Shown: in pieces, positions 1 through 64,000 of the stretch
Layout of the letters: every line of letters starts with the position of its first letter
How positions within the stretch are numbered: the stretch's first letter is position 1
From: Streptosporangium sp. NBC_01495
GTDB lineage: Bacteria; Actinomycetota; Actinomycetes; Streptosporangiales; Streptosporangiaceae
NCBI RefSeq assembly: GCF_036250735.1
Contig: NZ_CP109430.1
Location: 868,001 to 932,000, forward strand
DNA: 64,000 bases
Direction: 5' to 3'
Made by a program: the position numbers and the translations under genes
Notes under the pieces: generated by a model
Seen by the model: the letters and a program-made list of their open reading frames with translations, nothing else
Told to the model about the DNA's origin: nothing
Database searches by the model: none

Positions 1-374
1 GTCAGCCGCGCGGAACGGACGGTCTCGACCCCGGCGGCGGCCAGCCGCCTCCGGGTGAGCGCTTTGTTCTTGGTGTCGACGCAGGCCCGCCAGTCCTTGC
101 CGGGGAGGCCGAAGTACGCGGCGGCGAGCGCGGTCTCCGCCTGGATGTGGTCGGAGTTGGAGAAGATCGCGTCCGGGACGCGGTGGTGCGCGACGGTGTC
201 GATCACCGCCCGCGCGTCGCGCACGTCGCAGCGGAGCACCTCGGCCCCGGAGTCGCGGTACTGCTTGGGGCGGTCGGTGAGGATCGTGACCTCGCAGCCG
301 AGCGCGCGTGCCGCCGGGAGGAAGCCGTCGGTGACCGAGTCGGTCGGTTTCAGCGCGGTGAGGTACAGCCGCAA
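1..374 (-). CDS. ATP-grasp family enzyme, N-terminal part (cut by window edge)
   Basis: The minus-strand frame reads a Rossmann-like pre-ATP-grasp domain: a short beta strand, then TALKPTDSVTDGF, then CEVTILTDRP, and a CDVRDARAVIDTV segment, as at the start of carboxylate-amine ligases related to carbamoyl-phosphate synthase and siderophore-type ATP-grasp proteins. The ATP-binding core lies outside the window. The start is taken as TTG at 374, because an in-frame stop lies 30 nt upstream and no ATG or GTG intervenes. An iron box 18 nt upstream of the start suggests control by an IdeR/DmdR repressor and hence a role in iron metabolism, perhaps siderophore assembly; that role is inference. Confidence 0.6.
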   Translation of the reverse strand, partial: MRLYLTALKPTDSVTDGFLPAARALGCEVTILTDRPKQYRDSGAEVLRCDVRDARAVIDTVAHHRVPDAIFSNSDHIQAETALAAAYFGLPGKDWRACVDTKNKALTRRRLAAAGVETVRSARL

Positions 375-391
375 TGCAGGGACCCCCGATA

Positions 392-410
392 TCAGGCAAG
401 GCTAACCTAA
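392..410 (-). promoter_or_regulatory. Iron box (IdeR/DmdR-type operator)
   Basis: On the minus strand the 19-mer TTAGGTTAGCCTTGCCTGA matches the actinobacterial iron box TTAGGTTAGGCTNACCTAA well in its left half and partly in its right half. It lies just upstream of the ATP-grasp gene and itself contains a TANNNT element. A DtxR-family repressor bound to Fe(II) would block transcription in iron-replete cells. Confidence 0.7.
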
Positions 411-488
411 CTCGGTGATCCTAGCCTGAGGTCGATCATCACGCGGGGGCGATCGGCCTATTGACATTACATGTCCGTGTCGCCCGAT

Positions 489-506
489 GATGAGAGTCTT
501 CTCATC
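489..506. promoter_or_regulatory. Operator-like dyad A of the sortase/two-component locus
   Basis: GATGAGA and TCTCATC form inverted arms around GTCT, about 45 nt before the small Asp-tailed protein gene. Almost the same site recurs at 3223-3240 before the repeat surface protein, making it the best candidate site for the response regulator encoded between them. Confidence 0.5.
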
Positions 507-550
507 TCCATCACAGCCTGATCTCCCGTGGCGGCGCCTAGCGTGGAGGC

Positions 551-952
551 ATGAGCCGCAGGACATCCACCGTCTCCCTGATGATCGGGATACTCGCCAC
601 CGCGGTCGCGATGGTCGCGGTCGTGGTTCTGGTCCAACGCAACCCGGGTGACCTCGGGAACGCCGTCGTGGTCGACCGGGACCGTGGGAGCGAGACGGCC
701 GAGACGGGCGCCGCGCAGCCGCCGCCCTCCGGAGACTCCACGGCACCGGCCGACCCCCGGGCCTCGGACGGCTCCGGGGCCCCCGGCGATCCGAAGGTGC
801 GGGGCGATCGGACATCTCCCGGTTCCGCGACCTCCGGCGAGCCCGGGGCGTCCAGCGTGACCGGAAGGGAGCGGGCCGAACGGGTGAAGCCGCCGCCGCC
901 GCCGCGAGGCGGAGATGACGACGACGATGACGGTGGTGGCGATGACGACTGA
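551..952 (+). CDS. Small membrane-anchored protein with Asp-rich tail
   Basis: 133 aa. Residues 9-28 form one strongly hydrophobic segment after MSRRTST, so this is a signal anchor or uncleaved signal peptide. The rest is Pro/Gly/Ser/Asp-rich and of low complexity, with a PPPPP stretch, and it ends in DDDDDDGGGDDD. The acidic tail resembles the Asp runs of the surface protein at 3324, and both genes share an upstream dyad. The ATG has a GGAGG 4 nt away and also a TAGCGT element 6 nt upstream. The same frame stays open past the stop TGA (950-952) right into the kinase gene. No known domain is recognised; a role as envelope accessory to the sensor kinase is inference. Confidence 0.6.
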   Translation: MSRRTSTVSLMIGILATAVAMVAVVVLVQRNPGDLGNAVVVDRDRGSETAETGAAQPPPSGDSTAPADPRASDGSGAPGDPKVRGDRTSPGSATSGEPGASSVTGRERAERVKPPPPPRGGDDDDDDGGGDDD

Positions 953-1099
953 GGCGGCGGCCACCGAGGTGACGGCGGTCCCCGGCGCGACGGTGCCCAG
1001 GACGGCCGAAGCGGCGCTCATCGGGAAGGCGGTCACCGGGGAGGCGACGGCCGGGACGGCGGTGGCCGGAGCGGCGGCGGCAGAGGCGACGGCCGGACG

Positions 1100-2488
1100 G
1101 TGAGCGCACGGGCCCGCATCGTGGGCTGGATGCTCGTGGTCGTCGGCCTCGCCCTGAGCGTCTCGGTGTTCGCCACCTGGACCATCCTGCTGGCCACGCT
1201 CGAAAACCGGGTGAACGCCGAGCTGGCCAACGAGATGGAGAAACTCCGCAAGTACGCAGAGAGTTCGTCCGCCTCTCCGAGGGCGATGCTTGAGGACTAC
1301 ATGGCGGTCAACGCGCCCGACCGCCACGAGACCTTCTTCGTGATCGTGGACGGTAAGGCCCGATGGGTCACGTACGCCGACCCCCCGGCCGTACTGGACA
1401 CCGACGAGGCGCTCGTGGCGCGGATGGCCGCCGCGACCGAGCCCGAGCAGGACTGGGCCACCAGTACGGCCGGGCGCGTCCGCTGGGCGGTCATGCCCGT
1501 GATCGCCGACGGCGAGATCGAGGGCTCCTTCGTGGCCATCGTCTTCTACGACCTCGAACGCCAGGAGATCGTCGAGGCGGTGCGCGTGCTGGGCCTCACC
1601 GCGCTGGCGGCGCTGCTCCTGGCCGGGGCCGCCGGCTGGTTCGTCGCGGGAAGGGTTCTCGCCCCCGTACGGCTGGTCCGCCAGACGGCGGAGCGGATCG
1701 GTGGCTCCGGCGATCTCAGCCGGCGCCTCGCCGTCTCCGGCGACGACGACGTCTCCGCGCTGGCCGCGACCTTCAACCACATGCTCGACCGGCTGGAACG
1801 TGCCTTCGCCGTGCAGCGCGACTTCCTCGACGACGCCGGCCACGAGCTGCGCACCCCGATCACGGTCGTCCGCGGCCACCTCGAACTCATGGGCGACGAC
1901 CCCGGGGAACGGGCGGCCACCCTGGCCCTGGTCACCGACGAGCTGGGACGGATGAACAGGCTCGTCGACGACCTGATCATGCTCGCCAGGTCCGAGCAGC
2001 CGGGCTTCGTCACCCCCGGTGAGGTCGAGCTCGCCGACCTCACCGTCGAGGTCGTGGCCAAGGCCCGAGCCCTGGGAGAGCGCCGCTGGCGGGTGGACGA
2101 GGTGGCCGAGGAACAGGTCACGGCCGACAGGCAGCGTCTCACCCAGGCGCTGATACAGCTCGTGGCCAACGCCGTGCGGCACACCGGTCCCGGCGACCTG
2201 ATCGCGGTCGGTTCCGCCGTACGGGAAGGCCAGGTGGAGCTGTGGGTGCGCGACACCGGTCCCGGCGTGCCGGAGCAGGACCGCGAACGGATCTTCAACC
2301 GCTTCGTCCGGGGCGCGGCCCGCACCGGGTCGCACGACGGCGCGGGACTCGGCCTCGCCATCGTCCGCTCCATCGCCGAGGCACATCGGGGCATCGTGCG
2401 GGTCCGCGAGGCGAACGGGGGCGGGGCGCTCTTCCTGATCTCCTTCCCATACGAGGAGATCCCCCTGACGTCTCCGTACGAGGACTGA
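1100..2488 (+). CDS. Two-component sensor histidine kinase
   Basis: 462 aa membrane kinase. Transmembrane segments lie at about residues 10-32 and 160-183 and enclose an extracytoplasmic sensor domain of about 125 residues. A HAMP linker follows, then HisKA with FLDDAGHELRTP (phospho-acceptor His248), an N box (LVANAVRHT) and G boxes DTGPGVP and GAGLGLAIV. It would autophosphorylate and pass phosphate to the regulator 76 nt downstream. GTG start at 1100; there is no clear Shine-Dalgarno sequence, and the frame is continuous with the upstream Asp-tailed protein apart from one TGA. The context with a sortase and Asp-rich surface proteins suggests envelope or cation sensing, which is inference. 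Confidence 0.9.
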   Translation: MSARARIVGWMLVVVGLALSVSVFATWTILLATLENRVNAELANEMEKLRKYAESSSASPRAMLEDYMAVNAPDRHETFFVIVDGKARWVTYADPPAVLDTDEALVARMAAATEPEQDWATSTAGRVRWAVMPVIADGEIEGSFVAIVFYDLERQEIVEAVRVLGLTALAALLLAGAAGWFVAGRVLAPVRLVRQTAERIGGSGDLSRRLAVSGDDDVSALAATFNHMLDRLERAFAVQRDFLDDAGHELRTPITVVRGHLELMGDDPGERAATLALVTDELGRMNRLVDDLIMLARSEQPGFVTPGEVELADLTVEVVAKARALGERRWRVDEVAEEQVTADRQRLTQALIQLVANAVRHTGPGDLIAVGSAVREGQVELWVRDTGPGVPEQDRERIFNRFVRGAARTGSHDGAGLGLAIVRSIAEAHRGIVRVREANGGGALFLISFPYEEIPLTSPYED

Positions 2489-2564
2489 TGTCCCCGTACG
2501 AGAAGAACCCTGCCGCGCGGTGCGGAAGACGCGACCGTGACAGTCCCCGAGGGAGGAGCCAAGG

Positions 2565-3227
2565 GTGAACCGCATCCTGATAGCCGAGGACGAGGGCCGG
2601 ATCGCGTCCTTCCTGGAGAAGGGCCTGAGAGGCAACGGGTTCACGACCACCGTCGTCGCGGACGGGGTCGCGGCGTACGAGTACGCCCGCGCCGGTCGCT
2701 TCGACCTGATGATCCTGGACATCGGGCTTCCCCTGAGCGACGGTTTCACGGTCCTGCGACGGCTCCGGCAGGAGATGGCGACCATTCCCGTGATCATCCT
2801 CACCGCCCGTGACAGCGTCGCCGACACCGTCGCGGGCCTTGAGGGCGGTGCCGACGACTACCTCGCCAAACCCTTCTCCTTCGAGGAGCTGCTGGCCCGG
2901 GTACGGCTCCGCCTGCGCCCGGAACGCGTTCCCGAGACGACCGTCCTGCGCGTCGGTGACCTCGCCCTGGACCTGCGGACCCGGCGGGCTCACGTGGGCG
3001 ACCGCTCCGTCGACCTGTCCACCCGCGAGTTCGCCCTCGCGGAGATCTTCTGCCGCCATCCCGACCAGGTTCTCACCCGCCAGCAGCTGCTCAGCCACGT
3101 GTGGGGGTTCGACTTCGACCCCGGCTCGAACGTGGTGGACGTCTACGTCCGCTACCTGCGTCGCAAGCTGGGAAACCAGCGGATCGAGACCGTCAGGGGT
3201 TCCGGCTACCGCCTGCGAGTCGGGTGA
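2565..3227 (+). CDS. OmpR/PhoB-family response regulator
   Basis: 220 aa. The N-terminal receiver has the acidic pocket AEDEG, phospho-acceptor Asp52 (MILDIGLP) and the conserved Lys in YLAKPF. The C-terminal winged helix has the usual LSTREFALAEIFCRHP, VWGFDFDPGSNVVDVYVRYLRRK-type recognition region and a GSGYRLR end. GTG start with GGGAGGAG upstream. It pairs with the kinase at 1100. Its probable targets are the two dyads at 489 and 3223; the second of these starts at its own stop codon. Confidence 0.92.
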   Translation: MNRILIAEDEGRIASFLEKGLRGNGFTTTVVADGVAAYEYARAGRFDLMILDIGLPLSDGFTVLRRLRQEMATIPVIILTARDSVADTVAGLEGGADDYLAKPFSFEELLARVRLRLRPERVPETTVLRVGDLALDLRTRRAHVGDRSVDLSTREFALAEIFCRHPDQVLTRQQLLSHVWGFDFDPGSNVVDVYVRYLRRKLGNQRIETVRGSGYRLRVG

Positions 3228-3251
3228 GAGTCCTCTCATCCCACGCTCATG
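3223..3251. promoter_or_regulatory. Operator-like dyad B plus CTCATC direct repeats
   Basis: TGAGA-GTCC-TCTCA (3225-3238) matches the dyad at 489-506 in 13 of its central 14 bases. A second CTCAT element follows 11 bp after the first (3235 and 3246), the usual spacing for OmpR-type head-to-tail dimers. It lies 84 nt before the repeat surface protein gene. Confidence 0.5.
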
Positions 3252-3323
3252 ATGGGTCCACCGGCCACCGGAAATCTTGAGTCATCCGCACAGAAGGTGC
3301 GGAACGACCTTCAGGAGGGCCAG

Positions 3324-4025
3324 ATGAGCCTGGTACTACGGCGGACCCTGCTCGCCATCGCGATCACCCTCGGACTCGGGACCACCGGCGTCCTCGCCGG
3401 TATCCCGGCGGCCCAGGCGTCCGCGTTCCCGGCCTCGCCCACGGCGGTGACCCACGTCGCGGACGATGACGACGATGATGACGACGACGATGACAGAGGC
3501 GGTGATGACGACGACGGCGGTGACGACGATCGTGATGACCGCGACGACAAGGACGACCGGCGAGCCGGACCCGCCGACGACCGGGACGACGACCTCCCCC
3601 GGGGCGGCGTGGAGACCGGCCAGGGCAGTACATCGCGTGACGATGACGATGATGACGATGACCGGGCGCCTGCGGGTGGGGTGGAGACCGGTCAGGGTGG
3701 TGCGTCGCGTGACGATGACGATGATGACGATGACCGGGCGCCTGCGGGTGGGGTGGAGACCGGTCAGGGTGGTGCGTCGCGTGACGATGACGATGATGAC
3801 GATGACCGGGCGCCTGCGGGTGGGGTGGAGACCGGTCAGGGTGGTGCGTCGCGTGATGACGACGATGACGACGACCGCGCTCCGGCCGGCGGGGTGGAGA
3901 CCGGGTTCGGCGGGACGGCCGAGAGGGAGGGCATGCCGCTCTGGGTGCCGGTGGGACTGGCCGGTAGCGCGCTGCTGGCGGGTGGCGGCTTCTGGTTCAG
4001 CCGCCGATTCACCTCGGGGAGCTGA
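3324..4025 (+). CDS. Asp-rich repeat surface protein, probable sortase substrate
   Basis: 233 aa. A signal peptide (LRRTLLAIAITLGLGTTGVL, ending AQASA) is followed by an Asp run with scattered Gly and Arg. Then come tandem units of 24 residues, each made of an Arg-flanked run of 7-8 Asp plus RAPAGGVETGQGG. The last unit ends GGVETGFGGTAE and is followed by one membrane span (LWVPVGLAGSALLAGGGFWF) and a basic tail (SRRFTSGS). This is the layout of a wall-anchored protein: motif, membrane span, positive tail. GGVETG is the likely sorting motif in place of LPXTG, because actinobacterial class F sortase neighbours often carry GG-V-[DE]-TG-type motifs (recalled, not searched). ATG at 3324 is chosen for its CAGGAGGGC. 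The dense Asp suggests divalent-cation binding. Confidence 0.75.
   Translation: MSLVLRRTLLAIAITLGLGTTGVLAGIPAAQASAFPASPTAVTHVADDDDDDDDDDDRGGDDDDGGDDDRDDRDDKDDRRAGPADDRDDDLPRGGVETGQGSTSRDDDDDDDDRAPAGGVETGQGGASRDDDDDDDDRAPAGGVETGQGGASRDDDDDDDDRAPAGGVETGQGGASRDDDDDDDRAPAGGVETGFGGTAEREGMPLWVPVGLAGSALLAGGGFWFSRRFTSGS
3636..3919 (+). repeat. 72-bp in-frame tandem repeat in the surface protein gene
   Basis: Three nearly identical 72-bp units (3636-3707, 3708-3779, 3780-3851) and a fourth diverged, shorter one encode the Asp-run plus GGVETG module. The near identity of the first three at DNA level, including synonymous positions, points to recent expansion. Copy number is likely to vary between strains. 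Confidence 0.9.
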
Positions 4026-4027
4026 CC

Positions 4028-4636
4028 GTGCGGACCCCCGGTGCCCTCGTGGCCGCTCTCTCCACTCTCTCCGCCCTCGTGGCCCTGACCGCGTGCTCCA
4101 CCGAGGTCGCCGCGCACAGCGCCTCCACAACCTCCACGGCCTCCACGGTTTCCGGAGCTTCCACGGTCACCCAGGTCGTACGGCCTCCCGCCAGGGGTGA
4201 GGTCGCCAACCCCGTGCGGCTCCGCGTACCGGCGATCGGGGTCTCCACCACGGTGATCGCGTTGAAGCTGGACGCGAGGAACAAGCTGGTCGCTCCGGCT
4301 CGCTTCGACCGGGTGGGCTGGAACAAGGCCGGTCCCGAGCCCGGCGAGGCCGGTGCGGCGGTCATCGCCGGGCACGTGGACTCCAGGACGGGGCCCGCTG
4401 TCTTTTACCGGCTCGGGAAACTCCGTCCGGGACACCGCGTCCACGTCGACAGGGCCGACGGAAGCACGGTGACGTTCACCGTCCGGCGCCTGGCCCGCTT
4501 CCCGAAGAGCCGGATCCCCGACCGGCAGGTGTACGGATCCTCCAAGGGAGCCGAGCTGAGGCTCATCACCTGTGGTGGGACCTTCGACCGCAAGCGGCGC
4601 AGCTACCGGGACAACGTGATCGTGTTCGCAAGCTGA
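4028..4636 (+). CDS. Class F-like sortase (cysteine transpeptidase)
   Basis: 202 aa. The N-terminus has a hydrophobic signal with a lipobox-like LTAC, then a Ser/Thr linker. The sortase barrel starts at VRLRVPAIGV and shows the catalytic His in VIAGHVDS, the nucleophile Cys in LITCGGTF and the Arg in RRSYRDN. Short length, single N-terminal anchor and no C-terminal span fit the actinobacterial class F group. GTG start 2 nt after the stop of the Asp-rich protein, so the two are co-transcribed and very probably enzyme and substrate. It would cleave the sorting motif and join the protein to peptidoglycan. Confidence 0.85.
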   Translation: MRTPGALVAALSTLSALVALTACSTEVAAHSASTTSTASTVSGASTVTQVVRPPARGEVANPVRLRVPAIGVSTTVIALKLDARNKLVAPARFDRVGWNKAGPEPGEAGAAVIAGHVDSRTGPAVFYRLGKLRPGHRVHVDRADGSTVTFTVRRLARFPKSRIPDRQVYGSSKGAELRLITCGGTFDRKRRSYRDNVIVFAS

Positions 4637-4993
4637 CGGCGCGGCACCACCGGCACAGCGGGTGGGGCGTCACAAGAGACGCGGGTACCGGGAGAAAACC
4701 CCCGGTACCCGCGTCTCTGTCGGTATGTCTGCCCGCGCACCTCGGTCGTGCCGGAAAACGCGGAAGAAGCTGGAAAAGCCTGGAAAAACTCCGAAGGACC
4801 AAGTGAAACCCCGGGGAGCCCGGAACCGGAAGAACCGAGGGCGGGGAGAGCCGGACAAAGGGAGAGAAGGGAGGGAAAAGCCGGTGATGTGCCGGGACGC
4901 GCGATACCCCTCCCGGTCCGTACGCCGAGACACGCGGAGAGGGGCCTCGTCCGGCGGCATAGTATGTGCACTCGGTTGGGGAGGCGGAACGGC
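4637..4993. other. Intergenic region with terminator, no gene seen
   Basis: The first part holds the terminator at 4675-4718. The remainder (about 4720-4960) is unusually A-rich on the plus strand with repeated GGAAAA-like runs and shows no convincing coding pattern. The nudC ribosome binding site (GGGGAGGCGG) lies at its end. Confidence 0.5.
4675..4718 (+). terminator. Strong intrinsic terminator after the sortase gene
   Basis: A perfect 18-bp stem, AGAGACGCGGGTACCGGG with its exact complement, encloses an 8-nt A-rich loop. There is no long T tract, as is common in actinobacteria. It closes the envelope operon. Confidence 0.85.
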
Positions 4994-5971
4994 GTGGAGA
5001 TCACGGCACAAGAAGGACTGTTGGGACCGCTGCTGCTCGCGCGCAGTGCCATTGACCGGTCGGCGGCGCTTCGCGGCGACGCCGAGTGGCTCGAAAGGGC
5101 CTGGGCGGACACCGCGACCAGGGTCGTGGTCGTCGACGACGGGCAGGCGCTGGTCCGGCGTAGCGGCGGAGAGGCCAAGCTGGTCCTGCTGCCCACGGCC
5201 GACGCGCCGGACGGAGAGCGCTACCTGCTCGGTGTCGACGCCGAGGGCATCGCCTACTTCGCCGTGGCGGCGCCGCTGGCCGACAGCACCCACACCGGTT
5301 CCCTCAAGCGGATCGTCTCCCCGCTCGCCCCCTCGGAGCTGGAGGAGGGCCAGACCCTCACCACCGGGCTCCGCCAGGTGGGGTCGTTGCTGGGGGACCT
5401 GGACGCCGGGCTGCTGGTGTACGCGGTCGCCCTGGACGCCTGGCACTCCACCCACGAGTTCTGTCCCCGGTGCGGGAGCGCCACCGAGGTGCGCGCGGGC
5501 GGGCACGTGCGCGTCTGCCCCAGGGACGGCAGCCAGCACTTCCCCCGGGTCGACCCCGCGGTGATCATGCTGATTCACGACGACGATGACAGGTGTCTGC
5601 TGGCCAGGGGGCCGCAGTGGCCCGAGGGGCGGCTGTCGGTGCTGGCCGGGTTCGTCGAGCCGGGCGAGTCGCTGGAGCACGCCGTGGCGCGCGAGGTGGC
5701 CGAGGAGGTCGGTGTGCGCGTCGCCGAGCCGCGCTACATGGGCAGCCAGCCCTGGCCGTTCCCGCGCAGCCTGATGCTCGGCTTCTTCGCGCGGGCCACG
5801 TCGACGGAGTTCGTCCTCGATCCCGAGGAGATCGCCGAGGCCCACTGGTTCAGCCGTGCCGAGCTGCTGGCCGCGACGAAGAGCGGCGAGGTGCGCCTGC
5901 CGTCCGAGGTGTCGATCGCCCGCAGGCTCATCGAGACCTGGTACGGCGAACCGCTGACCGGTGACTGGTAG
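4994..5971 (+). CDS. nudC: NAD+ diphosphatase (NudC-type Nudix hydrolase)
   Basis: 325 aa. N-terminal NudC-like domain, then a zinc ribbon (CPRCG ... VCPRDG, so the fourth Cys is replaced, as I recall for many actinobacterial members), then the Nudix domain with the box GFVEPGESLEHAVAREVAEE plus VGV. The SQPWPFPRSLM signature is diagnostic of NADH pyrophosphatases. It hydrolyses NAD(H) to NMN(H) and AMP and may decap NAD-capped RNA. GTG 4994 is chosen for GGGGAGGCGG 6 nt upstream; an in-frame ATG at 4964 lacks such a site. Confidence 0.88.
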   Translation: MEITAQEGLLGPLLLARSAIDRSAALRGDAEWLERAWADTATRVVVVDDGQALVRRSGGEAKLVLLPTADAPDGERYLLGVDAEGIAYFAVAAPLADSTHTGSLKRIVSPLAPSELEEGQTLTTGLRQVGSLLGDLDAGLLVYAVALDAWHSTHEFCPRCGSATEVRAGGHVRVCPRDGSQHFPRVDPAVIMLIHDDDDRCLLARGPQWPEGRLSVLAGFVEPGESLEHAVAREVAEEVGVRVAEPRYMGSQPWPFPRSLMLGFFARATSTEFVLDPEEIAEAHWFSRAELLAATKSGEVRLPSEVSIARRLIETWYGEPLTGDW

Positions 5972-6037
5972 CCTCCCGCCCGCCGCGAGGAGAGCCCGCC
6001 ACCCACCGGCGGGTCGCCGGGCCGCGAGGTCGAGGCC

Positions 6038-6175
6038 GTCCCGGTACGCGGGAGTTCCGGCGTTCGTGGGCGTCTCGGTACGCGGAAGCTCCAGTGTTCG
6101 TAAAAGTCCGGGCACGCGGGGGTTCCGGTGTTCGTGGGAGTCCCGATACGCAGGGGAGCCCCGGTGTCCGTGGGA
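6038..6175. repeat. 34-bp degenerate tandem repeat, four copies
   Basis: Units start at 6038, 6072, 6106 and 6140 and follow the pattern GTCCCGGTACGCGGGAGTTC followed by CGGTGTTCGTGGG. Copies are contiguous and about 80% alike, with no unique spacers. Confidence 0.85.
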
Positions 6176-6229
6176 ACGGAACCGGGGCTCGGGTGCCGCC
6201 GGGGCGGTTGCCCCGCGCACGGTCGTCAA

Positions 6230-6344
6230 GAACGCCCGCTCCTTCACGTGGAGCCTGGGAACACCTGCTCCTTCGCGTGAAGCCCGAGGACGCCCGCTCC
6301 TTCGTATGGAGCCCGAGAACACCCGCCTTTCGCGCGGGACCCGG
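6230..6344. repeat. 29-bp degenerate tandem repeat, four copies
   Basis: Units start at 6230, 6259, 6288 and 6317 and follow GAACACCCGCTCCTTCGCGT plus GGAGCCCGA. The sequence is unrelated to the 34-bp array just upstream. Confidence 0.85.
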
Positions 6345-6367
6345 GCTCCGATGCCCGCCGGGGGCGG

Positions 6368-6622
6368 CTACACGCCCGCGCCCGCCAGAATGCGCTTGAG
6401 CTCGATCACCGACGGGTTGGTCCTGACGACCCGGCCGGTGGGGGAGTCGACCACGACGGTGGGAACGACCTGGTTACCGTTGTTGACGCTCATGACGAAC
6501 GTGGCGGCGTCCGGGTTGCTCTCGATGTCGATCTCGTTGTAGGAGATCCCCTCGCGACTGAGCTGGCTCTTCAGTCGCTTGCAGGGGCCGCACCAGGTCG
6601 TGGTGTACACAGTCAGCGCCAT
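6368..6622 (-). CDS. Mycoredoxin (glutaredoxin-like, Mrx1 type)
   Basis: 84 aa single glutaredoxin fold. The active site is WCGPC (Cys11, Cys14), with the cis-Pro segment VVPTVVV and the downstream RTNPS motif. Actinomycetes use mycothiol, and proteins of this size and motif reduce mycothiol-mixed disulfides. The gene stands alone between a repeat region and the esterase gene. Confidence 0.85.
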   Translation of the reverse strand: MALTVYTTTWCGPCKRLKSQLSREGISYNEIDIESNPDAATFVMSVNNGNQVVPTVVVDSPTGRVVRTNPSVIELKRILAGAGV

Positions 6623-6680
6623 GTCGTGAGAAATCCCCTCATGTGATGTCCGGCGCCATTGGCAACAAAGCGAGGGCCGT

Positions 6681-7892
6681 TCATCTTCCCGGTGAGAGCA
6701 GCTTCCCCGCGACCCACTCCTGAACCCGCTCCGCCACGCCGGGCAGCCGGTAAAGAGGCGAGCTGTGCTCGATGCCGGGCGCGGTCAACAGCGTCACCGG
6801 CACGCCGACCTGGCGCAGGTGCTCCTTGAGCTGCTTGCCGTGCTCCGGCGACACGAACTCGTCCTCCGAGTGCACGACCAGCATGGGCGCGTCACCACGG
6901 CTCGCGTGCCACGGCACCTCCATGCTCGCCCAGATCTTGGCGCACTTGCCGGTGGGCTCACAGCCCCCGGCGAGCCTGATGGCCGACTCGCGAAGCTTGC
7001 GCTTCTCCAGGTCGAAGGTGTCGGTGCCCTCGGTGTACGCCGTGAGCGGGGAGATCACCGGGGAGATGCCGACCACGCCGCGCAGGCCGGGCAGGCCGTT
7101 CTTGTAGGTGCCCGCGGCACCGGCCAGGTGGCCTCCGGCGGAGAAGCCGACGATCACGTAGTTGTTCGGGTCGAAGGACCACAGCGCCGCGTGCCGCCGC
7201 GCGGTGGCGATGGCGTCGAGGGTGTCGGTGCGCTGGGCCGGCCAGGAGGCGTCGGTGGAGAGGCGGTAGTTGATGTTGAAGACGACGTAGCCCTGCTCGG
7301 CGTAGCTCCGGCTTATCTCGGTCATGTACTTCTTGTCGCCCGACGACCACCAGCCGCCGTGGATCAGGAAGACACCCGGCCGCTTCAGCTCGTCGGTCTG
7401 GTGCCAGACGTCCATGCGCTGGCGGACGTACGGACCGTACGCGACGGTGTTGATGACGGTGCCCTGGACCAGCGGGTCGGGCTGGGCCACCGGAGGGGGC
7501 GTCGGATTGCCCGCGCCGCTCTTCCCCGGCGCGGCCGTGCCCGTACCGGCTTTGCCGGCCCCGGAGGCGGCTCCGGAAGCGGTCCTGGTCTCGGTCGTGT
7601 TCGTATCGGCCTTGCCGATGTCGGCCACTCCGACACTGGCCTTCGCCGTGCCGTACGCGCCGATGTCCACCTTGCTCGCGCCGGCCTTCGTCGCACCGGC
7701 GGAGGCCCTCTCGCCGACGGCCTTCGCCGGGCTGGGTGTGCCGCCGGGCTGGGTCGGAGCCGAGAGTGTGTGGGCGTGTGCGGTCGTGTACACCACCACG
7801 GGTCCGATCATCGCCGCCGCCAGGGCGAGCGCACCCACGGTTACCCCAGTTCGCACGGGCCTCTTCCTTCCCCGGAATCGTTCGGCCCCCAT
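6681..7892 (-). CDS. Secreted alpha/beta-hydrolase, esterase/lipase of the HGGWW type
   Basis: 403 aa. An N-terminal signal segment (GVTVGALALAAAMIGPVVVY) is followed by an Ala/Gly/Thr/Lys-rich linker of about 110 residues, then an alpha/beta-hydrolase domain. The oxyanion motif HGGWWSSGD, nucleophile Ser in GFSAGGH, acid Asp in HSEDEF and His in IEHSSP are all present. The family (BD-FAE-like) cleaves acyl or carbamate esters; the substrate is unknown. ATG 7892 is chosen because the signal peptide follows it directly; the upstream extension to 8060 would overlap uvrD2. Confidence 0.8.
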   Translation of the reverse strand: MGAERFRGRKRPVRTGVTVGALALAAAMIGPVVVYTTAHAHTLSAPTQPGGTPSPAKAVGERASAGATKAGASKVDIGAYGTAKASVGVADIGKADTNTTETRTASGAASGAGKAGTGTAAPGKSGAGNPTPPPVAQPDPLVQGTVINTVAYGPYVRQRMDVWHQTDELKRPGVFLIHGGWWSSGDKKYMTEISRSYAEQGYVVFNINYRLSTDASWPAQRTDTLDAIATARRHAALWSFDPNNYVIVGFSAGGHLAGAAGTYKNGLPGLRGVVGISPVISPLTAYTEGTDTFDLEKRKLRESAIRLAGGCEPTGKCAKIWASMEVPWHASRGDAPMLVVHSEDEFVSPEHGKQLKEHLRQVGVPVTLLTAPGIEHSSPLYRLPGVAERVQEWVAGKLLSPGR

Positions 7893-8032
7893 TGTGGAGT
7901 AAAAAGCCCGCTTTGCGCATCTCGACGAACCACATAGGTTGACGGCGGCATGTTGCCAGAATGACTGATGCTTGGCCAGTGACTGGGAGGATGTTGCCGC
8001 CCGGTCCGTTCGACTGCGTGTAAGGAGGCTCC

Positions 8033-10105
8033 GTGGAGCCCGACAACGTTCTGGCGGCACTGGATCCCGAGCAGCGTGAGGTGGCCGAAGCCGTCCGAGG
8101 ACCGGTCTGCGTCCTCGCCGGAGCCGGGACCGGCAAGACCCGCGCTATCACCCACCGCATCGCGCACGCGGTCCGCAGCGGGGTGGTCGACGCCCAGGGC
8201 GTGCTGGCGGTGACGTTCACCACACGTGCGGCCGGTGAGCTCAGGCAGCGGCTGCGGCAGCTCGGCACGCCGGGCGTGCAGGCGCGCACCTTCCACGCCG
8301 CAGCGCTGCGCCAGCTCACCTACTTCTGGCCGCGGGTCATCGGCGGCGACCCGCCCAGGGTGATCGAGTCGAAGCTGCCGCTGCTGATCGACGCCTGTCG
8401 CTCCCTGCGCAAGAACCAGGACCGTTCCGAACTGCGTGACATCGCCTCCGAGATCGAATGGGCCAAGGTCACCCAGATCGCCCCCGAGGACTACGCGGAG
8501 GCCGCCAGGAAGGCGGGCCGCACCTCGCCCGTCCCCGCCGAGGAGGTCTTCCGGCTCTACGAGGCCTACGAGACCCTCCGCCGAGACCGGCACCTGGTCG
8601 ACTTCGAGACCATCCTGGAGCTCACCGCGGCCGTGATGACCGAGCACCGCGAGGTGGCCTCCCAGATTCGCCAGCAGTATCGCTACTTCGTGGTCGACGA
8701 GTACCAGGACGTCAACCCGCTGCAGAAGCTGTTGCTCGACACCTGGCTCGGCGGGCGCGACGACCTGTGTGTGGTCGGCGACCCCAACCAGACGATCTAC
8801 TCCTTCACCGGCGCGACCCCCCGCTACCTGACCGGCTTCTCGGTCGAGCACCCCAACGCCACCGTGATCAAGCTGGTCCGTGACTACCGCTCCACCCCCC
8901 AGGTCGTCTCCCTGGCGAACCGAGTGCTCGACAGGGCGCGGACCCCGCACAAACTCGCCCTGATCGCCCAGCGCCCGGACGGTCCCGAACCGGTCTTCAC
9001 CGAGTACGACGACGAGACCGCCGAGGCGGAGGGCGTGGCGCGGGCGGTGAGGAAGCTCGTCGGCGGCGGCGTGCCGACCCGCGAGATCGCCGTGCTGTTC
9101 CGGGTCAACGCCCAGTCCGAGACGTACGAGCAGGCCTTCGCCAAGGCCGGTCTGCCGTACGTGCTGCGCGGCGCCGACCGCTTCTTCGAGCGTCCCGAGG
9201 TCCGCCAGGCGGTCGTGCTGCTGCGCGGTGCCGCCCGCTCGGCCGAGCCCGATGACACGCTCGTCTCGACCGTGCACCACATCCTGTCCGGCGTCGGGCT
9301 CACCCCCGAGGCTCCTGGCGGCGGCAAGGCCCGCGAGAAGTGGGAGTCGTTGAAGGCCCTGGCCGACCTCGCCGAGGACCTCGCCGCCACGGGCGCCGAC
9401 CTGCCCGCCTTCGTGGCCGAACTGGAGCGCCGGGCCGGAGAGCAGCACGCGCCGCCGGTCGAGGGGGTCACCCTGGCCTCGCTGCACGCAGCCAAGGGCC
9501 TGGAGTGGGACGCGGTCTTCCTCGTCGGCGTCACCGAGGGCATGTTGCCGATCATCTACGCCGAGACGGCCGAGCAGGTCGAGGAGGAACGCCGCCTCCT
9601 GTACGTCGGCGTCACCCGTGCCCGCGCCCACCTGTCGCTGTCGTGGGCACTGGCGCGCTCGCCCGGCGGGCGGCGTTCCCGCAAACCCTCCCGCTTCCTG
9701 GACGGGCTCACCGGCCGTTCCGCGCAGAAAGGCCGCACCGCGGCCCCGGCCGCGGCGGCCGATCGCCGCCCGGTCGCCGCGCCGATCAGCTGCCGGGTCT
9801 GCGGCAAGACCCTGGCGGCCGCCGCGGAGCAGAAGCTCGGCAGGTGTGCCGGCTGCCCCGCCGACTACGACGAGGCACTGCTCGGGGCGCTCAAGTCCTG
9901 GCGTACGGGAGTGGCGAAACACGAGAAGATCCCCCAGTGGGCGATCTTCACCGACGTCACCCTCCAGGCCATCGCCGAACGGGCGCCGCTCTCGGAACAG
10001 GACCTGCTGGCGATCACCGGAATCGGACGGGTCAAACTGGACCGTTATGGCGAGGCGGTGCTCGAACTGTGCCGTACCGCCGCGAACCAGACGGAGGGCG
10101 CGTGA
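8033..10105 (+). CDS. uvrD2: ATP-dependent DNA helicase UvrD2
   Basis: 690 aa superfamily 1A helicase. Walker A GAGTGKT lies near residue 30, motif II is DEYQD, motif III PNQTIYSF, and motif VI VGVTRAR. A tetracysteine element (CRVCG ... CAGCP) follows, then a C-terminal HRDC domain (QDLLAITGIGRVKLDRYG). That order matches mycobacterial UvrD2, where helicase and tetracysteine are needed for activity. It unwinds 3'-5' in repair. GTG start with TAAGGAGG upstream. The stop overlaps the start of the thioesterase gene by 4 nt. Confidence 0.92.
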   Translation: MEPDNVLAALDPEQREVAEAVRGPVCVLAGAGTGKTRAITHRIAHAVRSGVVDAQGVLAVTFTTRAAGELRQRLRQLGTPGVQARTFHAAALRQLTYFWPRVIGGDPPRVIESKLPLLIDACRSLRKNQDRSELRDIASEIEWAKVTQIAPEDYAEAARKAGRTSPVPAEEVFRLYEAYETLRRDRHLVDFETILELTAAVMTEHREVASQIRQQYRYFVVDEYQDVNPLQKLLLDTWLGGRDDLCVVGDPNQTIYSFTGATPRYLTGFSVEHPNATVIKLVRDYRSTPQVVSLANRVLDRARTPHKLALIAQRPDGPEPVFTEYDDETAEAEGVARAVRKLVGGGVPTREIAVLFRVNAQSETYEQAFAKAGLPYVLRGADRFFERPEVRQAVVLLRGAARSAEPDDTLVSTVHHILSGVGLTPEAPGGGKAREKWESLKALADLAEDLAATGADLPAFVAELERRAGEQHAPPVEGVTLASLHAAKGLEWDAVFLVGVTEGMLPIIYAETAEQVEEERRLLYVGVTRARAHLSLSWALARSPGGRRSRKPSRFLDGLTGRSAQKGRTAAPAAAADRRPVAAPISCRVCGKTLAAAAEQKLGRCAGCPADYDEALLGALKSWRTGVAKHEKIPQWAIFTDVTLQAIAERAPLSEQDLLAITGIGRVKLDRYGEAVLELCRTAANQTEGA

Positions 10106-10968
10106 ACGAGGCGTTAAAGGAGCTCCTGGACCTGCTCGACCTGGAGCAGATCGAGCTCGACATCTTCAGGGGGCGCAGCCCGGAGGAGCGCATCCAGCGT
10201 GTCTTCGGTGGCCAGGTGGCCGCCCAGGCACTGGTCGCCGCGGGACGGACGGTGCCCGACGACCGCGACGTCCATTCGCTGCACGCCTACTTCATCCGTC
10301 CCGGCGACCCGGCCATCCCGATCGTCTACAACGTCGAGCGGGTCCGTGACGGCCGGTCCTTCACCACCCGGCGGGTGGTGGCCATCCAGCACGGCAAGGC
10401 GATATTCACCATGTCGGCCTCCTTCCACGTGACGGAGACCGGCGTCGAGCACCAGGCGGCCACGATGCCCCAGGTGGTCGACCCCGAGGGCCTGCCGCTC
10501 TTCCAGGACCGGATGCTCCAGGCCGTGGGGGCGGAGTCGCCGCTGCGCGAGTGGGCGTCCAGGCCGAGGCCGGTGGACGCCCGCTACGTGACCCCCCTCA
10601 CCTGGGAGGCCTACCGCGACCCGGAGCTTCGCGGTTCGAACACCAACGTGTGGTTCCGCTACGACGCGGAACTGCCCGACGACCCGCTGCTGCACGTGGT
10701 GCTCGCCGCCTACGCCTCCGATTTCACCCTGGTCGACACCGTGCTGCTGACCCACGGCCTCGCGTGGGGCGCGTCCAACCTCTCCGGTGCGTCGCTGGAC
10801 CACGCGATGTGGTTCCACCGTCCTTTTCGGGTGGACGAGTGGATGCTCTACGCCCAGGAGTCGCCGTGGTCGGGGGCGGCGAGGGGACTCGCCAAGGGGG
10901 AGATGTTCACCCGGTCCGGAGAACTGGCCGTGTCGGTAGTGCAGGAGGCGATGATCCGCGTGAGATAG
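10102..10968 (+). CDS. tesB: Acyl-CoA thioesterase II (TesB, double hotdog)
   Basis: 288 aa with two hotdog repeats. The N-terminal one has RVFGGQVAAQALVAAGRTV and HSLHAYFIRPGD; the C-terminal one has ASLDHAMWFHRPFRVDEWML with the conserved Asp of TesB enzymes. It hydrolyses medium- to long-chain acyl-CoA to free acid and CoA in the cytosol. GTG start overlaps the uvrD2 stop (GTGA), so the pair is translationally coupled. Confidence 0.9.
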   Translation: MNEALKELLDLLDLEQIELDIFRGRSPEERIQRVFGGQVAAQALVAAGRTVPDDRDVHSLHAYFIRPGDPAIPIVYNVERVRDGRSFTTRRVVAIQHGKAIFTMSASFHVTETGVEHQAATMPQVVDPEGLPLFQDRMLQAVGAESPLREWASRPRPVDARYVTPLTWEAYRDPELRGSNTNVWFRYDAELPDDPLLHVVLAAYASDFTLVDTVLLTHGLAWGASNLSGASLDHAMWFHRPFRVDEWMLYAQESPWSGAARGLAKGEMFTRSGELAVSVVQEAMIRVR

Positions 10969-10985
10969 TCGCAAAGCCGCAGGTA

Positions 10986-11024
10986 GAAAATATGTTGCCC
11001 ACTCCCCGGGCCGGGGTTTAGGGT
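10986..11024 (+). promoter_or_regulatory. WhiB7-type autoregulated promoter
   Basis: An A/T block (GAAAATAT, 10986-10993) sits directly before a TTGCCC -35 (10995-11000); an 18-nt spacer leads to a TAGGGT -10 (11019-11024). WhiB7 with SigA is known to need an AT-rich stretch just upstream of the -35, so this fits autoregulation of the whiB7 transcript. Confidence 0.7.
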
Positions 11025-11083
11025 CATGGTCAAGCAAGTCGGACGCTACTGTCCGACGATCCACGAATGGAGGTGAGTCCACT

Positions 11084-11383
11084 GTGAAGAACATCCTGAT
11101 GTCGTCCCAGATGGGGCTCACTTCCGTGCGCCGTAACACCGCTCTGCCTTGCGGCGGCCAGATCATCCTCGCCGACGGCGCGGCAGCTCCGGCTCTGCAG
11201 GCCAATTCCGCCTTCTTCCAGGCCGAAACCGGCCGCTGGTTTGCTCCGACCGCCCTCCCGGCGACGGACGTCCCGGCCGTTCGGAACCGAGTGGGCGGCA
11301 GCTACGCAGCTACGACCAAGCACATCGGAAACGGTGGACTGCGCGGTCCGCAACCCTGGGGGCATCCTCCGGTCATAACCTGA
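11084..11383 (+). CDS. Leader ORF upstream of whiB7
   Basis: A 99-codon frame starts at GTG 11084 behind TGGAGGTGAG and ends 16 nt before the attenuator hairpin. The translation (MKNILMSSQMGLTSVRRNT...) has no domain I recognise. Its place between the WhiB7-type promoter and the terminator matches the upstream ORFs described in whiB7 leaders, where slowed translation under antibiotic stress lets transcription continue. It may therefore matter as a translated sensor rather than as a stable protein. Only the start region has a strong ribosome binding site; the true regulatory ORF could be shorter in function. Confidence 0.55.
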   Translation: MKNILMSSQMGLTSVRRNTALPCGGQIILADGAAAPALQANSAFFQAETGRWFAPTALPATDVPAVRNRVGGSYAATTKHIGNGGLRGPQPWGHPPVIT

Positions 11384-11438
11384 CCGAGGAAAAAGCCTTC
11401 AGGCCGCGGATCCGCACCCAGGATCCGCGGCCTTCTTG
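11342..11438 (+). promoter_or_regulatory. whiB7 attenuator: terminator with a possible antiterminator
   Basis: The terminator stem is AGGCCGCGGATCC (11401-11413) with its perfect complement (11421-11433), followed by TCTTGTTT. The segment CGCGGTCC at 11342-11349, near the end of the leader ORF, can instead pair with the right arm GGATCCGCG with one bulge. That offers a simple switch controlled by ribosome position. The competing pairing was judged by eye. Confidence 0.6.
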
Positions 11439-11511
11439 TTTGTCCGCGTCATTCCTGACCCCCACCCCAAGAGGTAACCGAAGATCAACACCTAGCTGAG
11501 AGGTGAAGCAG

Positions 11512-11781
11512 ATGGGGGCCCAGACGGTCATGGACCTGATCGACGAAGCCACAATCCCCTGTCGTACCGACCCCGACCTGTGGTTCGCCGAGTCTCCGGA
11601 GGACGTGGAGTTCGCCAAGGCGCTCTGCGGGGGCTGCCCGATTCGTGAGGCCTGCCTGGCCCGCGCGCTGGAGCGCGAGGAGCCGTGGGGTGTCTGGGGT
11701 GGCGAGCTTGTTCTGCGGGGGGCGATCGTCCCCCGGAAGCGTCCGCGCGGGCGTCCCCGCAAGAACCCGGTCGCTGCCTGA
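11512..11781 (+). CDS. whiB7: Transcriptional regulator WhiB7 (multidrug-resistance activator)
   Basis: 89 aa. Four Cys (17, 39, 42, 48) in the WhiB arrangement bind a [4Fe-4S] cluster. EPWGVWGGE contacts the sigma factor, and the C-terminal KRPRGRPRK is an AT hook, which among WhiB proteins marks WhiB7. It activates intrinsic resistance genes together with SigA. ATG 11512 is chosen because GAGAGGTG lies 6 nt upstream; GTG 11503 in frame is the alternative. Control is by its own promoter, leader ORF and attenuator upstream. Confidence 0.92.
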   Translation: MGAQTVMDLIDEATIPCRTDPDLWFAESPEDVEFAKALCGGCPIREACLARALEREEPWGVWGGELVLRGAIVPRKRPRGRPRKNPVAA

Positions 11782-11797
11782 ACAATCCGGTCGCTGC

Positions 11798-11845
11798 CCG
11801 ACCCACCGAGAACCCGACCCACCGAGAACCCGACCCACCGAGAAC
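11798..11845 (+). repeat. 16-bp perfect tandem repeat, three copies
   Basis: CCGACCCACCGAGAAC is repeated three times without change between whiB7 and the next small gene. Just before it, CCGGTCGCTGCC from the end of whiB7 is also duplicated. Confidence 0.9.
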
Positions 11846-11886
11846 CGACCGACCACGAGCCGCACGTTTCCGAAAGGACCATCCCG

Positions 11887-12081
11887 ATGAGTTACTTCAC
11901 CGCCAGAGGCCTCGACCTGCCGTCTATGCAAGAAGAACTGGTTCGTGACCGAATACGGACCCTCCACCGCGAGGCGGAGGAGCATCGCAGGGCCGCCGGC
12001 CTTCAGCGCCTCCAACGCGCCCAGCGCAACGCGGAACGCGCCTCGGAGCGCCTGCGGAGCGCGATCCTGCGCCTCGTCTGA
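11887..12081 (+). CDS. Small helical hypothetical protein
   Basis: 64 aa, highly charged and predicted mostly helical after residue 14 (EELVRDRIRTLHREAEEHRR and onward), with possible coiled-coil heptads. ATG start behind GAAAGGAC. No family is recognised. It follows whiB7 in the same direction with no terminator between them, so it may be co-transcribed and stress-induced; that is inference. Confidence 0.55.
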   Translation: MSYFTARGLDLPSMQEELVRDRIRTLHREAEEHRRAAGLQRLQRAQRNAERASERLRSAILRLV

Positions 12082-12217
12082 TCTGTCTGATCTGTCTGAC
12101 CTGACCGGTAAGGGCCGGCGGCGACGTGTAGAAGACGCACGAGACACATGCGAAGCCGCACGGAAAACAGACAGACAGCAGAACGAGACGGACCAGAAAA
12201 GCGAGACGAACGAACAA

Positions 12218-12251
12218 TGAGGGGTGACCCGCTTCGGCGGGCCACCCCTCA
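12218..12251. terminator. Bidirectional terminator between convergent genes
   Basis: TGAGGGGTG pairs with CACCCCTCA around an inner CCCGC-TTCG-GCGGG hairpin. It serves the whiB7 side on the plus strand and the ABC1-kinase gene on the minus strand. Confidence 0.7.
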
Positions 12252-12354
12252 GGCGTCTCGCCGATCCCACCCCGCAGCGGGGTGTCGTCCGAGGTCACCC
12301 GAGATCGCGGAACGTCGCCCGACGTCGCGGGGGTCGGCGGACGCCGTGGGATGT

Positions 12355-12387
12355 TCGCGGACGTCGCGGACGTCGCGGACGTCGCGG
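12355..12387. repeat. 9-bp tandem repeat TCGCGGACG
   Basis: Three full copies and one partial copy of TCGCGGACG, within a longer stretch of related GACGTCGCG words. Confidence 0.8.
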
Positions 12388-12438
12388 GGGCGAGGGGGTG
12401 CGGGGGGTCGCCGGATGTCGTGGGAAGGAAAATATCCC

Positions 12439-13776
12439 TCAGGCGCTGGTGAGGGTGGGCTCTCCCGAATCCTCGTCGGTGAATCCGGGGACCCAGCGGA
12501 TGACCTCCTCGCGGAAGCGGGCAGTGGCGCCGAGCTGGCAGAGGACGCCGACCCCCGCCGCGTGCACGCGATGGATGAGGACATACGAGGCGGGCAGGTT
12601 GAGCTGGCGCACCACATTGCCGGGACGTAGATCGGTGGCCTTGGCCGCCTGCCGCTGGAGCCACTCCCTGCTGAACGAGAACTCCTCCACGGCGGTCGGC
12701 TCGACGTAGGGGGCGAGGAACGCCCGCAGGGCCTCGGGGTCGATCTCGATGTGCGGCTGGATGAAGCCCTCGTCGCGCAGGCCCTGGACCACGGTCGCCA
12801 TGTCGCCGTTGTTGAAGATGCGGGTCAGCTTCCCGAAGACCGGCGGATATCCGTGGGGCATCCGGTTGACCGCGCCGAAGTCGAGCACGCACATCCGGCC
12901 GTCCTCGACGATCCGGAAGTTGCCCGGATGGGGGTCGGCGTGGAGCATGCCCAGCCGCGCGGGCGAGGAGAACAGGAAACGGACGAGCTGGAGCCCGGCC
13001 CGGTCACGCTCTTCCTGGGTGCCGTCGGTGATGATCCGCGACAGCGGGGTGCCGTCGACCCATTCGGAGACGAGCACCTGCTCGTTGGCGGCGATCACAT
13101 CCGGGATCAGGAAGTCGGGGTCGTCCTTGAACTCCAGGGCGAAGGCGTGCTGCGCCTCGGCCTCGTGGAGATAGTCGAGCTCCTCGACCACTCGCTCGCG
13201 CAACTCGCTCAGGACGGTCTTGATGTCGAGGCCGGGCAGCAACACCCCGAAGAGCTTGCCGAGCCGGGACAGCTGGGTGAAGTCGGAGAGCAGGGCCTTA
13301 CCCGCCCCCGGATACTGGATTTTGACCGCGACCGTCCGGCCGTCGTGCCAGACCGCCTTGTGCACCTGCCCGATCGACGCGGCGGCGGTGGGTCTGTCGT
13401 CGAACGACAGGAAGTTCTCCCGCCAGTCGTCGCCCAGCTGCTCGACGAGAACCTTGTGCACGGTCGCCGCGGGAAGCGGTGGTGCCGCGTCCTGGAGTTT
13501 GGTCAGGGTCGCGCGGTAGGGGCCGGCGACCTCGGCGGGCAGCGCCGCCTCGAAGATGGACAGCGCCTGGCCGAGCTTCATCGCCCCGCCCTTGAGCTCT
13601 CCGAGAACCTTGAAGATCTGCTCGGCGGTGCGTTCCTGAATTTCCTGGGCGACGATCTCGGCGGACTTACCCCCGATGCGTTTCCCGAGACCGAGAGCGG
13701 TGCGTCCGGCGAACCCGATCGGCAGGGCGGCCAGCTTGGCGGAGCGCGCAACGGCGCGGCGCGGAAGGTCACTCAC
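12439..13776 (-). CDS. ABC1/AarF (UbiB-like) atypical kinase
   Basis: 445 aa. The ABC1 family KxGQ motif is seen as GAMKLGQALS, the Ala-rich loop as AAASIGQVHKA, the ion-pair Lys as VAVKIQYPG, the catalytic loop as HADPHPGNF and the metal-binding motif as VLDFGAVNR. UbiB-type proteins bind ATP and support quinone or lipid metabolism. Actinomycetes make menaquinone, so the substrate here is open. ATG start with a weak ribosome binding site; no operon partner is evident. Confidence 0.85.
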   Translation of the reverse strand: MSDLPRRAVARSAKLAALPIGFAGRTALGLGKRIGGKSAEIVAQEIQERTAEQIFKVLGELKGGAMKLGQALSIFEAALPAEVAGPYRATLTKLQDAAPPLPAATVHKVLVEQLGDDWRENFLSFDDRPTAAASIGQVHKAVWHDGRTVAVKIQYPGAGKALLSDFTQLSRLGKLFGVLLPGLDIKTVLSELRERVVEELDYLHEAEAQHAFALEFKDDPDFLIPDVIAANEQVLVSEWVDGTPLSRIITDGTQEERDRAGLQLVRFLFSSPARLGMLHADPHPGNFRIVEDGRMCVLDFGAVNRMPHGYPPVFGKLTRIFNNGDMATVVQGLRDEGFIQPHIEIDPEALRAFLAPYVEPTAVEEFSFSREWLQRQAAKATDLRPGNVVRQLNLPASYVLIHRVHAAGVGVLCQLGATARFREEVIRWVPGFTDEDSGEPTLTSA

Positions 13777-13839
13777 CTTGGTTAGCGGCGCATCCGCTGG
13801 TACAGCGAGACGCCGCTCCCTCCCTTCGCTGTGTGTCCG

Positions 13840-14940
13840 TCAGCGGCAGGTAGCCGACGCGACCATTGTTAGCGAACCCAACTCGTTTCGGAAGCAACGA
13901 CATTGAGGATGAACACTCCAGGATCGCCTCTTCCAGCTCCAATCTGGCAATACTTCCATTGTGCTGTTGGTCACAGCGGGCTCACGGCCGTCGATCACAG
14001 CAAGTGCGTGGCCTGCCGCCGACGCCGCCACCAGCGTCGACAGCACTGTCCCACACGCGATTTCTCCCGCGGGGAAGCCGCCCAACCGGGCGCTGACGAC
14101 GGGCCAGCCGGGGTCGCGATCTCGCCGGGTCAGATCCAGGCAGTGCAGGCACGTGCTCCGTCCGGGCAGCACCAGAGGGCCGACCGACCCGGAGCCCTCG
14201 AAGGCGGTGACCAGCAGGTGCGGGATCTCCCACTCGACGAGCTCCTTGACGAGAAGGCCGTCCAGGGGCACCACCGGAGCGAGCACCGCCAGGTCCGGCG
14301 GCCTCGCTCCGTCGGCCAGCTGGGCCGCTCCGTCGCCGGTCCATGCGGTGAGACCGGGCGCCAGCCGCTTGGCCATCGCGACCGCACCGTCCTGCCTGCT
14401 CATCCCCACCTCCGTCCAGTCGAGCCCGCCGGGGACGACATCCCGTCGGCGGGCCGTACCGGGATCGATGACGCAGATCCGGCCGACCCCGGAGGCGGCG
14501 AGCAGGCCGACGACCTGCGCGCCCACCCGGCCCGCGCCGTAGACCCGCACCTGGGCCTCTCGCCTGCGCTCCAGTGTGGCGAGCCCGCCGTCGATCGTGC
14601 CGGGAGTGAGGGAGAGCGCGTCGAGATCAGGCTGGAGCCGGTCACGCTCGGCCATCGCGAGCGCGCGCAGCGGGCCGGGACCCGCACTCGCGTCGTCCAC
14701 CACGCCACGGCTGACCAGTAGGTCGAGCAGGGTCCGGCCGCGCTCCTCGCCGAGACCCGCCTCGGCGGCGCCGGCCAGCACGCCCGCGAGATCCCGTACG
14801 CCGTCGAGGCTCTCCACCCAGCGGCGGACCTCCGGTTCGAGATCGGTCAGCACCACCGCGTGGCGGGGGTGCAGACCGAACTGCAGGGTGCGTCCGTCAC
14901 GGGCGACGCGGCGCAGAGCGGGCTTCAGACGTGGTCTCAT
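13840..14940 (-). CDS. ThiF/E1-like adenylyltransferase with N-terminal RRE-like domain (orphan)
   Basis: 366 aa. Residues 1 to about 90 (LKPALRRVARDGRTLQFGLHP onward, with LTDLEPEVRRWVESLDG) look like a winged-helix peptide-recognition element. From about 125 on there is a ThiF Rossmann domain (VRVYGAGRVGAQVVGLLAAS, then ICVIDPG). Zinc-type Cys are CLHCLD and HPQCRC. Such E1-like proteins adenylate or bind leader peptides in azole-type RiPP pathways, or activate ubiquitin-like carriers. No precursor peptide, YcaO or dehydrogenase lies nearby. ATG 14940 has AAAGG upstream; the extension to 15030 is not supported. Confidence 0.7.
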   Translation of the reverse strand: MRPRLKPALRRVARDGRTLQFGLHPRHAVVLTDLEPEVRRWVESLDGVRDLAGVLAGAAEAGLGEERGRTLLDLLVSRGVVDDASAGPGPLRALAMAERDRLQPDLDALSLTPGTIDGGLATLERRREAQVRVYGAGRVGAQVVGLLAASGVGRICVIDPGTARRRDVVPGGLDWTEVGMSRQDGAVAMAKRLAPGLTAWTGDGAAQLADGARPPDLAVLAPVVPLDGLLVKELVEWEIPHLLVTAFEGSGSVGPLVLPGRSTCLHCLDLTRRDRDPGWPVVSARLGGFPAGEIACGTVLSTLVAASAAGHALAVIDGREPAVTNSTMEVLPDWSWKRRSWSVHPQCRCFRNELGSLTMVASATCR

Positions 14941-15065
14941 CGGAGAGCCTTTCTTGGGAGCAGCCTGCCGGTGAGCAGGGGATGAGGGGTGAGCAGGTGG
15001 AGTGGCCTGCCGGGTGTGCCAGCGTGGCATGCCCCCTCAAGATCCCGGACGCCTTTCCCGCCGCC

Positions 15066-15092
15066 TGTGGATAACTCCCACCCTGTGGATAA
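15066..15092. promoter_or_regulatory. Two perfect DnaA boxes
   Basis: TGTGGATAA occurs at 15066-15074 and again at 15084-15092, both the exact reverse complement of TTATCCACA and 18 bp apart on the same face. They sit between divergent ThiF-like and enoyl-CoA hydratase genes. Confidence 0.6.
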
Positions 15093-15139
15093 CCCGCCCC
15101 TGAGCGGTGGTCGGGAGACGGTGGGTTACGCTCCCCGGC

Positions 15140-15925
15140 ATGGACGAGCTCTTGATCGACCGGCGTGCCGACGGCGTCGCGGTGCTCACTCTGAACCGCC
15201 CCGACCGGCGCAACGCGATGACCGATGGAATGACCGCACGGTGGCGGCTGGCCATCGCCGATCTCGCGGCGGACCGCGACCTCCGATGTGTCGTCGTCAC
15301 CGGGGCGGGAAACGCGTTCTGCTCCGGGGGCGACCTGTCCTGGCTCGCCGAGCGGGCCGCCGAGGGAGTTCCCGCCCTGCGTGAGCGGATGCTCGGCTTC
15401 TACCGGACCTGGCTGGCGATCGCCGATCTGGAGGTGCCGACCATCGCCGCCGTCAACGGCGCGGCCGTCGGGGCGGGGCTGTGCCTCGCCCTCGCCTGCG
15501 ACCTGGTCTACGCCGCGGAGGAGGCCAAACTGCTCGTCCCCTTCACCTCACTCGGCCTGCATCCCGGCATGGCGGCCACCTACCTGCTGCCCAGGGTCGC
15601 CGGAGTGGGCGTGGCCAGGGAGATGCTGCTCACGGGGCGGACGTTGACGGGGGCGGAGGCCGCGCCCGCGGGGCTGGTGACCAGGGCGTTTCCTCGCGAG
15701 TCGCTGATGGCCGAGGTGATGGGGATCGCGTCGCGCACCGCGGCCAACGCGCCGGTCGCCACCCGGCTCACCAAGATCGCTCTAGCGGGTGGCGGGCACG
15801 CGGACCTCGACGCCGCGCTGCGCTGGGAGTCCCTCGCCCAGCCGGTCACGATGATCTCCGACGACATGCTTGAAGGGCTGGCAGCCCAGAGAGAACAGCG
15901 GGTCCCGCGTTTCGGCAACGCATGA
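15140..15925 (+). CDS. Enoyl-CoA hydratase/isomerase family protein
   Basis: 261 aa crotonase fold. The oxyanion-hole segments are GAGNAFCSGGDLSW and AAVNGAAVGAGLCLALACD; the second catalytic Glu region reads LGLHPGMAATYLLPR, with Gly-Met where many hydratases have Glu. It may therefore be a hydratase, an isomerase or another crotonase activity. The start ATG lacks a ribosome binding site but lies 7 nt after TACGCT, as in leaderless mRNAs. A single gene with no pathway neighbours. Confidence 0.8.
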   Translation: MDELLIDRRADGVAVLTLNRPDRRNAMTDGMTARWRLAIADLAADRDLRCVVVTGAGNAFCSGGDLSWLAERAAEGVPALRERMLGFYRTWLAIADLEVPTIAAVNGAAVGAGLCLALACDLVYAAEEAKLLVPFTSLGLHPGMAATYLLPRVAGVGVAREMLLTGRTLTGAEAAPAGLVTRAFPRESLMAEVMGIASRTAANAPVATRLTKIALAGGGHADLDAALRWESLAQPVTMISDDMLEGLAAQREQRVPRFGNA

Positions 15926-16066
15926 GACGGCTGATATCCAGGTTAATTAGATAAGTCACGGTCATAGTTGATCACCCGTGCTGAACAATCGGCGAACGGG
16001 GATTGACCAGCGGGAACGTGTTCTACCCCCTGGTGTGAATTCGTCATTCTCGGCTACCGTTCATAT

Positions 16067-16582
16067 GTGCCCCCCGAGACAGTCGAGGTCCGCCGCAGTT
16101 CTCGCCGCCGGCGGACGGTTTCTGCGTACCGCGACGGCGAGAAAACGATCGTGCTCCTCCCCGCCGGTCTGAGTAGCACCGATGAGGAACAATGGGTGCG
16201 CCGTATGCTCGATCGCCTCGCGGCCAAGGAACAGCGCAGACGTCCCTCCGACGACGATCTCCTCGATCGGGCCGTCGATCTGTCGGCCCGCTATCTGGGC
16301 GGAGAGGCGAAGCCGTCGAGCGTACGCTGGGTGGAGAACCAGCAACACCGCTGGGGCTCGTGCACCCCTGACCACGGGACCATCAGGATCTCCACGCGGC
16401 TGCGGGGCATGCCGTCGTGGGTGGTCGACTATGTGATCATGCATGAGCTCGTCCACCTGCTGGTGCCGAGCCACGGCTCACGCTTCTGGGCGCTTGTGGA
16501 ACGATATCCCAAGGCCGAGCGGGCGCGGGGCTTCCTGGAGGGATTCTCCACGGCGGCTCACGGTTCCGCGGAGGAATGTTGA
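16067..16582 (+). CDS. YgjP-like (M48-type) zinc metallopeptidase
   Basis: 171 aa. The motif IMHELVHLLVPSHGSRFW gives HExxH plus a downstream His, and QQHRWGSCTP is the family's conserved segment. It is the compact YgjP/DUF45 fold, cytosolic, with unknown substrate. GTG start lies 6 nt after TACCGT with no ribosome binding site. The stop overlaps the next gene by 7 nt. Confidence 0.8.
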   Translation: MPPETVEVRRSSRRRRTVSAYRDGEKTIVLLPAGLSSTDEEQWVRRMLDRLAAKEQRRRPSDDDLLDRAVDLSARYLGGEAKPSSVRWVENQQHRWGSCTPDHGTIRISTRLRGMPSWVVDYVIMHELVHLLVPSHGSRFWALVERYPKAERARGFLEGFSTAAHGSAEEC

Positions 16583-17178
16583 CGGAAGATCGAGTGGTGG
16601 CCGTCCTCGTCACGCCCTCCGTGGCGGACGCGGCCCCCCCGGGAGTCGACGCGGCCGACTTCCTCACGGCCGTCGCCGAAGACGCCTACGAGCTCGTCGC
16701 CGGGCTCGACTTCGTCTCACCTGTCGTGGTGACGAGCGTCCCCGGCATGGAAGAGATCGTCTGGCCGGGCACCCCGGTCGTCGAGATTCCCGATCTTTCA
16801 GGGAGTGCCCTGGTCGAGGCCGCCTTCGCGGCCCTGCCGTACGGTCGGCAGGCGGTCCTGCTGAGCGCCGACGCGCCCGACCTGCCCCCGTTGCTCATCG
16901 GCAAGCTCTTCCGCGAGCTGGGCCGGGCCAGGATCGCCGTTTGCCCGGATACCGGGGGCGGCACGGTGGCGTTCGCCGCCCACCTGCCCTATCCGGACTG
17001 GGCCGCGGTGGGCTTCGACGACCTCGACCCGGTCAAGGCACTACGCGCCTCCGCGCCCGGCAGCCGCATGGTCGCGAGGGGCCCCGGCTGGCACCGCCTG
17101 CGCACTCCTGGCGACATCCGTCTCCTCGACCCCGGTCTGGAGGGCTGGGACAACACCCGGGCCCTGCTCTCATCCTGA
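16576..17178 (+). CDS. Glycosyltransferase/nucleotidyltransferase-like hypothetical (DUF2064-like)
   Basis: 200 aa. The segment QAVLLSADAPDLPPLLIGKLFREL followed by VCPDTGGGTVAFAA resembles the GDSPDLP-type core of DUF2064/CofC-like nucleotidyltransferase folds. DAPDLP supplies the expected Asp. Overlaps the metallopeptidase stop by 7 nt, so it is co-transcribed and coupled. Function unknown. Confidence 0.6.
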   Translation: MLTEDRVVAVLVTPSVADAAPPGVDAADFLTAVAEDAYELVAGLDFVSPVVVTSVPGMEEIVWPGTPVVEIPDLSGSALVEAAFAALPYGRQAVLLSADAPDLPPLLIGKLFRELGRARIAVCPDTGGGTVAFAAHLPYPDWAAVGFDDLDPVKALRASAPGSRMVARGPGWHRLRTPGDIRLLDPGLEGWDNTRALLSS

Positions 17179-17180
17179 TC

Positions 17181-17219
17181 TCAGGAGCTCAGGAGCTCAG
17201 GAGCTCAGGAGCTCAGGAG
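17181..17219. repeat. 8-bp tandem repeat TCAGGAGC, about five copies
   Basis: TCAGGAGC is repeated four times and then truncated, directly after the stop of the preceding gene. The junctions form GAGCTC palindromes. Confidence 0.85.
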
Positions 17220-17312
17220 TGACCGGGTGCCGTAGCCGTTCGGGCGCCCTGAGCGCCCAAGCAGGCCAAGCGGGTCCGCAGCCCAAGGAAGTCAGAGAAA
17301 CCGAAGGGGCCG

Positions 17313-18359
17313 TCAGGACGGGGGCAGGCGCAGGTCCGCGAAGACCGCCCGATGGTCGGTGCCGGGAACGGTGTGCACGCTGACCGCGTTCACCCCCACC
17401 CGCCGGTCCGCCACGACGTGGTCGATCGTGATCAGCGCCGGGACGCGCTTGTTGACCGGCCAGGTGGGGGTGAGGCCCTCCCCGGCGCTGTCGGCCGCGT
17501 CCAGATAGCCGCGGCTCAGGAAACGGCGCATGGCCGCGTGGTCGAGGCTGGCGTTGAAGTCGCCCGCGAGGATGCGGATCGTGTCGGGCGCGGCGGAGGG
17601 CAGGGCGTCCAGCGCCGCCGTCCAGTCGTACACCTGCCTGCCCAGCGGCGGGAAGGGATGCACGTCGACGATCTCGACGGGCATGGCGCCGGGCACGGTC
17701 ATCGACGCGGCGGGCATGTTGTGCCCGATCGCCTCGAACAGGTTCTTCCTGGCGGTCAGCGGATACCGCGAGTACAGGCCGCTGCCGCCGGCGCTCCACT
17801 CCGGCTCCAGCACCTGGTACGGCATGATCTTCTCCAGCCCGGCCGTCTGGAACTTCTCGACCATCCCCGGGGTCAGCTCCTGGGTGCTGAACACGTCCGG
17901 GTCCAGCCGTCTGACCAGGTCCATCACCGCTTCGGGCTCGGCGTGCCCGAACAGCGTGTTGAGCGTCAGCACCCGCAGGGGCATTCCCACCACGGGGTCC
18001 CCGGAACGGAGGGCCCTGGGAAGCACGCTGAGGCCGAGCGCCGCGGTGGTGACCAGCGCCACCGCCGTCACCGCCCGGGTGCGGGTCAGCGCGGACAGCA
18101 GCACCGGTGCGAGCGAGGCCGCGGCCACGTACGGGGTGCCGGTCATGAGCTGGATGGTCAGCGAGTCGCGTTCGAGCCCGGCCACCCGGGCCATCGCCCA
18201 GGCGGCGAACGGGGTCACCGCGGCCCAGGCGAGGGTTTTGGGAATCCTCCGGCGCCGCCGTCGCCGCGCCGGCGGCACGACGGTGCCCCCGGTGCCCCCG
18301 GTGCCCCCGGTGCCCCCGGTGCCCCCGGCGCCCCTGTCAGCCACGATGTCCACGCTCAC
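17313..18359 (-). CDS. Membrane-associated endonuclease/exonuclease/phosphatase (EEP) family protein
   Basis: 348 aa. A Gly/Thr repeat (encoded by a 9-bp minisatellite) and a run of Arg precede two or three membrane segments (about residues 40-110). The EEP domain then shows LTLNTLFGH, STQELTPG, the phosphate-binding SGLYSRYP, LAGDFNAS and the C-terminal TDHRAVFADLRL. These are the Mg-dependent phosphoesterase residues. Substrate unknown; the catalytic domain would face outward or the membrane. GTG start at 18359 or 18353. Confidence 0.8.
   Translation of the reverse strand: MSVDIVADRGAGGTGGTGGTGGTGGTVVPPARRRRRRRIPKTLAWAAVTPFAAWAMARVAGLERDSLTIQLMTGTPYVAAASLAPVLLSALTRTRAVTAVALVTTAALGLSVLPRALRSGDPVVGMPLRVLTLNTLFGHAEPEAVMDLVRRLDPDVFSTQELTPGMVEKFQTAGLEKIMPYQVLEPEWSAGGSGLYSRYPLTARKNLFEAIGHNMPAASMTVPGAMPVEIVDVHPFPPLGRQVYDWTAALDALPSAAPDTIRILAGDFNASLDHAAMRRFLSRGYLDAADSAGEGLTPTWPVNKRVPALITIDHVVADRRVGVNAVSVHTVPGTDHRAVFADLRLPPS
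18282..18326. repeat. 9-bp minisatellite GGTGCCCCC, five copies
   Basis: Five exact copies lie inside the EEP gene and encode the repeated Gly-Gly-Thr near its N-terminus. Copy number changes would keep the reading frame. Confidence 0.9.
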
Positions 18360-18504
18360 AGTGCCCCGATCCGCTTCGTACAGCCTGATGAGGACGAAGG
18401 TATCCGGGGAAAGGTGAGACAAGCGTAAAACGGTCCAACGCCCTCGGGACATGCCCCGAGCAGGCCGGAACCGGTCGCGGAACCGTGCGAAGGCGAGCGT
18501 TCGA

Positions 18505-19050
18505 TTACCCGGAGCGCAGGACCTCGCGGGCGCGGCGGGCCAGGCGGCGGGTCGCCTCGTCGGAGAGCTCGGGGATCTCCTCCACCGGGAACCAGCGCAG
18601 GTCGAGCGACTCGGCACTGATCACGGCCTCGACGTCGGCGGGGGCGACGGCGCCGTACTCGACGTCGAGGTGGCTGCTGTGCGGCGGGTGGCACCAGACC
18701 ACGTGCCGGTCGAGCGCGAGCGGGCCCGGCAGCAGCCGCAGGCCCGGGATGCCGGACTCCTCGGTGGCCTCACGCAGCGCCACCGCCTCCAGGGAGGCGT
18801 CGCCGCGCTCGCAGTGGCCTCCCATGGGCAGCCACATCCCGGCCTTGGGGTGCAGCGTCAGCAGCACCCGCTCGCCGTCGTGGGAGAGCACCGCGGTCGT
18901 GGCCGTCAGGTGGCCGGTGACGCACTCGCGCCACATCGCGTCGTCATTGGCGTGGACGTGCTCCAGGAACTCCTTGCGGAGGATCTCCTCCTCCGCCGTG
19001 GGCGCGGTCCACCCCGTGAGCACGTCCTTCGCGTCGGCGCGCAGGCTCAC
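18505..19050 (-). CDS. Nudix hydrolase
   Basis: 181 aa. The Nudix box reads GGHCERGDASLEAVALREATEE plus SGI, with all catalytic Glu. N-terminal LEHVHANDDAMWRECVTGHLT is typical of actinobacterial members of unknown substrate. GTG start overlaps the stop of the upstream metalloprotease-like gene by 4 nt, so the two form an operon. Confidence 0.85.
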   Translation of the reverse strand: MSLRADAKDVLTGWTAPTAEEEILRKEFLEHVHANDDAMWRECVTGHLTATTAVLSHDGERVLLTLHPKAGMWLPMGGHCERGDASLEAVALREATEESGIPGLRLLPGPLALDRHVVWCHPPHSSHLDVEYGAVAPADVEAVISAESLDLRWFPVEEIPELSDEATRRLARRAREVLRSG

Positions 19051-20369
19051 GCGCCGCCGTCCCGGCCACTGTCCCGGCCACCGTCGTCCTCGTGGCCCTT
19101 CCCGTCGTCGCCCTCCTCGCCGGGGGCGGCCGGAGGCCGGGTCCCCTCCAGGGACGACAGGTCGAGCTCGGGCTCGCCCCGTACGAACCTCTCGGGGTTG
19201 TCGAGGTCGTCGGCGGTGGGCATCAGGTCGGGGTGGTTCCAGACCGCGTCGCGGCCGTCGACGCCCCGGTCGGCCTCCAGGGCCTGCCACAGGGCGGCGG
19301 CCTCGCGCAGGCGGCGGGGCCTGAGCTCGAGGCCGACGAGCGTGGCGAAGGTCTGCTCGGCGGGGCCGCCGGTCGCCCTGCGGCGCCGTACGGTCTCCGA
19401 CAGCGCGGTCGCCGAGGGGAGCTTGCCGTCCGCGGCGCCGTCCACGACGGTACCGACCCAGCCCTCGACCAGGGCGAGCATGGTCTCCAGCCGGGACAGG
19501 GCGGCCTTCTGCCGCTCGGTCTCCTCGGGCTTGAGCAGGTTGCCGCCGCTCAGCGCCTGCTGGAGCTGCTCGGGATTGTTGATGTCGAGCCCGCGGAGCT
19601 GCTCCTCCAGTGCGGACGCGTCCACCGTGATGCCCCTGGCGTACTCCTCCACGGCTCCGAGCAGGTGCGCGCGCAGCCACGGCACGTGCTGGAAAAGCCG
19701 GTGGTGGGCCGCCTCGCGCAGGGCGAGGTAGAGGCGGATCTCCTCGGCGGGGATCTCCAGGCCCTGGCTGAACGCCGCGACGCCGCCGGGCAGCAGGGCG
19801 GCGTTGTCCGACAGCGGCAGGCCGATGTCGGTGGAGCCGATCACCTCGAGGGCGAGCGAGCCGACGGCCTGGCCGATCTGCTGGCCGACCATCATGCCGC
19901 CCATCTGTTTCATCATCCCCATCAGCGGCCCGGCCATGGCCTGGGCCTCCGCGGGCAGACCGGTGGCGCCGAGCGTGCCGCTCATGGTCTCGACCATGCG
20001 GGCGGCGATCGGGTCACAGAGCTTCTGCCAGACCGGGACGGTCTTCTCGATCCACTCGGAACGGCTCCACGCCTGGGGGTTGCTCACCCCGCTCGGCAGG
20101 GAGGTGGCCTCGTTGAGCCATAGGTCGGCCAGATTCAGGGCGTCGACGATCTGGCGCCGCTCGCCTTCCATGACACTTGGATCGCCCTCGGCGACCACCA
20201 CGTGCCGTGCGATGTTCTTCGCCATGTCCCAGTTGACGGGACCTGAGGTCGGCGGAGCGGAGAGCATGTCGGCGAACTGGCGCATTGCCGCTGCGATCTG
20301 CTCCGGGTTGCCGAACATGGCGAACGGATTCTCGTTGGGGTCGTTTTCCCGACCTGGCAAGTCAGTCAC
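19047..20369 (-). CDS. Zinc-dependent metalloprotease-like protein (DUF2342 family)
   Basis: 440 aa. Characteristic segments are FAMFGNPEQIAAAMRQFADM, VNWDMAKNIARH and LALREAAHHRLFQHVPWL, which holds the EAxHHR metal motif, then a Gly/Met-rich MGMMKQMGGMM. The C-terminus is acidic and low in complexity. DUF2342 proteins are annotated as zinc-dependent metalloproteases, but substrate and activity are not established. Divergent from the epimerase-like gene and coupled to the Nudix gene. Confidence 0.8.
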   Translation of the reverse strand: MTDLPGRENDPNENPFAMFGNPEQIAAAMRQFADMLSAPPTSGPVNWDMAKNIARHVVVAEGDPSVMEGERRQIVDALNLADLWLNEATSLPSGVSNPQAWSRSEWIEKTVPVWQKLCDPIAARMVETMSGTLGATGLPAEAQAMAGPLMGMMKQMGGMMVGQQIGQAVGSLALEVIGSTDIGLPLSDNAALLPGGVAAFSQGLEIPAEEIRLYLALREAAHHRLFQHVPWLRAHLLGAVEEYARGITVDASALEEQLRGLDINNPEQLQQALSGGNLLKPEETERQKAALSRLETMLALVEGWVGTVVDGAADGKLPSATALSETVRRRRATGGPAEQTFATLVGLELRPRRLREAAALWQALEADRGVDGRDAVWNHPDLMPTADDLDNPERFVRGEPELDLSSLEGTRPPAAPGEEGDDGKGHEDDGGRDSGRDGGA

Positions 20370-20451
20370 CGCTCTACCTCGTGCAGGATGGAGGAGTCCA
20401 CATCCGCCACGTTATCCGTCGCATGGCGGGTCAGTGCAAAGTGAGGACCTG

Positions 20452-21522
20452 GTGCCTACCTCGAAACGCTCCCGGCCCCCCGTCGTCGCCGTCACCGGCG
20501 CCGCCTCGGGCCTAGGCCGTGCCTTCCTCGCGAAGGTCGCCTCGTCTGCGGATTTCCGCAGGGTCGTGGCCATCGACGAGCAGCGTGGTGATGTTCCCGA
20601 CGTCACCTGGCGGGTCCTCGATGTCCGAGATCCGCTCTTGGCGAACCGCATATCTGATATTGACGTGCTCGTGCATCTGGCGGCCGACTACGCGCTCGAC
20701 GCCAACCCTGCGGAGCGGCGCGCCTACAATCTGCGAGCGGCCCAGACGGTGCTCACCGCCAGCGCCGCCGCCCGGGTGCGGCGGGTCGTGCTGGTCACCA
20801 GCGCGATGGTGTACGGCGCCGTTCCCGACAATCCGGTCCCGCTGCCGGAGGGGTCGCCGGTCGCCGCCGAGCCCGACACGGGCATGGTCGGCGACCATCT
20901 GGAGATCGAGGCGCTCGCCCGGCGCTCCCTGCGCAGCCACCCCGGTCTCGGCGTGACCGTGGTCCGGCCCGCCGCCGTGGTCGGCCCCGGCGTCGACAGC
21001 GTGGTGACCCGGCACTTCGAGGCGCCCCGGCTGCTGACCGTCAAGGGATGCGACCCCCGCTGGCAGTTCTGCCACGTGGACGACCTCGTCTCGGCCCTTG
21101 AGATGGCGGCGCTCGGCACGGTCTCGGGGGTGGTGGCCGTCGGTGGCGAGGGCTGGCTGGAGCAGGAGCAGGTGGAGGAGATCTCCGGGCTGCGCAGGCT
21201 GGAGCTGCCCGCCGGGCTGACCTTCGGCACCGCCCAGCGCCTGCACCGCCTCGGCGTCACCCCGGCCCCGGCCGCCGATCTGCACTACGTCGTCTACCCG
21301 TGGGTGGTCGACTGCACCGCGCTGCGCGAGGCCGGATGGAAGCCGCTGTGGACCAACGAGGCCGCGTTCGAGCAGCTCCTGGAGCTGCGCGAGGGCAAGC
21401 ACGCCGTCGTGGGCCGCCGTCTGTCCGGCAAGGAGGCCACGCTCACCGCGGCCGGCGCCACCGTCGCCGTCCTCGGCACCGCGGCGATCGTCCGTGCCGC
21501 CCGCAAGAAGCGCCGCACCTGA
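20452..21522 (+). CDS. NAD-dependent epimerase/dehydratase-like protein with C-terminal membrane segment
   Basis: 356 aa extended SDR. The dinucleotide motif reads TGAASGLGRAF, an unusual variant of TGGxGxxG. VHLAADYALDANPAERRAYN and TSAMVYGAVPDN are the SDR landmarks, but the catalytic YxxxK is not clear: GDHLEIEALARR stands where YGxSK is expected. A hydrophobic helix (TAAGATVAVLGTAAIVRAA) and KKRR end the protein. It may bind sugar nucleotide without the usual chemistry. GTG 20452 is chosen for GAGGA just upstream. Confidence 0.7.
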   Translation: MPTSKRSRPPVVAVTGAASGLGRAFLAKVASSADFRRVVAIDEQRGDVPDVTWRVLDVRDPLLANRISDIDVLVHLAADYALDANPAERRAYNLRAAQTVLTASAAARVRRVVLVTSAMVYGAVPDNPVPLPEGSPVAAEPDTGMVGDHLEIEALARRSLRSHPGLGVTVVRPAAVVGPGVDSVVTRHFEAPRLLTVKGCDPRWQFCHVDDLVSALEMAALGTVSGVVAVGGEGWLEQEQVEEISGLRRLELPAGLTFGTAQRLHRLGVTPAPAADLHYVVYPWVVDCTALREAGWKPLWTNEAAFEQLLELREGKHAVVGRRLSGKEATLTAAGATVAVLGTAAIVRAARKKRRT

Positions 21523-21639
21523 CGTCCGCGCGGGGCGTACGGGCTCGTACGTCCAGGCGGAGGGCGGGGAACCTCGGGGCCCGCCCCCAAGCAGGTACGC
21601 GGCCGGAGGTCGTTTCTCCCTGGCGGTACGCTTTGCGGC

Positions 21640-22065
21640 GTGGATGTCATCCGGTTGCTCGATATTCGCGACAGCGCGCTGTCCGTCGACGAGGTGCTCG
21701 CCGCCGTCGGTGACCATGCCGCGGGCGGCACGACCGTCTTCGTCGGCACGGTACGCGAACAGGACCACGGCAAGCCGGTCACGAGCCTGTCCTACTCGGC
21801 GCATCCGAGCGCCGTGGACGAGCTTCGCCGGGTAGCCGAGAAGATCGCCACGGACTTCCCCGTGACCGCGCTGGCCGCCGTCCACCGGGTCGGCGACCTG
21901 GAACTCGGTGACGTCGCGGTCGTCGTGGCGGTCGCCGCGCCACATCGGGGCGAGGCGTTCGAGGCCTCCCGCAGGTTGATCGACGACCTCAAGAGCCAGG
22001 TCCCCATCTGGAAGAACCAGGTTTTCACCGATGGCTCCTCCGAGTGGGTGGGGGCCTGCGAGTGA
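21640..22065 (+). CDS. moaE: Molybdopterin synthase catalytic subunit MoaE
   Basis: 141 aa. GGTTVFVGTVREQDHGK is the substrate-binding segment and VPIWKNQVF carries the catalytic Lys; the C-terminus GSSEWVGACE fits MoaE. Together with MoaD it converts precursor Z to molybdopterin. No other moa gene lies nearby. GTG start 7 nt after TACGCT, no ribosome binding site. Confidence 0.9.
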   Translation: MDVIRLLDIRDSALSVDEVLAAVGDHAAGGTTVFVGTVREQDHGKPVTSLSYSAHPSAVDELRRVAEKIATDFPVTALAAVHRVGDLELGDVAVVVAVAAPHRGEAFEASRRLIDDLKSQVPIWKNQVFTDGSSEWVGACE

Positions 22066-22133
22066 GATCGGCCGTCGGCGCGGCGGCGTCCGGGTGCGGT
22101 TTCATGACCTGTCGTACGGCATAGGCTTTGTCC

Positions 22134-23180
22134 ATGTCCCGACGAGCGCTGACCCTCATGGTGGCGGGCTTCCTCACGCTCATGTTCGCGCTGGTCGGCG
22201 GCCTGCTGCCGGTGCCGTACGTCGTGCTGAGCCCCGGGCCGACCGAGAACACCATCGGCGACGTCGACGGCAAGCCGGTGATCAGCGTCGAGGGGCACCA
22301 GACGTACCCGACGGAGGGCAAGCTCAGCCTCGTCACCGTCGCCTACCAGGGCGGCCCCGGCACCAGGATCGACCTTTTCAGCGCGCTCAAGGGATGGATC
22401 GATCCCGCCATCGCGGTCGTGCCCGAGGAGACGATCTTCCCTCCGGCGACCACCGCGAAGGAGGTCGAGGAACAGAACACCCAGGAGATGACGAACTCCC
22501 AGGACGACGCGACCGCGGCGGCGCTGACGGAGTTGAAGATCCCCTACAGCTCGGTCGTGACCGTGGCCTCCACCGAGAAGGGCCTGCCGGCCGACGGGAA
22601 GTTCAAGATCGGCGACGAGATCGTCTCGGTGGACGGCACGCCCGTGTCCGACCGCGAGACCGTCTCCGCCTCGGTCCGCAGGCACAAGCCGGGTGAGCAG
22701 GTCAGTTTCGTCGTCAACCGGGGCGCCCAGAGCGTGACCGTCGCCGTCCCGACCGCCGCAGGCAAGGACGGTACCCCCATCGTGGGCATCACCATGCGGG
22801 TCGGCTACAAGTTCCCCTTCCAGGTCAAGATCAACGTCGGTGACGTCGGCGGGCCGAGCGCGGGGATGATGTTCTCCCTGGGCATCGTCGACAAGCTCAC
22901 CCCCGGGGCGTTGACCGGCGGCAGGTCCATCGCCGGGACCGGAACGATCACCGCGGAGGGCCAGGTCGGCCCGATCGGCGGCATCCAGCAGAAGATGGTC
23001 GGCGCCAGGAAGGCGGGGGCGACGGTCTTCCTGACCCCCGCGGAGAACTGCGCCGAGGCGGTCAAGGCGATTCCGTCCGGCCTCAGGCTGGTCAAGGTCG
23101 CGACCCTGCGCGAGGCCGTCCAGGCGGTCGACGCGATCCGCACCGGCTCGGGTTCCGTGCCGAGCTGCCCGGCCGGCTGA
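22134..23180 (+). CDS. Membrane PDZ/Lon-type serine protease (YlbL family)
   Basis: 348 aa. One N-terminal transmembrane segment (LTLMVAGFLTLMFALVGGLL), a PDZ domain around residues 120-210 (ADGKFKIGDEIVSVDGTPV), and a Lon S16 domain with catalytic Ser in GGPSAGMMFS and Lys in IGGIQQKMVGA. It is anchored with the protease outside the membrane. Substrates are unknown. ATG 22134 lies 6 nt after TAGGCT; TTG 22128 abuts that element and is rejected. Confidence 0.85.
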   Translation: MSRRALTLMVAGFLTLMFALVGGLLPVPYVVLSPGPTENTIGDVDGKPVISVEGHQTYPTEGKLSLVTVAYQGGPGTRIDLFSALKGWIDPAIAVVPEETIFPPATTAKEVEEQNTQEMTNSQDDATAAALTELKIPYSSVVTVASTEKGLPADGKFKIGDEIVSVDGTPVSDRETVSASVRRHKPGEQVSFVVNRGAQSVTVAVPTAAGKDGTPIVGITMRVGYKFPFQVKINVGDVGGPSAGMMFSLGIVDKLTPGALTGGRSIAGTGTITAEGQVGPIGGIQQKMVGARKAGATVFLTPAENCAEAVKAIPSGLRLVKVATLREAVQAVDAIRTGSGSVPSCPAG

Positions 23181-23447
23181 CCCCCGAACCGGGCGGGCCG
23201 ACCCCGGAATCGGGCGGAAGAAGAAGCCCGAAAAGCGGGACGCGGCATCCGATTAGGTAAAAAGATCTGGTTTTCCGGTCCCGGACCTCGTCACGGGGCA
23301 CTCATCAGGGCTCTCGTACGTTGGACCTGTGGACCCGAGACCAGCGGGTGTTGTGGCCGGACCGTGCCCGAAAGGCTGAACGCGACCCAACTCTCGCCGG
23401 TGTAGGTTGCCAGACACGGACCGTGCTCTTACGACAAGGGGTTGGCC

Positions 23448-26426
23448 TTGAGCTTCCGGACCCCCGGAGCCGGCAGGGCAATGCGCTTGCCCCGCCGGCC
23501 ACGACTGCTAGTTCCCGTCGCGATCGCGCTGGTCGCAATAGTTGCCTTGTTCTTCCTTTTTGCCGGTATTTTCACTGATTACCTTTGGTACGAATCGGTC
23601 AATTACACGGCCGTCTTCTCCGGTGTGGTCGTCACGCAGATCCTGCTGTTCGCCGTCGGCGCACTGCTGATGGTCGGGATCGTCGGCGGCAACATGCTGA
23701 TGGCGTACCGCATGAGGCCGATGTTCGGCCCGGGGATGTTCGGCGGCGCCAGCGGCGCCGACCGGTACCGGATGGCCCTCGACCCGCACCGCAAGCTGAT
23801 CTTCCTGGTCGGCGTGGCGGTGCTCGGCCTGTTCTCGGGATCGTCCTTCTCCGGCCAGTGGAAGACCTGGCTGGAGTTCATCAACGCGACGCCGTTCGGT
23901 GAGACCGACCCGCAGTTCAAGATGGACATCTCCTTCTTCATGTTCACCTATCCATTCATCCGGATGGTGCTGAACTTCCTGTTCGTCGCGGTGGTGCTCT
24001 CCGCCCTGCTGGCGGCGGTCGTGCACTACCTGTACGGCGGGTTCCGGCTCCAGTCGCCCGGCGTGCACGCCTCGCGCGGCGCCAGGGCGCACCTGTCGGT
24101 GCTGCTCGGCATCTTCGTGCTGCTGAAGGCGATCGCCTACTGGGTCGACCGGTACGGGCTGGTCTTCTCCGACCGGGGATTCCGGCACGGAGCCTCCTAC
24201 ACCGACGTCAACGCGGTGCTTCCCGCCAAGAGCATCCTGGCGATCATCGCCCTGATCTGCGCGGTCCTGTTCTTCGCCGGGGTCGTGCGATCCGGCGGCA
24301 TGCTGCCCGGCGTCGGCTTCGGCCTCCTGGTGCTCTCGGCCATCCTGATCGGCGGGGTCTACCCGGCCCTGGTCGAGCAGTTCCAGGTCAAGCCGAACCA
24401 GCAGGGCAAGGAGCAGGAGTACATCAAGCGCAACATCGACGCGACCCGAAAAGCCTACGACGTCAACGACGCCGAGGTGATCGACTACACGGCTCAGGGT
24501 GACCCGAGCAAGGTCAGCGTCACCGCCGACAGCTCCATCTCCGGCGTGCGCCTGCTCGACCCGAGCCTGGTCGCCAAGACCTACCAGCAGAAGCAGCGGA
24601 TCCGCGGTTACTACGACTTTCACGAGCCGCTCGACGTCGACCGCTACCCCGACGCGAACGGCACGATGCGCGACACCGTCGTGGCCGTGCGAGAGCTCAC
24701 CGGACCGCCGGCCGAGCAGAACAACTGGATCAACCGGCACCTCGTCTACACCCACGGCAACGGTTTCGTGGCCGCGCCCGGCAACGAGGTCGACTCCGAG
24801 GGCCTGCCCAACTTCGACGCCAAGGACATGCCGGTCACCGGCGCCCTGGTGGACCGGACGAAGCTCAAGGAGTCGCGGATCTACTTCGGCGAGGCACCCG
24901 GCTCGACCGAGTACGTCGTCGTCGGCGGCACCGGCCAGCAGAAGCAGGAGCTCGACTACCCCGAGAGCGGCGGCACCGGCCAGAAGAACACCACCTACGA
25001 CGGCAAGGGCGGGGTCCCGGTCGGGTCCTTCCTCAACCGGATGCTCTACGCCGCCAAGTACGGCGAGATCAACCTGCTGCTGTCGGGTGACGTCAACGCG
25101 AACTCCAAGATCCTTTACGAGCGCAACCCGCAGGAGCGGATCGCCAAGGTGGCGCCGTTCCTGAGCCTGGACGACAACCCCTACCCGGCCATCGTCGGCG
25201 GCAGGGTGGTCTGGATCGCCGACGCGTACACCACGTCCAACGCCTACCCGTACTCCCAGAGCAAGAGCCTGGAGGCGATGACGCGCGACACCATCACCGA
25301 CCCGCGCCTGGTGGTCCCGCAGCCGCGCGACCAGATCAACTACATGCGCAACTCGGTGAAGGCCATGGTCGACGCCTACGACGGCACCGTCAGCCTGTAC
25401 GCCTGGGACGAGAAGGACCCCATCCTGCAGACCTGGCGCAAGGCCTTCCCCGGCGTCATCAAGCCGCAGACGGAGATGTCGACCGAGCTCAGGCAGCACC
25501 TTCGCTACCCGGAGGCGCTGTTCAAGGTCCAGCGTGACGTGCTCTCCCAGTACCACATCTCCGACCCGAACGCCTTCTACAGCGGCCAGGACTTCTGGAA
25601 CGTCCCGAACGACCCGTCCGGCGACCGCGACACCAAGCAGCCGCCGTACTACCTGTCGGTCAAGATGCCGAAGACCATGGCGCCCTCGTTCTCGCTGACC
25701 ACCACGTTCGTGCCGCGCCAGGGGCCCAACCTGGCCGCGTTCATGGCCGTGGACGCCACCCCGGGAGACGACTACGGGAAGCTGCGCATCCTGCGCATGC
25801 CGTCCAACACCACGATCCCCGGTCCCGGCCAGGTGCAGAACAACTTCCAGAACAAGTTCTCCGGCGAGCTCAACCTGCTCGGACTCGGTCAGGCGAAGGT
25901 CCGCTACGGCAACCTGCTGACCCTGCCGTTCGCCGACGGCCTGGTCTACGTCGAACCTGTCTACGTGGAGATCGCGGCCGCCTCCGGCCAGGAGCCGTAC
26001 CCGATCCTCCGCCGCGTCCTGGTGGCCTACGGCAGCAAGGTCGGTTCGGCCGACACGCTCAAGGGCGCGCTGGAGCAGGTCTTCGGCGACGGCACCCAGA
26101 CCGCGCCGCAGCAGGAGACCAAGCCCGGCGAGGCCAAGCCGGAGGAGGCCAAGCCCGCCACCGCGCTGGCCCAGGCCATCGACGAGGCGCAGAAGGCGTA
26201 CGACAAGGCGCAGGCCGCCCTCCGGGCCAACCCGCCGAACTGGACCGACTACGGCAACGCCCAGAAGGAGCTCCAGGCGGCGCTGTCGAAGCTGAAGGGC
26301 ACCGAGGCGACGTCGGCCCCCACGCCCACCCCGTCGCCCTCGTCGTCGGGATCCCCGGCGCCGTCGGCGACACCGTCCGCCACACCGGTCCCATCGGTCA
26401 CACCGACGCCCACACCGAATCCCTAG
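23448..26426 (+). CDS. UPF0182 family large membrane protein
   Basis: About 992 aa. Seven or so membrane segments fall in the first 310 residues (for example VAIALVAIVALFFLFAGIFT), followed by a large extracytoplasmic domain containing YIKRNIDATRKAYDVN and ending in an acidic, then Ser/Thr/Pro-rich tail. The family is conserved across actinobacteria and has no known activity. TTG 23448 (MSFRTPGAGR) is preferred because AAGGGG lies 7 nt upstream; TTG 23442 is the alternative. Confidence 0.85.
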   Translation: MSFRTPGAGRAMRLPRRPRLLVPVAIALVAIVALFFLFAGIFTDYLWYESVNYTAVFSGVVVTQILLFAVGALLMVGIVGGNMLMAYRMRPMFGPGMFGGASGADRYRMALDPHRKLIFLVGVAVLGLFSGSSFSGQWKTWLEFINATPFGETDPQFKMDISFFMFTYPFIRMVLNFLFVAVVLSALLAAVVHYLYGGFRLQSPGVHASRGARAHLSVLLGIFVLLKAIAYWVDRYGLVFSDRGFRHGASYTDVNAVLPAKSILAIIALICAVLFFAGVVRSGGMLPGVGFGLLVLSAILIGGVYPALVEQFQVKPNQQGKEQEYIKRNIDATRKAYDVNDAEVIDYTAQGDPSKVSVTADSSISGVRLLDPSLVAKTYQQKQRIRGYYDFHEPLDVDRYPDANGTMRDTVVAVRELTGPPAEQNNWINRHLVYTHGNGFVAAPGNEVDSEGLPNFDAKDMPVTGALVDRTKLKESRIYFGEAPGSTEYVVVGGTGQQKQELDYPESGGTGQKNTTYDGKGGVPVGSFLNRMLYAAKYGEINLLLSGDVNANSKILYERNPQERIAKVAPFLSLDDNPYPAIVGGRVVWIADAYTTSNAYPYSQSKSLEAMTRDTITDPRLVVPQPRDQINYMRNSVKAMVDAYDGTVSLYAWDEKDPILQTWRKAFPGVIKPQTEMSTELRQHLRYPEALFKVQRDVLSQYHISDPNAFYSGQDFWNVPNDPSGDRDTKQPPYYLSVKMPKTMAPSFSLTTTFVPRQGPNLAAFMAVDATPGDDYGKLRILRMPSNTTIPGPGQVQNNFQNKFSGELNLLGLGQAKVRYGNLLTLPFADGLVYVEPVYVEIAAASGQEPYPILRRVLVAYGSKVGSADTLKGALEQVFGDGTQTAPQQETKPGEAKPEEAKPATALAQAIDEAQKAYDKAQAALRANPPNWTDYGNAQKELQAALSKLKGTEATSAPTPTPSPSSSGSPAPSATPSATPVPSVTPTPTPNP

Positions 26427-26500
26427 GAGACGTCCGGGGGCCCAGGGGCATCCGATTCGCGTCCATCACCAAAGCCGGGTATGGTTAAGACATACACCGA

Positions 26501-26574
26501 CGCGGGGTGGAGCAGCTCGGTAGCTCGCTGGGCTCATAACCCAGAGGTCGCAGGTTCAAATCCTGTCCCCGCTA
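26501..26574 (+). tRNA. Initiator tRNA-fMet (CAU), copy 1, no encoded CCA
   Basis: 74 nt cloverleaf starting CGCGGGG with anticodon CAT in CTCATAA. Position 1 is C opposite T72, the unpaired end typical of initiator tRNA, and three G-C pairs (GGG/CCC) stand in the anticodon stem. The 3' end reads GCTA followed by CAAAAG, so CCA must be added enzymatically. Confidence 0.95.
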
Positions 26575-26578
26575 CAAA

Positions 26579-26618
26579 AGAAGGCCCCGGTCGCCGGAAA
26601 CGGCGACCGGGGCCTTTT
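26579..26618 (+). terminator. Terminator after tRNA-fMet copy 1
   Basis: AAGGCCCCGGTCGCCG pairs perfectly with CGGCGACCGGGGCCTT around GAAA, followed by TT. Confidence 0.85.
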
Positions 26619-26856
26619 GTGTTGCCCTTTTCCTTATCAAGTGCCCGTCTCCTTTCAAATGCCCGTCTCTGAAAGGCCCGTCAGGCCTCTCACCGGGCGC
26701 CGCCTACGCCGACGGGTGTAGGGCATTCACCGCCCACGGTCTGACGACCCGGCCACGTGTCCGGGACAACTCTTGAGCCGTACGGGAGACGGCGGGGGTC
26801 TCACCCGCCTCTTCCGCCGATTCCAGACTTGAGTCGAGCGGCGAAAGGCAGATGGA

Positions 26857-27315
26857 ATGCACACGGATCCCACATCCGACGGCACCTCGACCGGGGGCAA
26901 GGCCGGCCCCGAGCCTGGCCGGTCCGGACCCCGCGGGTCCAGGACACGAGTCGTCCTCGGGGCTGTACTGGCCCTACAGGTGCTTGTGATCGTTTTGCAG
27001 GGCCTGACCGCAGGGCAGGTCCTCGGTGGCGCCACGGACGCCCTGAGCCTGCACGGCATGGGTTCCCTGCCCGTCCATGTGCTCGGGCTCGTCCAGCTGG
27101 TGACCGCGGTGCTGCTCTGGCGGCCCGGCCGCGGCCCGGTCTGGCCCGCCCTGGCCAGCCTCGTCCTCTTCGTCGGCGGCTTCGCGCAGTCGATGACCGG
27201 CGGCGGGGGCATCACCGTCGTCCACGTGCCCCTGGCCCTCGGGCTCATCGCCCTCACCGTGGGCATGCTGGTCTGGGTGATCACACCGCGGCCAGAGTCC
27301 CCCCGGGCGGGATAG
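26857..27315 (+). CDS. Small integral membrane protein
   Basis: 152 aa. About 33 polar residues are followed by four membrane helices (VVLGAVLALQVLVIVLQGL, LGLVQLVTAVLLW, LASLVLFVGGF, LALGLIALTVGMLVWV). No known family. ATG start behind AAAGGCAG. It stands between the two initiator tRNA genes. Confidence 0.65.
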   Translation: MHTDPTSDGTSTGGKAGPEPGRSGPRGSRTRVVLGAVLALQVLVIVLQGLTAGQVLGGATDALSLHGMGSLPVHVLGLVQLVTAVLLWRPGRGPVWPALASLVLFVGGFAQSMTGGGGITVVHVPLALGLIALTVGMLVWVITPRPESPRAG

Positions 27316-27394
27316 CGCGAGGCGCGCCACCCCGCGTTCCCGGGCCGATTTGCAGCCGGAGGGGGATTCCGGATACTGTTCAAACACACACCGA

Positions 27395-27471
27395 CGCGGG
27401 GTGGAGCAGTTCGGTAGCTCGCTGGGCTCATAACCCAGAGGTCGCAGGTTCAAATCCTGTCCCCGCTACCA
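27395..27471 (+). tRNA. Initiator tRNA-fMet (CAU), copy 2, CCA encoded
   Basis: Identical to copy 1 except one C/T change in the D arm (GCAGTTCGG), but here the gene ends GCTACCA, so CCA is encoded. The upstream 11 nt (CACACACCGAC) resemble those of copy 1 (CATACACCGAC). Confidence 0.95.
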
Positions 27472-27473
27472 AT

Positions 27474-27510
27474 CGGAAGGCCCTGATCTCCCAGAGATCA
27501 GGGCCTTCCG
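27474..27510 (+). terminator. Terminator after tRNA-fMet copy 2
   Basis: CGGAAGGCCCTGATCTC pairs with GAGATCAGGGCCTTCCG around CCA: a 17-bp perfect stem unrelated in sequence to that of copy 1. Confidence 0.85.
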
Positions 27511-27636
27511 CATTTCCGGCCTCCAGCGCCGGGCATCACACCGTCGTACGCGCGGGAAAGGCAAGTCGTACGCGCCGGGCGTACGAGAGGTGCCTGAGCG
27601 CGAAAGGTGCCCGAGCCCGAGAGGTAGCGTGCCGCT

Positions 27637-28065
27637 GTGGCCGAAACATCCGAACCTGTCCTGCGCTGGCGCGTGCGCCGAGACCTCCTCATCATGAAGA
27701 TCGTCGGCGCGCTCGCCTTCGCGGTGCTCACGGTCCTGACCCTCGGCGACCCTCGGGGGGCGATCTTGGCGGGTGCCGCGTCCGCGATCCTGGCGGCGCT
27801 GGCGGTGCGCGACGTCCTCGCTCCGGTACGGCTGACCGCCGACGGCGAGGGCCTCATCGTGGTGAGGGGCTTCGCCGGATCCGAACGGGTGCCGTGGAGA
27901 TCCGTCGAGCGCATCCGGGTGGACACGCGGACCCGTTTCACCTCGCGTACGGAACTCCTGGAGATCGACACGGGGGAGGGCGTCCACCTCCTCAGCCGGT
28001 TCGACCTGGGGGTGCCGTGCCGGCAGGTGGCCGATGAGCTCCGCTCGTTCCGGACGGGTTCGTAG
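27637..28065 (+). CDS. PH-domain membrane protein
   Basis: 142 aa. Two hydrophobic helices (residues about 20-60) are followed by a bacterial PH-like domain (LTADGEGLIVVRGFAGSERVPW, then VERIRVDTRTRF). Cytosolic lipid- or protein-binding role unknown. GTG start 6 nt after TAGCGT; no ribosome binding site. Confidence 0.7.
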   Translation: MAETSEPVLRWRVRRDLLIMKIVGALAFAVLTVLTLGDPRGAILAGAASAILAALAVRDVLAPVRLTADGEGLIVVRGFAGSERVPWRSVERIRVDTRTRFTSRTELLEIDTGEGVHLLSRFDLGVPCRQVADELRSFRTGS

Positions 28066-28187
28066 CCTGTCCGGCCCTCGGCGGCCGGGGGCCCGTTCCC
28101 GGGCCCGTCCCCGGCTGTGCCCTCAGGCTCCGGGCCGGGGCCCGGCGCCGGTGGGCGGCCGCCGGGCTCCGGACCGCGATGCGTATC

Positions 28188-28421
28188 TCAGGCTCTGACC
28201 CTCACCCGGCGATGTCTCGGGACGAAACTGGGCTTGGTGCGGCGCACCAGCAGGCTCGCCTTGTAGAAAGCCCAGCAGGTGAGGAAGGCCCCGAAGCAGA
28301 CCTGCCCGACCCAGGTCCACGTCGAGGTCTCGACGGCCGCGAACATCACTACACCGGTCCAGACAAAGCCGAAGACGCCCACGAGGGTCGCCGCAGCCCA
28401 ATTCAGCCCTCGCTGCAACAT
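28188..28421 (-). CDS. Small two-helix membrane protein
   Basis: 77 aa. Hydrophobic helices at about residues 8-28 and 35-57, then a basic tail (VRRTKPSFVPRHRRVRVRA). No recognised family. ATG start with weak ribosome binding site. Convergent with the PH-domain gene. Confidence 0.6.
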   Translation of the reverse strand: MLQRGLNWAAATLVGVFGFVWTGVVMFAAVETSTWTWVGQVCFGAFLTCWAFYKASLLVRRTKPSFVPRHRRVRVRA

Positions 28422-28474
28422 GCCTGGAGTCTTACAGATCTTGGTTCAAGCCCAGGTCAATGACGCGGAACGCC

Positions 28475-28885
28475 TCATCGTGGGAGGCTACGGCTTGTGC
28501 CGGCACACCTCCGCGCGCGAGCCCCGCCGGTGTGCATCGGGGTCGCTCCAAGAGGATTCTCCTCGAGACAGGCCAGCAGTGCCGCCGCGGTGTGGGCGTC
28601 GGCGAGGATCCGGTTCACCTCGTCCTCGGATGTCGGGAGCTGGCCGCGCTTGGCGAGCTCGTCGGTGAGGAAGGTCAAGGGCTCCGGGTAGCCGGCCGCC
28701 TCCGCGGCGACCGTTGCCCGAGCCGCGGTGAGGAGACGCAGATAGTAGGCGCGGAGGGTCGCCTCTCTCATACGTGCGTCTTCAAGGTCGTTCAGCAGAG
28801 ACCTGGCAACCCTCAGTAGGTCACCTGGGTGGTCGGCCTCCGCGTCGATGTGCGCGCGGATGTCGTCGAACTCCGAGCGGGTCAT
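28475..28885 (-). CDS. Hypothetical helical protein
   Basis: 136 aa. Predicted helical throughout (FDDIRAHIDAEADHPGDLLR, LRAYYLRLLTAARATVAAEA); the last 25 residues are Arg/Ser-rich. No recognised domain. ATG 28885 is chosen because GGAGGTGAGCACC stands directly upstream; nothing supports the longer frame to 29149. Confidence 0.6.
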   Translation of the reverse strand: MTRSEFDDIRAHIDAEADHPGDLLRVARSLLNDLEDARMREATLRAYYLRLLTAARATVAAEAAGYPEPLTFLTDELAKRGQLPTSEDEVNRILADAHTAAALLACLEENPLGATPMHTGGARARRCAGTSRSLPR

Positions 28886-29280
28886 GGTGCTCACCTCCAC
28901 GGCGGAGTCAGGAATCTGACCCTCGCGCCTACTTCGTATCCAGAGTCGATTGCGAATGGCTTGACGTCTGGTTGCGCGCTTCGACTTCCTATGACTGTTT
29001 GGGACGCGCGAGCCGCTGGGATGGTTGGCAAGTTGTCTCTGTGACGTGAGAGTCCTGGTAGTGTTCTTTCCGCAGGGCAACGAACCCCCAGGTTTAAACC
29101 TCCAGGGGCGGACGAACTGCCCGGCAAAACCCTCTCTCCATCCCGGCAAGCCGGGCGCGTCCGCACGATTGGACAGCGACCGGATGTTGGAGTAAGTTAG
29201 AGGGGTTGCCCTGGAAACGGGGTGGTCGCAATCCTAGCGGGTTCGGCGGGTTCGAGTCGAGGGTCGGAAAATCCGACAGT

Positions 29281-29310
29281 TTGACACGAAACCGGCACTC
29301 CCGATAAGAT
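29281..29310 (+). promoter_or_regulatory. rRNA operon promoter
   Basis: A perfect -35 TTGACA (29281-29286), an 18-nt spacer and -10 TAAGAT (29305-29310) lie about 225 nt before the 16S gene. Confidence 0.8.
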
Positions 29311-29386
29311 AGTAATACGAAATGGAACGCCCCGGAGTTCTGGTCGGCCGGTTGGTCGGGTCAGGGTGATGGTGTACGCGTCCGTT

Positions 29387-29420
29387 TCTTGAGAACTCAA
29401 CAGTGTGTTAAAAGCCAGTG
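29387..29420 (+). promoter_or_regulatory. rRNA leader element (antitermination/processing region)
   Basis: TTCTTGAGAACTCAACAGTG followed by TGTTAAAAGCC matches the conserved leader seen upstream of actinobacterial 16S genes. A related TGTTTGAGATTTGCATAGTG stands before the 23S gene near 31449. Confidence 0.6.
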
Positions 29421-29535
29421 CATGAAGCACAACCCCGTCCTACCACTCTTTTCGGGTGGGGGATGGATTCCTTTGGTTGATTACATCCACCATGTGTGGT
29501 GGGTGCTTTCAGCTGGGTAAGGACTGTTCAGACAT

Positions 29536-34612
<5,077 letters not shown>

Positions 34613-34693
34613 CAAAGCAACATGCTTGCATGTTTTGCTCGCGTCCACTACGCAATTCTGAGACAACAAACATTGGTTTGTGTGTTTCATAGG

Positions 34694-34811
34694 GTTACGG
34701 CGGTTATGGCGAAGGGGAAACACCCGGTTACATTCCGAACCCGGAAGTTAAGCTCTTCAGCGCCGATGGTACTGCACCGGGGACGGTGTGGGAGAGTAGG
34801 TCACCGCCGGA
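34694..34811 (+). rRNA. 5S ribosomal RNA
   Basis: About 118 nt, starting GTTACGGCGGTTATGGCG and ending TCACCGCCGGA, with the conserved CCGAACCCGGAAGTTAAG core. The two ends pair (ACGGCGGT with ACCGCCG). Confidence 0.95.
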
Positions 34812-35153
34812 CAATCGTTTCACGTAGGCCCCCACCATTGGTGGGGGCTTTCGTGCTTTCCGGGCCTCCTTTTTTCGCGTCTTTCCCGGGCCTCTCCGGT
34901 CCTGGTCCTGGGTTCTTCCCGGGCCCGTTCACGCCGTCCCGGAGCCCCTGTCCCGGGCTTTTCCGCGCGCCTGTTCACCTTCTTTTGGTGCCCTCTGTCC
35001 CGGGTTCTTCCCGGGCTTTTCCGCGCTGTCCGGGGCGCCCCTGTTTCCCCGGGCCTTTGGCGTGCCGGCCCCTGTTTCCCGCAGCGTTCCAGACTCCCGG
35101 ACTTCCAGAGCCTCCGGCGATGGGCGTCCTTCTCCCTATTTCGGAGGCGTTCG
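34812..35153. other. Region after the rRNA operon, no gene
   Basis: Begins with the operon terminator (34828-34852). The following 300 bp is a C/T-rich plus strand with repeated CCCGGGCTTTTCC-like words and no coding pattern; it is probably degraded spacer. Confidence 0.5.
34828..34852 (+). terminator. rRNA operon terminator
   Basis: GGCCCCCACC-ATT-GGTGGGGGC is followed by TTTC, 17 nt after the 5S gene. Confidence 0.9.
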
Positions 35154-35591
35154 TCAGGCTCGCTCCGACTGCCCCATGATTTCGATCATGGCCAGGGTGT
35201 TCTGGTATTCCCTCCAGTGGACGATCTTCCCGTCCCGCACCCTGAGGACCCCGATGAAGGGGGAGGAGGCCTGCCGGCCGGTGGCCAGGACCCTCCCGGC
35301 GAGCTCGTACTCGACGACGATGACCTCGGAGTCGGCGGTCTCGTGAACGACCACGTTGCGGATCTCGTCCAAGGCGAACCGCCGGGCGAAGGCGGCCTGT
35401 TCGGGGCCGCTGAAGAGCAGGAACGCCTCCTTGCCCTCGTGCCGCTTGGCCCTGCCCGGAGGGGCGAAGGGGACCTCGATGACGGCGTCCTCGGCCAGCT
35501 CGCTCCCGAAGCCGCCGAGGTTCTCAAGCAAGTGTCGCCGCAGGCGCTCGAAGATCTCGCGAGGGCCGGGGGCGACGGTGGACTCGGTCAT
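35154..35591 (-). CDS. NTF2/SnoaL-like protein
   Basis: 145 aa. An alpha+beta cone of the NTF2-like type: LRRHLLENLGGFGSELAEDA, then VIEVPFAPPG and the closing strands SPFIGVLRVRDGKIVHWREYQN, which is typical of SnoaL-like polyketide cyclases and ketosteroid-isomerase relatives. Substrate unknown. It diverges from a TetR gene across two palindromes, so the TetR protein probably represses it. Confidence 0.75.
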   Translation of the reverse strand: MTESTVAPGPREIFERLRRHLLENLGGFGSELAEDAVIEVPFAPPGRAKRHEGKEAFLLFSGPEQAAFARRFALDEIRNVVVHETADSEVIVVEYELAGRVLATGRQASSPFIGVLRVRDGKIVHWREYQNTLAMIEIMGQSERA

Positions 35592-35612
35592 GGTGGATCC
35601 CTTCGTGACGCT

Positions 35613-35657
35613 AAGATGAGTGGAAACTCATCTTTATAATCGTGAGTGGAGACTCAC
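35613..35657. promoter_or_regulatory. Twin TetR operators in divergent promoter
   Basis: AAGATGAGT-GGAA-ACTCATCTT (35613-35634) and GTGAGT-GGAG-ACTCAC (35642-35657) share the core GAGTGGARACTCA. Between them is TATAAT (35635-35640). A leftward TTGACA is at 35660-35665. Occupancy would cover both promoters. Confidence 0.75.
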
Positions 35658-35809
35658 TTTGTCAACGCCGTATCTCGCGGACGGAGCGGACGAAGCGGAC
35701 GGAGACGCCGTACGTACTTCCTTCGCGGGTACGGGGACGCCGTACTTCGCGGGCGCAGACCGTCCCGAGGGCGCAGGCGGGGACGACGGAAACAGGGAAG
35801 GCCGGCTGG

Positions 35810-36421
35810 ATGACCACCACGAATCCTTCATCGGGCGAGACGGGCGATCCCGGTGGCGCCAGGCCGTTGCGTGCGGACGCCCAGCGCAACCGGGAGCGCA
35901 TCCTCGCCGCGGCGGAGGCCGTCTTCGCGGAGAAGGGCCCCTCGGCGTCGACCGAGGAGGTCGCCGCCCGCGCGGGGGTGGCCATCGGCACGGTCTTCAA
36001 GCACTTCCCGACCAAGCAGGCCCTGCTGCAGGCCATCATGAAGGGCCTGCTGGGCAGGCTGGACGGGGAGATGGCCGAGCTCGCCGCCGAGGAGGCTCCC
36101 GGGGAGGCGCTGTTCACCTTCATCACCCGCATGGTCGAGCAGGCGGCGCGGAAGAGAACCGTCGTCGGCCTCCTGGCCGAGACGGGTGTCGATCTCCAGG
36201 TCGCGAGTTCGGTGCGGATGTTGCGCGATGGGATCGGGACGCTCCTCGCCCGCTCCCAGGAGGCAGGTACGGTCCGTGACGACGTCCGTCTCGACGAGGT
36301 GATCGCCCTGCTCACCGGCATCTGTCAGGGGGCCCTCCACGCGGGCTGGGACGGCGACCTGCGGCGACGTACGCTGGCCATCGTCTTCGCCGGTCTCCGG
36401 GCGCCTGAGGCCCGCCAATGA
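35810..36421 (+). CDS. TetR-family transcriptional regulator
   Basis: 203 aa. The N-terminal HTH reads RERILAAAEAVFAEKG, then ASTEEVAARAGVAIGTVFKHFPTK, with the TetR recognition helix. The C-terminal ligand domain is helical and typical of repressors controlling adjacent detoxification-type genes. ATG 35810 lies behind AGGGAAGG; the frame is open upstream into the operators. The 150-nt leader is long. Confidence 0.85.
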   Translation: MTTTNPSSGETGDPGGARPLRADAQRNRERILAAAEAVFAEKGPSASTEEVAARAGVAIGTVFKHFPTKQALLQAIMKGLLGRLDGEMAELAAEEAPGEALFTFITRMVEQAARKRTVVGLLAETGVDLQVASSVRMLRDGIGTLLARSQEAGTVRDDVRLDEVIALLTGICQGALHAGWDGDLRRRTLAIVFAGLRAPEARQ

Positions 36422-36493
36422 CCCATGTCATCGACCCGGCCGCGGAGGGCCGGTCGCGGGCCGGTCACGAGGACGACCCGCCGTGATCCGGGG

Positions 36494-36961
36494 TCAGGCG
36501 CCGGAGGCGGCGCGGAGCAGGGGCTCGATCCGGTAGGGGATCTGGATGGAGAGGGCGATCGTGGTGTCCGTCCGCTGGACCGCCGGAGAGGCCAGGATGC
36601 GGGCGATGATCTCCTGGAGGTCGGGGGTGCTGCGGGCGACCACGCGGCAGAGCAGGTCGGCCTGGCCGCTGGTGCCGTACACCTCCAGGATCTCGGGAAG
36701 GGACTCCAGGGCCCGTACGGCCTCGTCTAGGCGGCCCTGGGCGATCTGCAGCGAGACGAACGCCAGGATCGGGTATCCGGCGCCCTCAGGGGTGACGGTG
36801 GGACCGAAGTCGGCGATGACGCCGCGGGCGATCAGCTTCTCGACGCGGGCCTGCACGGTGCCCCGGGCCACGCCCAGCAGGCGGGCCAGCTCGGTCAGGC
36901 CGATGCGCGGATTGGCGCGCATGGTGACCAGGAGGCGGCCGTCCAGCTCGTCGATCGACAT
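36494..36961 (-). CDS. Lrp/AsnC-family transcriptional regulator
   Basis: 155 aa. HTH residues 3-50 (LDGRLLVTMRANPRIGLTEL, ARLLGVARGTVQARVEKLIARG) and a RAM domain (LAFVSLQIAQGRLDEAV, EVYGTSGQADLLCRVVA). Divergent from the phenylalanine hydroxylase gene; by analogy it senses an amino acid, probably Phe or Tyr, and controls that gene through the dyad between them. Confidence 0.88.
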   Translation of the reverse strand: MSIDELDGRLLVTMRANPRIGLTELARLLGVARGTVQARVEKLIARGVIADFGPTVTPEGAGYPILAFVSLQIAQGRLDEAVRALESLPEILEVYGTSGQADLLCRVVARSTPDLQEIIARILASPAVQRTDTTIALSIQIPYRIEPLLRAASGA

Positions 36962-36982
36962 CTCCCAGGGGTCCCGTCAGAT

Positions 36983-37040
36983 TGGGCGATTCGACCAGCA
37001 TAGACGAGGTGTGACCATACGTTTCTATGCGGATCGCCCA
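36983..37040. promoter_or_regulatory. Nested inverted repeats between lrp-like and phhA genes
   Basis: TGGGCGAT (36983-36990) pairs with ATCGCCCA (37033-37040) and, inside it, GCATAGA (36998-37004) with TCTATGC (37024-37030); the two share a centre near 37014. This suits an Lrp octamer wrapping DNA. The right arms extend past the ATG at 37027, arguing for a later start of phhA. Confidence 0.6.
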
Positions 37041-37092
37041 GTACAACTGGCTGCTCTTGCCAACGTTTCCGGATATTGCTGTCATTTCATCT

Positions 37093-37980
37093 ATGTTCGA
37101 GGAAGCACAGTACTTCGCACCGGTGGCGACCCGTGACGACGGCTCGATCGAGGTCGAGCTCGGCGCCGGTCATCCCGGTTTCGCCGACCCGGTCTATCGT
37201 GCACGCCGCAACGCGATCGCCGCGCTCGCCGTGGGGTATGTGCCCGGCACGCCGATCCCGACGGCCGAGTACACCGGCCAGGAGCACGAGGTGTGGGCCC
37301 TGGTCAGCCGGGAGCTGGGCCTGAAACACCGCAGATACGCGACCGCCGAGTATCTGCGCGCGGCCGAGCGGCTCGGGTTGCCCGCCGAGCGCATCCCGCA
37401 GCTTCAGGAGGTCAGCGAGCTGCTGGAGCCGCTGACCGGGTTCCGCTACGTCCCGGCCGCGGGGCTGGTGCCGCTCAGGGAGTTCTACGGCGTCCTGGCG
37501 GACGGGCTCTTCCACTCCACGCAGTACATCCGGCACCACTCCACGCCGCTGTACACGCCGGAGCCCGACGTGATCCACGAGGTGATCGGGCACGCCAACG
37601 CGCTGGCCTCCGACCGCTACTCGCGGCTCTACCGCCTGGCGGGGGCGGCGGCCCGGCGGGTCGAGGGCAAGGAGGCGCTCGAGTTCATCTCGAAGATCTT
37701 CTGGTTCACGATGGAGTTCGGCGTGATGACGGACCAGGGCGAGCTGCGGGCGTACGGCGCGGGCATCCTGTCCTCGTACGGGGAGATCGAGGAGTTCCGG
37801 GGGATGGATATCCGTCCGCTGGACATCGCAGCCATGGGCACCACGCACTACGACATCACGAAATATCAGGACGTACTCTTCCGGGCGGAGTCGCTGGAGC
37901 ACCTCGAGGACATCGTCGGGGACTTCTGGGCGACCTGCGATGACGAGGTCATCACCCGGCTAATCGCGGACGTTCGCTAA
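37093..37980 (+). CDS. phhA: Phenylalanine 4-monooxygenase (phenylalanine hydroxylase)
   Basis: 295 aa single catalytic domain of the tetrahydropterin-dependent aromatic amino acid hydroxylases. Iron ligands are His162 and His167 (IHEVIGHANAL) and Glu208 (FWFTMEFG). HHSTPLYTPEPD is the family signature. It makes tyrosine from phenylalanine. ATG 37093 (MFEEAQYFAP) is chosen because the longer frame from 37027 overlaps the operator. Regulated probably by the divergent Lrp-type gene. Confidence 0.9.
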   Translation: MFEEAQYFAPVATRDDGSIEVELGAGHPGFADPVYRARRNAIAALAVGYVPGTPIPTAEYTGQEHEVWALVSRELGLKHRRYATAEYLRAAERLGLPAERIPQLQEVSELLEPLTGFRYVPAAGLVPLREFYGVLADGLFHSTQYIRHHSTPLYTPEPDVIHEVIGHANALASDRYSRLYRLAGAAARRVEGKEALEFISKIFWFTMEFGVMTDQGELRAYGAGILSSYGEIEEFRGMDIRPLDIAAMGTTHYDITKYQDVLFRAESLEHLEDIVGDFWATCDDEVITRLIADVR

Positions 37981-38105
37981 GGGCGGGCATCGGTTCGGCG
38001 GGATGTTCTATAGCGCACGCCCTATTTCCGGCTAGATTTCGCTTGATCGTCTTATTGTTACGTGTAGTGGGATATATCCCGATCGTCACGTAATGGGGGA
38101 GACGG

Positions 38106-39125
38106 TTGGGGTGGATGATGGGAGCAAGGAATCGGGTGGCCGTGGCCGCCGCCCTGCTGTTCATCGCGCAGGCCACCGCCTGCAGCACGTGTCAGGGCCT
38201 GACGCCGGTGAGCATGCCGACACCGTCCCCCTCGCGGCAGGCGGCACCGGTCGTTCCGGCGTCCGGCGCTGCCCCTCCCGCGCCGTTCCTGGCGGTGGTC
38301 CCGGCGCCTGTCTTCCCCGGCGCCGGGGCGCCCCGCGCCTCCGGAGGGGTGGCCGCCCGCCCGCGGAGGATTTTCTCCAAGGAGCTCAGTCGCAGCCTCG
38401 ACGTGTTCCTGGCCGGATACGGCGGCAGGACCGCCGCCTCGGTGAGCGACCTGGGCACCGGCCGGCGCTACCACTACCACCACACCCTGCAGCTGCCGTC
38501 GGCCAACACCTCCAAGGTGAGCATCCTGACGGCACTGCTGCTCGGGACGCGCTGGCACGAGCTCGGTGAGCAGGCCAGGTCCGACGCGAGCGACATGATC
38601 CGCTTCAGCGACAACGAGGCGGCCGACCGGTTGTACGAGCGGATCGGGATGAGGCCCGGCCTGGCCAGTGCGAACCGCAGGTTCGGTCTCAGGCGCACCT
38701 ACACTCCCGGCGGGTGGTGCGCGGCCCAGTACTGCTGGGGCGTCGCACAGACCACCGTGGAGGACCAGATCCGGCTGGTCAAGGCGCTGGCCACCGGTAG
38801 GAGCCCGCTGGCGGCCCCGGAGCGCCGCAAGGTGCTCGGGCTGATGGAGAAGGTGACCCCCGAGCAGAAGTGGGGGATCAGCGCGGGGGCGTGCGAGAGC
38901 GACCAGGTGTCACTGAAGAACGGCTGGCTGCGGCACGCGGCGAACGGGCGCTGGGCGGTCGCCAGCGCCGGGCTGATCCGCGGGCACGGGCACGACTACG
39001 CGGTCGCCGTCCTCACCGAGGACAGCCCGAGCATGGAGACGGGCATCGCCAGGATCGAGGGCGTGACCAAGCGCCTCATGGACGCCTTCAGGGGCGGGCG
39101 CGGCTGCGAGGCGACCGCGAACTGA
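38106..39125 (+). CDS. Secreted beta-lactamase/PBP-fold serine hydrolase with altered SxxK
   Basis: 339 aa. Signal peptide (VAVAAALLFIAQATACS), a Pro/Ala linker to about residue 85, then a class A beta-lactamase-like fold. SDN is present (S168-D169-N170), KTG is replaced by KNG (LKNGW), and the SxxK region reads SANTSK, putting Asn134 where the nucleophile Ser stands in relatives (ASxxK). The catalytic Lys137 is kept. The Asn codon AAC differs by one base from the Ser codon AGC. It could be inactive, or use another Ser. TTG 38106 has GGGGGAG upstream; ATG 38115 is the alternative. Confidence 0.7.
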   Translation: MGWMMGARNRVAVAAALLFIAQATACSTCQGLTPVSMPTPSPSRQAAPVVPASGAAPPAPFLAVVPAPVFPGAGAPRASGGVAARPRRIFSKELSRSLDVFLAGYGGRTAASVSDLGTGRRYHYHHTLQLPSANTSKVSILTALLLGTRWHELGEQARSDASDMIRFSDNEAADRLYERIGMRPGLASANRRFGLRRTYTPGGWCAAQYCWGVAQTTVEDQIRLVKALATGRSPLAAPERRKVLGLMEKVTPEQKWGISAGACESDQVSLKNGWLRHAANGRWAVASAGLIRGHGHDYAVAVLTEDSPSMETGIARIEGVTKRLMDAFRGGRGCEATAN

Positions 39126-39190
39126 GCGCCGGGTCCGTGAGTCGTTGATCCGCGGGCTCGCGGAACCGCGCGCCCGCGGGGGAGTACGTG

Positions 39191-39910
39191 TTACGTCGTT
39201 CTGTCGACCAGCCGGTAACCCACCCCCCGTACGGTCTGGATCAGCTGGTCCTCGGTGTCGCCCAGGCGGGCACGGAGGCGCTTGACGTGCACCGCGATGG
39301 TGTTGGTCGAGGTCGTGTCCGTGGAGTTCCAGACATGCCGCATGATCTGCTCCCGCGTCACCGTGCGGTGCGCGTTGCGCATCAGATAGTGCAGCAACTC
39401 GAACTCGCGCAGCGGCAGGTGGATGACCCTGCCGTCGACCCTGACCTGATAGGCGTTGACGTCGAGCTCCACCCTGCCGACCACGAGTGCCCTGCGGGCC
39501 CCGGACTCACCGGTGAACGCGGCGTGGATCAGGGGCAGCAACTCGGGCACCCGGTAGGGCCGGGCCACGCACGCGGTGGCTCCGGCCGCCAGCGCCTGGA
39601 CGGCCTGCTGGGCGTGACCCTCGCCCACGCCGAGCAGGACGGGGATCACCCGCGTCAGCCGTACCGCGCGGACGAACTCCACCGCCCCTATGACCGGCAG
39701 CGAGGCGCTGACGAGAACGACGTCGGGTCGGAGCGCCCCGGCCTGCAACAGGGCCTGGGCGCCGTCGGTGACGCCCATGACCTGCACTCCCTCGCGTTCC
39801 AGGGCCGCGGCCAGGTCATGGACCATGGCCACCTCCGGATCGGCCACCAGCAGCATGGGCGCCGTCCGTGTGTCCCCGTCCACCTCTGGTGCCGTCTGCG
39901 GCTGGATCAC
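39191..39910 (-). CDS. OmpR-family regulator with degenerate receiver, end of pst operon
   Basis: 239 aa. A receiver-like domain (MLLVADPEVAMVHDLAAALE) lacks the phospho-acceptor: VVLVSASLPVIG has Ser where Asp is expected, and the Lys of the KP motif is Arg (VARPYRV). The winged helix (LREFELLHYLMRNAHRTVTR, TNTIAVHVKRLRARLGDT, GVGYRLV) is intact. It should bind DNA without His-Asp phosphorylation. GTG 39910 is chosen for GGAGG 6 nt upstream. Only 19 nt separate it from pstB, so it is co-transcribed with the phosphate transporter. Confidence 0.8.
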   Translation of the reverse strand: MIQPQTAPEVDGDTRTAPMLLVADPEVAMVHDLAAALEREGVQVMGVTDGAQALLQAGALRPDVVLVSASLPVIGAVEFVRAVRLTRVIPVLLGVGEGHAQQAVQALAAGATACVARPYRVPELLPLIHAAFTGESGARRALVVGRVELDVNAYQVRVDGRVIHLPLREFELLHYLMRNAHRTVTREQIMRHVWNSTDTTSTNTIAVHVKRLRARLGDTEDQLIQTVRGVGYRLVDRTT

Positions 39911-39929
39911 CCGCATCCTCCAATATGGG

Positions 39930-40784
39930 TTAGCCGAAGCGGCCGGTGATGTAATCCTCGGTCCGCTTGTCGCTGGGGTTGGTGAAGATGCGGCTGGTCT
40001 CGTCGAACTCCACCAGGCGGCCGTGCCGCACGCCGGCCTCGTCCACCTCGGCGGTGAAGAAGGCCGTGCGGTCCGAGACGCGGGCGGCCTGCTGCATGTT
40101 GTGGGTGACGATGACGATCGTGTAATCGCGCGTCAGCTCCTGCATCAGGTCTTCGATCTTGGTGGTCGCGATCGGGTCCAGGGCCGAGCAGGGCTCGTCC
40201 ATCAGGATGACGTCGGGCTTCACCGCGATCGCCCGCGCGATGCACAGACGCTGCTGCTGTCCGCCGGACAGGGAGAGGGCGTTCTGCTTGATCTTGTCCT
40301 TGACCTCGTCCCAGAGCGCCGCCTTGGTCAGCGCCTCCTCGACGATCTCGTCCATGTTGCCCTTGATCCCGTTGACCCGGGGACCGTAGGCGATGTTGTC
40401 GTAGATCGACTTGGGGAAGGGGTTCGGCTTCTGGAAGACCATGCCGATCCGGCGCCGGACCTCGATCGGGTCCACGTGGTCGCCGTAAAGATTCTCGTCG
40501 TGGTAGAGGATCTCGCCGGCCGCGCGGGCACCGGGGATCAGGTCGTTCATCCGGTTGAAGCAGCGGAGCACGGTGCTCTTGCCGCAGCCGGACGGGCCGA
40601 TCATGGCCGTGATCTCGCGGTTGCCGATGGTCAGGTTGACCCCGCGCACCGCCTCGTAGTCGCCGTAGAAGACGCTGAGGTTGGAGACGGTGAAGACCGG
40701 GTCGAGGGCTTCGATGGTGCGGGGGACTTCGGGGCCGCGCACGTTCACGTTCGGCACGGAAATTCCAATCCCAATCTCGGACAT
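39930..40784 (-). CDS. pstB: Phosphate ABC transporter ATP-binding protein PstB
   Basis: 284 aa. Walker [10 protein letters not shown], PstB-specific [15 protein letters not shown], signature LSGGQQQRL, Walker [14 protein letters not shown] and H-loop VTHNMQQA. A polar extension of about 30 residues precedes the domain. It powers phosphate uptake with PstCA. Starts 8 nt after pstA. Confidence 0.95.
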
Positions 40785-40792
40785 TTCTTACC

Positions 40793-41683
40793 TCACCAGC
40801 GCTTCTGGTAGCGGTTACGGAGCCAGATGGCGACGGAGTTCATCAGGAGCAGGATCGCCAGCAGGATCACGATCGCCGCCGCGGCGAGGATGGCGAACTC
40901 CTCCTGGGGGCGGCTGATGAAGCTGTAGATCTGCAGCGGCAGGACGGTGAAGCTGCTCCAGACGCCCTCGGGGTTGAACCGGACCAGCGTCGCGGCACCG
41001 AGCATCAGGAACGGGGCGGCCTCGCCGATCGCGCGGGAGAGGGCCAGGATCGAGCCCGTCGCGATGCCCGGGATCGACGCCGGGAGCACCTGGCGGTAGA
41101 TGGTCTGCCACTGGGTCGCGCCCAGTGCCAGCGAGCCCTCGCGGATCGACGGCGGCACCGCGCGGATGGCCTCGCGGGCGGAGATGATCACGATGGGCAG
41201 CACGAGCAGCGAGATGGTGACCGCGCCGGTCATGACGGTGAAGCCGAACTGCAGCCAGCGGGCGATGATGCCCAGGCCGAGGATGCCGTAGACGATCGAG
41301 GGAACGGCCGCCAGGTTGGAGATGTTCAGCTCGATCAGCTTGTTGTACCACTTGGTCCTGTCGGCGTACTCCTCGAGGTAGATCGCCGCGAGGATGCCGG
41401 TGGGCAGGGCCATGATCGCGGTCAGCCCGATGATCCACAGGGTGCCGAAGATGCCCGACTGGATGCCGGACGTCTCCGGGCGGCGGATCGAGGGCTGGTT
41501 CTCCCACAGCATCGAGTTGAGCCGCGGCCAGCCCTCCTCGACGACGTAGACCAGCAGCATGGCCAGGAACAGGAGGGCGATCGCGAGGCTGGCCAGCAGC
41601 GCGATGCGGAAGAGGTGTTCCTTGAGGGGGCGCCCCTTGCTGGCCAGTTGCACGGCCGAGCGGGGGGTGGAGAGGATGGCCAT
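40793..41683 (-). CDS. pstA: Phosphate ABC transporter permease PstA
   Basis: 296 aa, six membrane segments; the EAA loop is AIRAVPPSIREGSLALGATQ. The ATG overlaps the pstC stop by one base (TGATG), so translation is coupled. It forms the membrane channel with PstC. Confidence 0.95.
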   Translation of the reverse strand: MAILSTPRSAVQLASKGRPLKEHLFRIALLASLAIALLFLAMLLVYVVEEGWPRLNSMLWENQPSIRRPETSGIQSGIFGTLWIIGLTAIMALPTGILAAIYLEEYADRTKWYNKLIELNISNLAAVPSIVYGILGLGIIARWLQFGFTVMTGAVTISLLVLPIVIISAREAIRAVPPSIREGSLALGATQWQTIYRQVLPASIPGIATGSILALSRAIGEAAPFLMLGAATLVRFNPEGVWSSFTVLPLQIYSFISRPQEEFAILAAAAIVILLAILLLMNSVAIWLRNRYQKRW

Positions 41684-42624
41684 CAGTCGTAGACCTCGCG
41701 ATACTTCTGGACCATGCGGGCGCTGAGGTAGTTCATCGCGAAGGTGATCACGAAGAGCAGGGACCCCACCGCGAAGATGGTCTTGTAGGCGATCGAGCCG
41801 ACCGAGGCGTCGCCGGAGCCGGCCTGGGCGATGAAGGCCGCCATCGTGGCCATCTCGTTGCCCGGGTAGAGCGTGAAGACGGATTTGAAACCGCCGGCGA
41901 TCGCGACGATCATCGTCTCGCCCGCGGCCCGGGAGACCGCCAGGATGACGGCGGCGACGATGCCGGAGAACGCGGCGGGGACGACGACGCGCACCGAGGT
42001 GAGCATCTTGGAGGCGCCGAGGGCGTACGAGCCCTCGCGCAGGCCGTTCGGCACCGCGGCCATCGAGTCCTCCGACAGCGACGCGACGATCGGGATGATC
42101 ATCACGCCGACCAGGAGGCCGGCGGCGAGCGCGTTCTTGCCGTCCAGGTCCAGGAAGGGGAGGACGTCCCTCAGCAGCGGGGTGACGAAGGTGAGGGCGA
42201 AGAAGCCGAAGACCACCGTCGGGACGCCCGCGAGGACCTCCAGCACCGGCTTGAAGATCTTGCGGGTCCGGTGGGAGGCGTACTCCGACAGGTAGATCGC
42301 GGCGGCCAGGCCGAGCGGCACGGCGACCACGATGGCGATCAGAGTGATCTCCACGGTGGCGACGATGAGCGGCCACACGCCGAACGCCGGCGGGTTGAAC
42401 AGCGGTCCCCAGCTGGTGGAGCCGAAGAACTCACCCAGGCTCACCGAGGCGAAGAACTCGATGGTCGGTTCGAGGAGCGCGATGACGATGCCGATCGTGG
42501 TCGCCACCGACACCATCGCCGCGGCCAGGAGAATGGCCTTGATGACGAACTCGCCATAACGCGGGCGCGACCGCGCCAGGGACCCCGGGGCCCCTGGAAC
42601 GGTCGTGCGGTGCTGAGCCGACAT
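41683..42624 (-). CDS. pstC: Phosphate ABC transporter permease PstC
   Basis: 313 aa, six membrane segments; the EAA loop is SMAAVPNGLREGSYALGASK. FNPPAFGVWPLIVATVEITL is typical of PstC. ATG overlaps the pstS stop by one base. Confidence 0.95.
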   Translation of the reverse strand: MSAQHRTTVPGAPGSLARSRPRYGEFVIKAILLAAAMVSVATTIGIVIALLEPTIEFFASVSLGEFFGSTSWGPLFNPPAFGVWPLIVATVEITLIAIVVAVPLGLAAAIYLSEYASHRTRKIFKPVLEVLAGVPTVVFGFFALTFVTPLLRDVLPFLDLDGKNALAAGLLVGVMIIPIVASLSEDSMAAVPNGLREGSYALGASKMLTSVRVVVPAAFSGIVAAVILAVSRAAGETMIVAIAGGFKSVFTLYPGNEMATMAAFIAQAGSGDASVGSIAYKTIFAVGSLLFVITFAMNYLSARMVQKYREVYD

Positions 42625-43631
42625 CAGCCGGCGCTCTTCAGCGCGGTGATGTCAGCCTTGAGCTTGGCCTCCTGCTCGGGGTTGAGCGGGATGAACTTCG
42701 CGTCCTTGGCGATCGAGTTGATGTTGGCCGCGTAGTAGTCGAGGAAGGCCGCCACCTCGGGCCGCTTCACCGCGGCGGTGGAGGGGTAGACGAACAGCGG
42801 GCGGGCGAGCGGGGTGTAGGTGCCGCCCTGGGCCGCCTCGACGCTCGGGGCCACGCAGCCGCTGCCGGAGTCGATCTCGAGGGCCTTCAGCTTGTCGGCG
42901 TTCTCCTCGAAGTAGGTGAAGCCGAAGTAGCCCAGGCCGCCCTTGGCGCCCTCGACACCGGTGACGATGTCGTTGTCGTTCTCGCTCGGGCTGTAGTCCT
43001 TGCGGCTGGCGCCCTCCTCACCGTTGATCTCGCCGGTGAAGTAGTCGAAGGTGCCGGAGTCGGTGCCGGGGCCGTAGAGCTTGAGCTCCTCGGCCGGGAA
43101 CTTGGCGTCGACGTCCTTCCAGGTCTTGACCTTGCCCTCGGCCGCCGGCTCCCACATCTTCTTGAGCTGGTCGGTGGTGAGGCAGGTGGCCCAGTCGTTC
43201 TCCTTGGGAACCACGACGGTCAGCGCGTCGGTCGCCACCGTGAGCTCGGTGAACTTGATGCCCTTCGCGTCGCAGGCCGCCTTCTCCTCGTCCTTGATCG
43301 CACGAGAGGCGTTCGAGATGTCCGTCTCGCCGGCGCAGAACTTCTCGAAGCCGCCGCCGGTGCCCGAGGTACCGACCGGCACCTTCACCTGCGGCTGCTC
43401 CTCGCCGAAGAGCTCGGAGGCCGCCTGGGTGAGGGGGGCCACGGTGCTGGAACCGTCGATCTTGATCTCGCCGCTCAGGGCCGCACCGGCACCCGCCTCG
43501 GCGGAGGGTGCGGTGGCGGCGGTGGTGCTGCCGTCACTGTTGGGCTTGGCGTCGCCACCACAAGCGGCCGCGAGCGATACGACGAGCGCGGCCGTCGCCA
43601 CCGCGCTGAGGCGGCGCTGTCCACTGGTCAC
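42624..43631 (-). CDS. pstS: Phosphate-binding lipoprotein PstS
   Basis: 335 aa. Lipoprotein signal ending LAAACGGD, then the periplasmic-type binding domain: IDGSSTVAPLT, TSGTGGGFEKFCAGETDISNASR-type phosphate site, and GTDSGTFDYFTGEING. Captures phosphate outside the membrane for PstCAB. GTG 43631 is chosen for GGAGAAGGAA upstream and because the signal peptide follows at once. PHO-box-like repeats lie about 50 nt upstream. Confidence 0.95.
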   Translation of the reverse strand: MTSGQRRLSAVATAALVVSLAAACGGDAKPNSDGSTTAATAPSAEAGAGAALSGEIKIDGSSTVAPLTQAASELFGEEQPQVKVPVGTSGTGGGFEKFCAGETDISNASRAIKDEEKAACDAKGIKFTELTVATDALTVVVPKENDWATCLTTDQLKKMWEPAAEGKVKTWKDVDAKFPAEELKLYGPGTDSGTFDYFTGEINGEEGASRKDYSPSENDNDIVTGVEGAKGGLGYFGFTYFEENADKLKALEIDSGSGCVAPSVEAAQGGTYTPLARPLFVYPSTAAVKRPEVAAFLDYYAANINSIAKDAKFIPLNPEQEAKLKADITALKSAG

Positions 43632-44137
43632 GGTATGTTCCTTCTCCGTAGTGAGATCCGTTCTCGATGCCTCCGATAAAAGTGGGGCAAAGTGAACGGA
43701 AGTGAAACGAGCCATGACCGTGGCCGGAAGAGGTAGGCCCACGGATGTGAATACCCGGACGTTAACGGAAGTTCGACCGCGGTTTCCGGTCCCGCAGGCC
43801 CGGTGGGCAGGGCCTTGGGGGTTCCCTGGTCTGGGGATGACCCGGTGGGAGGGCCCTGCCGCCGGAACGTTCCCGTTTCCGGTCACCATCGCGCGGACTT
43901 GCCGATCTGTTCATCTTCCCGACATCCGGCGGAAGGTAACGCGGCCGGATCTCCGGCGCGGCCAGGAAGGGAGAGGCGGCGAGCTCTGGGCGGGAAGGCG
44001 GCGAGTCTCCAGGTGGGGGGCGAGTTCTGAGCGGGAAGGGCGGACGAGCTCTGGGAGGCGGTGAGTCTCCGGGCGGAGGCGAGCCTTGAGCGGGAGGGGG
44101 CGAGCCTCTAGGGGCGAGTCTCCGGGCGGGGCGGGCC
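43632..44137. other. pst promoter region and GC-rich repeats
   Basis: The left side holds the PHO-box-like element (43676-43708). From about 43975 to 44145 the plus strand is a degenerate array of GCGAGTCTCCGGGCGG-like and GAGCTCTGGGCGGGAAGG-like words of uneven length. No coding sequence is supported. Confidence 0.55.
43676..43708 (-). promoter_or_regulatory. PHO-box-like direct repeats upstream of pstS
   Basis: Read on the minus strand: GTTTCACTTCC, GTTCACTTTGC, CCCACTTTTAT, i.e. three CACTT cores spaced 10 nt. PhoP of actinomycetes binds direct repeats of GTTCACC-type units at 11-nt spacing, so this is a plausible but imperfect match. Confidence 0.55.
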
Positions 44138-44941
44138 CTAGGCGGGAAGGGTGAGCGGCCCGCTGCCGAGGCGTTTGAGGACCTCGCCGTGCAGGGGGCC
44201 GTTGCTGCACAGCAGGCTGCCGCCGTTGATGTCGGGAACGCCCGACAGGTCGGTCCAGATGCCGCCGGCCTCCTCGACGATCACGGTCAGCGCCGCGATG
44301 TCCCAGGGGGAGAGCTCCGGCTCCGCCGACACGTCGGCCGCGCCCTCGGCGACCAGCATGTGTGACCAGAAGTCGCCGTAGGCACGGTTACGCCAGACGG
44401 AACGGTTCAGGTCGAGGAACGCGTCGAGTTTCCCGGCCTCCTCCCAGCCGCCGATGCTGGAGTAGGAGAACGAGGCGTCCTCGAGGCGGGTGACGGAGGA
44501 GACCCGGCACCGCGTGGCCTTGGTGAGGCTCTTGCCGGTCCAGGCGCCGCTGTCGCGGGCGGCCCACCAGCGGCGGCCGAGCGCGGGGGCGGAGACCAGG
44601 CCCACGACGACGCGGCCCTGGTCCATCAGGGCGATGAGCGTGGCCCAGACGGGCACTCCGCGTACGTAGTTCTTGGTGCCGTCGATCGGGTCGATGATCC
44701 ACGAGCGCTCGCCACGGCCGCTCGCGCCGAACTCCTCGCCGATGACGGCGTCGCGCGGTCGGGCCCGGCCGAGAGCGGAGCGGAGCGCCTCCTCGGTGGC
44801 CTGGTCGGCGTCGCTCACCGGTGTGAGGTCGGGTTTGGTCTCCACCCGCAGGTCCATGGACTTGAACCGGCGCATGGTCAGATCGTCGGCCGCGTCGGCC
44901 ATGACGTGCGCGAGGCGAAGATCGTCGTTGTAACCCGTCAC
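44138..44941 (-). CDS. hisN: Histidinol-phosphatase / inositol monophosphatase family
   Basis: 267 aa. The metal-binding motifs are GEEFG, WIIDPIDGTKNYVRGVP and ELSPWDIAALTVIVEEAGG. The wording GDFWSHMLVAEGAADV fits the HisN subgroup that completes histidine synthesis in actinobacteria; related enzymes dephosphorylate inositol phosphate. GTG start 8 nt after TAGCGT, with no ribosome binding site. Confidence 0.82.
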   Translation of the reverse strand: MTGYNDDLRLAHVMADAADDLTMRRFKSMDLRVETKPDLTPVSDADQATEEALRSALGRARPRDAVIGEEFGASGRGERSWIIDPIDGTKNYVRGVPVWATLIALMDQGRVVVGLVSAPALGRRWWAARDSGAWTGKSLTKATRCRVSSVTRLEDASFSYSSIGGWEEAGKLDAFLDLNRSVWRNRAYGDFWSHMLVAEGAADVSAEPELSPWDIAALTVIVEEAGGIWTDLSGVPDINGGSLLCSNGPLHGEVLKRLGSGPLTLPA

Positions 44942-45080
44942 GGGGGGCAACGCTATCGCGTCGACGGCCGAATGGCGGAGATCGGGGAGTAAGCGGAACA
45001 ATCGTGTCGCGTCCCACCAGGCCGGGATACCGCGTGAAACATCCGTTGGCATCGGTGTTACCCGCGAGTAGCATTCCGGT

Positions 45081-45524
45081 ATGACCTTTGACGTGGGTGA
45101 CTTCATGCTACAGAGCGTCCCGTTCGCCAGGACGCTGGGCATCTCGTTCGACAAGGTGGAACCGGGCTTCGCCGTCGCCCGCATGGCCGACCGGGCCGAG
45201 CTGCACAACCACGTGGGAGGCCCGCACGCCGGAGCCCTGTTCAGCGTCGCCGAGACGGCCTCCGGCGCCGCGATGCTCTCCACCTTCGGCGACCAGCTGT
45301 CACGGGCCACCCCGCTGGCCAAGAGCGCGGCGATCCGCTACCTCAAGCTCGCGAGGGGCGAGGTCGTCGCGGAGGCCCGCCTCCGGGCGTCCAGGGAGGA
45401 GGTCGTGGCCACGCTGGACGCGGGAGAGCGCCCGGAGTTCGACGTCGCCGTCGAGATCAGGACGGCCGACGGCACCCTCGTGTCCGAGATGACCGTCGCC
45501 TGGGCCTTCCGGCTGAACAGCTGA
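45081..45524 (+). CDS. Hotdog-fold thioesterase (DUF4442/PaaI-like)
   Basis: 147 aa hotdog domain: RTLGISFDKVEPGFAVARMA, HNHVGGPHAGALFSVAETAS and a C-terminal strand VSEMTVAWAFR. Likely a small acyl-CoA thioesterase. ATG 6 nt after TAGCAT. Divergent from hisN. Confidence 0.75.
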   Translation: MTFDVGDFMLQSVPFARTLGISFDKVEPGFAVARMADRAELHNHVGGPHAGALFSVAETASGAAMLSTFGDQLSRATPLAKSAAIRYLKLARGEVVAEARLRASREEVVATLDAGERPEFDVAVEIRTADGTLVSEMTVAWAFRLNS

Positions 45525-45654
45525 CGCCGTGGCGGACCGCTGAGGCTCCGGAACCGCCGCCGCCCTATCGACGGCGGCGGCGACGGCCACGCGGGCGCCG
45601 GCGCGTCGCGACGAACCTCGCGCTCCCGCTCATCCGCTCCGCTCCCCGGTCCGA

Positions 45655-45729
45655 TCATCGAAGCGTCCTGACGACCAGGTCATCGAAGCGTCCTGACGGC
45701 CAGGTCGCCGGAACGTCCTGACGACCAGG
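45655..45729. repeat. 25-bp tandem repeat, three copies
   Basis: Units at 45655, 45680 and 45705 follow TCATCGAAGCGTCCTGACGA plus CCAGG; the third is diverged at its start. They lie between the convergent ends of the thioesterase and rsgA genes. Confidence 0.85.
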
Positions 45730-45743
45730 TCACCGGGGTGTTC

Positions 45744-46802
45744 TCACGACTGATCGTCGTCGGAGGCGCCCTCACGGCTGGCGAGCAGGCGGCGCAGGGA
45801 GGTCAGCCGGGTCGGGTCGGCGTGTCCGGCCGCCACCCAGGCGTCCAGGGCGCACTCGTCGGAGAGGTGGTTACAGCCCTTCGGGCACTGGACGGTGCCT
45901 TCGATCAGGTCGGGGAAGCCCGCCAGGACCGTCTCCACCGAGACGTGGGCCAGACCGAAGCTGCGCACCCCCGGGGTGTCGATGATCCAGCCGCTCTCCG
46001 GCAGCTCCAGGGCGACGGCCGAGGTGGAGGTGTGCCGGCCCCGGCCGGTCACCGCGTTCACGTGTGAGACGGCCCGGTTGGCGTCCGGCACCAGGGCGTT
46101 GACCAGTGTCGACTTGCCCACCCCCGAATGGCCGACGAGCACGCTGATCCGGCCCTTGAGGCGTTCCCGTACCTCTTCCAGGCCGCCCCCCTTCTGGACC
46201 ACCACGTACGGGACCCCGAGGGGGTCGTACAGCGAGACGAGCTCGTCGGGCGAGGCGAGGTCGGACTTGGTGAGGCAGAGCAGCGGATCGATGTCGGCGT
46301 CGAAGGCCGCGACCAGCATCCGGTCGATCATGCGGGGCCGGGGCGGCGGATCGGCCAGTGCCGTCACGATGACGAGCTGGTCGGCGTTGGCGACCACGGG
46401 GCGCTCGATGCCGTCGGTGTTGTCGGTGTCGTCGGCGGAGCGGCGGAGCATGGAGGTGCGGGGCTCCACCCGCACGACGCGGGCCAGCGTGTCGGCCATG
46501 CCGGAGACGTCGCCCACCAGGGCCACCCGGTCGCCGACCACGATGCCCTTGCGGCCCAGCTCGCGCGCCTTCATGGCGACCACGACCCTGCCGCTCATCG
46601 CGGCGCCCTCCGCGTGGTCCTTCTTACGACGGCGGCCCTTCTCGCCCGCCGACTCGACCAGGCACGTGTAGCGCCCGCGGTCGACGGCGACCACGAACGC
46701 CGGGATCGCGTCCTCGTGGGCAGGGCGAATCCGGGTCCGGGGCCGGGATCCCTTGCCCGGCCTGACCCTGACGTCGTCCTCGTCGTACTCGCGCTTTCTC
46801 AG
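45744..46802 (-). CDS. rsgA: Ribosome small-subunit GTPase RsgA, apparent CTG start
   Basis: 352 aa from CTG 46802. The circularly permuted GTPase shows G4 LTKSD, G5, G1 GHSGVGKST and G3 DTPGVRSFG, then the zinc motif CPKGCNHLSDEC. The usual N-terminus of actinobacterial RsgA (KREYDEDDVRVRPGKGSRPR) is present upstream of GTG 46694, so a start there would remove 36 conserved residues. No ATG, GTG or TTG lies in frame between the aroA stop and this sequence; CTG 46802 with AAGGCGGAG is the best candidate. It assists 30S maturation. Follows aroA on the same strand. Confidence 0.85.
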   Translation of the reverse strand: MRKREYDEDDVRVRPGKGSRPRTRIRPAHEDAIPAFVVAVDRGRYTCLVESAGEKGRRRKKDHAEGAAMSGRVVVAMKARELGRKGIVVGDRVALVGDVSGMADTLARVVRVEPRTSMLRRSADDTDNTDGIERPVVANADQLVIVTALADPPPRPRMIDRMLVAAFDADIDPLLCLTKSDLASPDELVSLYDPLGVPYVVVQKGGGLEEVRERLKGRISVLVGHSGVGKSTLVNALVPDANRAVSHVNAVTGRGRHTSTSAVALELPESGWIIDTPGVRSFGLAHVSVETVLAGFPDLIEGTVQCPKGCNHLSDECALDAWVAAGHADPTRLTSLRRLLASREGASDDDQS

Positions 46803-46869
46803 TTTCTCCGCCTTGTCCGGCCCGGTGTGCCCCCGAGGAGGGCCGCGGGGCCTGCCGGCCGATCGTCCA

Positions 46870-48147
46870 TCACCGCGCGCCGCGCAGCATGCCCGCCCAC
46901 ATGGAGGCGAACTCGGGGAGGGTTTTACCCGTGGTGGCGATGTCCTCCACCTCGACGCCGGGCACGGCCAGCCCGATCACGGCTCCGGCGGTGGCCATCC
47001 GGTGGTCGGCGTAGGAGTGGAACACCCCGCCGGTGAGCGGGCGGGGCCTGATCTCCAGACCGTCCTCGGTCTCGTTCGCGTCGCCGCCGAGGCCGTTGAT
47101 CTCGGCGACCAGGGCGGCCAGCCGGTCGGTCTCGTGCCCGCGGATGTGGGCGACACCGCCGATCCTGCTGGGCGAGCTCGCGAGGGCGGCCAGCGCGGCG
47201 ATCGTCGGGGTCAGCTCGGCCACGTCGCGCAGGTCCGCCTCGATGCCGGTGATCCGCCCGGTGCCGGTGACCGCCAGCCCCTCGGGCGTGTGCTCCACCG
47301 AGGCGCCCATGCCGGCCAGCAGCGTACGGAGCTGGTCACCCGGCTGGGTCGTCCGCGCGGGCCAGTCGGGGATGGTGACCGTGCCGCCGGTCACCATGGC
47401 GGCGGACAGGAAGGGGGCCGCGTTGGACAGGTCGGGCTCCACGGTGAAGTCCCTCGCCCCGATGGGGCCTGGCTCGACCCGCCAGACGTCGGGCTCGGAG
47501 TCGTCCACCGTGACACCGAACTCGCGGAGCATCTGGACGGTCATCCGGATGTGCGGCTGCGAGGGGATCGGCGGGCCCTCGTGGCGTACCGTCACGCCCT
47601 TCTCGAAGCGCGCCCCCGCCAGCAGCAGGCCGGAGAGGAACTGCGACGAGCCGGACGCGTCGAGCCTGACCTCGCCGCCGGCCAGCGGCCCTCTCACCGT
47701 GAACGGCAGCGCGTCGCCCGTCACCTCGGCGCCGAGGGCGCGCAGCGCGCGCAGGATCGGGCCCATCGGGCGCTTGCGGGCGTGCGGGTCGCCGTCGAAG
47801 AAGACCTCGCCCGCGGCCAGCGCCGCCATCGGCGGCACGAAGCGCATGACCGTGCCCGCCAGCCCCACGTCGATGCGGGCCCCGCCGGTGACGGGACCGG
47901 GCGTGATCGCCCAGTCGACGCTGGAGGCGCTCTCGTTGGAGGGGGCCATCGTCGCGCCCAGCGTCCGCAGCGCGTCCGCCATCAGGTCGGCGTCGCGGCT
48001 GCGCAGCGCCAGGCGTACCGTGCCGGGTCCGTCGGCCAGCGCGGCGAGCAGCAGCGCGCGGTTGGTCACGGACTTCGACCCGGGCAGGGGGACGGTCGCG
48101 CGGACGGGTTCGGTCGCGGTCGGTGCGGGCCACAGCGGAGCGGACAT
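46870..48147 (-). CDS. aroA: 3-phosphoshikimate 1-carboxyvinyltransferase (EPSP synthase)
   Basis: 425 aa. PEP- and shikimate-3-phosphate-binding motifs: [45 protein letters not shown] and [11 protein letters not shown]. Sixth step of the shikimate pathway. ATG 48147. Upstream of rsgA with 67 nt between, the usual actinobacterial pairing. Confidence 0.95.
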
Positions 48148-48176
48148 GGGCAAAAGCCTACCGGTGCCCGCCCCGC

Positions 48177-48228
48177 GCCGCCCGTCCGTGCTCCGCGCCG
48201 CCCGTCCGTGCGAGCCGCCCGTCCGTGC
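48177..48228. repeat. 15-bp repeat GCCGCCCGTCCGTGC, three copies
   Basis: Exact copies at 48177, 48197 and 48214, spaced 20 and 17 bp, between the divergent aroA and SRAP genes. Confidence 0.85.
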
Positions 48229-48316
48229 TCCGGAGGGGACAGGGGGCGCGGGGCGGCAAGATCGGAAAACGGGGTTGGGCGCTCCCCGGCGTGGCGTGGC
48301 GTGGCAAAGTGGAGAT

Positions 48317-49054
48317 ATGTGCGGGAGATACGCGTCTGCGCGGGGCAAGCAGGAGTTGCTGGAGGAGTTCCAGGTCGAGCTCGACGGAGCGCCCGACGAG
48401 GAACTCGGGCCCGACTACAACGTCGCGCCCACGAAACCGGTGTACGCGGTGATGAGCCGGGTGCCGAAGGCCGAGCCGGACGGCCGGCCGGTCCGGCAGC
48501 TCCGCGTGGTTCGCTGGGGGCTGGTCCCCGCCTGGGCGAAGGACCCGTCCATCGGATCCAAGATGATCAACGCGCGGGTGGAGACGGTGGCGGAGAAGCC
48601 CGCCTACCGCAAGGCGTTCGCGGAGCGCAGGTGCCTGATCCCCGCCGACGGTTACTACGAGTGGGCCGTGCTGGACGAGAAGGACGCCAAGGGGAAGCCG
48701 AAGAAGCAGCCCTACTTCGTCCGTCCCGCCGACGGCGGCGTGATGGCCATGGCGGGACTGTACGAGTTCTGGCGGGACCGGGGCCGGGCCGACGACGACC
48801 CGCTCTCGTGGCTGGTGACCTGCACCGTCATCACGACCGACGCCGTGGACGAGGCGGGCAGGGTGCACGACCGGATGCCGATGCTGATCGAGCGCGACCG
48901 CTGGGGCGAGTGGCTCGACCCCGGGGTGCCCGACGCGAAGGGGTTCCTGATCCCGGCGGGCTCCACGGGGCTGGAGATCCATCCGGTCTCCACCGCCGTC
49001 AACTCGGTGCGGAACAACAGCCCGGAGCTCGTCGAGCCGCTGAAGGAGGCGTAG
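48317..49054 (+). CDS. SRAP-domain DNA-protein crosslink protein (YedK/HMCES)
   Basis: 245 aa. Cys2 after the initiator Met (MCGRYA) is the nucleophile that binds abasic sites; [32 protein letters not shown]-type core, ADGYYEW and the IHPVSTAVN motif complete the family set. It shields abasic sites in single-stranded DNA. ATG with GGAG upstream. Confidence 0.9.
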
Positions 49055-49247
49055 GGCGGGGGCCGGGCGCTCTTCCGAAAACGCCGGGTGATCCGGTGTA
49101 AAACCATCGCCAAGTGGGCATCCGGTGTGAAAGCGGTGCCTCGTGGCGAGGTGGCGAGGTCGCCGTCACAGAGCCACCCCCTTGCGCCTGACGGGAGAGT
49201 CGGGGATCCCCTCACAGGCCGCCCCCGCTTCCCGGAGGTGCGGATTC

Positions 49248-49586
49248 GTGGATGTCGCGACCGCGCGCGAGCGCCTGAAGATCATGCTCGCCGAACTCGA
49301 CCGGTCCATCGGAGTGCTCCGCGGGGATTCCCCCGCCGTACGGGAACGGGACCGCTCCCCGGCGGACGGCGGCTCCGACCTGACCGACTCAGACCGCAAC
49401 CGGGCCCTGCTGGACGTGGCCACCCGGCACCGCCGCTCGGTGCTGGAGGCGCTCAAGCGGATGGACGAGGGGAACTACGGCCTCTGCGCGGACTGCGACG
49501 CGCCGGTCCCCGAGGGCAGGCTGGAGGCGCGGCCCGAGGCCGCCCGCTGCGTGCAGTGCCAGTCCAGGCGCGAGCGCAGGCGCTGA
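49248..49586 (+). CDS. TraR/DksA-type zinc finger protein
   Basis: 112 aa. N-terminal helix, an acidic patch (DLTDSDRNR) and a C4 finger (CADC ... CVQC) in ALKRMDEGNYGLCADCDAP. DksA relatives bind RNA polymerase; targets here are unknown. GTG with GGAGG 10 nt upstream. Confidence 0.85.
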   Translation: MDVATARERLKIMLAELDRSIGVLRGDSPAVRERDRSPADGGSDLTDSDRNRALLDVATRHRRSVLEALKRMDEGNYGLCADCDAPVPEGRLEARPEAARCVQCQSRRERRR

Positions 49587-49777
49587 CCCCCGCCCCACGA
49601 ACACCGTCAGGACGTGCCCGGGCTCTGCCCTGGGGGACTCCCGTGAGGCCGCGCCGGCGACTGGACTGAGGAGAGAGAGGCCGCGAGGAACGAGCGACCT
49701 CTCTCGACGAGGGAAGAAGCCGGATCCCAGCGGCCGAACCGCGACGCGTCAGCGTCGCCGTCAACACCGCGTCGTGA

Positions 49778-50608
49778 TCAACCGGGGCGCCGGGCGCTGG
49801 CCACCAGGTGGATGCCCACCGTGTCGTCGTCGTCCGGATGGGCGTCCAGCTCGGTGTTGACCAGCCAGGTGAGCGCGCGAGAGTCGGAGGCGAGCACGTG
49901 GTCGACCGTCGAGGGGGACAGCACCGTGCGGGGCCGTATCCACTCGACCTCCAGTCCGGCGTCGGTGAGCAGCTCGCGGAGCTGGGCGCTGCTGAAGCAT
50001 CGGGTGATGCTGCCGTCGGGCCAGGGCACGAGCATGACCTCGCCGGTCTGGCGCAGATGGGCCCAGTAGTTCTGCTCGGCGAGGATCGCCATCCCCAGCA
50101 CCAGGGAGTCGACGCAGACCAGGGCCCGGCCGCCGGGGCGCAGGACCCGGGCGACGTCGCCGATCGCGGATTCGGCCATGAGCTCCACCGACATCGCGCG
50201 CTCCTCGGCGAGCACGGCGTCCACACTGCGGTCGGGCAGGAAGCGCAGGTCGTCGGCGCGTACCTGGCTGACCCTGGAGATGTCGTGCAGCGGCTGACCG
50301 TCCGCGGGCCTGCGGAAGTCGACCACCTCGATCACCCGGTGTCCCGCCTTCGCCGCCTGGACGGCCCAGCGGCCGTCGCCGCAGGACATGTCGAGGACGG
50401 TGGACGGGTTTTCCGGCAGCCATCGGCTCAGTTGCTCGGCCACGACCGCGTGGTAAAAGGTCCAGTACGGCCCGAGCGCACCTGAGCCGTTCAGCTCTTC
50501 GGCCGGGATGGGCAGCACAAGCAGCTCCTGGCGTCGGGAGGATCCGGTGGTGTTTCTACTACCTACCGGTACGTACCTTCTTTTTCCCCGTACCGGGTCG
50601 TTCGTCAC
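49778..50608 (-). CDS. SAM-dependent methyltransferase
   Basis: 276 aa class I fold. Motif [14 protein letters not shown] (Ser-Cys in place of Gly), acidic residue in [21 protein letters not shown] and [18 protein letters not shown]. Substrate unknown. The start is uncertain: GTG 50608 lies 0 nt from AGAAGG, whereas GTG 50518 has AGGAG 6 nt upstream and begins [11 protein letters not shown]. It diverges from sigR, so its promoter may overlap the SigR one. Confidence 0.75.
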
Positions 50609-50620
50609 CTTCTATCTTGC

Positions 50621-50647
50621 GGGAACAGACAGCGGTGCGGGCGTGTT
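50621..50647 (+). promoter_or_regulatory. SigR-type promoter of sigR
   Basis: GGGAAC (50621-50626), 18 nt, GTT (50645-50647): this matches the sigma-R consensus GGGAAT-N18-GTT except the last base of the first hexamer. It implies positive autoregulation under thiol-oxidative stress. Confidence 0.85.
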
Positions 50648-50689
50648 GCAAGCGGACAACGCACGATCCTTTCGGAGGTTGGCAAGCAG

Positions 50690-51412
50690 ATGCTCGCCTT
50701 GATCGAACCCGTCACCCGCCCCGGTGATCGGCCTATCCCTGACGAGCGGGTATTCTCCGCTCAGTACGGTGTCCCGCGTCAGCAGGACTCCGGCGATCTT
50801 AAGGGGGTGGGTCCGGTCCCTGCGACAGACGAGGAGACTCTGGAGCAGCGGAGCACACGGTTCGAGCGGGATGCCATGCCCTATCTCGACCAGCTCTACT
50901 CCGCCGCGCTCCGGATGACCCGAAACCCCGCGGACGCCGAGGACCTTCTTCAGGAGACCTTCGCGAAGGCCTTCGCGTCCTTCCACCAGTTCCAGCAAGG
51001 CACGAACCTCAAGGCGTGGCTTTACCGGATCCTGACGAACACTTTCATCAACAGTTACCGCAAGAAGCAGCGGGAACCCAAGCAGTCGGGCGCCGAGGAG
51101 ATCGAGGACTGGCAGCTGGCCAGGGCCGAGTCGCACACCTCGGCCGGGCTGAAGTCGGCGGAGATCGAGGCGCTCGAGCACCTCCCCGACACCGACGTGA
51201 AGCGGGCGCTGGCCGCGCTTCCCGAGGAATTCCGCATCGCGGTCTATCTCGCCGACGTCGAGGGGTTCCCGTACAAGGAGATCGCCGACATCATGGGGAC
51301 CCCCATCGGGACCGTGATGTCGCGGCTGCACCGTGGCCGCCGCCAGCTGCGGACCCAACTTGAGGACTACGCCCGCGAGCGTGGCCTGGTTCCCGCGGAG
51401 GGTGCGAAGTGA
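50690..51412 (+). CDS. sigR: Thiol-stress sigma factor SigR
   Basis: 240 aa from ATG 50690 (GGAGG 13 nt upstream). Sigma region 2 ([40 protein letters not shown]) and region 4 ([38 protein letters not shown]). The ATG form carries about 39 extra N-terminal residues before [10 protein letters not shown] (GTG 50807), recalling the unstable long form made from the autoregulated promoter in Streptomyces. Controls oxidative and antibiotic-stress genes; held by RsrA. Confidence 0.93.
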
Positions 51413-51480
51413 ACGAGCGAGACAGGAACGACGCGCCCGCCGGCGCGGGCTCCCGCCCTCGGGGCCGGGTGATCGTATGA
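51409..51480 (+). CDS. 23-codon ORF bridging sigR and rsrA
   Basis: GTG 51409 overlaps the sigR stop (GTGA) and the TGA at 51478 overlaps the rsrA start (ATGA). The peptide would be rich in Arg, Asp and Ala. No separate ribosome binding site is seen for it. Its likely role is to carry ribosomes from sigR to rsrA rather than to make a product; existence as a translated ORF is inference. Confidence 0.4.
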
Positions 51481-51743
51481 GCTGCGGCAACCACCACGAC
51501 ACCGACTGTCGCGAGGTCCTGGAGAAGGTCTACACCTACCTGGACGGCGAGCTCGACGAGAGCAACTGCGCCGACATCCGCGAGCACCTGGACGAGTGTC
51601 ACCCCTGCCTGGAGGAGTACGGCCTGGAGCAGGTCGTCAAGCAGCTCGTCGCCAAGCACTGCGGCTGTGAGCAGGTCTCGGCCGACCTGAGGGCCAAGGT
51701 GCTCAGCCGTATCGACCAGGTGCGCTCCGAACTGGCTCGCTGA
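51477..51743 (+). CDS. rsrA: Zinc-binding anti-sigma factor RsrA
   Basis: 88 aa. Cys3, Cys11, His37, Cys41 and Cys44 (HLDECHPC) match the ZAS zinc site and redox switch, at the same numbers known for Streptomyces RsrA. Reduced, it binds SigR; on disulfide formation it releases zinc and SigR. ATG 51477 begins [11 protein letters not shown]. Confidence 0.93.
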   Translation: MSCGNHHDTDCREVLEKVYTYLDGELDESNCADIREHLDECHPCLEEYGLEQVVKQLVAKHCGCEQVSADLRAKVLSRIDQVRSELAR

Positions 51744-51794
51744 CCTCCTAGGATCTCTCGTACGGCCTGGGCCATACGACGATGGGGGTTCACC

Positions 51795-52739
51795 ATGCGC
51801 ATACTCGTGACCGGCGGGGCGGGATTCATCGGATCCACCCTCGTCGACCGGCTGCTGGCCGACGGGCACGAGGTCGCGGTCGTGGACGACCTGTCGGGCG
51901 GCGACCGCGACAACCTGGTCCGCGCCGCGGAGAGCCCGCTGTTCGCCCTGCACGTGATGGACATCCGCGACCCGGCCCTGATCGGCCTGGCCGCCGAGTG
52001 GAGGCCCGAGGTCGTCTGCCACCTCGCCGCGCAGATCAGCGTGCGCAAGAGCGTCGCCGACCCGGTCCACGACGCCAGGCTCAACGTCGAGGGCACCGCG
52101 TCCGTTCTGCAGGCCGCCCACCACGGGGGCACCCGCAAGGTCGTCTTCGCCTCCTCGGTCGCGGTGTACGGCAGGCCGGCGGTCATCCCGGTCCCCGGCG
52201 GCGCGGCGACCGACCCGCGCTCCCCGTACGCGGCCTCCAAGCTGAGCGCGGAGACCTACCTGGCCACGTTCAAGGCGCTCCACGGCATCGACTACACAAC
52301 CTTGGTGCTCTCCAACGTCTACGGCCCGCGCCAGTCGCCCGACGGCGAGGCGGGGGTGGTCGCCATCTTCACCGACGCGCTGCTCAACGGCACCCCCACG
52401 GTGGTGTACGGCGACGGCGCCCAGACCCGCGACTACATCTTCGTCGACGACGTGGTGGACGGTCTCGCCCGCGCCTGCGGCACCGAGGGCGGCGGCGGCC
52501 GGTTCAACCTCGGAACCGGCGTCCAGACCACCGACCGGAGGCTGCACTCCCTGGTCGCGGAGGCGGCGGGTGTCGCCGACGAGCCGGGCGAGGCCCCCGC
52601 CCGCCTGGGTGACCTCCCGGCGATGGCCGTCGACCCGGCCCCCGCGCTCGAGGGGCTCGGCTGGCGTCCCCAGACGGATCTGGCCGTGGGCCTGAAGAGC
52701 ACCGTCGACTGGGCGAGGACCAGGCTCGCGAGCCTGTGA
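51795..52739 (+). CDS. NAD-dependent sugar-nucleotide epimerase (GalE-like)
   Basis: 314 aa extended SDR. TGGAGFIGSTLVDRLL binds NAD; catalytic residues are Ser-Ser (FASSVAVYGR) and YAASK. LSNVYGPRQSP and DYIFVDDVVDGLARA complete the pattern. UDP-glucose 4-epimerase or a close relative. ATG 51795 has GGGGG upstream. Confidence 0.85.
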   Translation: MRILVTGGAGFIGSTLVDRLLADGHEVAVVDDLSGGDRDNLVRAAESPLFALHVMDIRDPALIGLAAEWRPEVVCHLAAQISVRKSVADPVHDARLNVEGTASVLQAAHHGGTRKVVFASSVAVYGRPAVIPVPGGAATDPRSPYAASKLSAETYLATFKALHGIDYTTLVLSNVYGPRQSPDGEAGVVAIFTDALLNGTPTVVYGDGAQTRDYIFVDDVVDGLARACGTEGGGGRFNLGTGVQTTDRRLHSLVAEAAGVADEPGEAPARLGDLPAMAVDPAPALEGLGWRPQTDLAVGLKSTVDWARTRLASL

Positions 52740-52954
52740 CGCCGGAGGACCCCGGGGCCTTGTACGCCGATGGCGGCCGGTGATTGCTTGGTTACGCTTT
52801 GCTTGCGATTGGCCGTCTCGCTCTCCTGATCAGATTCGCTTCGATAACCTGGGTGCGAAATCGACGTGGAGGCAGCGCATGTTGAAGGAAACGGTCACCC
52901 CGGTCTTTCCTGGGATTTCCTGGACCTGAGCACGCGCCCTTTAGGAACCCTAGG

Positions 52955-54310
52955 GTGGCCGCTTTGCGTGGACTGCCGTGGTTTGCCAAGGTCTATCTGA
53001 TCCTTGTCATCGGAGCCGCGTTCGCGCTGCTCGGATACAGCGTGGTGTCGGACGGCCGGCTGGACCTGCTCGACTGGTCCAACCTCATGGTGCTGGCCCT
53101 GCTGTTCCTGGTGTGCGAGTCGGTGCCCACCCTGCTGCACGTCCGGCAGGCGGCGGTGTCGGTCAGCTTCTCCGCGGTGCTCGCCGCGGTGGTGCTGCTC
53201 GGTCCCGAGGGAGCGGCACTGGTCGGCATGACGGCCATGTTCAGCGTGCGGCCGGGCCTGCCGCTGGTGAAGCGGCTGTTCAACAGCGCCCAGTTCGCCA
53301 TCTGCGGCTACGTCGCCGGCCGGGTCTACGTGTGGCTCGGCGGCAGGTCCGGGGTGCCGACCATCGCCGGGTTCGACGACATCATCGTGCCGTTCGCGGG
53401 CGCGGCGGCCGTCTTCGTGCCCCTCAACTTCGTGCTGATCGCGATCGTGCTGAAGCTCACCGGTCAGGCCGACCAGGTGCCGCTGCGGGGCGTGGCCCAG
53501 TTCATGGTCTCCTACTTCGGCTACGCCACCTTCGGCCTGCTGATCGCCGGGTTGTGGGCCACGGTCAACTCGATCTCCGCGGTGCTCGTGCTGCTCCCGC
53601 TCTTCGTGGCCCGCTGGGCCTTCGGCCAGTATCTCGCGCAGCAGCGCTCCTACGACGCGACGATCGCCGCGCTCTGCCAGGCCGTGGAGACCAAGGACTA
53701 CTACACGCGCGGCCACTGCACCCGCGTCTCCCTGGCCGCGGGCATGATCGCCGAGGAGATCGGCATGGGGTCCGAGCGGCTGCGCGCGATCCGCTACGCC
53801 GGGATGCTCCACGACGTGGGAAAGCTGGGCGTGCCGACCAAGGTGCTGCAGAAGGACGGCCCGCTCAGCGAGGAGGAGTTCGCGGCCATCCAGCTCCATC
53901 CGATGCGCGGGCTGGAGATCGTGCGCGGCATCGACTTCCTGGACGAGGCGTTCGCCGGGATCATGCACCACCACGAGCGGCAGGACGGCAAGGGCTACCC
54001 GATGGGGCTGGCGGGCGAGGAGATCCCGGAGTTCGCCAGGATCATCGCGGTGGCCGACGCCTTCGACTCGATGACCTCCGACCGCTCCTATCGCAACGCC
54101 CGCTCGCGCGAGGTGGCGATGACCGAGCTGCGCAAGGGCGCCGGCACCCAGTTCGACCCGGTGATGGTGGTCGCGTTCGTCAAGGCCGTCGACCGTGACG
54201 GCTGGGAGCCGCCGCGCACGGTCGTCACGCCTCCGGCCGACGTGACGGAGACCACCGCGAAGGACCACGACGACCCGACCGTGCCCATCCAGGTGGTGTC
54301 CGAACGATGA
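52955..54310 (+). CDS. Membrane HD-GYP-type phosphohydrolase
   Basis: 451 aa. Six to eight membrane helices (residues 10-220), then an HD-GYP domain: TRGHCTRVSLAAGMIAEEIG, MLHDVGKLGVP, HHHERQDGKGYPMGL and DAFDSMTSDRSYRNARS. All metal ligands are present, so c-di-GMP or another cyclic nucleotide may be degraded. The start may be TTG 52964, 7 nt after TAGGGT (52951-52956), rather than GTG 52955, which falls inside that element. Overlaps the next gene by 4 nt. Confidence 0.85.
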   Translation: MAALRGLPWFAKVYLILVIGAAFALLGYSVVSDGRLDLLDWSNLMVLALLFLVCESVPTLLHVRQAAVSVSFSAVLAAVVLLGPEGAALVGMTAMFSVRPGLPLVKRLFNSAQFAICGYVAGRVYVWLGGRSGVPTIAGFDDIIVPFAGAAAVFVPLNFVLIAIVLKLTGQADQVPLRGVAQFMVSYFGYATFGLLIAGLWATVNSISAVLVLLPLFVARWAFGQYLAQQRSYDATIAALCQAVETKDYYTRGHCTRVSLAAGMIAEEIGMGSERLRAIRYAGMLHDVGKLGVPTKVLQKDGPLSEEEFAAIQLHPMRGLEIVRGIDFLDEAFAGIMHHHERQDGKGYPMGLAGEEIPEFARIIAVADAFDSMTSDRSYRNARSREVAMTELRKGAGTQFDPVMVVAFVKAVDRDGWEPPRTVVTPPADVTETTAKDHDDPTVPIQVVSER

Positions 54311-55587
54311 ACGGCTCCGGTACCACCCGGGTTTTCCAGACGCTCGACTCGGGCCAGCTCCTGCTGATCTGCGCGGCGGGACTCCTGGCGGTGGCGGGGG
54401 TGGCCCACACGGCCGCGACCGGCCTGCTCGACCCCCAGATCGCCGTCGCCTTCGGCGCGATGATCGCGATCGGGGAACTGGCCAGGCTCACCATGCCCGG
54501 CAACAGGGAGGTGGCGCCGATCGGCGCGGCGGCCGCGCTCGGATACACGCTCCTGCTGGACATGGGAGGTGTTCCCGCGCGGCATTCGGCGTTGCAGGTC
54601 GTCGCGGTGCTGTCGGCCGGCATGGTGGCGGGGGCGCTGCCGCACCTCGCGGTGGGCCGCCCGCCCCAGCTGGACGGGATGGCGCGCAGGCTTTTCACCG
54701 GCGCCCTGCTCGCGCTGGCCTACCGGCCGCTGGCCGGGCCGCTGTTCGAGGTGGCCAGCGGAGGGGAGAGCGGCTGGTGGCCCGCGCTCGGCGTGATGGC
54801 CCTGCTCATCCTGCTCATGGTGATGGCCGACGTGCTGCTGGCCGCCGTGCTCCGGGCCGAGCAGGTGCGTGCCGCCTTCAGGGTGGCCGTCCACGACGAG
54901 CTGCGGATGGCCGCGCCGCTGGGGGCCGCCGTCGCCGCCTCGGGCATCCTGCTCGCGCTCGCCTCGCACAGCATGGGCATGACCGCGCTGCTGGTCTTCG
55001 CCGCGCCGCTGCTGGTCACCCAGGTCGCCTTCCGCAAGTACGCCGGGATCAGGGCCACCTACCTGCAGACCGTACGGGCGCTGTCGCGGGTCACCGAGGT
55101 CGGCGGATACGTCGAGCCCGGCCACTCCCGCCGGGTGAGCCGCCTGGCGGTGGCGGTCGGACGGGAGCTCGGCACGGCGGAGCCCGAGCTGCTGGAGCTT
55201 GAGTACGCCGCGCTCATGCACGACATCGGCCAGCTGTCGTTGCGCGATCCCATTCCGGGCGGTGCCACGGTCCTCACCGACCCCGAGCAGGCGCGGCGCA
55301 TCGCCGAGCTGGGCGCGGAGGTGATCAGGCAGACCGGGGTGCTGGACCGGGTGGCCGAGATCGTCCGCCGCCAGTGCGACACCTGCGCGGAGACGCCTCC
55401 GATGGCGAGCCGCATCATCAAGGCGGCCAACGCCTACGACGACCTCGTCGGCGGTTCCAGCGACCGTGACCGGGCGGGTGCCGCCCTGGAACGGCTTCGT
55501 CTCGGCGTGGGCCGGGAGTACGACCCGACGGTCGTCGAGGCGATGGCCCGTGTGATTGACAGGCTGGCTCCGATTCACCGGCTTTAG
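54307..55587 (+). CDS. Membrane HD-domain protein, degenerate paralogue
   Basis: 426 aa with the same plan as its neighbour: membrane helices, then an HD-like domain with VEPGHSRRVSRLAVAVGREL and LMHDIGQLSLRDP. The HD pair is kept but the HHHE..GYP segment is replaced by VRRQCDTCAE, so the second metal site is lost. It may bind ligand or pair with the active neighbour. Start overlaps the upstream stop (ATGA). Confidence 0.8.
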   Translation: MNGSGTTRVFQTLDSGQLLLICAAGLLAVAGVAHTAATGLLDPQIAVAFGAMIAIGELARLTMPGNREVAPIGAAAALGYTLLLDMGGVPARHSALQVVAVLSAGMVAGALPHLAVGRPPQLDGMARRLFTGALLALAYRPLAGPLFEVASGGESGWWPALGVMALLILLMVMADVLLAAVLRAEQVRAAFRVAVHDELRMAAPLGAAVAASGILLALASHSMGMTALLVFAAPLLVTQVAFRKYAGIRATYLQTVRALSRVTEVGGYVEPGHSRRVSRLAVAVGRELGTAEPELLELEYAALMHDIGQLSLRDPIPGGATVLTDPEQARRIAELGAEVIRQTGVLDRVAEIVRRQCDTCAETPPMASRIIKAANAYDDLVGGSSDRDRAGAALERLRLGVGREYDPTVVEAMARVIDRLAPIHRL

Positions 55588-55673
55588 ACTTCCCGCACAT
55601 TTTTTGGAGCAGGCCACGCCGGCCGCCGGGATCGGCTACCCGGTCATGGTGAGGACGGCCGGCGGGAACCACG

Positions 55674-55695
55674 ACACGGGACTGGTGTCCCGTGT
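55674..55695 (+). terminator. Possible terminator after HD genes
   Basis: ACACGGGAC pairs with GTCCCGTGT around TGGT, a perfect 9-bp hairpin without T tract, 86 nt after the stop. Confidence 0.4.
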
Positions 55696-55754
55696 GCGGG
55701 CGTGATCAGCTCTTTCTGGCACAGTTGAAGAACGTTGAACGATGGGAGTCTCCG

Positions 55755-55967
55755 GTGGTTGAGATCCGCGCCGAGATGGTGGCGAACGTCTGGAAGGTCC
55801 TCGTGGCCGAGGGTGACAACATCGAGGACGGTGACACCCTGGTCATCCTTGAGTCGATGAAGATGGAGATCCCGGTTCTGTCCGAGGACAGCGGTGTGAT
55901 CGCCAAGTTGCAGGTCGCCGAGGGTGACGTCATCCAGGAGGGCGACCTGATCGCCGTCATCCAGTAG
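55755..55967 (+). CDS. Single-domain biotin carboxyl carrier-like protein
   Basis: 70 aa, a bare biotinyl/lipoyl domain. ILESMKMEIPV holds the biotinyl Lys36, and the domain ends EGDLIAVIQ. Stand-alone carriers of this size serve acyl-CoA carboxylases. GTG with GGGAG upstream. Its 3' end overlaps the convergent thioesterase gene by 11 nt. Together with BsaP and the bio genes 5 kb away it makes a biotin-related neighbourhood. Confidence 0.85.
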   Translation: MVEIRAEMVANVWKVLVAEGDNIEDGDTLVILESMKMEIPVLSEDSGVIAKLQVAEGDVIQEGDLIAVIQ

Positions 55968-56361
55968 TCCCGCCGTCGCCGCCGCGGGCGAGCCGCGCGA
56001 GGAAGCGCTCGCGGTCGACGACCACGCGCTCGATCGTTCCAGAGGCGACGACGGACTTCCGGTCGCGGGCGGTGAAGCCGAAGACCAGGCGGCGCCCGTC
56101 GACCTCGGTGAGCTCGACGGCGATCTCGACGTGCGTGCCGACCGGGCTGGCCGCCAGATGCTCCAGGGAGACCCGGGTGCCCACGGAGGTCTGGCCCGGT
56201 GCCAGGGCACCCGCGACCGCCTGGACGCTGGCCCGCTCGGCGAGGGCCAGCACGCGGGGTGTGGCCAGCACCGGGACGTCACCGCTGCCGACCTTCGCCG
56301 CGGTGTCCTCCCTTTCCACCATGATGAGAAGCCGTGCCTGCAGACCGGGAGCGAGCGTCAT
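55957..56361 (-). CDS. FlK-like hotdog thioesterase
   Basis: 134 aa. Hotdog fold with VLATPRVLALAERASVQAV, GTRVSLEHLAASPVGTHVEI and FTARDRKSVVASGTIERVVVD, the arrangement of fluoroacetyl-CoA-thioesterase-like proteins. Substrate unknown. ATG 56361 is chosen: it lies 7 nt after TATGCT, which contains the upstream ATG 56373. Confidence 0.75.
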   Translation of the reverse strand: MTLAPGLQARLLIMVEREDTAAKVGSGDVPVLATPRVLALAERASVQAVAGALAPGQTSVGTRVSLEHLAASPVGTHVEIAVELTEVDGRRLVFGFTARDRKSVVASGTIERVVVDRERFLARLARGGDGGTTG

Positions 56362-56368
56362 GCGCGTC

Positions 56369-56378
56369 AGCATAGGGT
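56369..56378. promoter_or_regulatory. Overlapping divergent -10 elements
   Basis: AGCATAGGGT reads TATGCT on the minus strand (56374-56369) and TAGGGT on the plus strand (56373-56378), sharing two base pairs. Start codons lie 7 nt (minus) and 8 nt (plus) away, so both mRNAs would be leaderless and the promoters mutually exclusive. Confidence 0.65.
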
Positions 56379-56386
56379 CTGGTCTC

Positions 56387-56569
56387 GTGACCTCGTACTG
56401 TGACCACTGCGGGCGCCCGGAAGGTGAGGCCGACCACGCCGCGTGCCTGTCGGCCCGCGTGATGGAGCCGCCCCGTTACTGTTCCCGCTGCCGTCGCCGG
56501 ATGGTGGTGCAGGTGACCCCCGGCGGTTGGTCCGCGCGCTGCGCCGAGCACGGCACCACGAACGGCTGA
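56387..56569 (+). CDS. bsaP: Biotin synthase auxiliary protein BsaP-like
   Basis: 60 aa with Cys-rich ends: YCDHCGRPEGEADHAACL, then PPRYCSRCRRRMVVQVTP and GWSARCAEHG. I recognise this as the small actinobacterial protein reported to be needed for BioB activity, probably through an iron-sulphur cluster. That assignment is from memory of the family. bioB lies 4 kb downstream on the other strand. Confidence 0.75.
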   Translation: MTSYCDHCGRPEGEADHAACLSARVMEPPRYCSRCRRRMVVQVTPGGWSARCAEHGTTNG

Positions 56570-56910
56570 CACCGCTCGATTTAACCCCGACTTACTTGGT
56601 CTTTGCGTAACCTTGTAGGGTTTTACGGAGTTCGCCCCGGATACCGTGGGGTGATGCCGTGGCACCCGGGCTGAGTGTTTCCTGTGTGACTTCCGGGTGA
56701 CCTTGGGCGCAAGGGCCTGCAAGGTGTATAAGTACGCCCAAAAGTGCCGGGTTTTGTGCGATGCTACGGCACGCGTCTCGTTTGTGAGCCATACGGCATG
56801 CAGGGTTTCGTTACAGCGCCGTGACGGTGCCGCGACGCGGATCCGCTTTGTTGGAGAGCTCTGGGGTTTGAGAGCTCTGGGGTAGGAGTGGAGAGGGTTA
56901 CGGGGGAGTC
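56570..56910. other. Long promoter region of the Ser/Thr kinase gene
   Basis: Contains a promoter-like TTGGGC-N18-TATAAG (56703-56732) and a direct repeat of GAGAGCTCTGGGGT at 56854 and 56870, 16 bp apart, shortly before the start codon. No gene is supported. Confidence 0.5.
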
Positions 56911-58665
56911 ATGGTGGCCCAAGGCACGACGCTGGCGGGGCGGTATCGCCTAAGCACCCGCATTGGCGCCGGCGGTATGGGCGAGGTGTGGAAGGGCGAG
57001 GACATCGTCCTAGCCCGCACCGTCGCTGTAAAGGTGCTGCTCCCGGGCCGTACGGACGATCCGGGCTTCCTGGTTCGCTTCCAGGGCGAGGCGCGGGCGA
57101 TGGCGACGATCAACCACCCCGGGGTCGTCGACGTGTACGACTACGGGGTTCACGAGGTGCCCGGCGCGGGGGCGACGGCATACCTGGTGATGAAGTTCGT
57201 CGACGGCGAGCCGCTCGACCGCCTGCTCGGGCGGTTGCGGCGCATCGCCCCCAGGGCCGCGATGGACCTCATCGCCCAGGCGGCCTCGGCACTGCAGGCG
57301 GTCCACGACCAGGGCATCGTCCACCGGGACATCAAGCCGGGCAACCTGATGGTGCGGTCGGACGGCACGCTCGTGCTCACCGACTTCGGCATCGCCAGGT
57401 CCGACACCGCCAGCCGGCTGACGGACGCGGGCATGGTGCTCGGCACCGCCGCCTACTGCGCGCCCGAGCAGGCCGAGGGCGCGCCCGTCACGCCGGCCGT
57501 GGACATCTACGCGCTGGGTGTGGTGGCGTACGAGTGCCTGGCCGGGCAGCGACCGTTCGACGGCGACACGCCCGTCACGATCGCGCTCAAGCACATCCGC
57601 GAGGCGCCGCCGCCGCTGCCGCCGGACGTCCCGCCCGCGGCCAGGGCACTTGTGGAGCGCTCCCTCGCCAAGGATCCGGCTCGGCGCTTCCCCAGTGCCA
57701 CGGCGATGAGCGCCGCCGCCAGGCAGGCCGCCCTCGGCGCCGAGGGCGGCGACACGCTGTCGGCGTCCGCGCAGCAGGCCGAGCCGCCGGAGACCGGCTG
57801 GCAGGCGCAGGCTCCCCAGGGAGGCCCGCAGGGGCAGACCGGTCGGCACGGCCAGGGATCGGCCACGCCGCAGACGGGCTGGCAGGGAGCTCAGGCTCCC
57901 ACCGGCAGCTGGCAGGACGCCCAGGCACCGACGGGAAACTGGCAGGGGTCGCAGGCGCCGACCAGCGGCTGGCAGGGGGGCTCGCCGCACTCCACCGCGC
58001 CGGCGGCGGGAGCCGGGGCGGTCGCCGAGGCGGGCGCGCAGGGCCGTGGACGCCGTGCCGCGCAGAAGCCGCGCCGCAAGAGCGGGCTGGTCGCGGTGTC
58101 GGCGGTCGCGGCCGTGATGTGCGCGGGCCTCGTCGCGGTGGCGATCAACGGGATGGCGGACTCCCGGGACGCGTCTAACACCGATCCCATGAAGCCGGCG
58201 CCCTCGACCGCCGTCAGCGAGACGAAGAAGGGGCCGACCCGTAAGCCGCCGACCCGTAAGCCGTCACTGTCGCCCAGTCCGACAGTGACGCGCCAGCCAC
58301 AGAACAGTCGTCCCACCCCGGATGCCACCGAGGAGAAGTCGCCGACTCCCACTCCGACGGTCACGAAGACGCGGAAGCCGACTCCCACCCCGACTCCGAC
58401 GCCGACGCCGAAGCCGAAGAGGAGCGTTCCGGGCACCGTCGGCATGAAGCCGGGCGCGGCGGAGGCGATGCTCAAGCAGGCGGGTTTCAAGGTGACACTC
58501 TCCTACAGCGCCGACGTCGACCACACCCAGTGCGTCGAGGTGGTCGAGTCCCGCCCGAGCGCGGGCACGCTGTGGGACCCGTCCAAGCCGGTGGAGATCA
58601 TCGCCGTCAACGTCGACTGCCCGCCGACGCCCACCCCCACCCCGACGGCGACCGGCAAGCCCTAA
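56911..58665 (+). CDS. Serine/threonine protein kinase with one PASTA domain
   Basis: 584 aa. Kinase domain about residues 10-275: GAGGMGEVW loop, VAVKVL Lys, HRDIKPGN catalytic loop, DFGIA and APEQAEG. A Gln/Gly/Trp-rich linker repeats TGxWQ-xxQAP about five times (residues 290-350). One transmembrane helix (LVAVSAVAAVMCAGLVAVAI), a Thr/Pro stalk and one C-terminal PASTA domain (VPGTVGMKPGAAEAMLKQAG) follow. PASTA domains sense peptidoglycan fragments. The domain order resembles PknB but with a single PASTA. Confidence 0.88.
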   Translation: MVAQGTTLAGRYRLSTRIGAGGMGEVWKGEDIVLARTVAVKVLLPGRTDDPGFLVRFQGEARAMATINHPGVVDVYDYGVHEVPGAGATAYLVMKFVDGEPLDRLLGRLRRIAPRAAMDLIAQAASALQAVHDQGIVHRDIKPGNLMVRSDGTLVLTDFGIARSDTASRLTDAGMVLGTAAYCAPEQAEGAPVTPAVDIYALGVVAYECLAGQRPFDGDTPVTIALKHIREAPPPLPPDVPPAARALVERSLAKDPARRFPSATAMSAAARQAALGAEGGDTLSASAQQAEPPETGWQAQAPQGGPQGQTGRHGQGSATPQTGWQGAQAPTGSWQDAQAPTGNWQGSQAPTSGWQGGSPHSTAPAAGAGAVAEAGAQGRGRRAAQKPRRKSGLVAVSAVAAVMCAGLVAVAINGMADSRDASNTDPMKPAPSTAVSETKKGPTRKPPTRKPSLSPSPTVTRQPQNSRPTPDATEEKSPTPTPTVTKTRKPTPTPTPTPTPKPKRSVPGTVGMKPGAAEAMLKQAGFKVTLSYSADVDHTQCVEVVESRPSAGTLWDPSKPVEIIAVNVDCPPTPTPTPTATGKP

Positions 58666-58737
58666 GTCCCCAGCGGTGACGACCGGCTCGCGCCGGCGGA
58701 CCTTCCGGTCCCCGTGCGCGAGCCCGGTGGCGCTCTC

Positions 58738-60390
58738 CTAGATGCCCGTGGTGTGCCGGGGGTAGGCCACCGAGGGGTCGGTGGCGATGTTGACCATGTA
58801 GGGGACGCCGGAGTCGAACGCGCGGCGCAGGGCCGGGCCGATCTCCGACGGATCGGTGACGAGCTCGCCGCCGCCGCCGAGGGCGGTGACCACCTGGTCG
58901 TAGCGGCACTGCGGCTGCAGCTCGGCGGCCACGTCGTAGCCGTAGAGCATCTGCATGGGGTGCTTCTCCAGGCCCCACATGCCGTTGTTGCCGCAGATCA
59001 TCACGACGGGCAGGCGGTGTCGCACGAGCGTGTCGACGTCCATCAGCGAGAAGCCGGCCGCGCCGTCGCCGAGCAGCAGCACCACCTGCGAGGAGGGGCG
59101 GGCGATCCTGGCGGCGATGGCGTAGCCCAGGCCCGTGCCCAGGCAGCCGTACGGGCCCGGGTCGAGCCAGTTGCCCGGCTGCCGCGGCTCGACGTACTTG
59201 CCCGCGTACGAGACGAAGTCGCCGCCGTCGCCGATCACCACGGCGTCGTCGGCGAGGACCTTGCCCAGCTCCCCGTAGATCCGCATCGGGTGGATCGGGT
59301 CGGACGCCGACTCCAGCAGGCCGGCGTCGGCGGCGATGGCGGCGGAGGCGGCCTCGGACAGCTGTGTCACCCAGGGCGCGTAGGTCTTGGGAGAGACGCC
59401 CGCGTTGGCACAGGCCGCGCCGAGGCTCCAGAAGAGCAGTGAGAGGTCGCCGGCGGCGACGGCCACGGGATCCATGTGCGTGGTCAGCTGCGACGGCGCG
59501 TCGGCCAGGTGCACGACCTTGGCGAGCGGGGCGCCGTCCTTGCCGCCGAACCAGCCGTAGCCGAGGCGGAAGTCGATCGGGGCGCCCGCCACGATCACCA
59601 GGTCGGCCTGCGAGAACGCCATCCCCCTGGCCCGGGTGACCAGCAGCTCGTGCCCGGCGGGCAGGATGCCGCGGCCCTGGCCGTTGGGGATGACCGGCAG
59701 GCGGTATTCCTCGACGAAGCTCCTGGCGACCTCCTCGGCGCGGTCCATCCACACGTCGGAGCCGAGCACCAGCACCGGGTGCTGCGCCTCGGCGATCAGC
59801 TGGGCGATCGTGGCCAGCGCCTCGGGGTCGGGCTCCAGCGGCGACGGGGTCAGCGTCTCGGGGGCCTCCTCGAGCGGGGGCGCGGCCGAGAAGAGGTGGT
59901 CCATGTGGAAGTCGAGGAAGACGGGGCCGCGGTGCGGGGCGAGGGCGGTGCGGAAGGCCATCTCCACGTCCTGCGCGATGGAGTCGGCGCCGGAGCCGGT
60001 GAAGGCCAGCTTGGTGATGGGGGCGAACAGCGGCGGGTGGTCGATCTCCTGCAGCGCGCCCGACCCCCAGCGTGACTGCGGGGCACGGCCTCCCATGACC
60101 ACGACGGGGGACCCGTTGAAGTGCGCGGTGGCCACCCCGCTGACGCCGTTGGTGATGCCGGGGCCCGCGGTGAGCACGGCCAGCCCGGGTTTGCGTGTCA
60201 GCCGCGCGGTCGCCTCGGCGGCGAAGACGGCACTCTGCTCATGGCGGACGTCGAGGATGGGCATGCCCTCGTGGACCGCACCGTCGTAGAGCGGGAAGAT
60301 GTGCCCGCCGGAGAGGGTGAACATGGTCTCGATGCCATATGCCTTGGAGACGGCGACCGCTATGTCACCTGCGTGCTTGGGAGACTCCAT
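58738..60390 (-). CDS. Acetolactate synthase-like ThDP enzyme (IlvG type)
   Basis: 550 aa. ThDP-dependent fold in three domains: the catalytic Glu in RHEQSAVFAAEATARLTRKP, FTLSGGHIFPLYDG, and the ThDP motif LLGDGAAGFSLMDVDTL to ICGNNGMWG. Wording such as GPGITNGVSGVATA and DPSVAYPRHT matches mycobacterial IlvG. Related enzymes include acetolactate synthases and 2-hydroxyacyl-CoA lyases, so the reaction is open. ATG 60390 lies 7 nt after TAGGTT; TTG 60399 is the alternative. Confidence 0.8.
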   Translation of the reverse strand: MESPKHAGDIAVAVSKAYGIETMFTLSGGHIFPLYDGAVHEGMPILDVRHEQSAVFAAEATARLTRKPGLAVLTAGPGITNGVSGVATAHFNGSPVVVMGGRAPQSRWGSGALQEIDHPPLFAPITKLAFTGSGADSIAQDVEMAFRTALAPHRGPVFLDFHMDHLFSAAPPLEEAPETLTPSPLEPDPEALATIAQLIAEAQHPVLVLGSDVWMDRAEEVARSFVEEYRLPVIPNGQGRGILPAGHELLVTRARGMAFSQADLVIVAGAPIDFRLGYGWFGGKDGAPLAKVVHLADAPSQLTTHMDPVAVAAGDLSLLFWSLGAACANAGVSPKTYAPWVTQLSEAASAAIAADAGLLESASDPIHPMRIYGELGKVLADDAVVIGDGGDFVSYAGKYVEPRQPGNWLDPGPYGCLGTGLGYAIAARIARPSSQVVLLLGDGAAGFSLMDVDTLVRHRLPVVMICGNNGMWGLEKHPMQMLYGYDVAAELQPQCRYDQVVTALGGGGELVTDPSEIGPALRRAFDSGVPYMVNIATDPSVAYPRHTTGI

Positions 60391-60662
60391 ATCGCGCAAC
60401 CTACCAGTCAGTCACTTAGCCGGACAGGGATTGTTCCCCCTGCCCAGATCCCCTCGCCTAATGCCGTCCGCGCATATCGCGTCTATCCGGAAATAGGCCG
60501 CCCAACGCCTGGTGGCGGGCCGTACGGGATCGGCAGGGAGCCGGGTACGGACCGGAGCGCGGAGCCCGCCGGAGCGAGGGAGGCGCGGATCCGGTCTTCC
60601 GGTGCCGTCCATGGAGCACGGACCTCCGCCGGGTTTCCCCCGGCCCTGGGGAAGCCCGGGAC

Positions 60663-61658
60663 TCAGAGGGTGTCGGAGAGCGCCTTGATGGGCATCTTGA
60701 GGTCTGCCAGCAGGCCGAGGTCGGCCTCGGCCGTACGGCCCAGGGTGGTCAGGTAGTTGCCCACGATGATCGCGTTGATGCCGCCGAGCATGCCGTCGCG
60801 GGTGCCCAAATCGCCCAGGGTCAGCTCGCGGCCACCCGCGTAGCGCAGGATCGTGCGGGGCAGCGCGAGCCTGAAGGTGGCGATCGTCCGGAGCGCCTCC
60901 GGCCCCTCCAGCAGCGGGAAGGACTCGAAGGGGGTGCCGGGGCGCGGGTTGAGGAAGTTCAGCGGGACCTCGTCGGGCGCGAGCTCGCCGAGCTGGCCGG
61001 CGAACTCGGCCCGCTGCTCCCGCGTCTCGCCCATGCCCACGATGCCACCGCAGCACAGTTCCATCCCGGCCTCGCGCACCATCAGGCAGGTGTCCCAGCG
61101 CTCCTCCCAGGTGTGGGTGGTGACGACCTTCCCGAAGTGCGACCTCGCGGTCTCCAGGTTGTGGTTGTAGCGGTGCACGCCCATCTCGGCCAGCTCGTCG
61201 ACCTGAGCCTGGGTGAGCATGCCGAGCGAGCACGCCACGTTGATGTCGACCGCATCGCGGATCGCCTTCACCCCCTGGCGGACCTGGTCCATCAGACGCC
61301 GGTCGGGACCCCGTACGGCGGCCACGATGCAGAACTCGGTGGCTCCCGTCGCCGCGGTCTCCCTGGCGGCCTCGACCAGCGAGGGGATGTCCAGCCAGAC
61401 GGCGCGGACCGGGGAGGAGAACTGCCCCGACTGCGAACAGAAGTGGCAGTCCTCCGGGCAGCCGCCGGTCTTGAGGGAGATGATGCCCTCGACCTCCACC
61501 TCCGGGCCGCACCACTTCATCCGCACCTCGTGGGCGAGGGCCAGCAGCTCGGCGAGGCGGTCGTCGGGCAGCTCCAGGCAGCGCAGTGCCTGCGCCGCGT
61601 CGAGACCGCGGCCCTCTTCCAGCACCTGCGTCCGGGCGATCTCGAGGATGTCGCTCAT
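60663..61658 (-). CDS. bioB: Biotin synthase BioB
   Basis: 331 aa radical-SAM enzyme. The [4Fe-4S] Cys67, 71, 74 are in [14 protein letters not shown]; [2Fe-2S] ligands occur at NVACSLG and ELCCGGI, and Arg in [13 protein letters not shown] and ILRYAGGRE. Converts dethiobiotin to biotin. Last gene of the bio cluster, 37 nt after bioD. Confidence 0.95.
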
Positions 61659-61695
61659 CTAATACCTCCATCGTGGAGAGGGTCCGCGGCTTCGG

Positions 61696-62418
61696 CTACG
61701 GGGAAAGCCTAAGGGTGGCGCGGAAGGAGGCGGGGTCGAAGCCGCCGCCCAGCGCCGGGCCCAGCCCCGCGCGGGCCGCGCGGGCGAAGGCGTCGCGCTC
61801 CAGCAGCCCGGCCCCCTCCGGGAGGGCGCCCGCCAGCGGCCGGGCGGCCAGCATCTCCAGGTCCGCCACGTTGCTCCGCTCGGCGGGGCCGGGCTCGGCC
61901 GGCCAGGAGCCGATCACCACCCCGGCGGGCTCCAGCCCCCGGTGGGCCATCGCCTCCAGCGTCAGCGCGGTGTGGTTGAGCGTGCCCAGCCCGGCCCTGG
62001 TCACCAGGAGCACCGACGCCGAGAGCGTCCGGGCCAGGTCGGCCAGGGTCGCCCCCTCCTCGTCGAAGCGGACGAGCAGCCCGCCCGCCCCCTCGACGAT
62101 CACCAGCCGGTGCGAGGAGGCCAGCTCCTCGATCCGGGCCGCCGCCCGCGCGACGGAGACCGGCGGCAGGCCGGACAGGCGAGCCGCCGCGGCCGGGGAC
62201 AGCGCGGCGGGGTACCTGGCCAGCTCGAAGGTCGTCCGTACCCCGGACAGCCGGATGACGTCGTCCACGTCGCCGGGATCGGTGTCGGACACCCCGGTCT
62301 GCGCGGGTTTCACCACTGCCACTGAGGAGCCCCGCTCCCTGGCGAGCGAGGCCACCGCCGCGGTGACGACCGTCTTTCCCACCCCGGTGTCGGTCCCGGT
62401 GACCACGAGAATGCTCAC
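61696..62418 (-). CDS. bioD: Dethiobiotin synthetase BioD
   Basis: 240 aa. P-loop GTDTGVGKT, KPAQTG, and EGAGGLLVRF, the signature of BioD. Carboxylates 7,8-diaminopelargonate to dethiobiotin with ATP. GTG 62418 is chosen for AAGGTGAGG upstream; GTG 62427 is the alternative. Confidence 0.93.
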   Translation of the reverse strand: MSILVVTGTDTGVGKTVVTAAVASLARERGSSVAVVKPAQTGVSDTDPGDVDDVIRLSGVRTTFELARYPAALSPAAAARLSGLPPVSVARAAARIEELASSHRLVIVEGAGGLLVRFDEEGATLADLARTLSASVLLVTRAGLGTLNHTALTLEAMAHRGLEPAGVVIGSWPAEPGPAERSNVADLEMLAARPLAGALPEGAGLLERDAFARAARAGLGPALGGGFDPASFRATLRLSP

Positions 62419-62478
62419 CCGCCTCACCTTAGGCGGGCCGGGCCGGGCGGCGTCGTGCGGGTCGGCGTCGCAGGCGCG

Positions 62479-63198
62479 TCAGGGGCGGCGCAGGCGGGTG
62501 ACGAACTTGTAGCGGTCTCCCCGGTACAGGGACTGGGCCCACTCGACCGGGTTGCCGTCCGCGTCGAAGGCGTGCCGGGTGAGCAGGAGCATCGGCAGGC
62601 CGACGTCGACACTGAGCACCTGCGCGTCGTACGGGGTGGCCAGCACGGTCTCTATGATCTCCTCGGCGTCGGTCAGCCGCACGTTGTACGCGTTGTACAG
62701 CGTCTCGTACAGCGAGGAGTGCACCTCCAGCTCCCGCCTGAGGCGGGGGAAGCGCCGGGCCGACAGGTGGGTGGTGTCGATCGACATCGGCTCGCCGTTG
62801 GCCAGGCGCAGCCGGTGGATGCGCAGCACGCGGCCACCGGCGTTGATGGCCAGGCGGCGGGCCAGCGGCTCGTCGGCGGTGACGTAACTGATGTCGAGGA
62901 TCTTGGTGTCGGGTTCGAGGCCGACGGTCCGCAGGTCCCCGGTGTAGGAGGTCAGCTGGAGGACCTGGGCGACCTTGGGCTGCGCGACGAACGTCCCCTT
63001 GCCCTGGATGCGCACCAGGCGGCCCTCGACCACGAGCTCGGACAGGGCCTGGCGCACGGTCGTGCGCGACGTCTCGAAGCGGACCGCGAGAGCCCGTTCC
63101 GGGGGCAGGGCGCTGCCCGCCGGCAGGCTCTTGGTGAGGGTGAGCAGGCTGCGCTTGACGTCGTAGTACTTCGGGATTCGCGGGGAGTCGTCGCTCAC
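62479..63198 (-). CDS. GntR/HutC-family regulator, DasR-like
   Basis: 239 aa. Winged HTH ([40 protein letters not shown]) and a UTRA ligand domain. The wording [40 protein letters not shown] and [16 protein letters not shown] follows Streptomyces DasR closely (recalled, not aligned). DasR senses amino-sugar phosphates and represses GlcNAc genes. Start overlaps the bioF stop by 4 nt, so it is co-transcribed with biotin genes. It may be true DasR or a paralogue serving the bio operon. Confidence 0.75.
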
Positions 63199-64000
63199 AT
63201 GGTCACCTTCATCTCGGCCACGGCGGTGAGTGCACCCCGGATCACCGCTAGATCATCGGAACTCAGATTGGCCCGTGCCGTCAACCGCAGGCAAGAGCGG
63301 CCGACCGGCACCGAGGGCGGCCGGAAGCATCCGGCGCGCACCCCGTGTTCCGCACAGATGAGGGCGGCCCGAAGCGCGGTCTCGGGTGGGCCGAGCACGA
63401 TGGGGACGACCGCACCCGCCGGATCGCCGGTCTCCAGGCCGAGATCGCGGGCCATCGCGGCCAGCTCTCTCGCCCTGGCCCGCACGCGTCCGGGCAGTTC
63501 GGGCTGATGGTGAAGGATATCGACGGCGGCGAGTGCCGCCGCCACGCTGCCCGGCGCCAGCCCGGTGTCGAAGATGAACGAGCGGCCCGTGTCGACAAGG
63601 GTCTGGATCACCTCGGGCGCGCCCAGCACGGCCCCGCCCTGCGATCCCAGGGACTTGGACAGTGTGATCGTTCTCACAACGCCCGGTTCGGCCGCGAGTC
63701 CCGCGGCGTGCGCCGCGCCCTGGCCGCGGGCGCCGACGACCCCGATCGAGTGCGCCTCGTCGACGACCAGCAGCGCGCCCTGCCGCACCGTCGCCGCGTG
63801 CAGTTCCGCGAGCGGGGCCAGGTCGCCGTCCACCGAGAAGACGGCGTCGGTGACCACGATCGCGTGCTCCTCGTCCCGGCCGGCCAGGGCCTTCTCCACG
63901 GCCACCACGTCCCTGTGCGGGGTGACCACGACCCGTGAGCGCGACAGCCGGCAGGCGTCCACGATCGACGCGTGGTTGCCCGCCTCCGAGACCACCAGGG
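63195..64000 (-). CDS. bioF: 8-amino-7-oxononanoate synthase BioF (C-terminal part, cut by window edge)
   Basis: About 268 codons. PLP-enzyme fold type [13 protein letters not shown] (cofactor Asp and His), PLP-Lys in [17 protein letters not shown], and the C-terminal [13 protein letters not shown]. Condenses pimeloyl-ACP/CoA with alanine, the first committed step of biotin synthesis. The N-terminus lies beyond 64000. Ends in ATGA overlap with the GntR gene. Confidence 0.9.

Follow-up and report, generated by a model that had tools for sequence, protein, structure and literature searches.

We find that a gene cluster of Streptosporangium sp. NBC_01495 most likely encodes a regulated, aspartate-rich coat protein that is anchored to the wall and has more than one site usable for sorting, a reading drawn from sequence comparison. 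The locus lies at 489..4636 of the window (the whole 64,000-nucleotide stretch analyzed) and runs from an Asp-tailed protein through a kinase and a regulator to the substrate and then a class F sortase. All three upstream genes named in the preliminary description are present. Because the same arrangement is found again in relatives, the layout is not a product of chance, and order and spacing suggest that the five genes form a single transcript. The features are as follows.

489..506, no strand: dyad 1, GATGAGAG-TCT-TCTCATC, before the first gene, probable regulator box
551..952, plus strand: Asp-tailed membrane protein with N-terminal signal anchor, LG..VVV element and PVKPPPP.RGGDDDD-like tail
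1100..2488, plus strand: sensor histidine kinase (HAMP, HisKA, HATPase)
2565..3227, plus strand: OmpR-type response regulator
3225..3238, no strand: dyad 2, TGAGAGTCCTCTCA, before the substrate gene
3324..4025, plus strand: Asp-rich sortase substrate (NF058571) with signal peptide, five GGVETG, hydrophobic stretch and basic tail
3603..3620, plus strand: GGVETG copy 1
3675..3692, plus strand: GGVETG copy 2
3747..3764, plus strand: GGVETG copy 3
3819..3836, plus strand: GGVETG copy 4
3888..3905, plus strand: GGVETG copy 5, the last before the hydrophobic stretch
4028..4636, plus strand: class F sortase (NF033748) with lipobox-like N-terminus (lipobox rule; LTAC, Cys codon 4094-4096)

In the substrate gene, a 72-nt unit is repeated 4.2 times with 92% matches (3602-3904, TRF), and the GGVETG copies are spaced by 72, 72, 72 and 69 nt with Asp runs in between. 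Shortly after copy 5 come a hydrophobic stretch and an RR tail, which confirms the order of motifs, Asp runs and span first described. The protein has the tripartite cell wall sorting signal of motif, hydrophobic stretch and basic tail, with GVETG in the place of an LPXTG-type pentapeptide, which it lacks. The basic end is general, with at least two Lys or Arg within the last 12 residues of all 43 separate substrates found by rule, whereas the hydrophobic stretch of the window's protein is moderate, its Kyte-Doolittle maximum of 1.35 being among the lowest of the 43, of which 40 exceed 1.6. The substrate matches the NCBIfam model NF058571, 'GVDTG sorting domain', at 86.8 bits (cut-off 29), and the GGVETG type of motif is already covered by this curated domain. 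Proteins of that family have the same motif, hydrophobic stretch and basic tail, but the model holds one C-terminal copy in 44 positions, whereas the window's protein matches it in five stretches between Asp runs.

The neighboring sortase passes the cut-off of the class F model NF033748 (191.1 bits, cut-off 166) and shares the His, Cys and Arg motifs of that class (AGHVDS, LITCGG and YRDN; codons at 4373, 4571 and 4607), the catalytic Arg being presumed by analogy. With both family cut-offs passed and the adjacency recurring among subfamily loci, the earlier claim that a class F sortase lies next to its likely substrate holds. The His/Cys/Arg set is complete in 47 of 50 subfamily loci, the exceptions being G256 and G257, with Gln for Arg, and G354, which no longer has the Cys. 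Compared with class F in general, the subfamily is set apart by five members fused to their substrate and by a commoner lipobox-like N-terminus, found in 35 of 45 separate subfamily sortases; among other related sortases, a nearly equal, not identical, rule detects it in 11 of 52. Among solved structures, a sequence search with the window's sortase gave no match and a profile search gave one, 4d70.

Dedicated sorting of the Asp-rich protein by this neighboring enzyme is very probable. That the repeat protein is instead no sortase substrate and remains a membrane protein, the adjacent sortase having other targets, is hard to credit: the motif does differ from LPXTG, and we know of no experiment linking class F sortases to GVxTG, yet the curated GVDTG sorting model is matched, the substrate is by rule adjacent or fused to the sortase in 48 of 50 subfamily loci, and sortase and motif have decayed jointly in G354.

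The 50 loci come from a survey of 345 genomes of the order. A GVDTG-like motif is found by rule in 48 of them, with two to eight copies in 42 and one copy in 6. Five motifs in one protein had been called odd, but multiple copies prove to be the rule in the subfamily, and the proposed comparison of relatives finds the motif kept while copy number varies from 1 to 8. Recurrence among relatives also rules out that the repeats are due to chance or are a peculiarity of the source genome. The six single-copy proteins lie beside, or are fused to, a sortase with intact motifs, hence repetition is not needed, and copy number can differ between close relatives (5 in G132 and 3 in G047, with sortase domains 99.3% identical). 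The organisms carrying this acidic repeat-motif surface protein belong to a single group of soil bacteria.

When segments of 12-30 residues lying between Asp runs are picked without anchoring on the motif, 128 of 139 contain GG[VIA]x[TA]G. Comparing the core codons of neighboring copies gives 244 silent and 28 replacing differences, against 14 silent and 72 replacing at position x after TG, which was chosen as a contrast for its variability. The silent share exceeds the neutral value (about 0.30) in 41 of 41 proteins having a core difference, and selection holds the motif core and the GG after it in internal and last copies alike. These counts indicate that the motif copies are maintained by selection, and we lean slightly towards the internal copies being recognized by the sortase. 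Since the Asp runs vary about as little as the motif does, there could be another reason why the entire repeat is retained. One such reason, which we find doubtful, would be that sorting occurs at the last copy only, the internal copies being a spacer repeat, wall-spanning or cation-binding, that arose by duplication of the C-terminal segment. The retention of Asp runs together with the motif fits this, as does the clear recent expansion seen in the nearly identical DNA of window copies 2-4. The residue following TG also differs, being Lys in 38 of 130 internal copies against 1 of 48 last copies and Met in 7 of 130 against 17 of 48, so the two copy classes are not the same; Ala replaces Thr in 11 of 131 internal and 1 of 48 last copies (Fisher p 0.19). 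A pure spacer is harder to reconcile with the selection on internal cores and the following GG, with the lack of any intact copy in G354, whose sortase has no Cys, and with four of the five subfamily fusions, which hold three or four copies and no span.

Beyond the presumed cut, internal copies are nearly fixed for G-x-G-G (first G in 130 of 130, later G in 113 of 130). Cleavage between T and G would yield a GGVET donor and a Gly-x-Gly-Gly acceptor, and hence the sortase could join chains, with units shuffled, linked head-to-tail or closed into rings; Lys after TG, where present in a lineage, may also serve as acceptor. Gly acceptors are used by class A sortases. We nevertheless rate such joining as quite improbable. 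The pilin-joining class C sortases have the sortase fold in common with the window's enzyme, but their model gives no match to it at E up to 1 and only about 14 bits (cut-off 160) on three fused relatives, and the Asp-rich core of the window's protein has a single Lys (0-6 across six cores counted).

The sortase of G354 has LIAYRGG in place of the LITC[GA]G seen in the others. All that its substrate retains of the motif is GGADNG, with the Asp-rich part and the span still there; this joint decay is a single case. In G256 and G257, three copies are retained despite Gln at the presumed catalytic Arg.

Five subfamily genomes encode substrate and sortase as a single protein. It lacks a span beyond the Asp runs and keeps 1-4 copies, the last of them 11-15 residues before the catalytic domain. 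In a sixth fusion, the sortase is joined to a DUF4397 substrate. Carriers of fused proteins include Sinosporangium, Rhizohabitans and Nonomuraea dietziae. These substrate-sortase fusions are a new observation. A single assembly slip is not the explanation, given six distinct fused open reading frames among 121 distinct sortase-like ones in 225 loci. A single origin of the five subfamily fusions is rejected by the AU test (p 0.007), and also because G245 (fused) groups with G212 (separate) at support 100/99. The tree thus points to more than one fusion event, although one fusion followed by splitting may be an alternative history. The idea that the fused enzymes have no other possible substrate in the genome is not supported, since the five genomes with subfamily fusions contain 11 additional GVDTG-like matches (E up to 0.001). 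Four of these were examined, and a further sortase gene lies close to every one, directly downstream in the case of L207. An AlphaFold2 model of a fused protein predicts a disordered motif (pLDDT under 50) with no sign of docking, the motif part being held by 5 of 47 rows of the input alignment.

Upstream, the claimed dyad is present and occurs twice, ahead of the first gene and again ahead of the substrate gene (TGAGAGNNNTCTCA at 491-504 and 3225-3238). The 11.1-Mb genome has it at four places in total, against one for a backwards-read control. Two-component control, as first proposed, stands in part. Where a kinase lies near the sortase, a similar Asp-tailed protein precedes the kinase in 30 of 31 loci and such a dyad occurs in 29 of 31, against 0 of 19 loci without kinase and 0 in 20 randomized sets of the 31. 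The kinase is seen in only 31 of 50 loci within the stretches read (short at G018, G040 and G234), and 19 loci have none there, so this regulation is not general. The kinase's extracellular part can be aligned across 30 loci. The cation response first suggested would be conjectural. Kinase and regulator miss the cut-offs of the heavy-metal families TIGR01386 and TIGR01387 (199.7 vs 292.55 and 209.8 vs 279.2 bits), and the Asp-tailed protein has no Pfam or NCBIfam match at E up to 1.

Our preferred explanation, a regulated cluster with a dedicated sortase and internal copies as recognition sites, has a probability of about 50%. The two-component system would switch its gene cluster on or off, probably via the two dyads. 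The products would be a surface protein that is rich in Asp and probably disordered, and a class F sortase dedicated to it, which probably sits as a lipoprotein on the outside of the membrane. This enzyme would recognize GGV[DE]TG, with ordinary anchoring at the last copy, close to the hydrophobic stretch and the basic tail, and with the internal copies as further recognition sites; choice among copies would give wall-fixed Asp-rich chains of differing length. We infer cutting at any copy, wall attachment and control by this regulator. Cation binding by the Asp runs in vivo is conceivable but tentative. In some relatives, a deletion would have joined a span-less substrate to the sortase, so that the motif is part of the enzyme itself, which probably acts on it in cis.

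Related arrangements are known. The DUF4397 proteins (L035) likewise have a sorting end and a neighboring related sortase, but have a folded domain, a single GGVxTG and no Asp runs. In Actinoplanes missouriensis, AMIS_11010 and AMIS_36440 adjoin class F sortases and, like the window's substrate, have a signal peptide, span and basic tail; in the portions of the study consulted, the authors name them possible substrates but leave them out of the candidates since the known pentapeptide motifs are absent, and report no phenotype on deletion of four class F sortases (2026 study, PMC13251363). The word GVDTG is absent from its main text. In two other Actinoplanes (L125, L129), we find GGVATG before a sortase. 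Our literature search returned nothing relevant on GVDTG, aspartate-rich proteins with sortase, sortases fused to their substrate, internal LPXTG, DUF4397 with sortase or Streptosporangium with sortase.

For class F sortases, whose targets and roles are poorly understood, this subfamily offers a clear motif with the substrate either adjacent to the enzyme or fused to it. It also includes one natural instance in which the enzyme was lost, and its regulator comes with a candidate operator that can be seen in the sequence. A bolder and rather unlikely idea is that GGV[DE]TG is a two-way joint, cut and rejoined at any of its copies so that a single gene makes chains, ladders or rings of Asp-rich units, and that the fused sortase is a single-use, self-anchoring enzyme that frees its own catalytic domain. 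If true, these proteins would form a class of sortase-substrate fusions found in nature that act in cis and lack a membrane span, each attaching its N-terminal half either to the wall or to a different chain. The fused proteins should permit a one-tube test of the purpose of the motif, and may help to show the function of the little-understood class F enzymes.

Five genes lying in the same direction make up the window's locus, which extends from 551 to 4636:

551 to 952, Asp-tailed membrane protein
next, HAMP histidine kinase
next, OmpR-type regulator
3324 to 4025, Asp-rich surface protein, the presumed substrate
4028 to 4636, sortase

By eye, the surface protein starts with a signal peptide; it contains Asp-rich stretches and ends in a short hydrophobic stretch followed by an RR tail. 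The preliminary description had read it as a self-repeating protein with five GGVETG copies before a membrane span, which is borne out: the copies lie 23–24 residues apart, and the curated GVDTG sorting domain (NF058571) matches in five places. The adjacent sortase matches the class F model (NF033748), as had also been proposed. It is one of several in this genome, given that a search at E up to 0.001 found three further relatives at 39–44% identity. Two more tandem arrays, with units of 34 nt and 29 nt, occur at 6038–6175 and 6229–6334.

Both motif and sortase class are already known as curated models. A 2026 Actinoplanes study (PMC13251363) reports the physiological role of class F as unknown and sets aside two class F neighbours for want of a known motif. 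Neither repeated GVxTG motifs nor natural sortase–substrate fusions turned up in a literature search that covered few subscription papers.

Searching 345 genomes of the order with a junction query and a cut at 180 bits left 50 genomes; beneath these the score drops from 183.5 to 164.9 bits. The system is patchy, given that only 2 of the 16 genomes searched from the window's genus are among them. All 50 loci were read, one of them (G018) truncated by a contig end, and a fixed rule found the motif in 48, with one copy in six and two to eight in 42; such counts may overlook variants, for example an additional GAVDTG in G212. Repeat conservation in homologues, a check set beforehand, is thereby confirmed. 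The two loci missed by the rule were read by eye: G214 has three copies (GGVDTG, GGVDTG and GGVNAG) far before the span, and G354 has GGADNG alone. A second sample comprised 80 named loci, retrieved with ten sortases and overlapping the first in species. Here a similar motif rule picked out a motif-bearing ORF in 27 of 31 Streptosporangiales loci, and 23 of the 27 carry at least two copies. Among the other 49 loci 34 have such an ORF, with two copies in one, Prauserella endophytica.

Of 139 segments of 12–30 residues lying between Asp runs, delimited with no reference to the motif, 128 contain it; the copies share the extended consensus P-[RS]-GGV[DE]TG-x-G-G. When adjacent copies of one protein are compared, the G, G, V, T and G codons differ by 244 silent and 28 replacing changes, against 14 and 72 at the x after TG, a position chosen for its variability and so no neutral yardstick. 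Pooling all copy pairs over six codons gives 696 silent and 173 replacing differences, 104 of the latter at the D/E position. Since copies from one protein yield non-independent pairs, the count was also made per protein: the silent share exceeds the approximately 0.30 expected for neutral core codons in 41 of 41. Copy number changes faster than the sortase (5 versus 3 copies at 99.3% sortase-domain identity, 8 versus 3 at 93.6%), with the caveat that repeat assembly in draft genomes may distort it.

Sortases with altered catalytic residues point in two directions. In the G354 enzyme (L201) the catalytic Cys is gone (LIAYRGG), and its substrate, while keeping the Asp-rich part, span and tail, has no intact motif; this single joint loss is the outcome to expect were the motif maintained for the enzyme's use. 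The sortases of G256 and G257 (L169 and L171), identical to each other in the catalytic domain, have Gln at the presumed catalytic Arg beside three retained motif copies, which speaks against that reading.

In five genomes, signal peptide, Asp-rich part, motif copies and sortase domain form one ORF.

Fused ORFs and their motif copies
Sinosporangium siamense, 3
Sinosporangium album, 3
Rhizohabitans arisaemae, 1
Nonomuraea dietziae (G245), 4
G225 (same genus label as G245), 3

Four fusions were tested against NCBIfam; three exceed both the GVDTG and class F cut-offs, and the one-copy Rhizohabitans fusion stays under that for GVDTG (21.4 versus 29 bits). None of the five has a hydrophobic span after the Asp run (maximum 1.07), and the catalytic domain follows 11–15 residues after the final motif copy. 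At the junction, the net difference between fused G245 and its unfused neighbour G212 is an in-frame 231 bases; in G212 this stretch codes for the span, the tail, a stop codon and the signal peptide of the sortase. Well-supported branches of the tree imply at least two changes of fusion state; a single clade for these five fusions was rejected (p 0.007). In a sixth fusion, from Actinoallomurus purpureus (L131:5059-6465), the part joined to the sortase domain is a DUF4397 substrate carrying GGVDTG; here too no span lies between them. In the Rhizohabitans fusion model the sortase domain is confident and the motif region (within residues 66–80) has pLDDT <50; its best 50 Foldseek matches are sortases, classes C, A, D and E among them.

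A two-component system and dyad had also been described at the locus. This holds for the window and, among the 50 stretches examined, for the 31 that show a kinase; it does not extend to the other 19, where none was seen, three of these stretches (G018, G040 and G234) being short upstream. The dyad, ATGAGA-N3-6-TCTCAT, occurs in 29 of the 31 loci with a kinase versus 0 of the 19 without, and in none of 20 random sets of equal first-order make-up; many loci carry neither dyad nor two-component pair. The co-occurrence speaks for the dyad as a candidate operator. The Asp-tailed protein accompanies the kinase in 30 of 31 loci; in G023 both it and the dyad are missing, and the kinase there, roughly 7 kb upstream of the sortase, is perhaps unrelated to the locus. 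Fused G225 and G245 retain kinase, Asp-tailed gene and dyad, and no kinase was found in the stretches read around the other three fusions; in one of these three, G275, a similar dyad, TGAGACACCTCTCA, directly precedes the fused ORF. The dyad core occurs at four places in the window's genome, two at this locus; another (L202:1501) lies about 50 bases before an apparent OmpR-type regulator gene, by eye. The window's pair scores below the cut-offs of the heavy-metal two-component models. The Asp-tailed proteins form a conserved small family, the window's member having no Pfam or NCBIfam match; it looks like a membrane-bound version of the substrate's acidic part, which does no more than suggest a co-sensor.

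By a lipobox rule based on the PROSITE pattern, 35 of 45 separate subfamily sortases have a lipobox-like N-terminus, versus 11 of 52 other related sortases scored with a nearly equal rule. From these N-termini, the subfamily sortase, including that of the window, is a probable lipoprotein. Fusion deletes the lipobox, so a lipid anchor is improbable for the fused enzymes.
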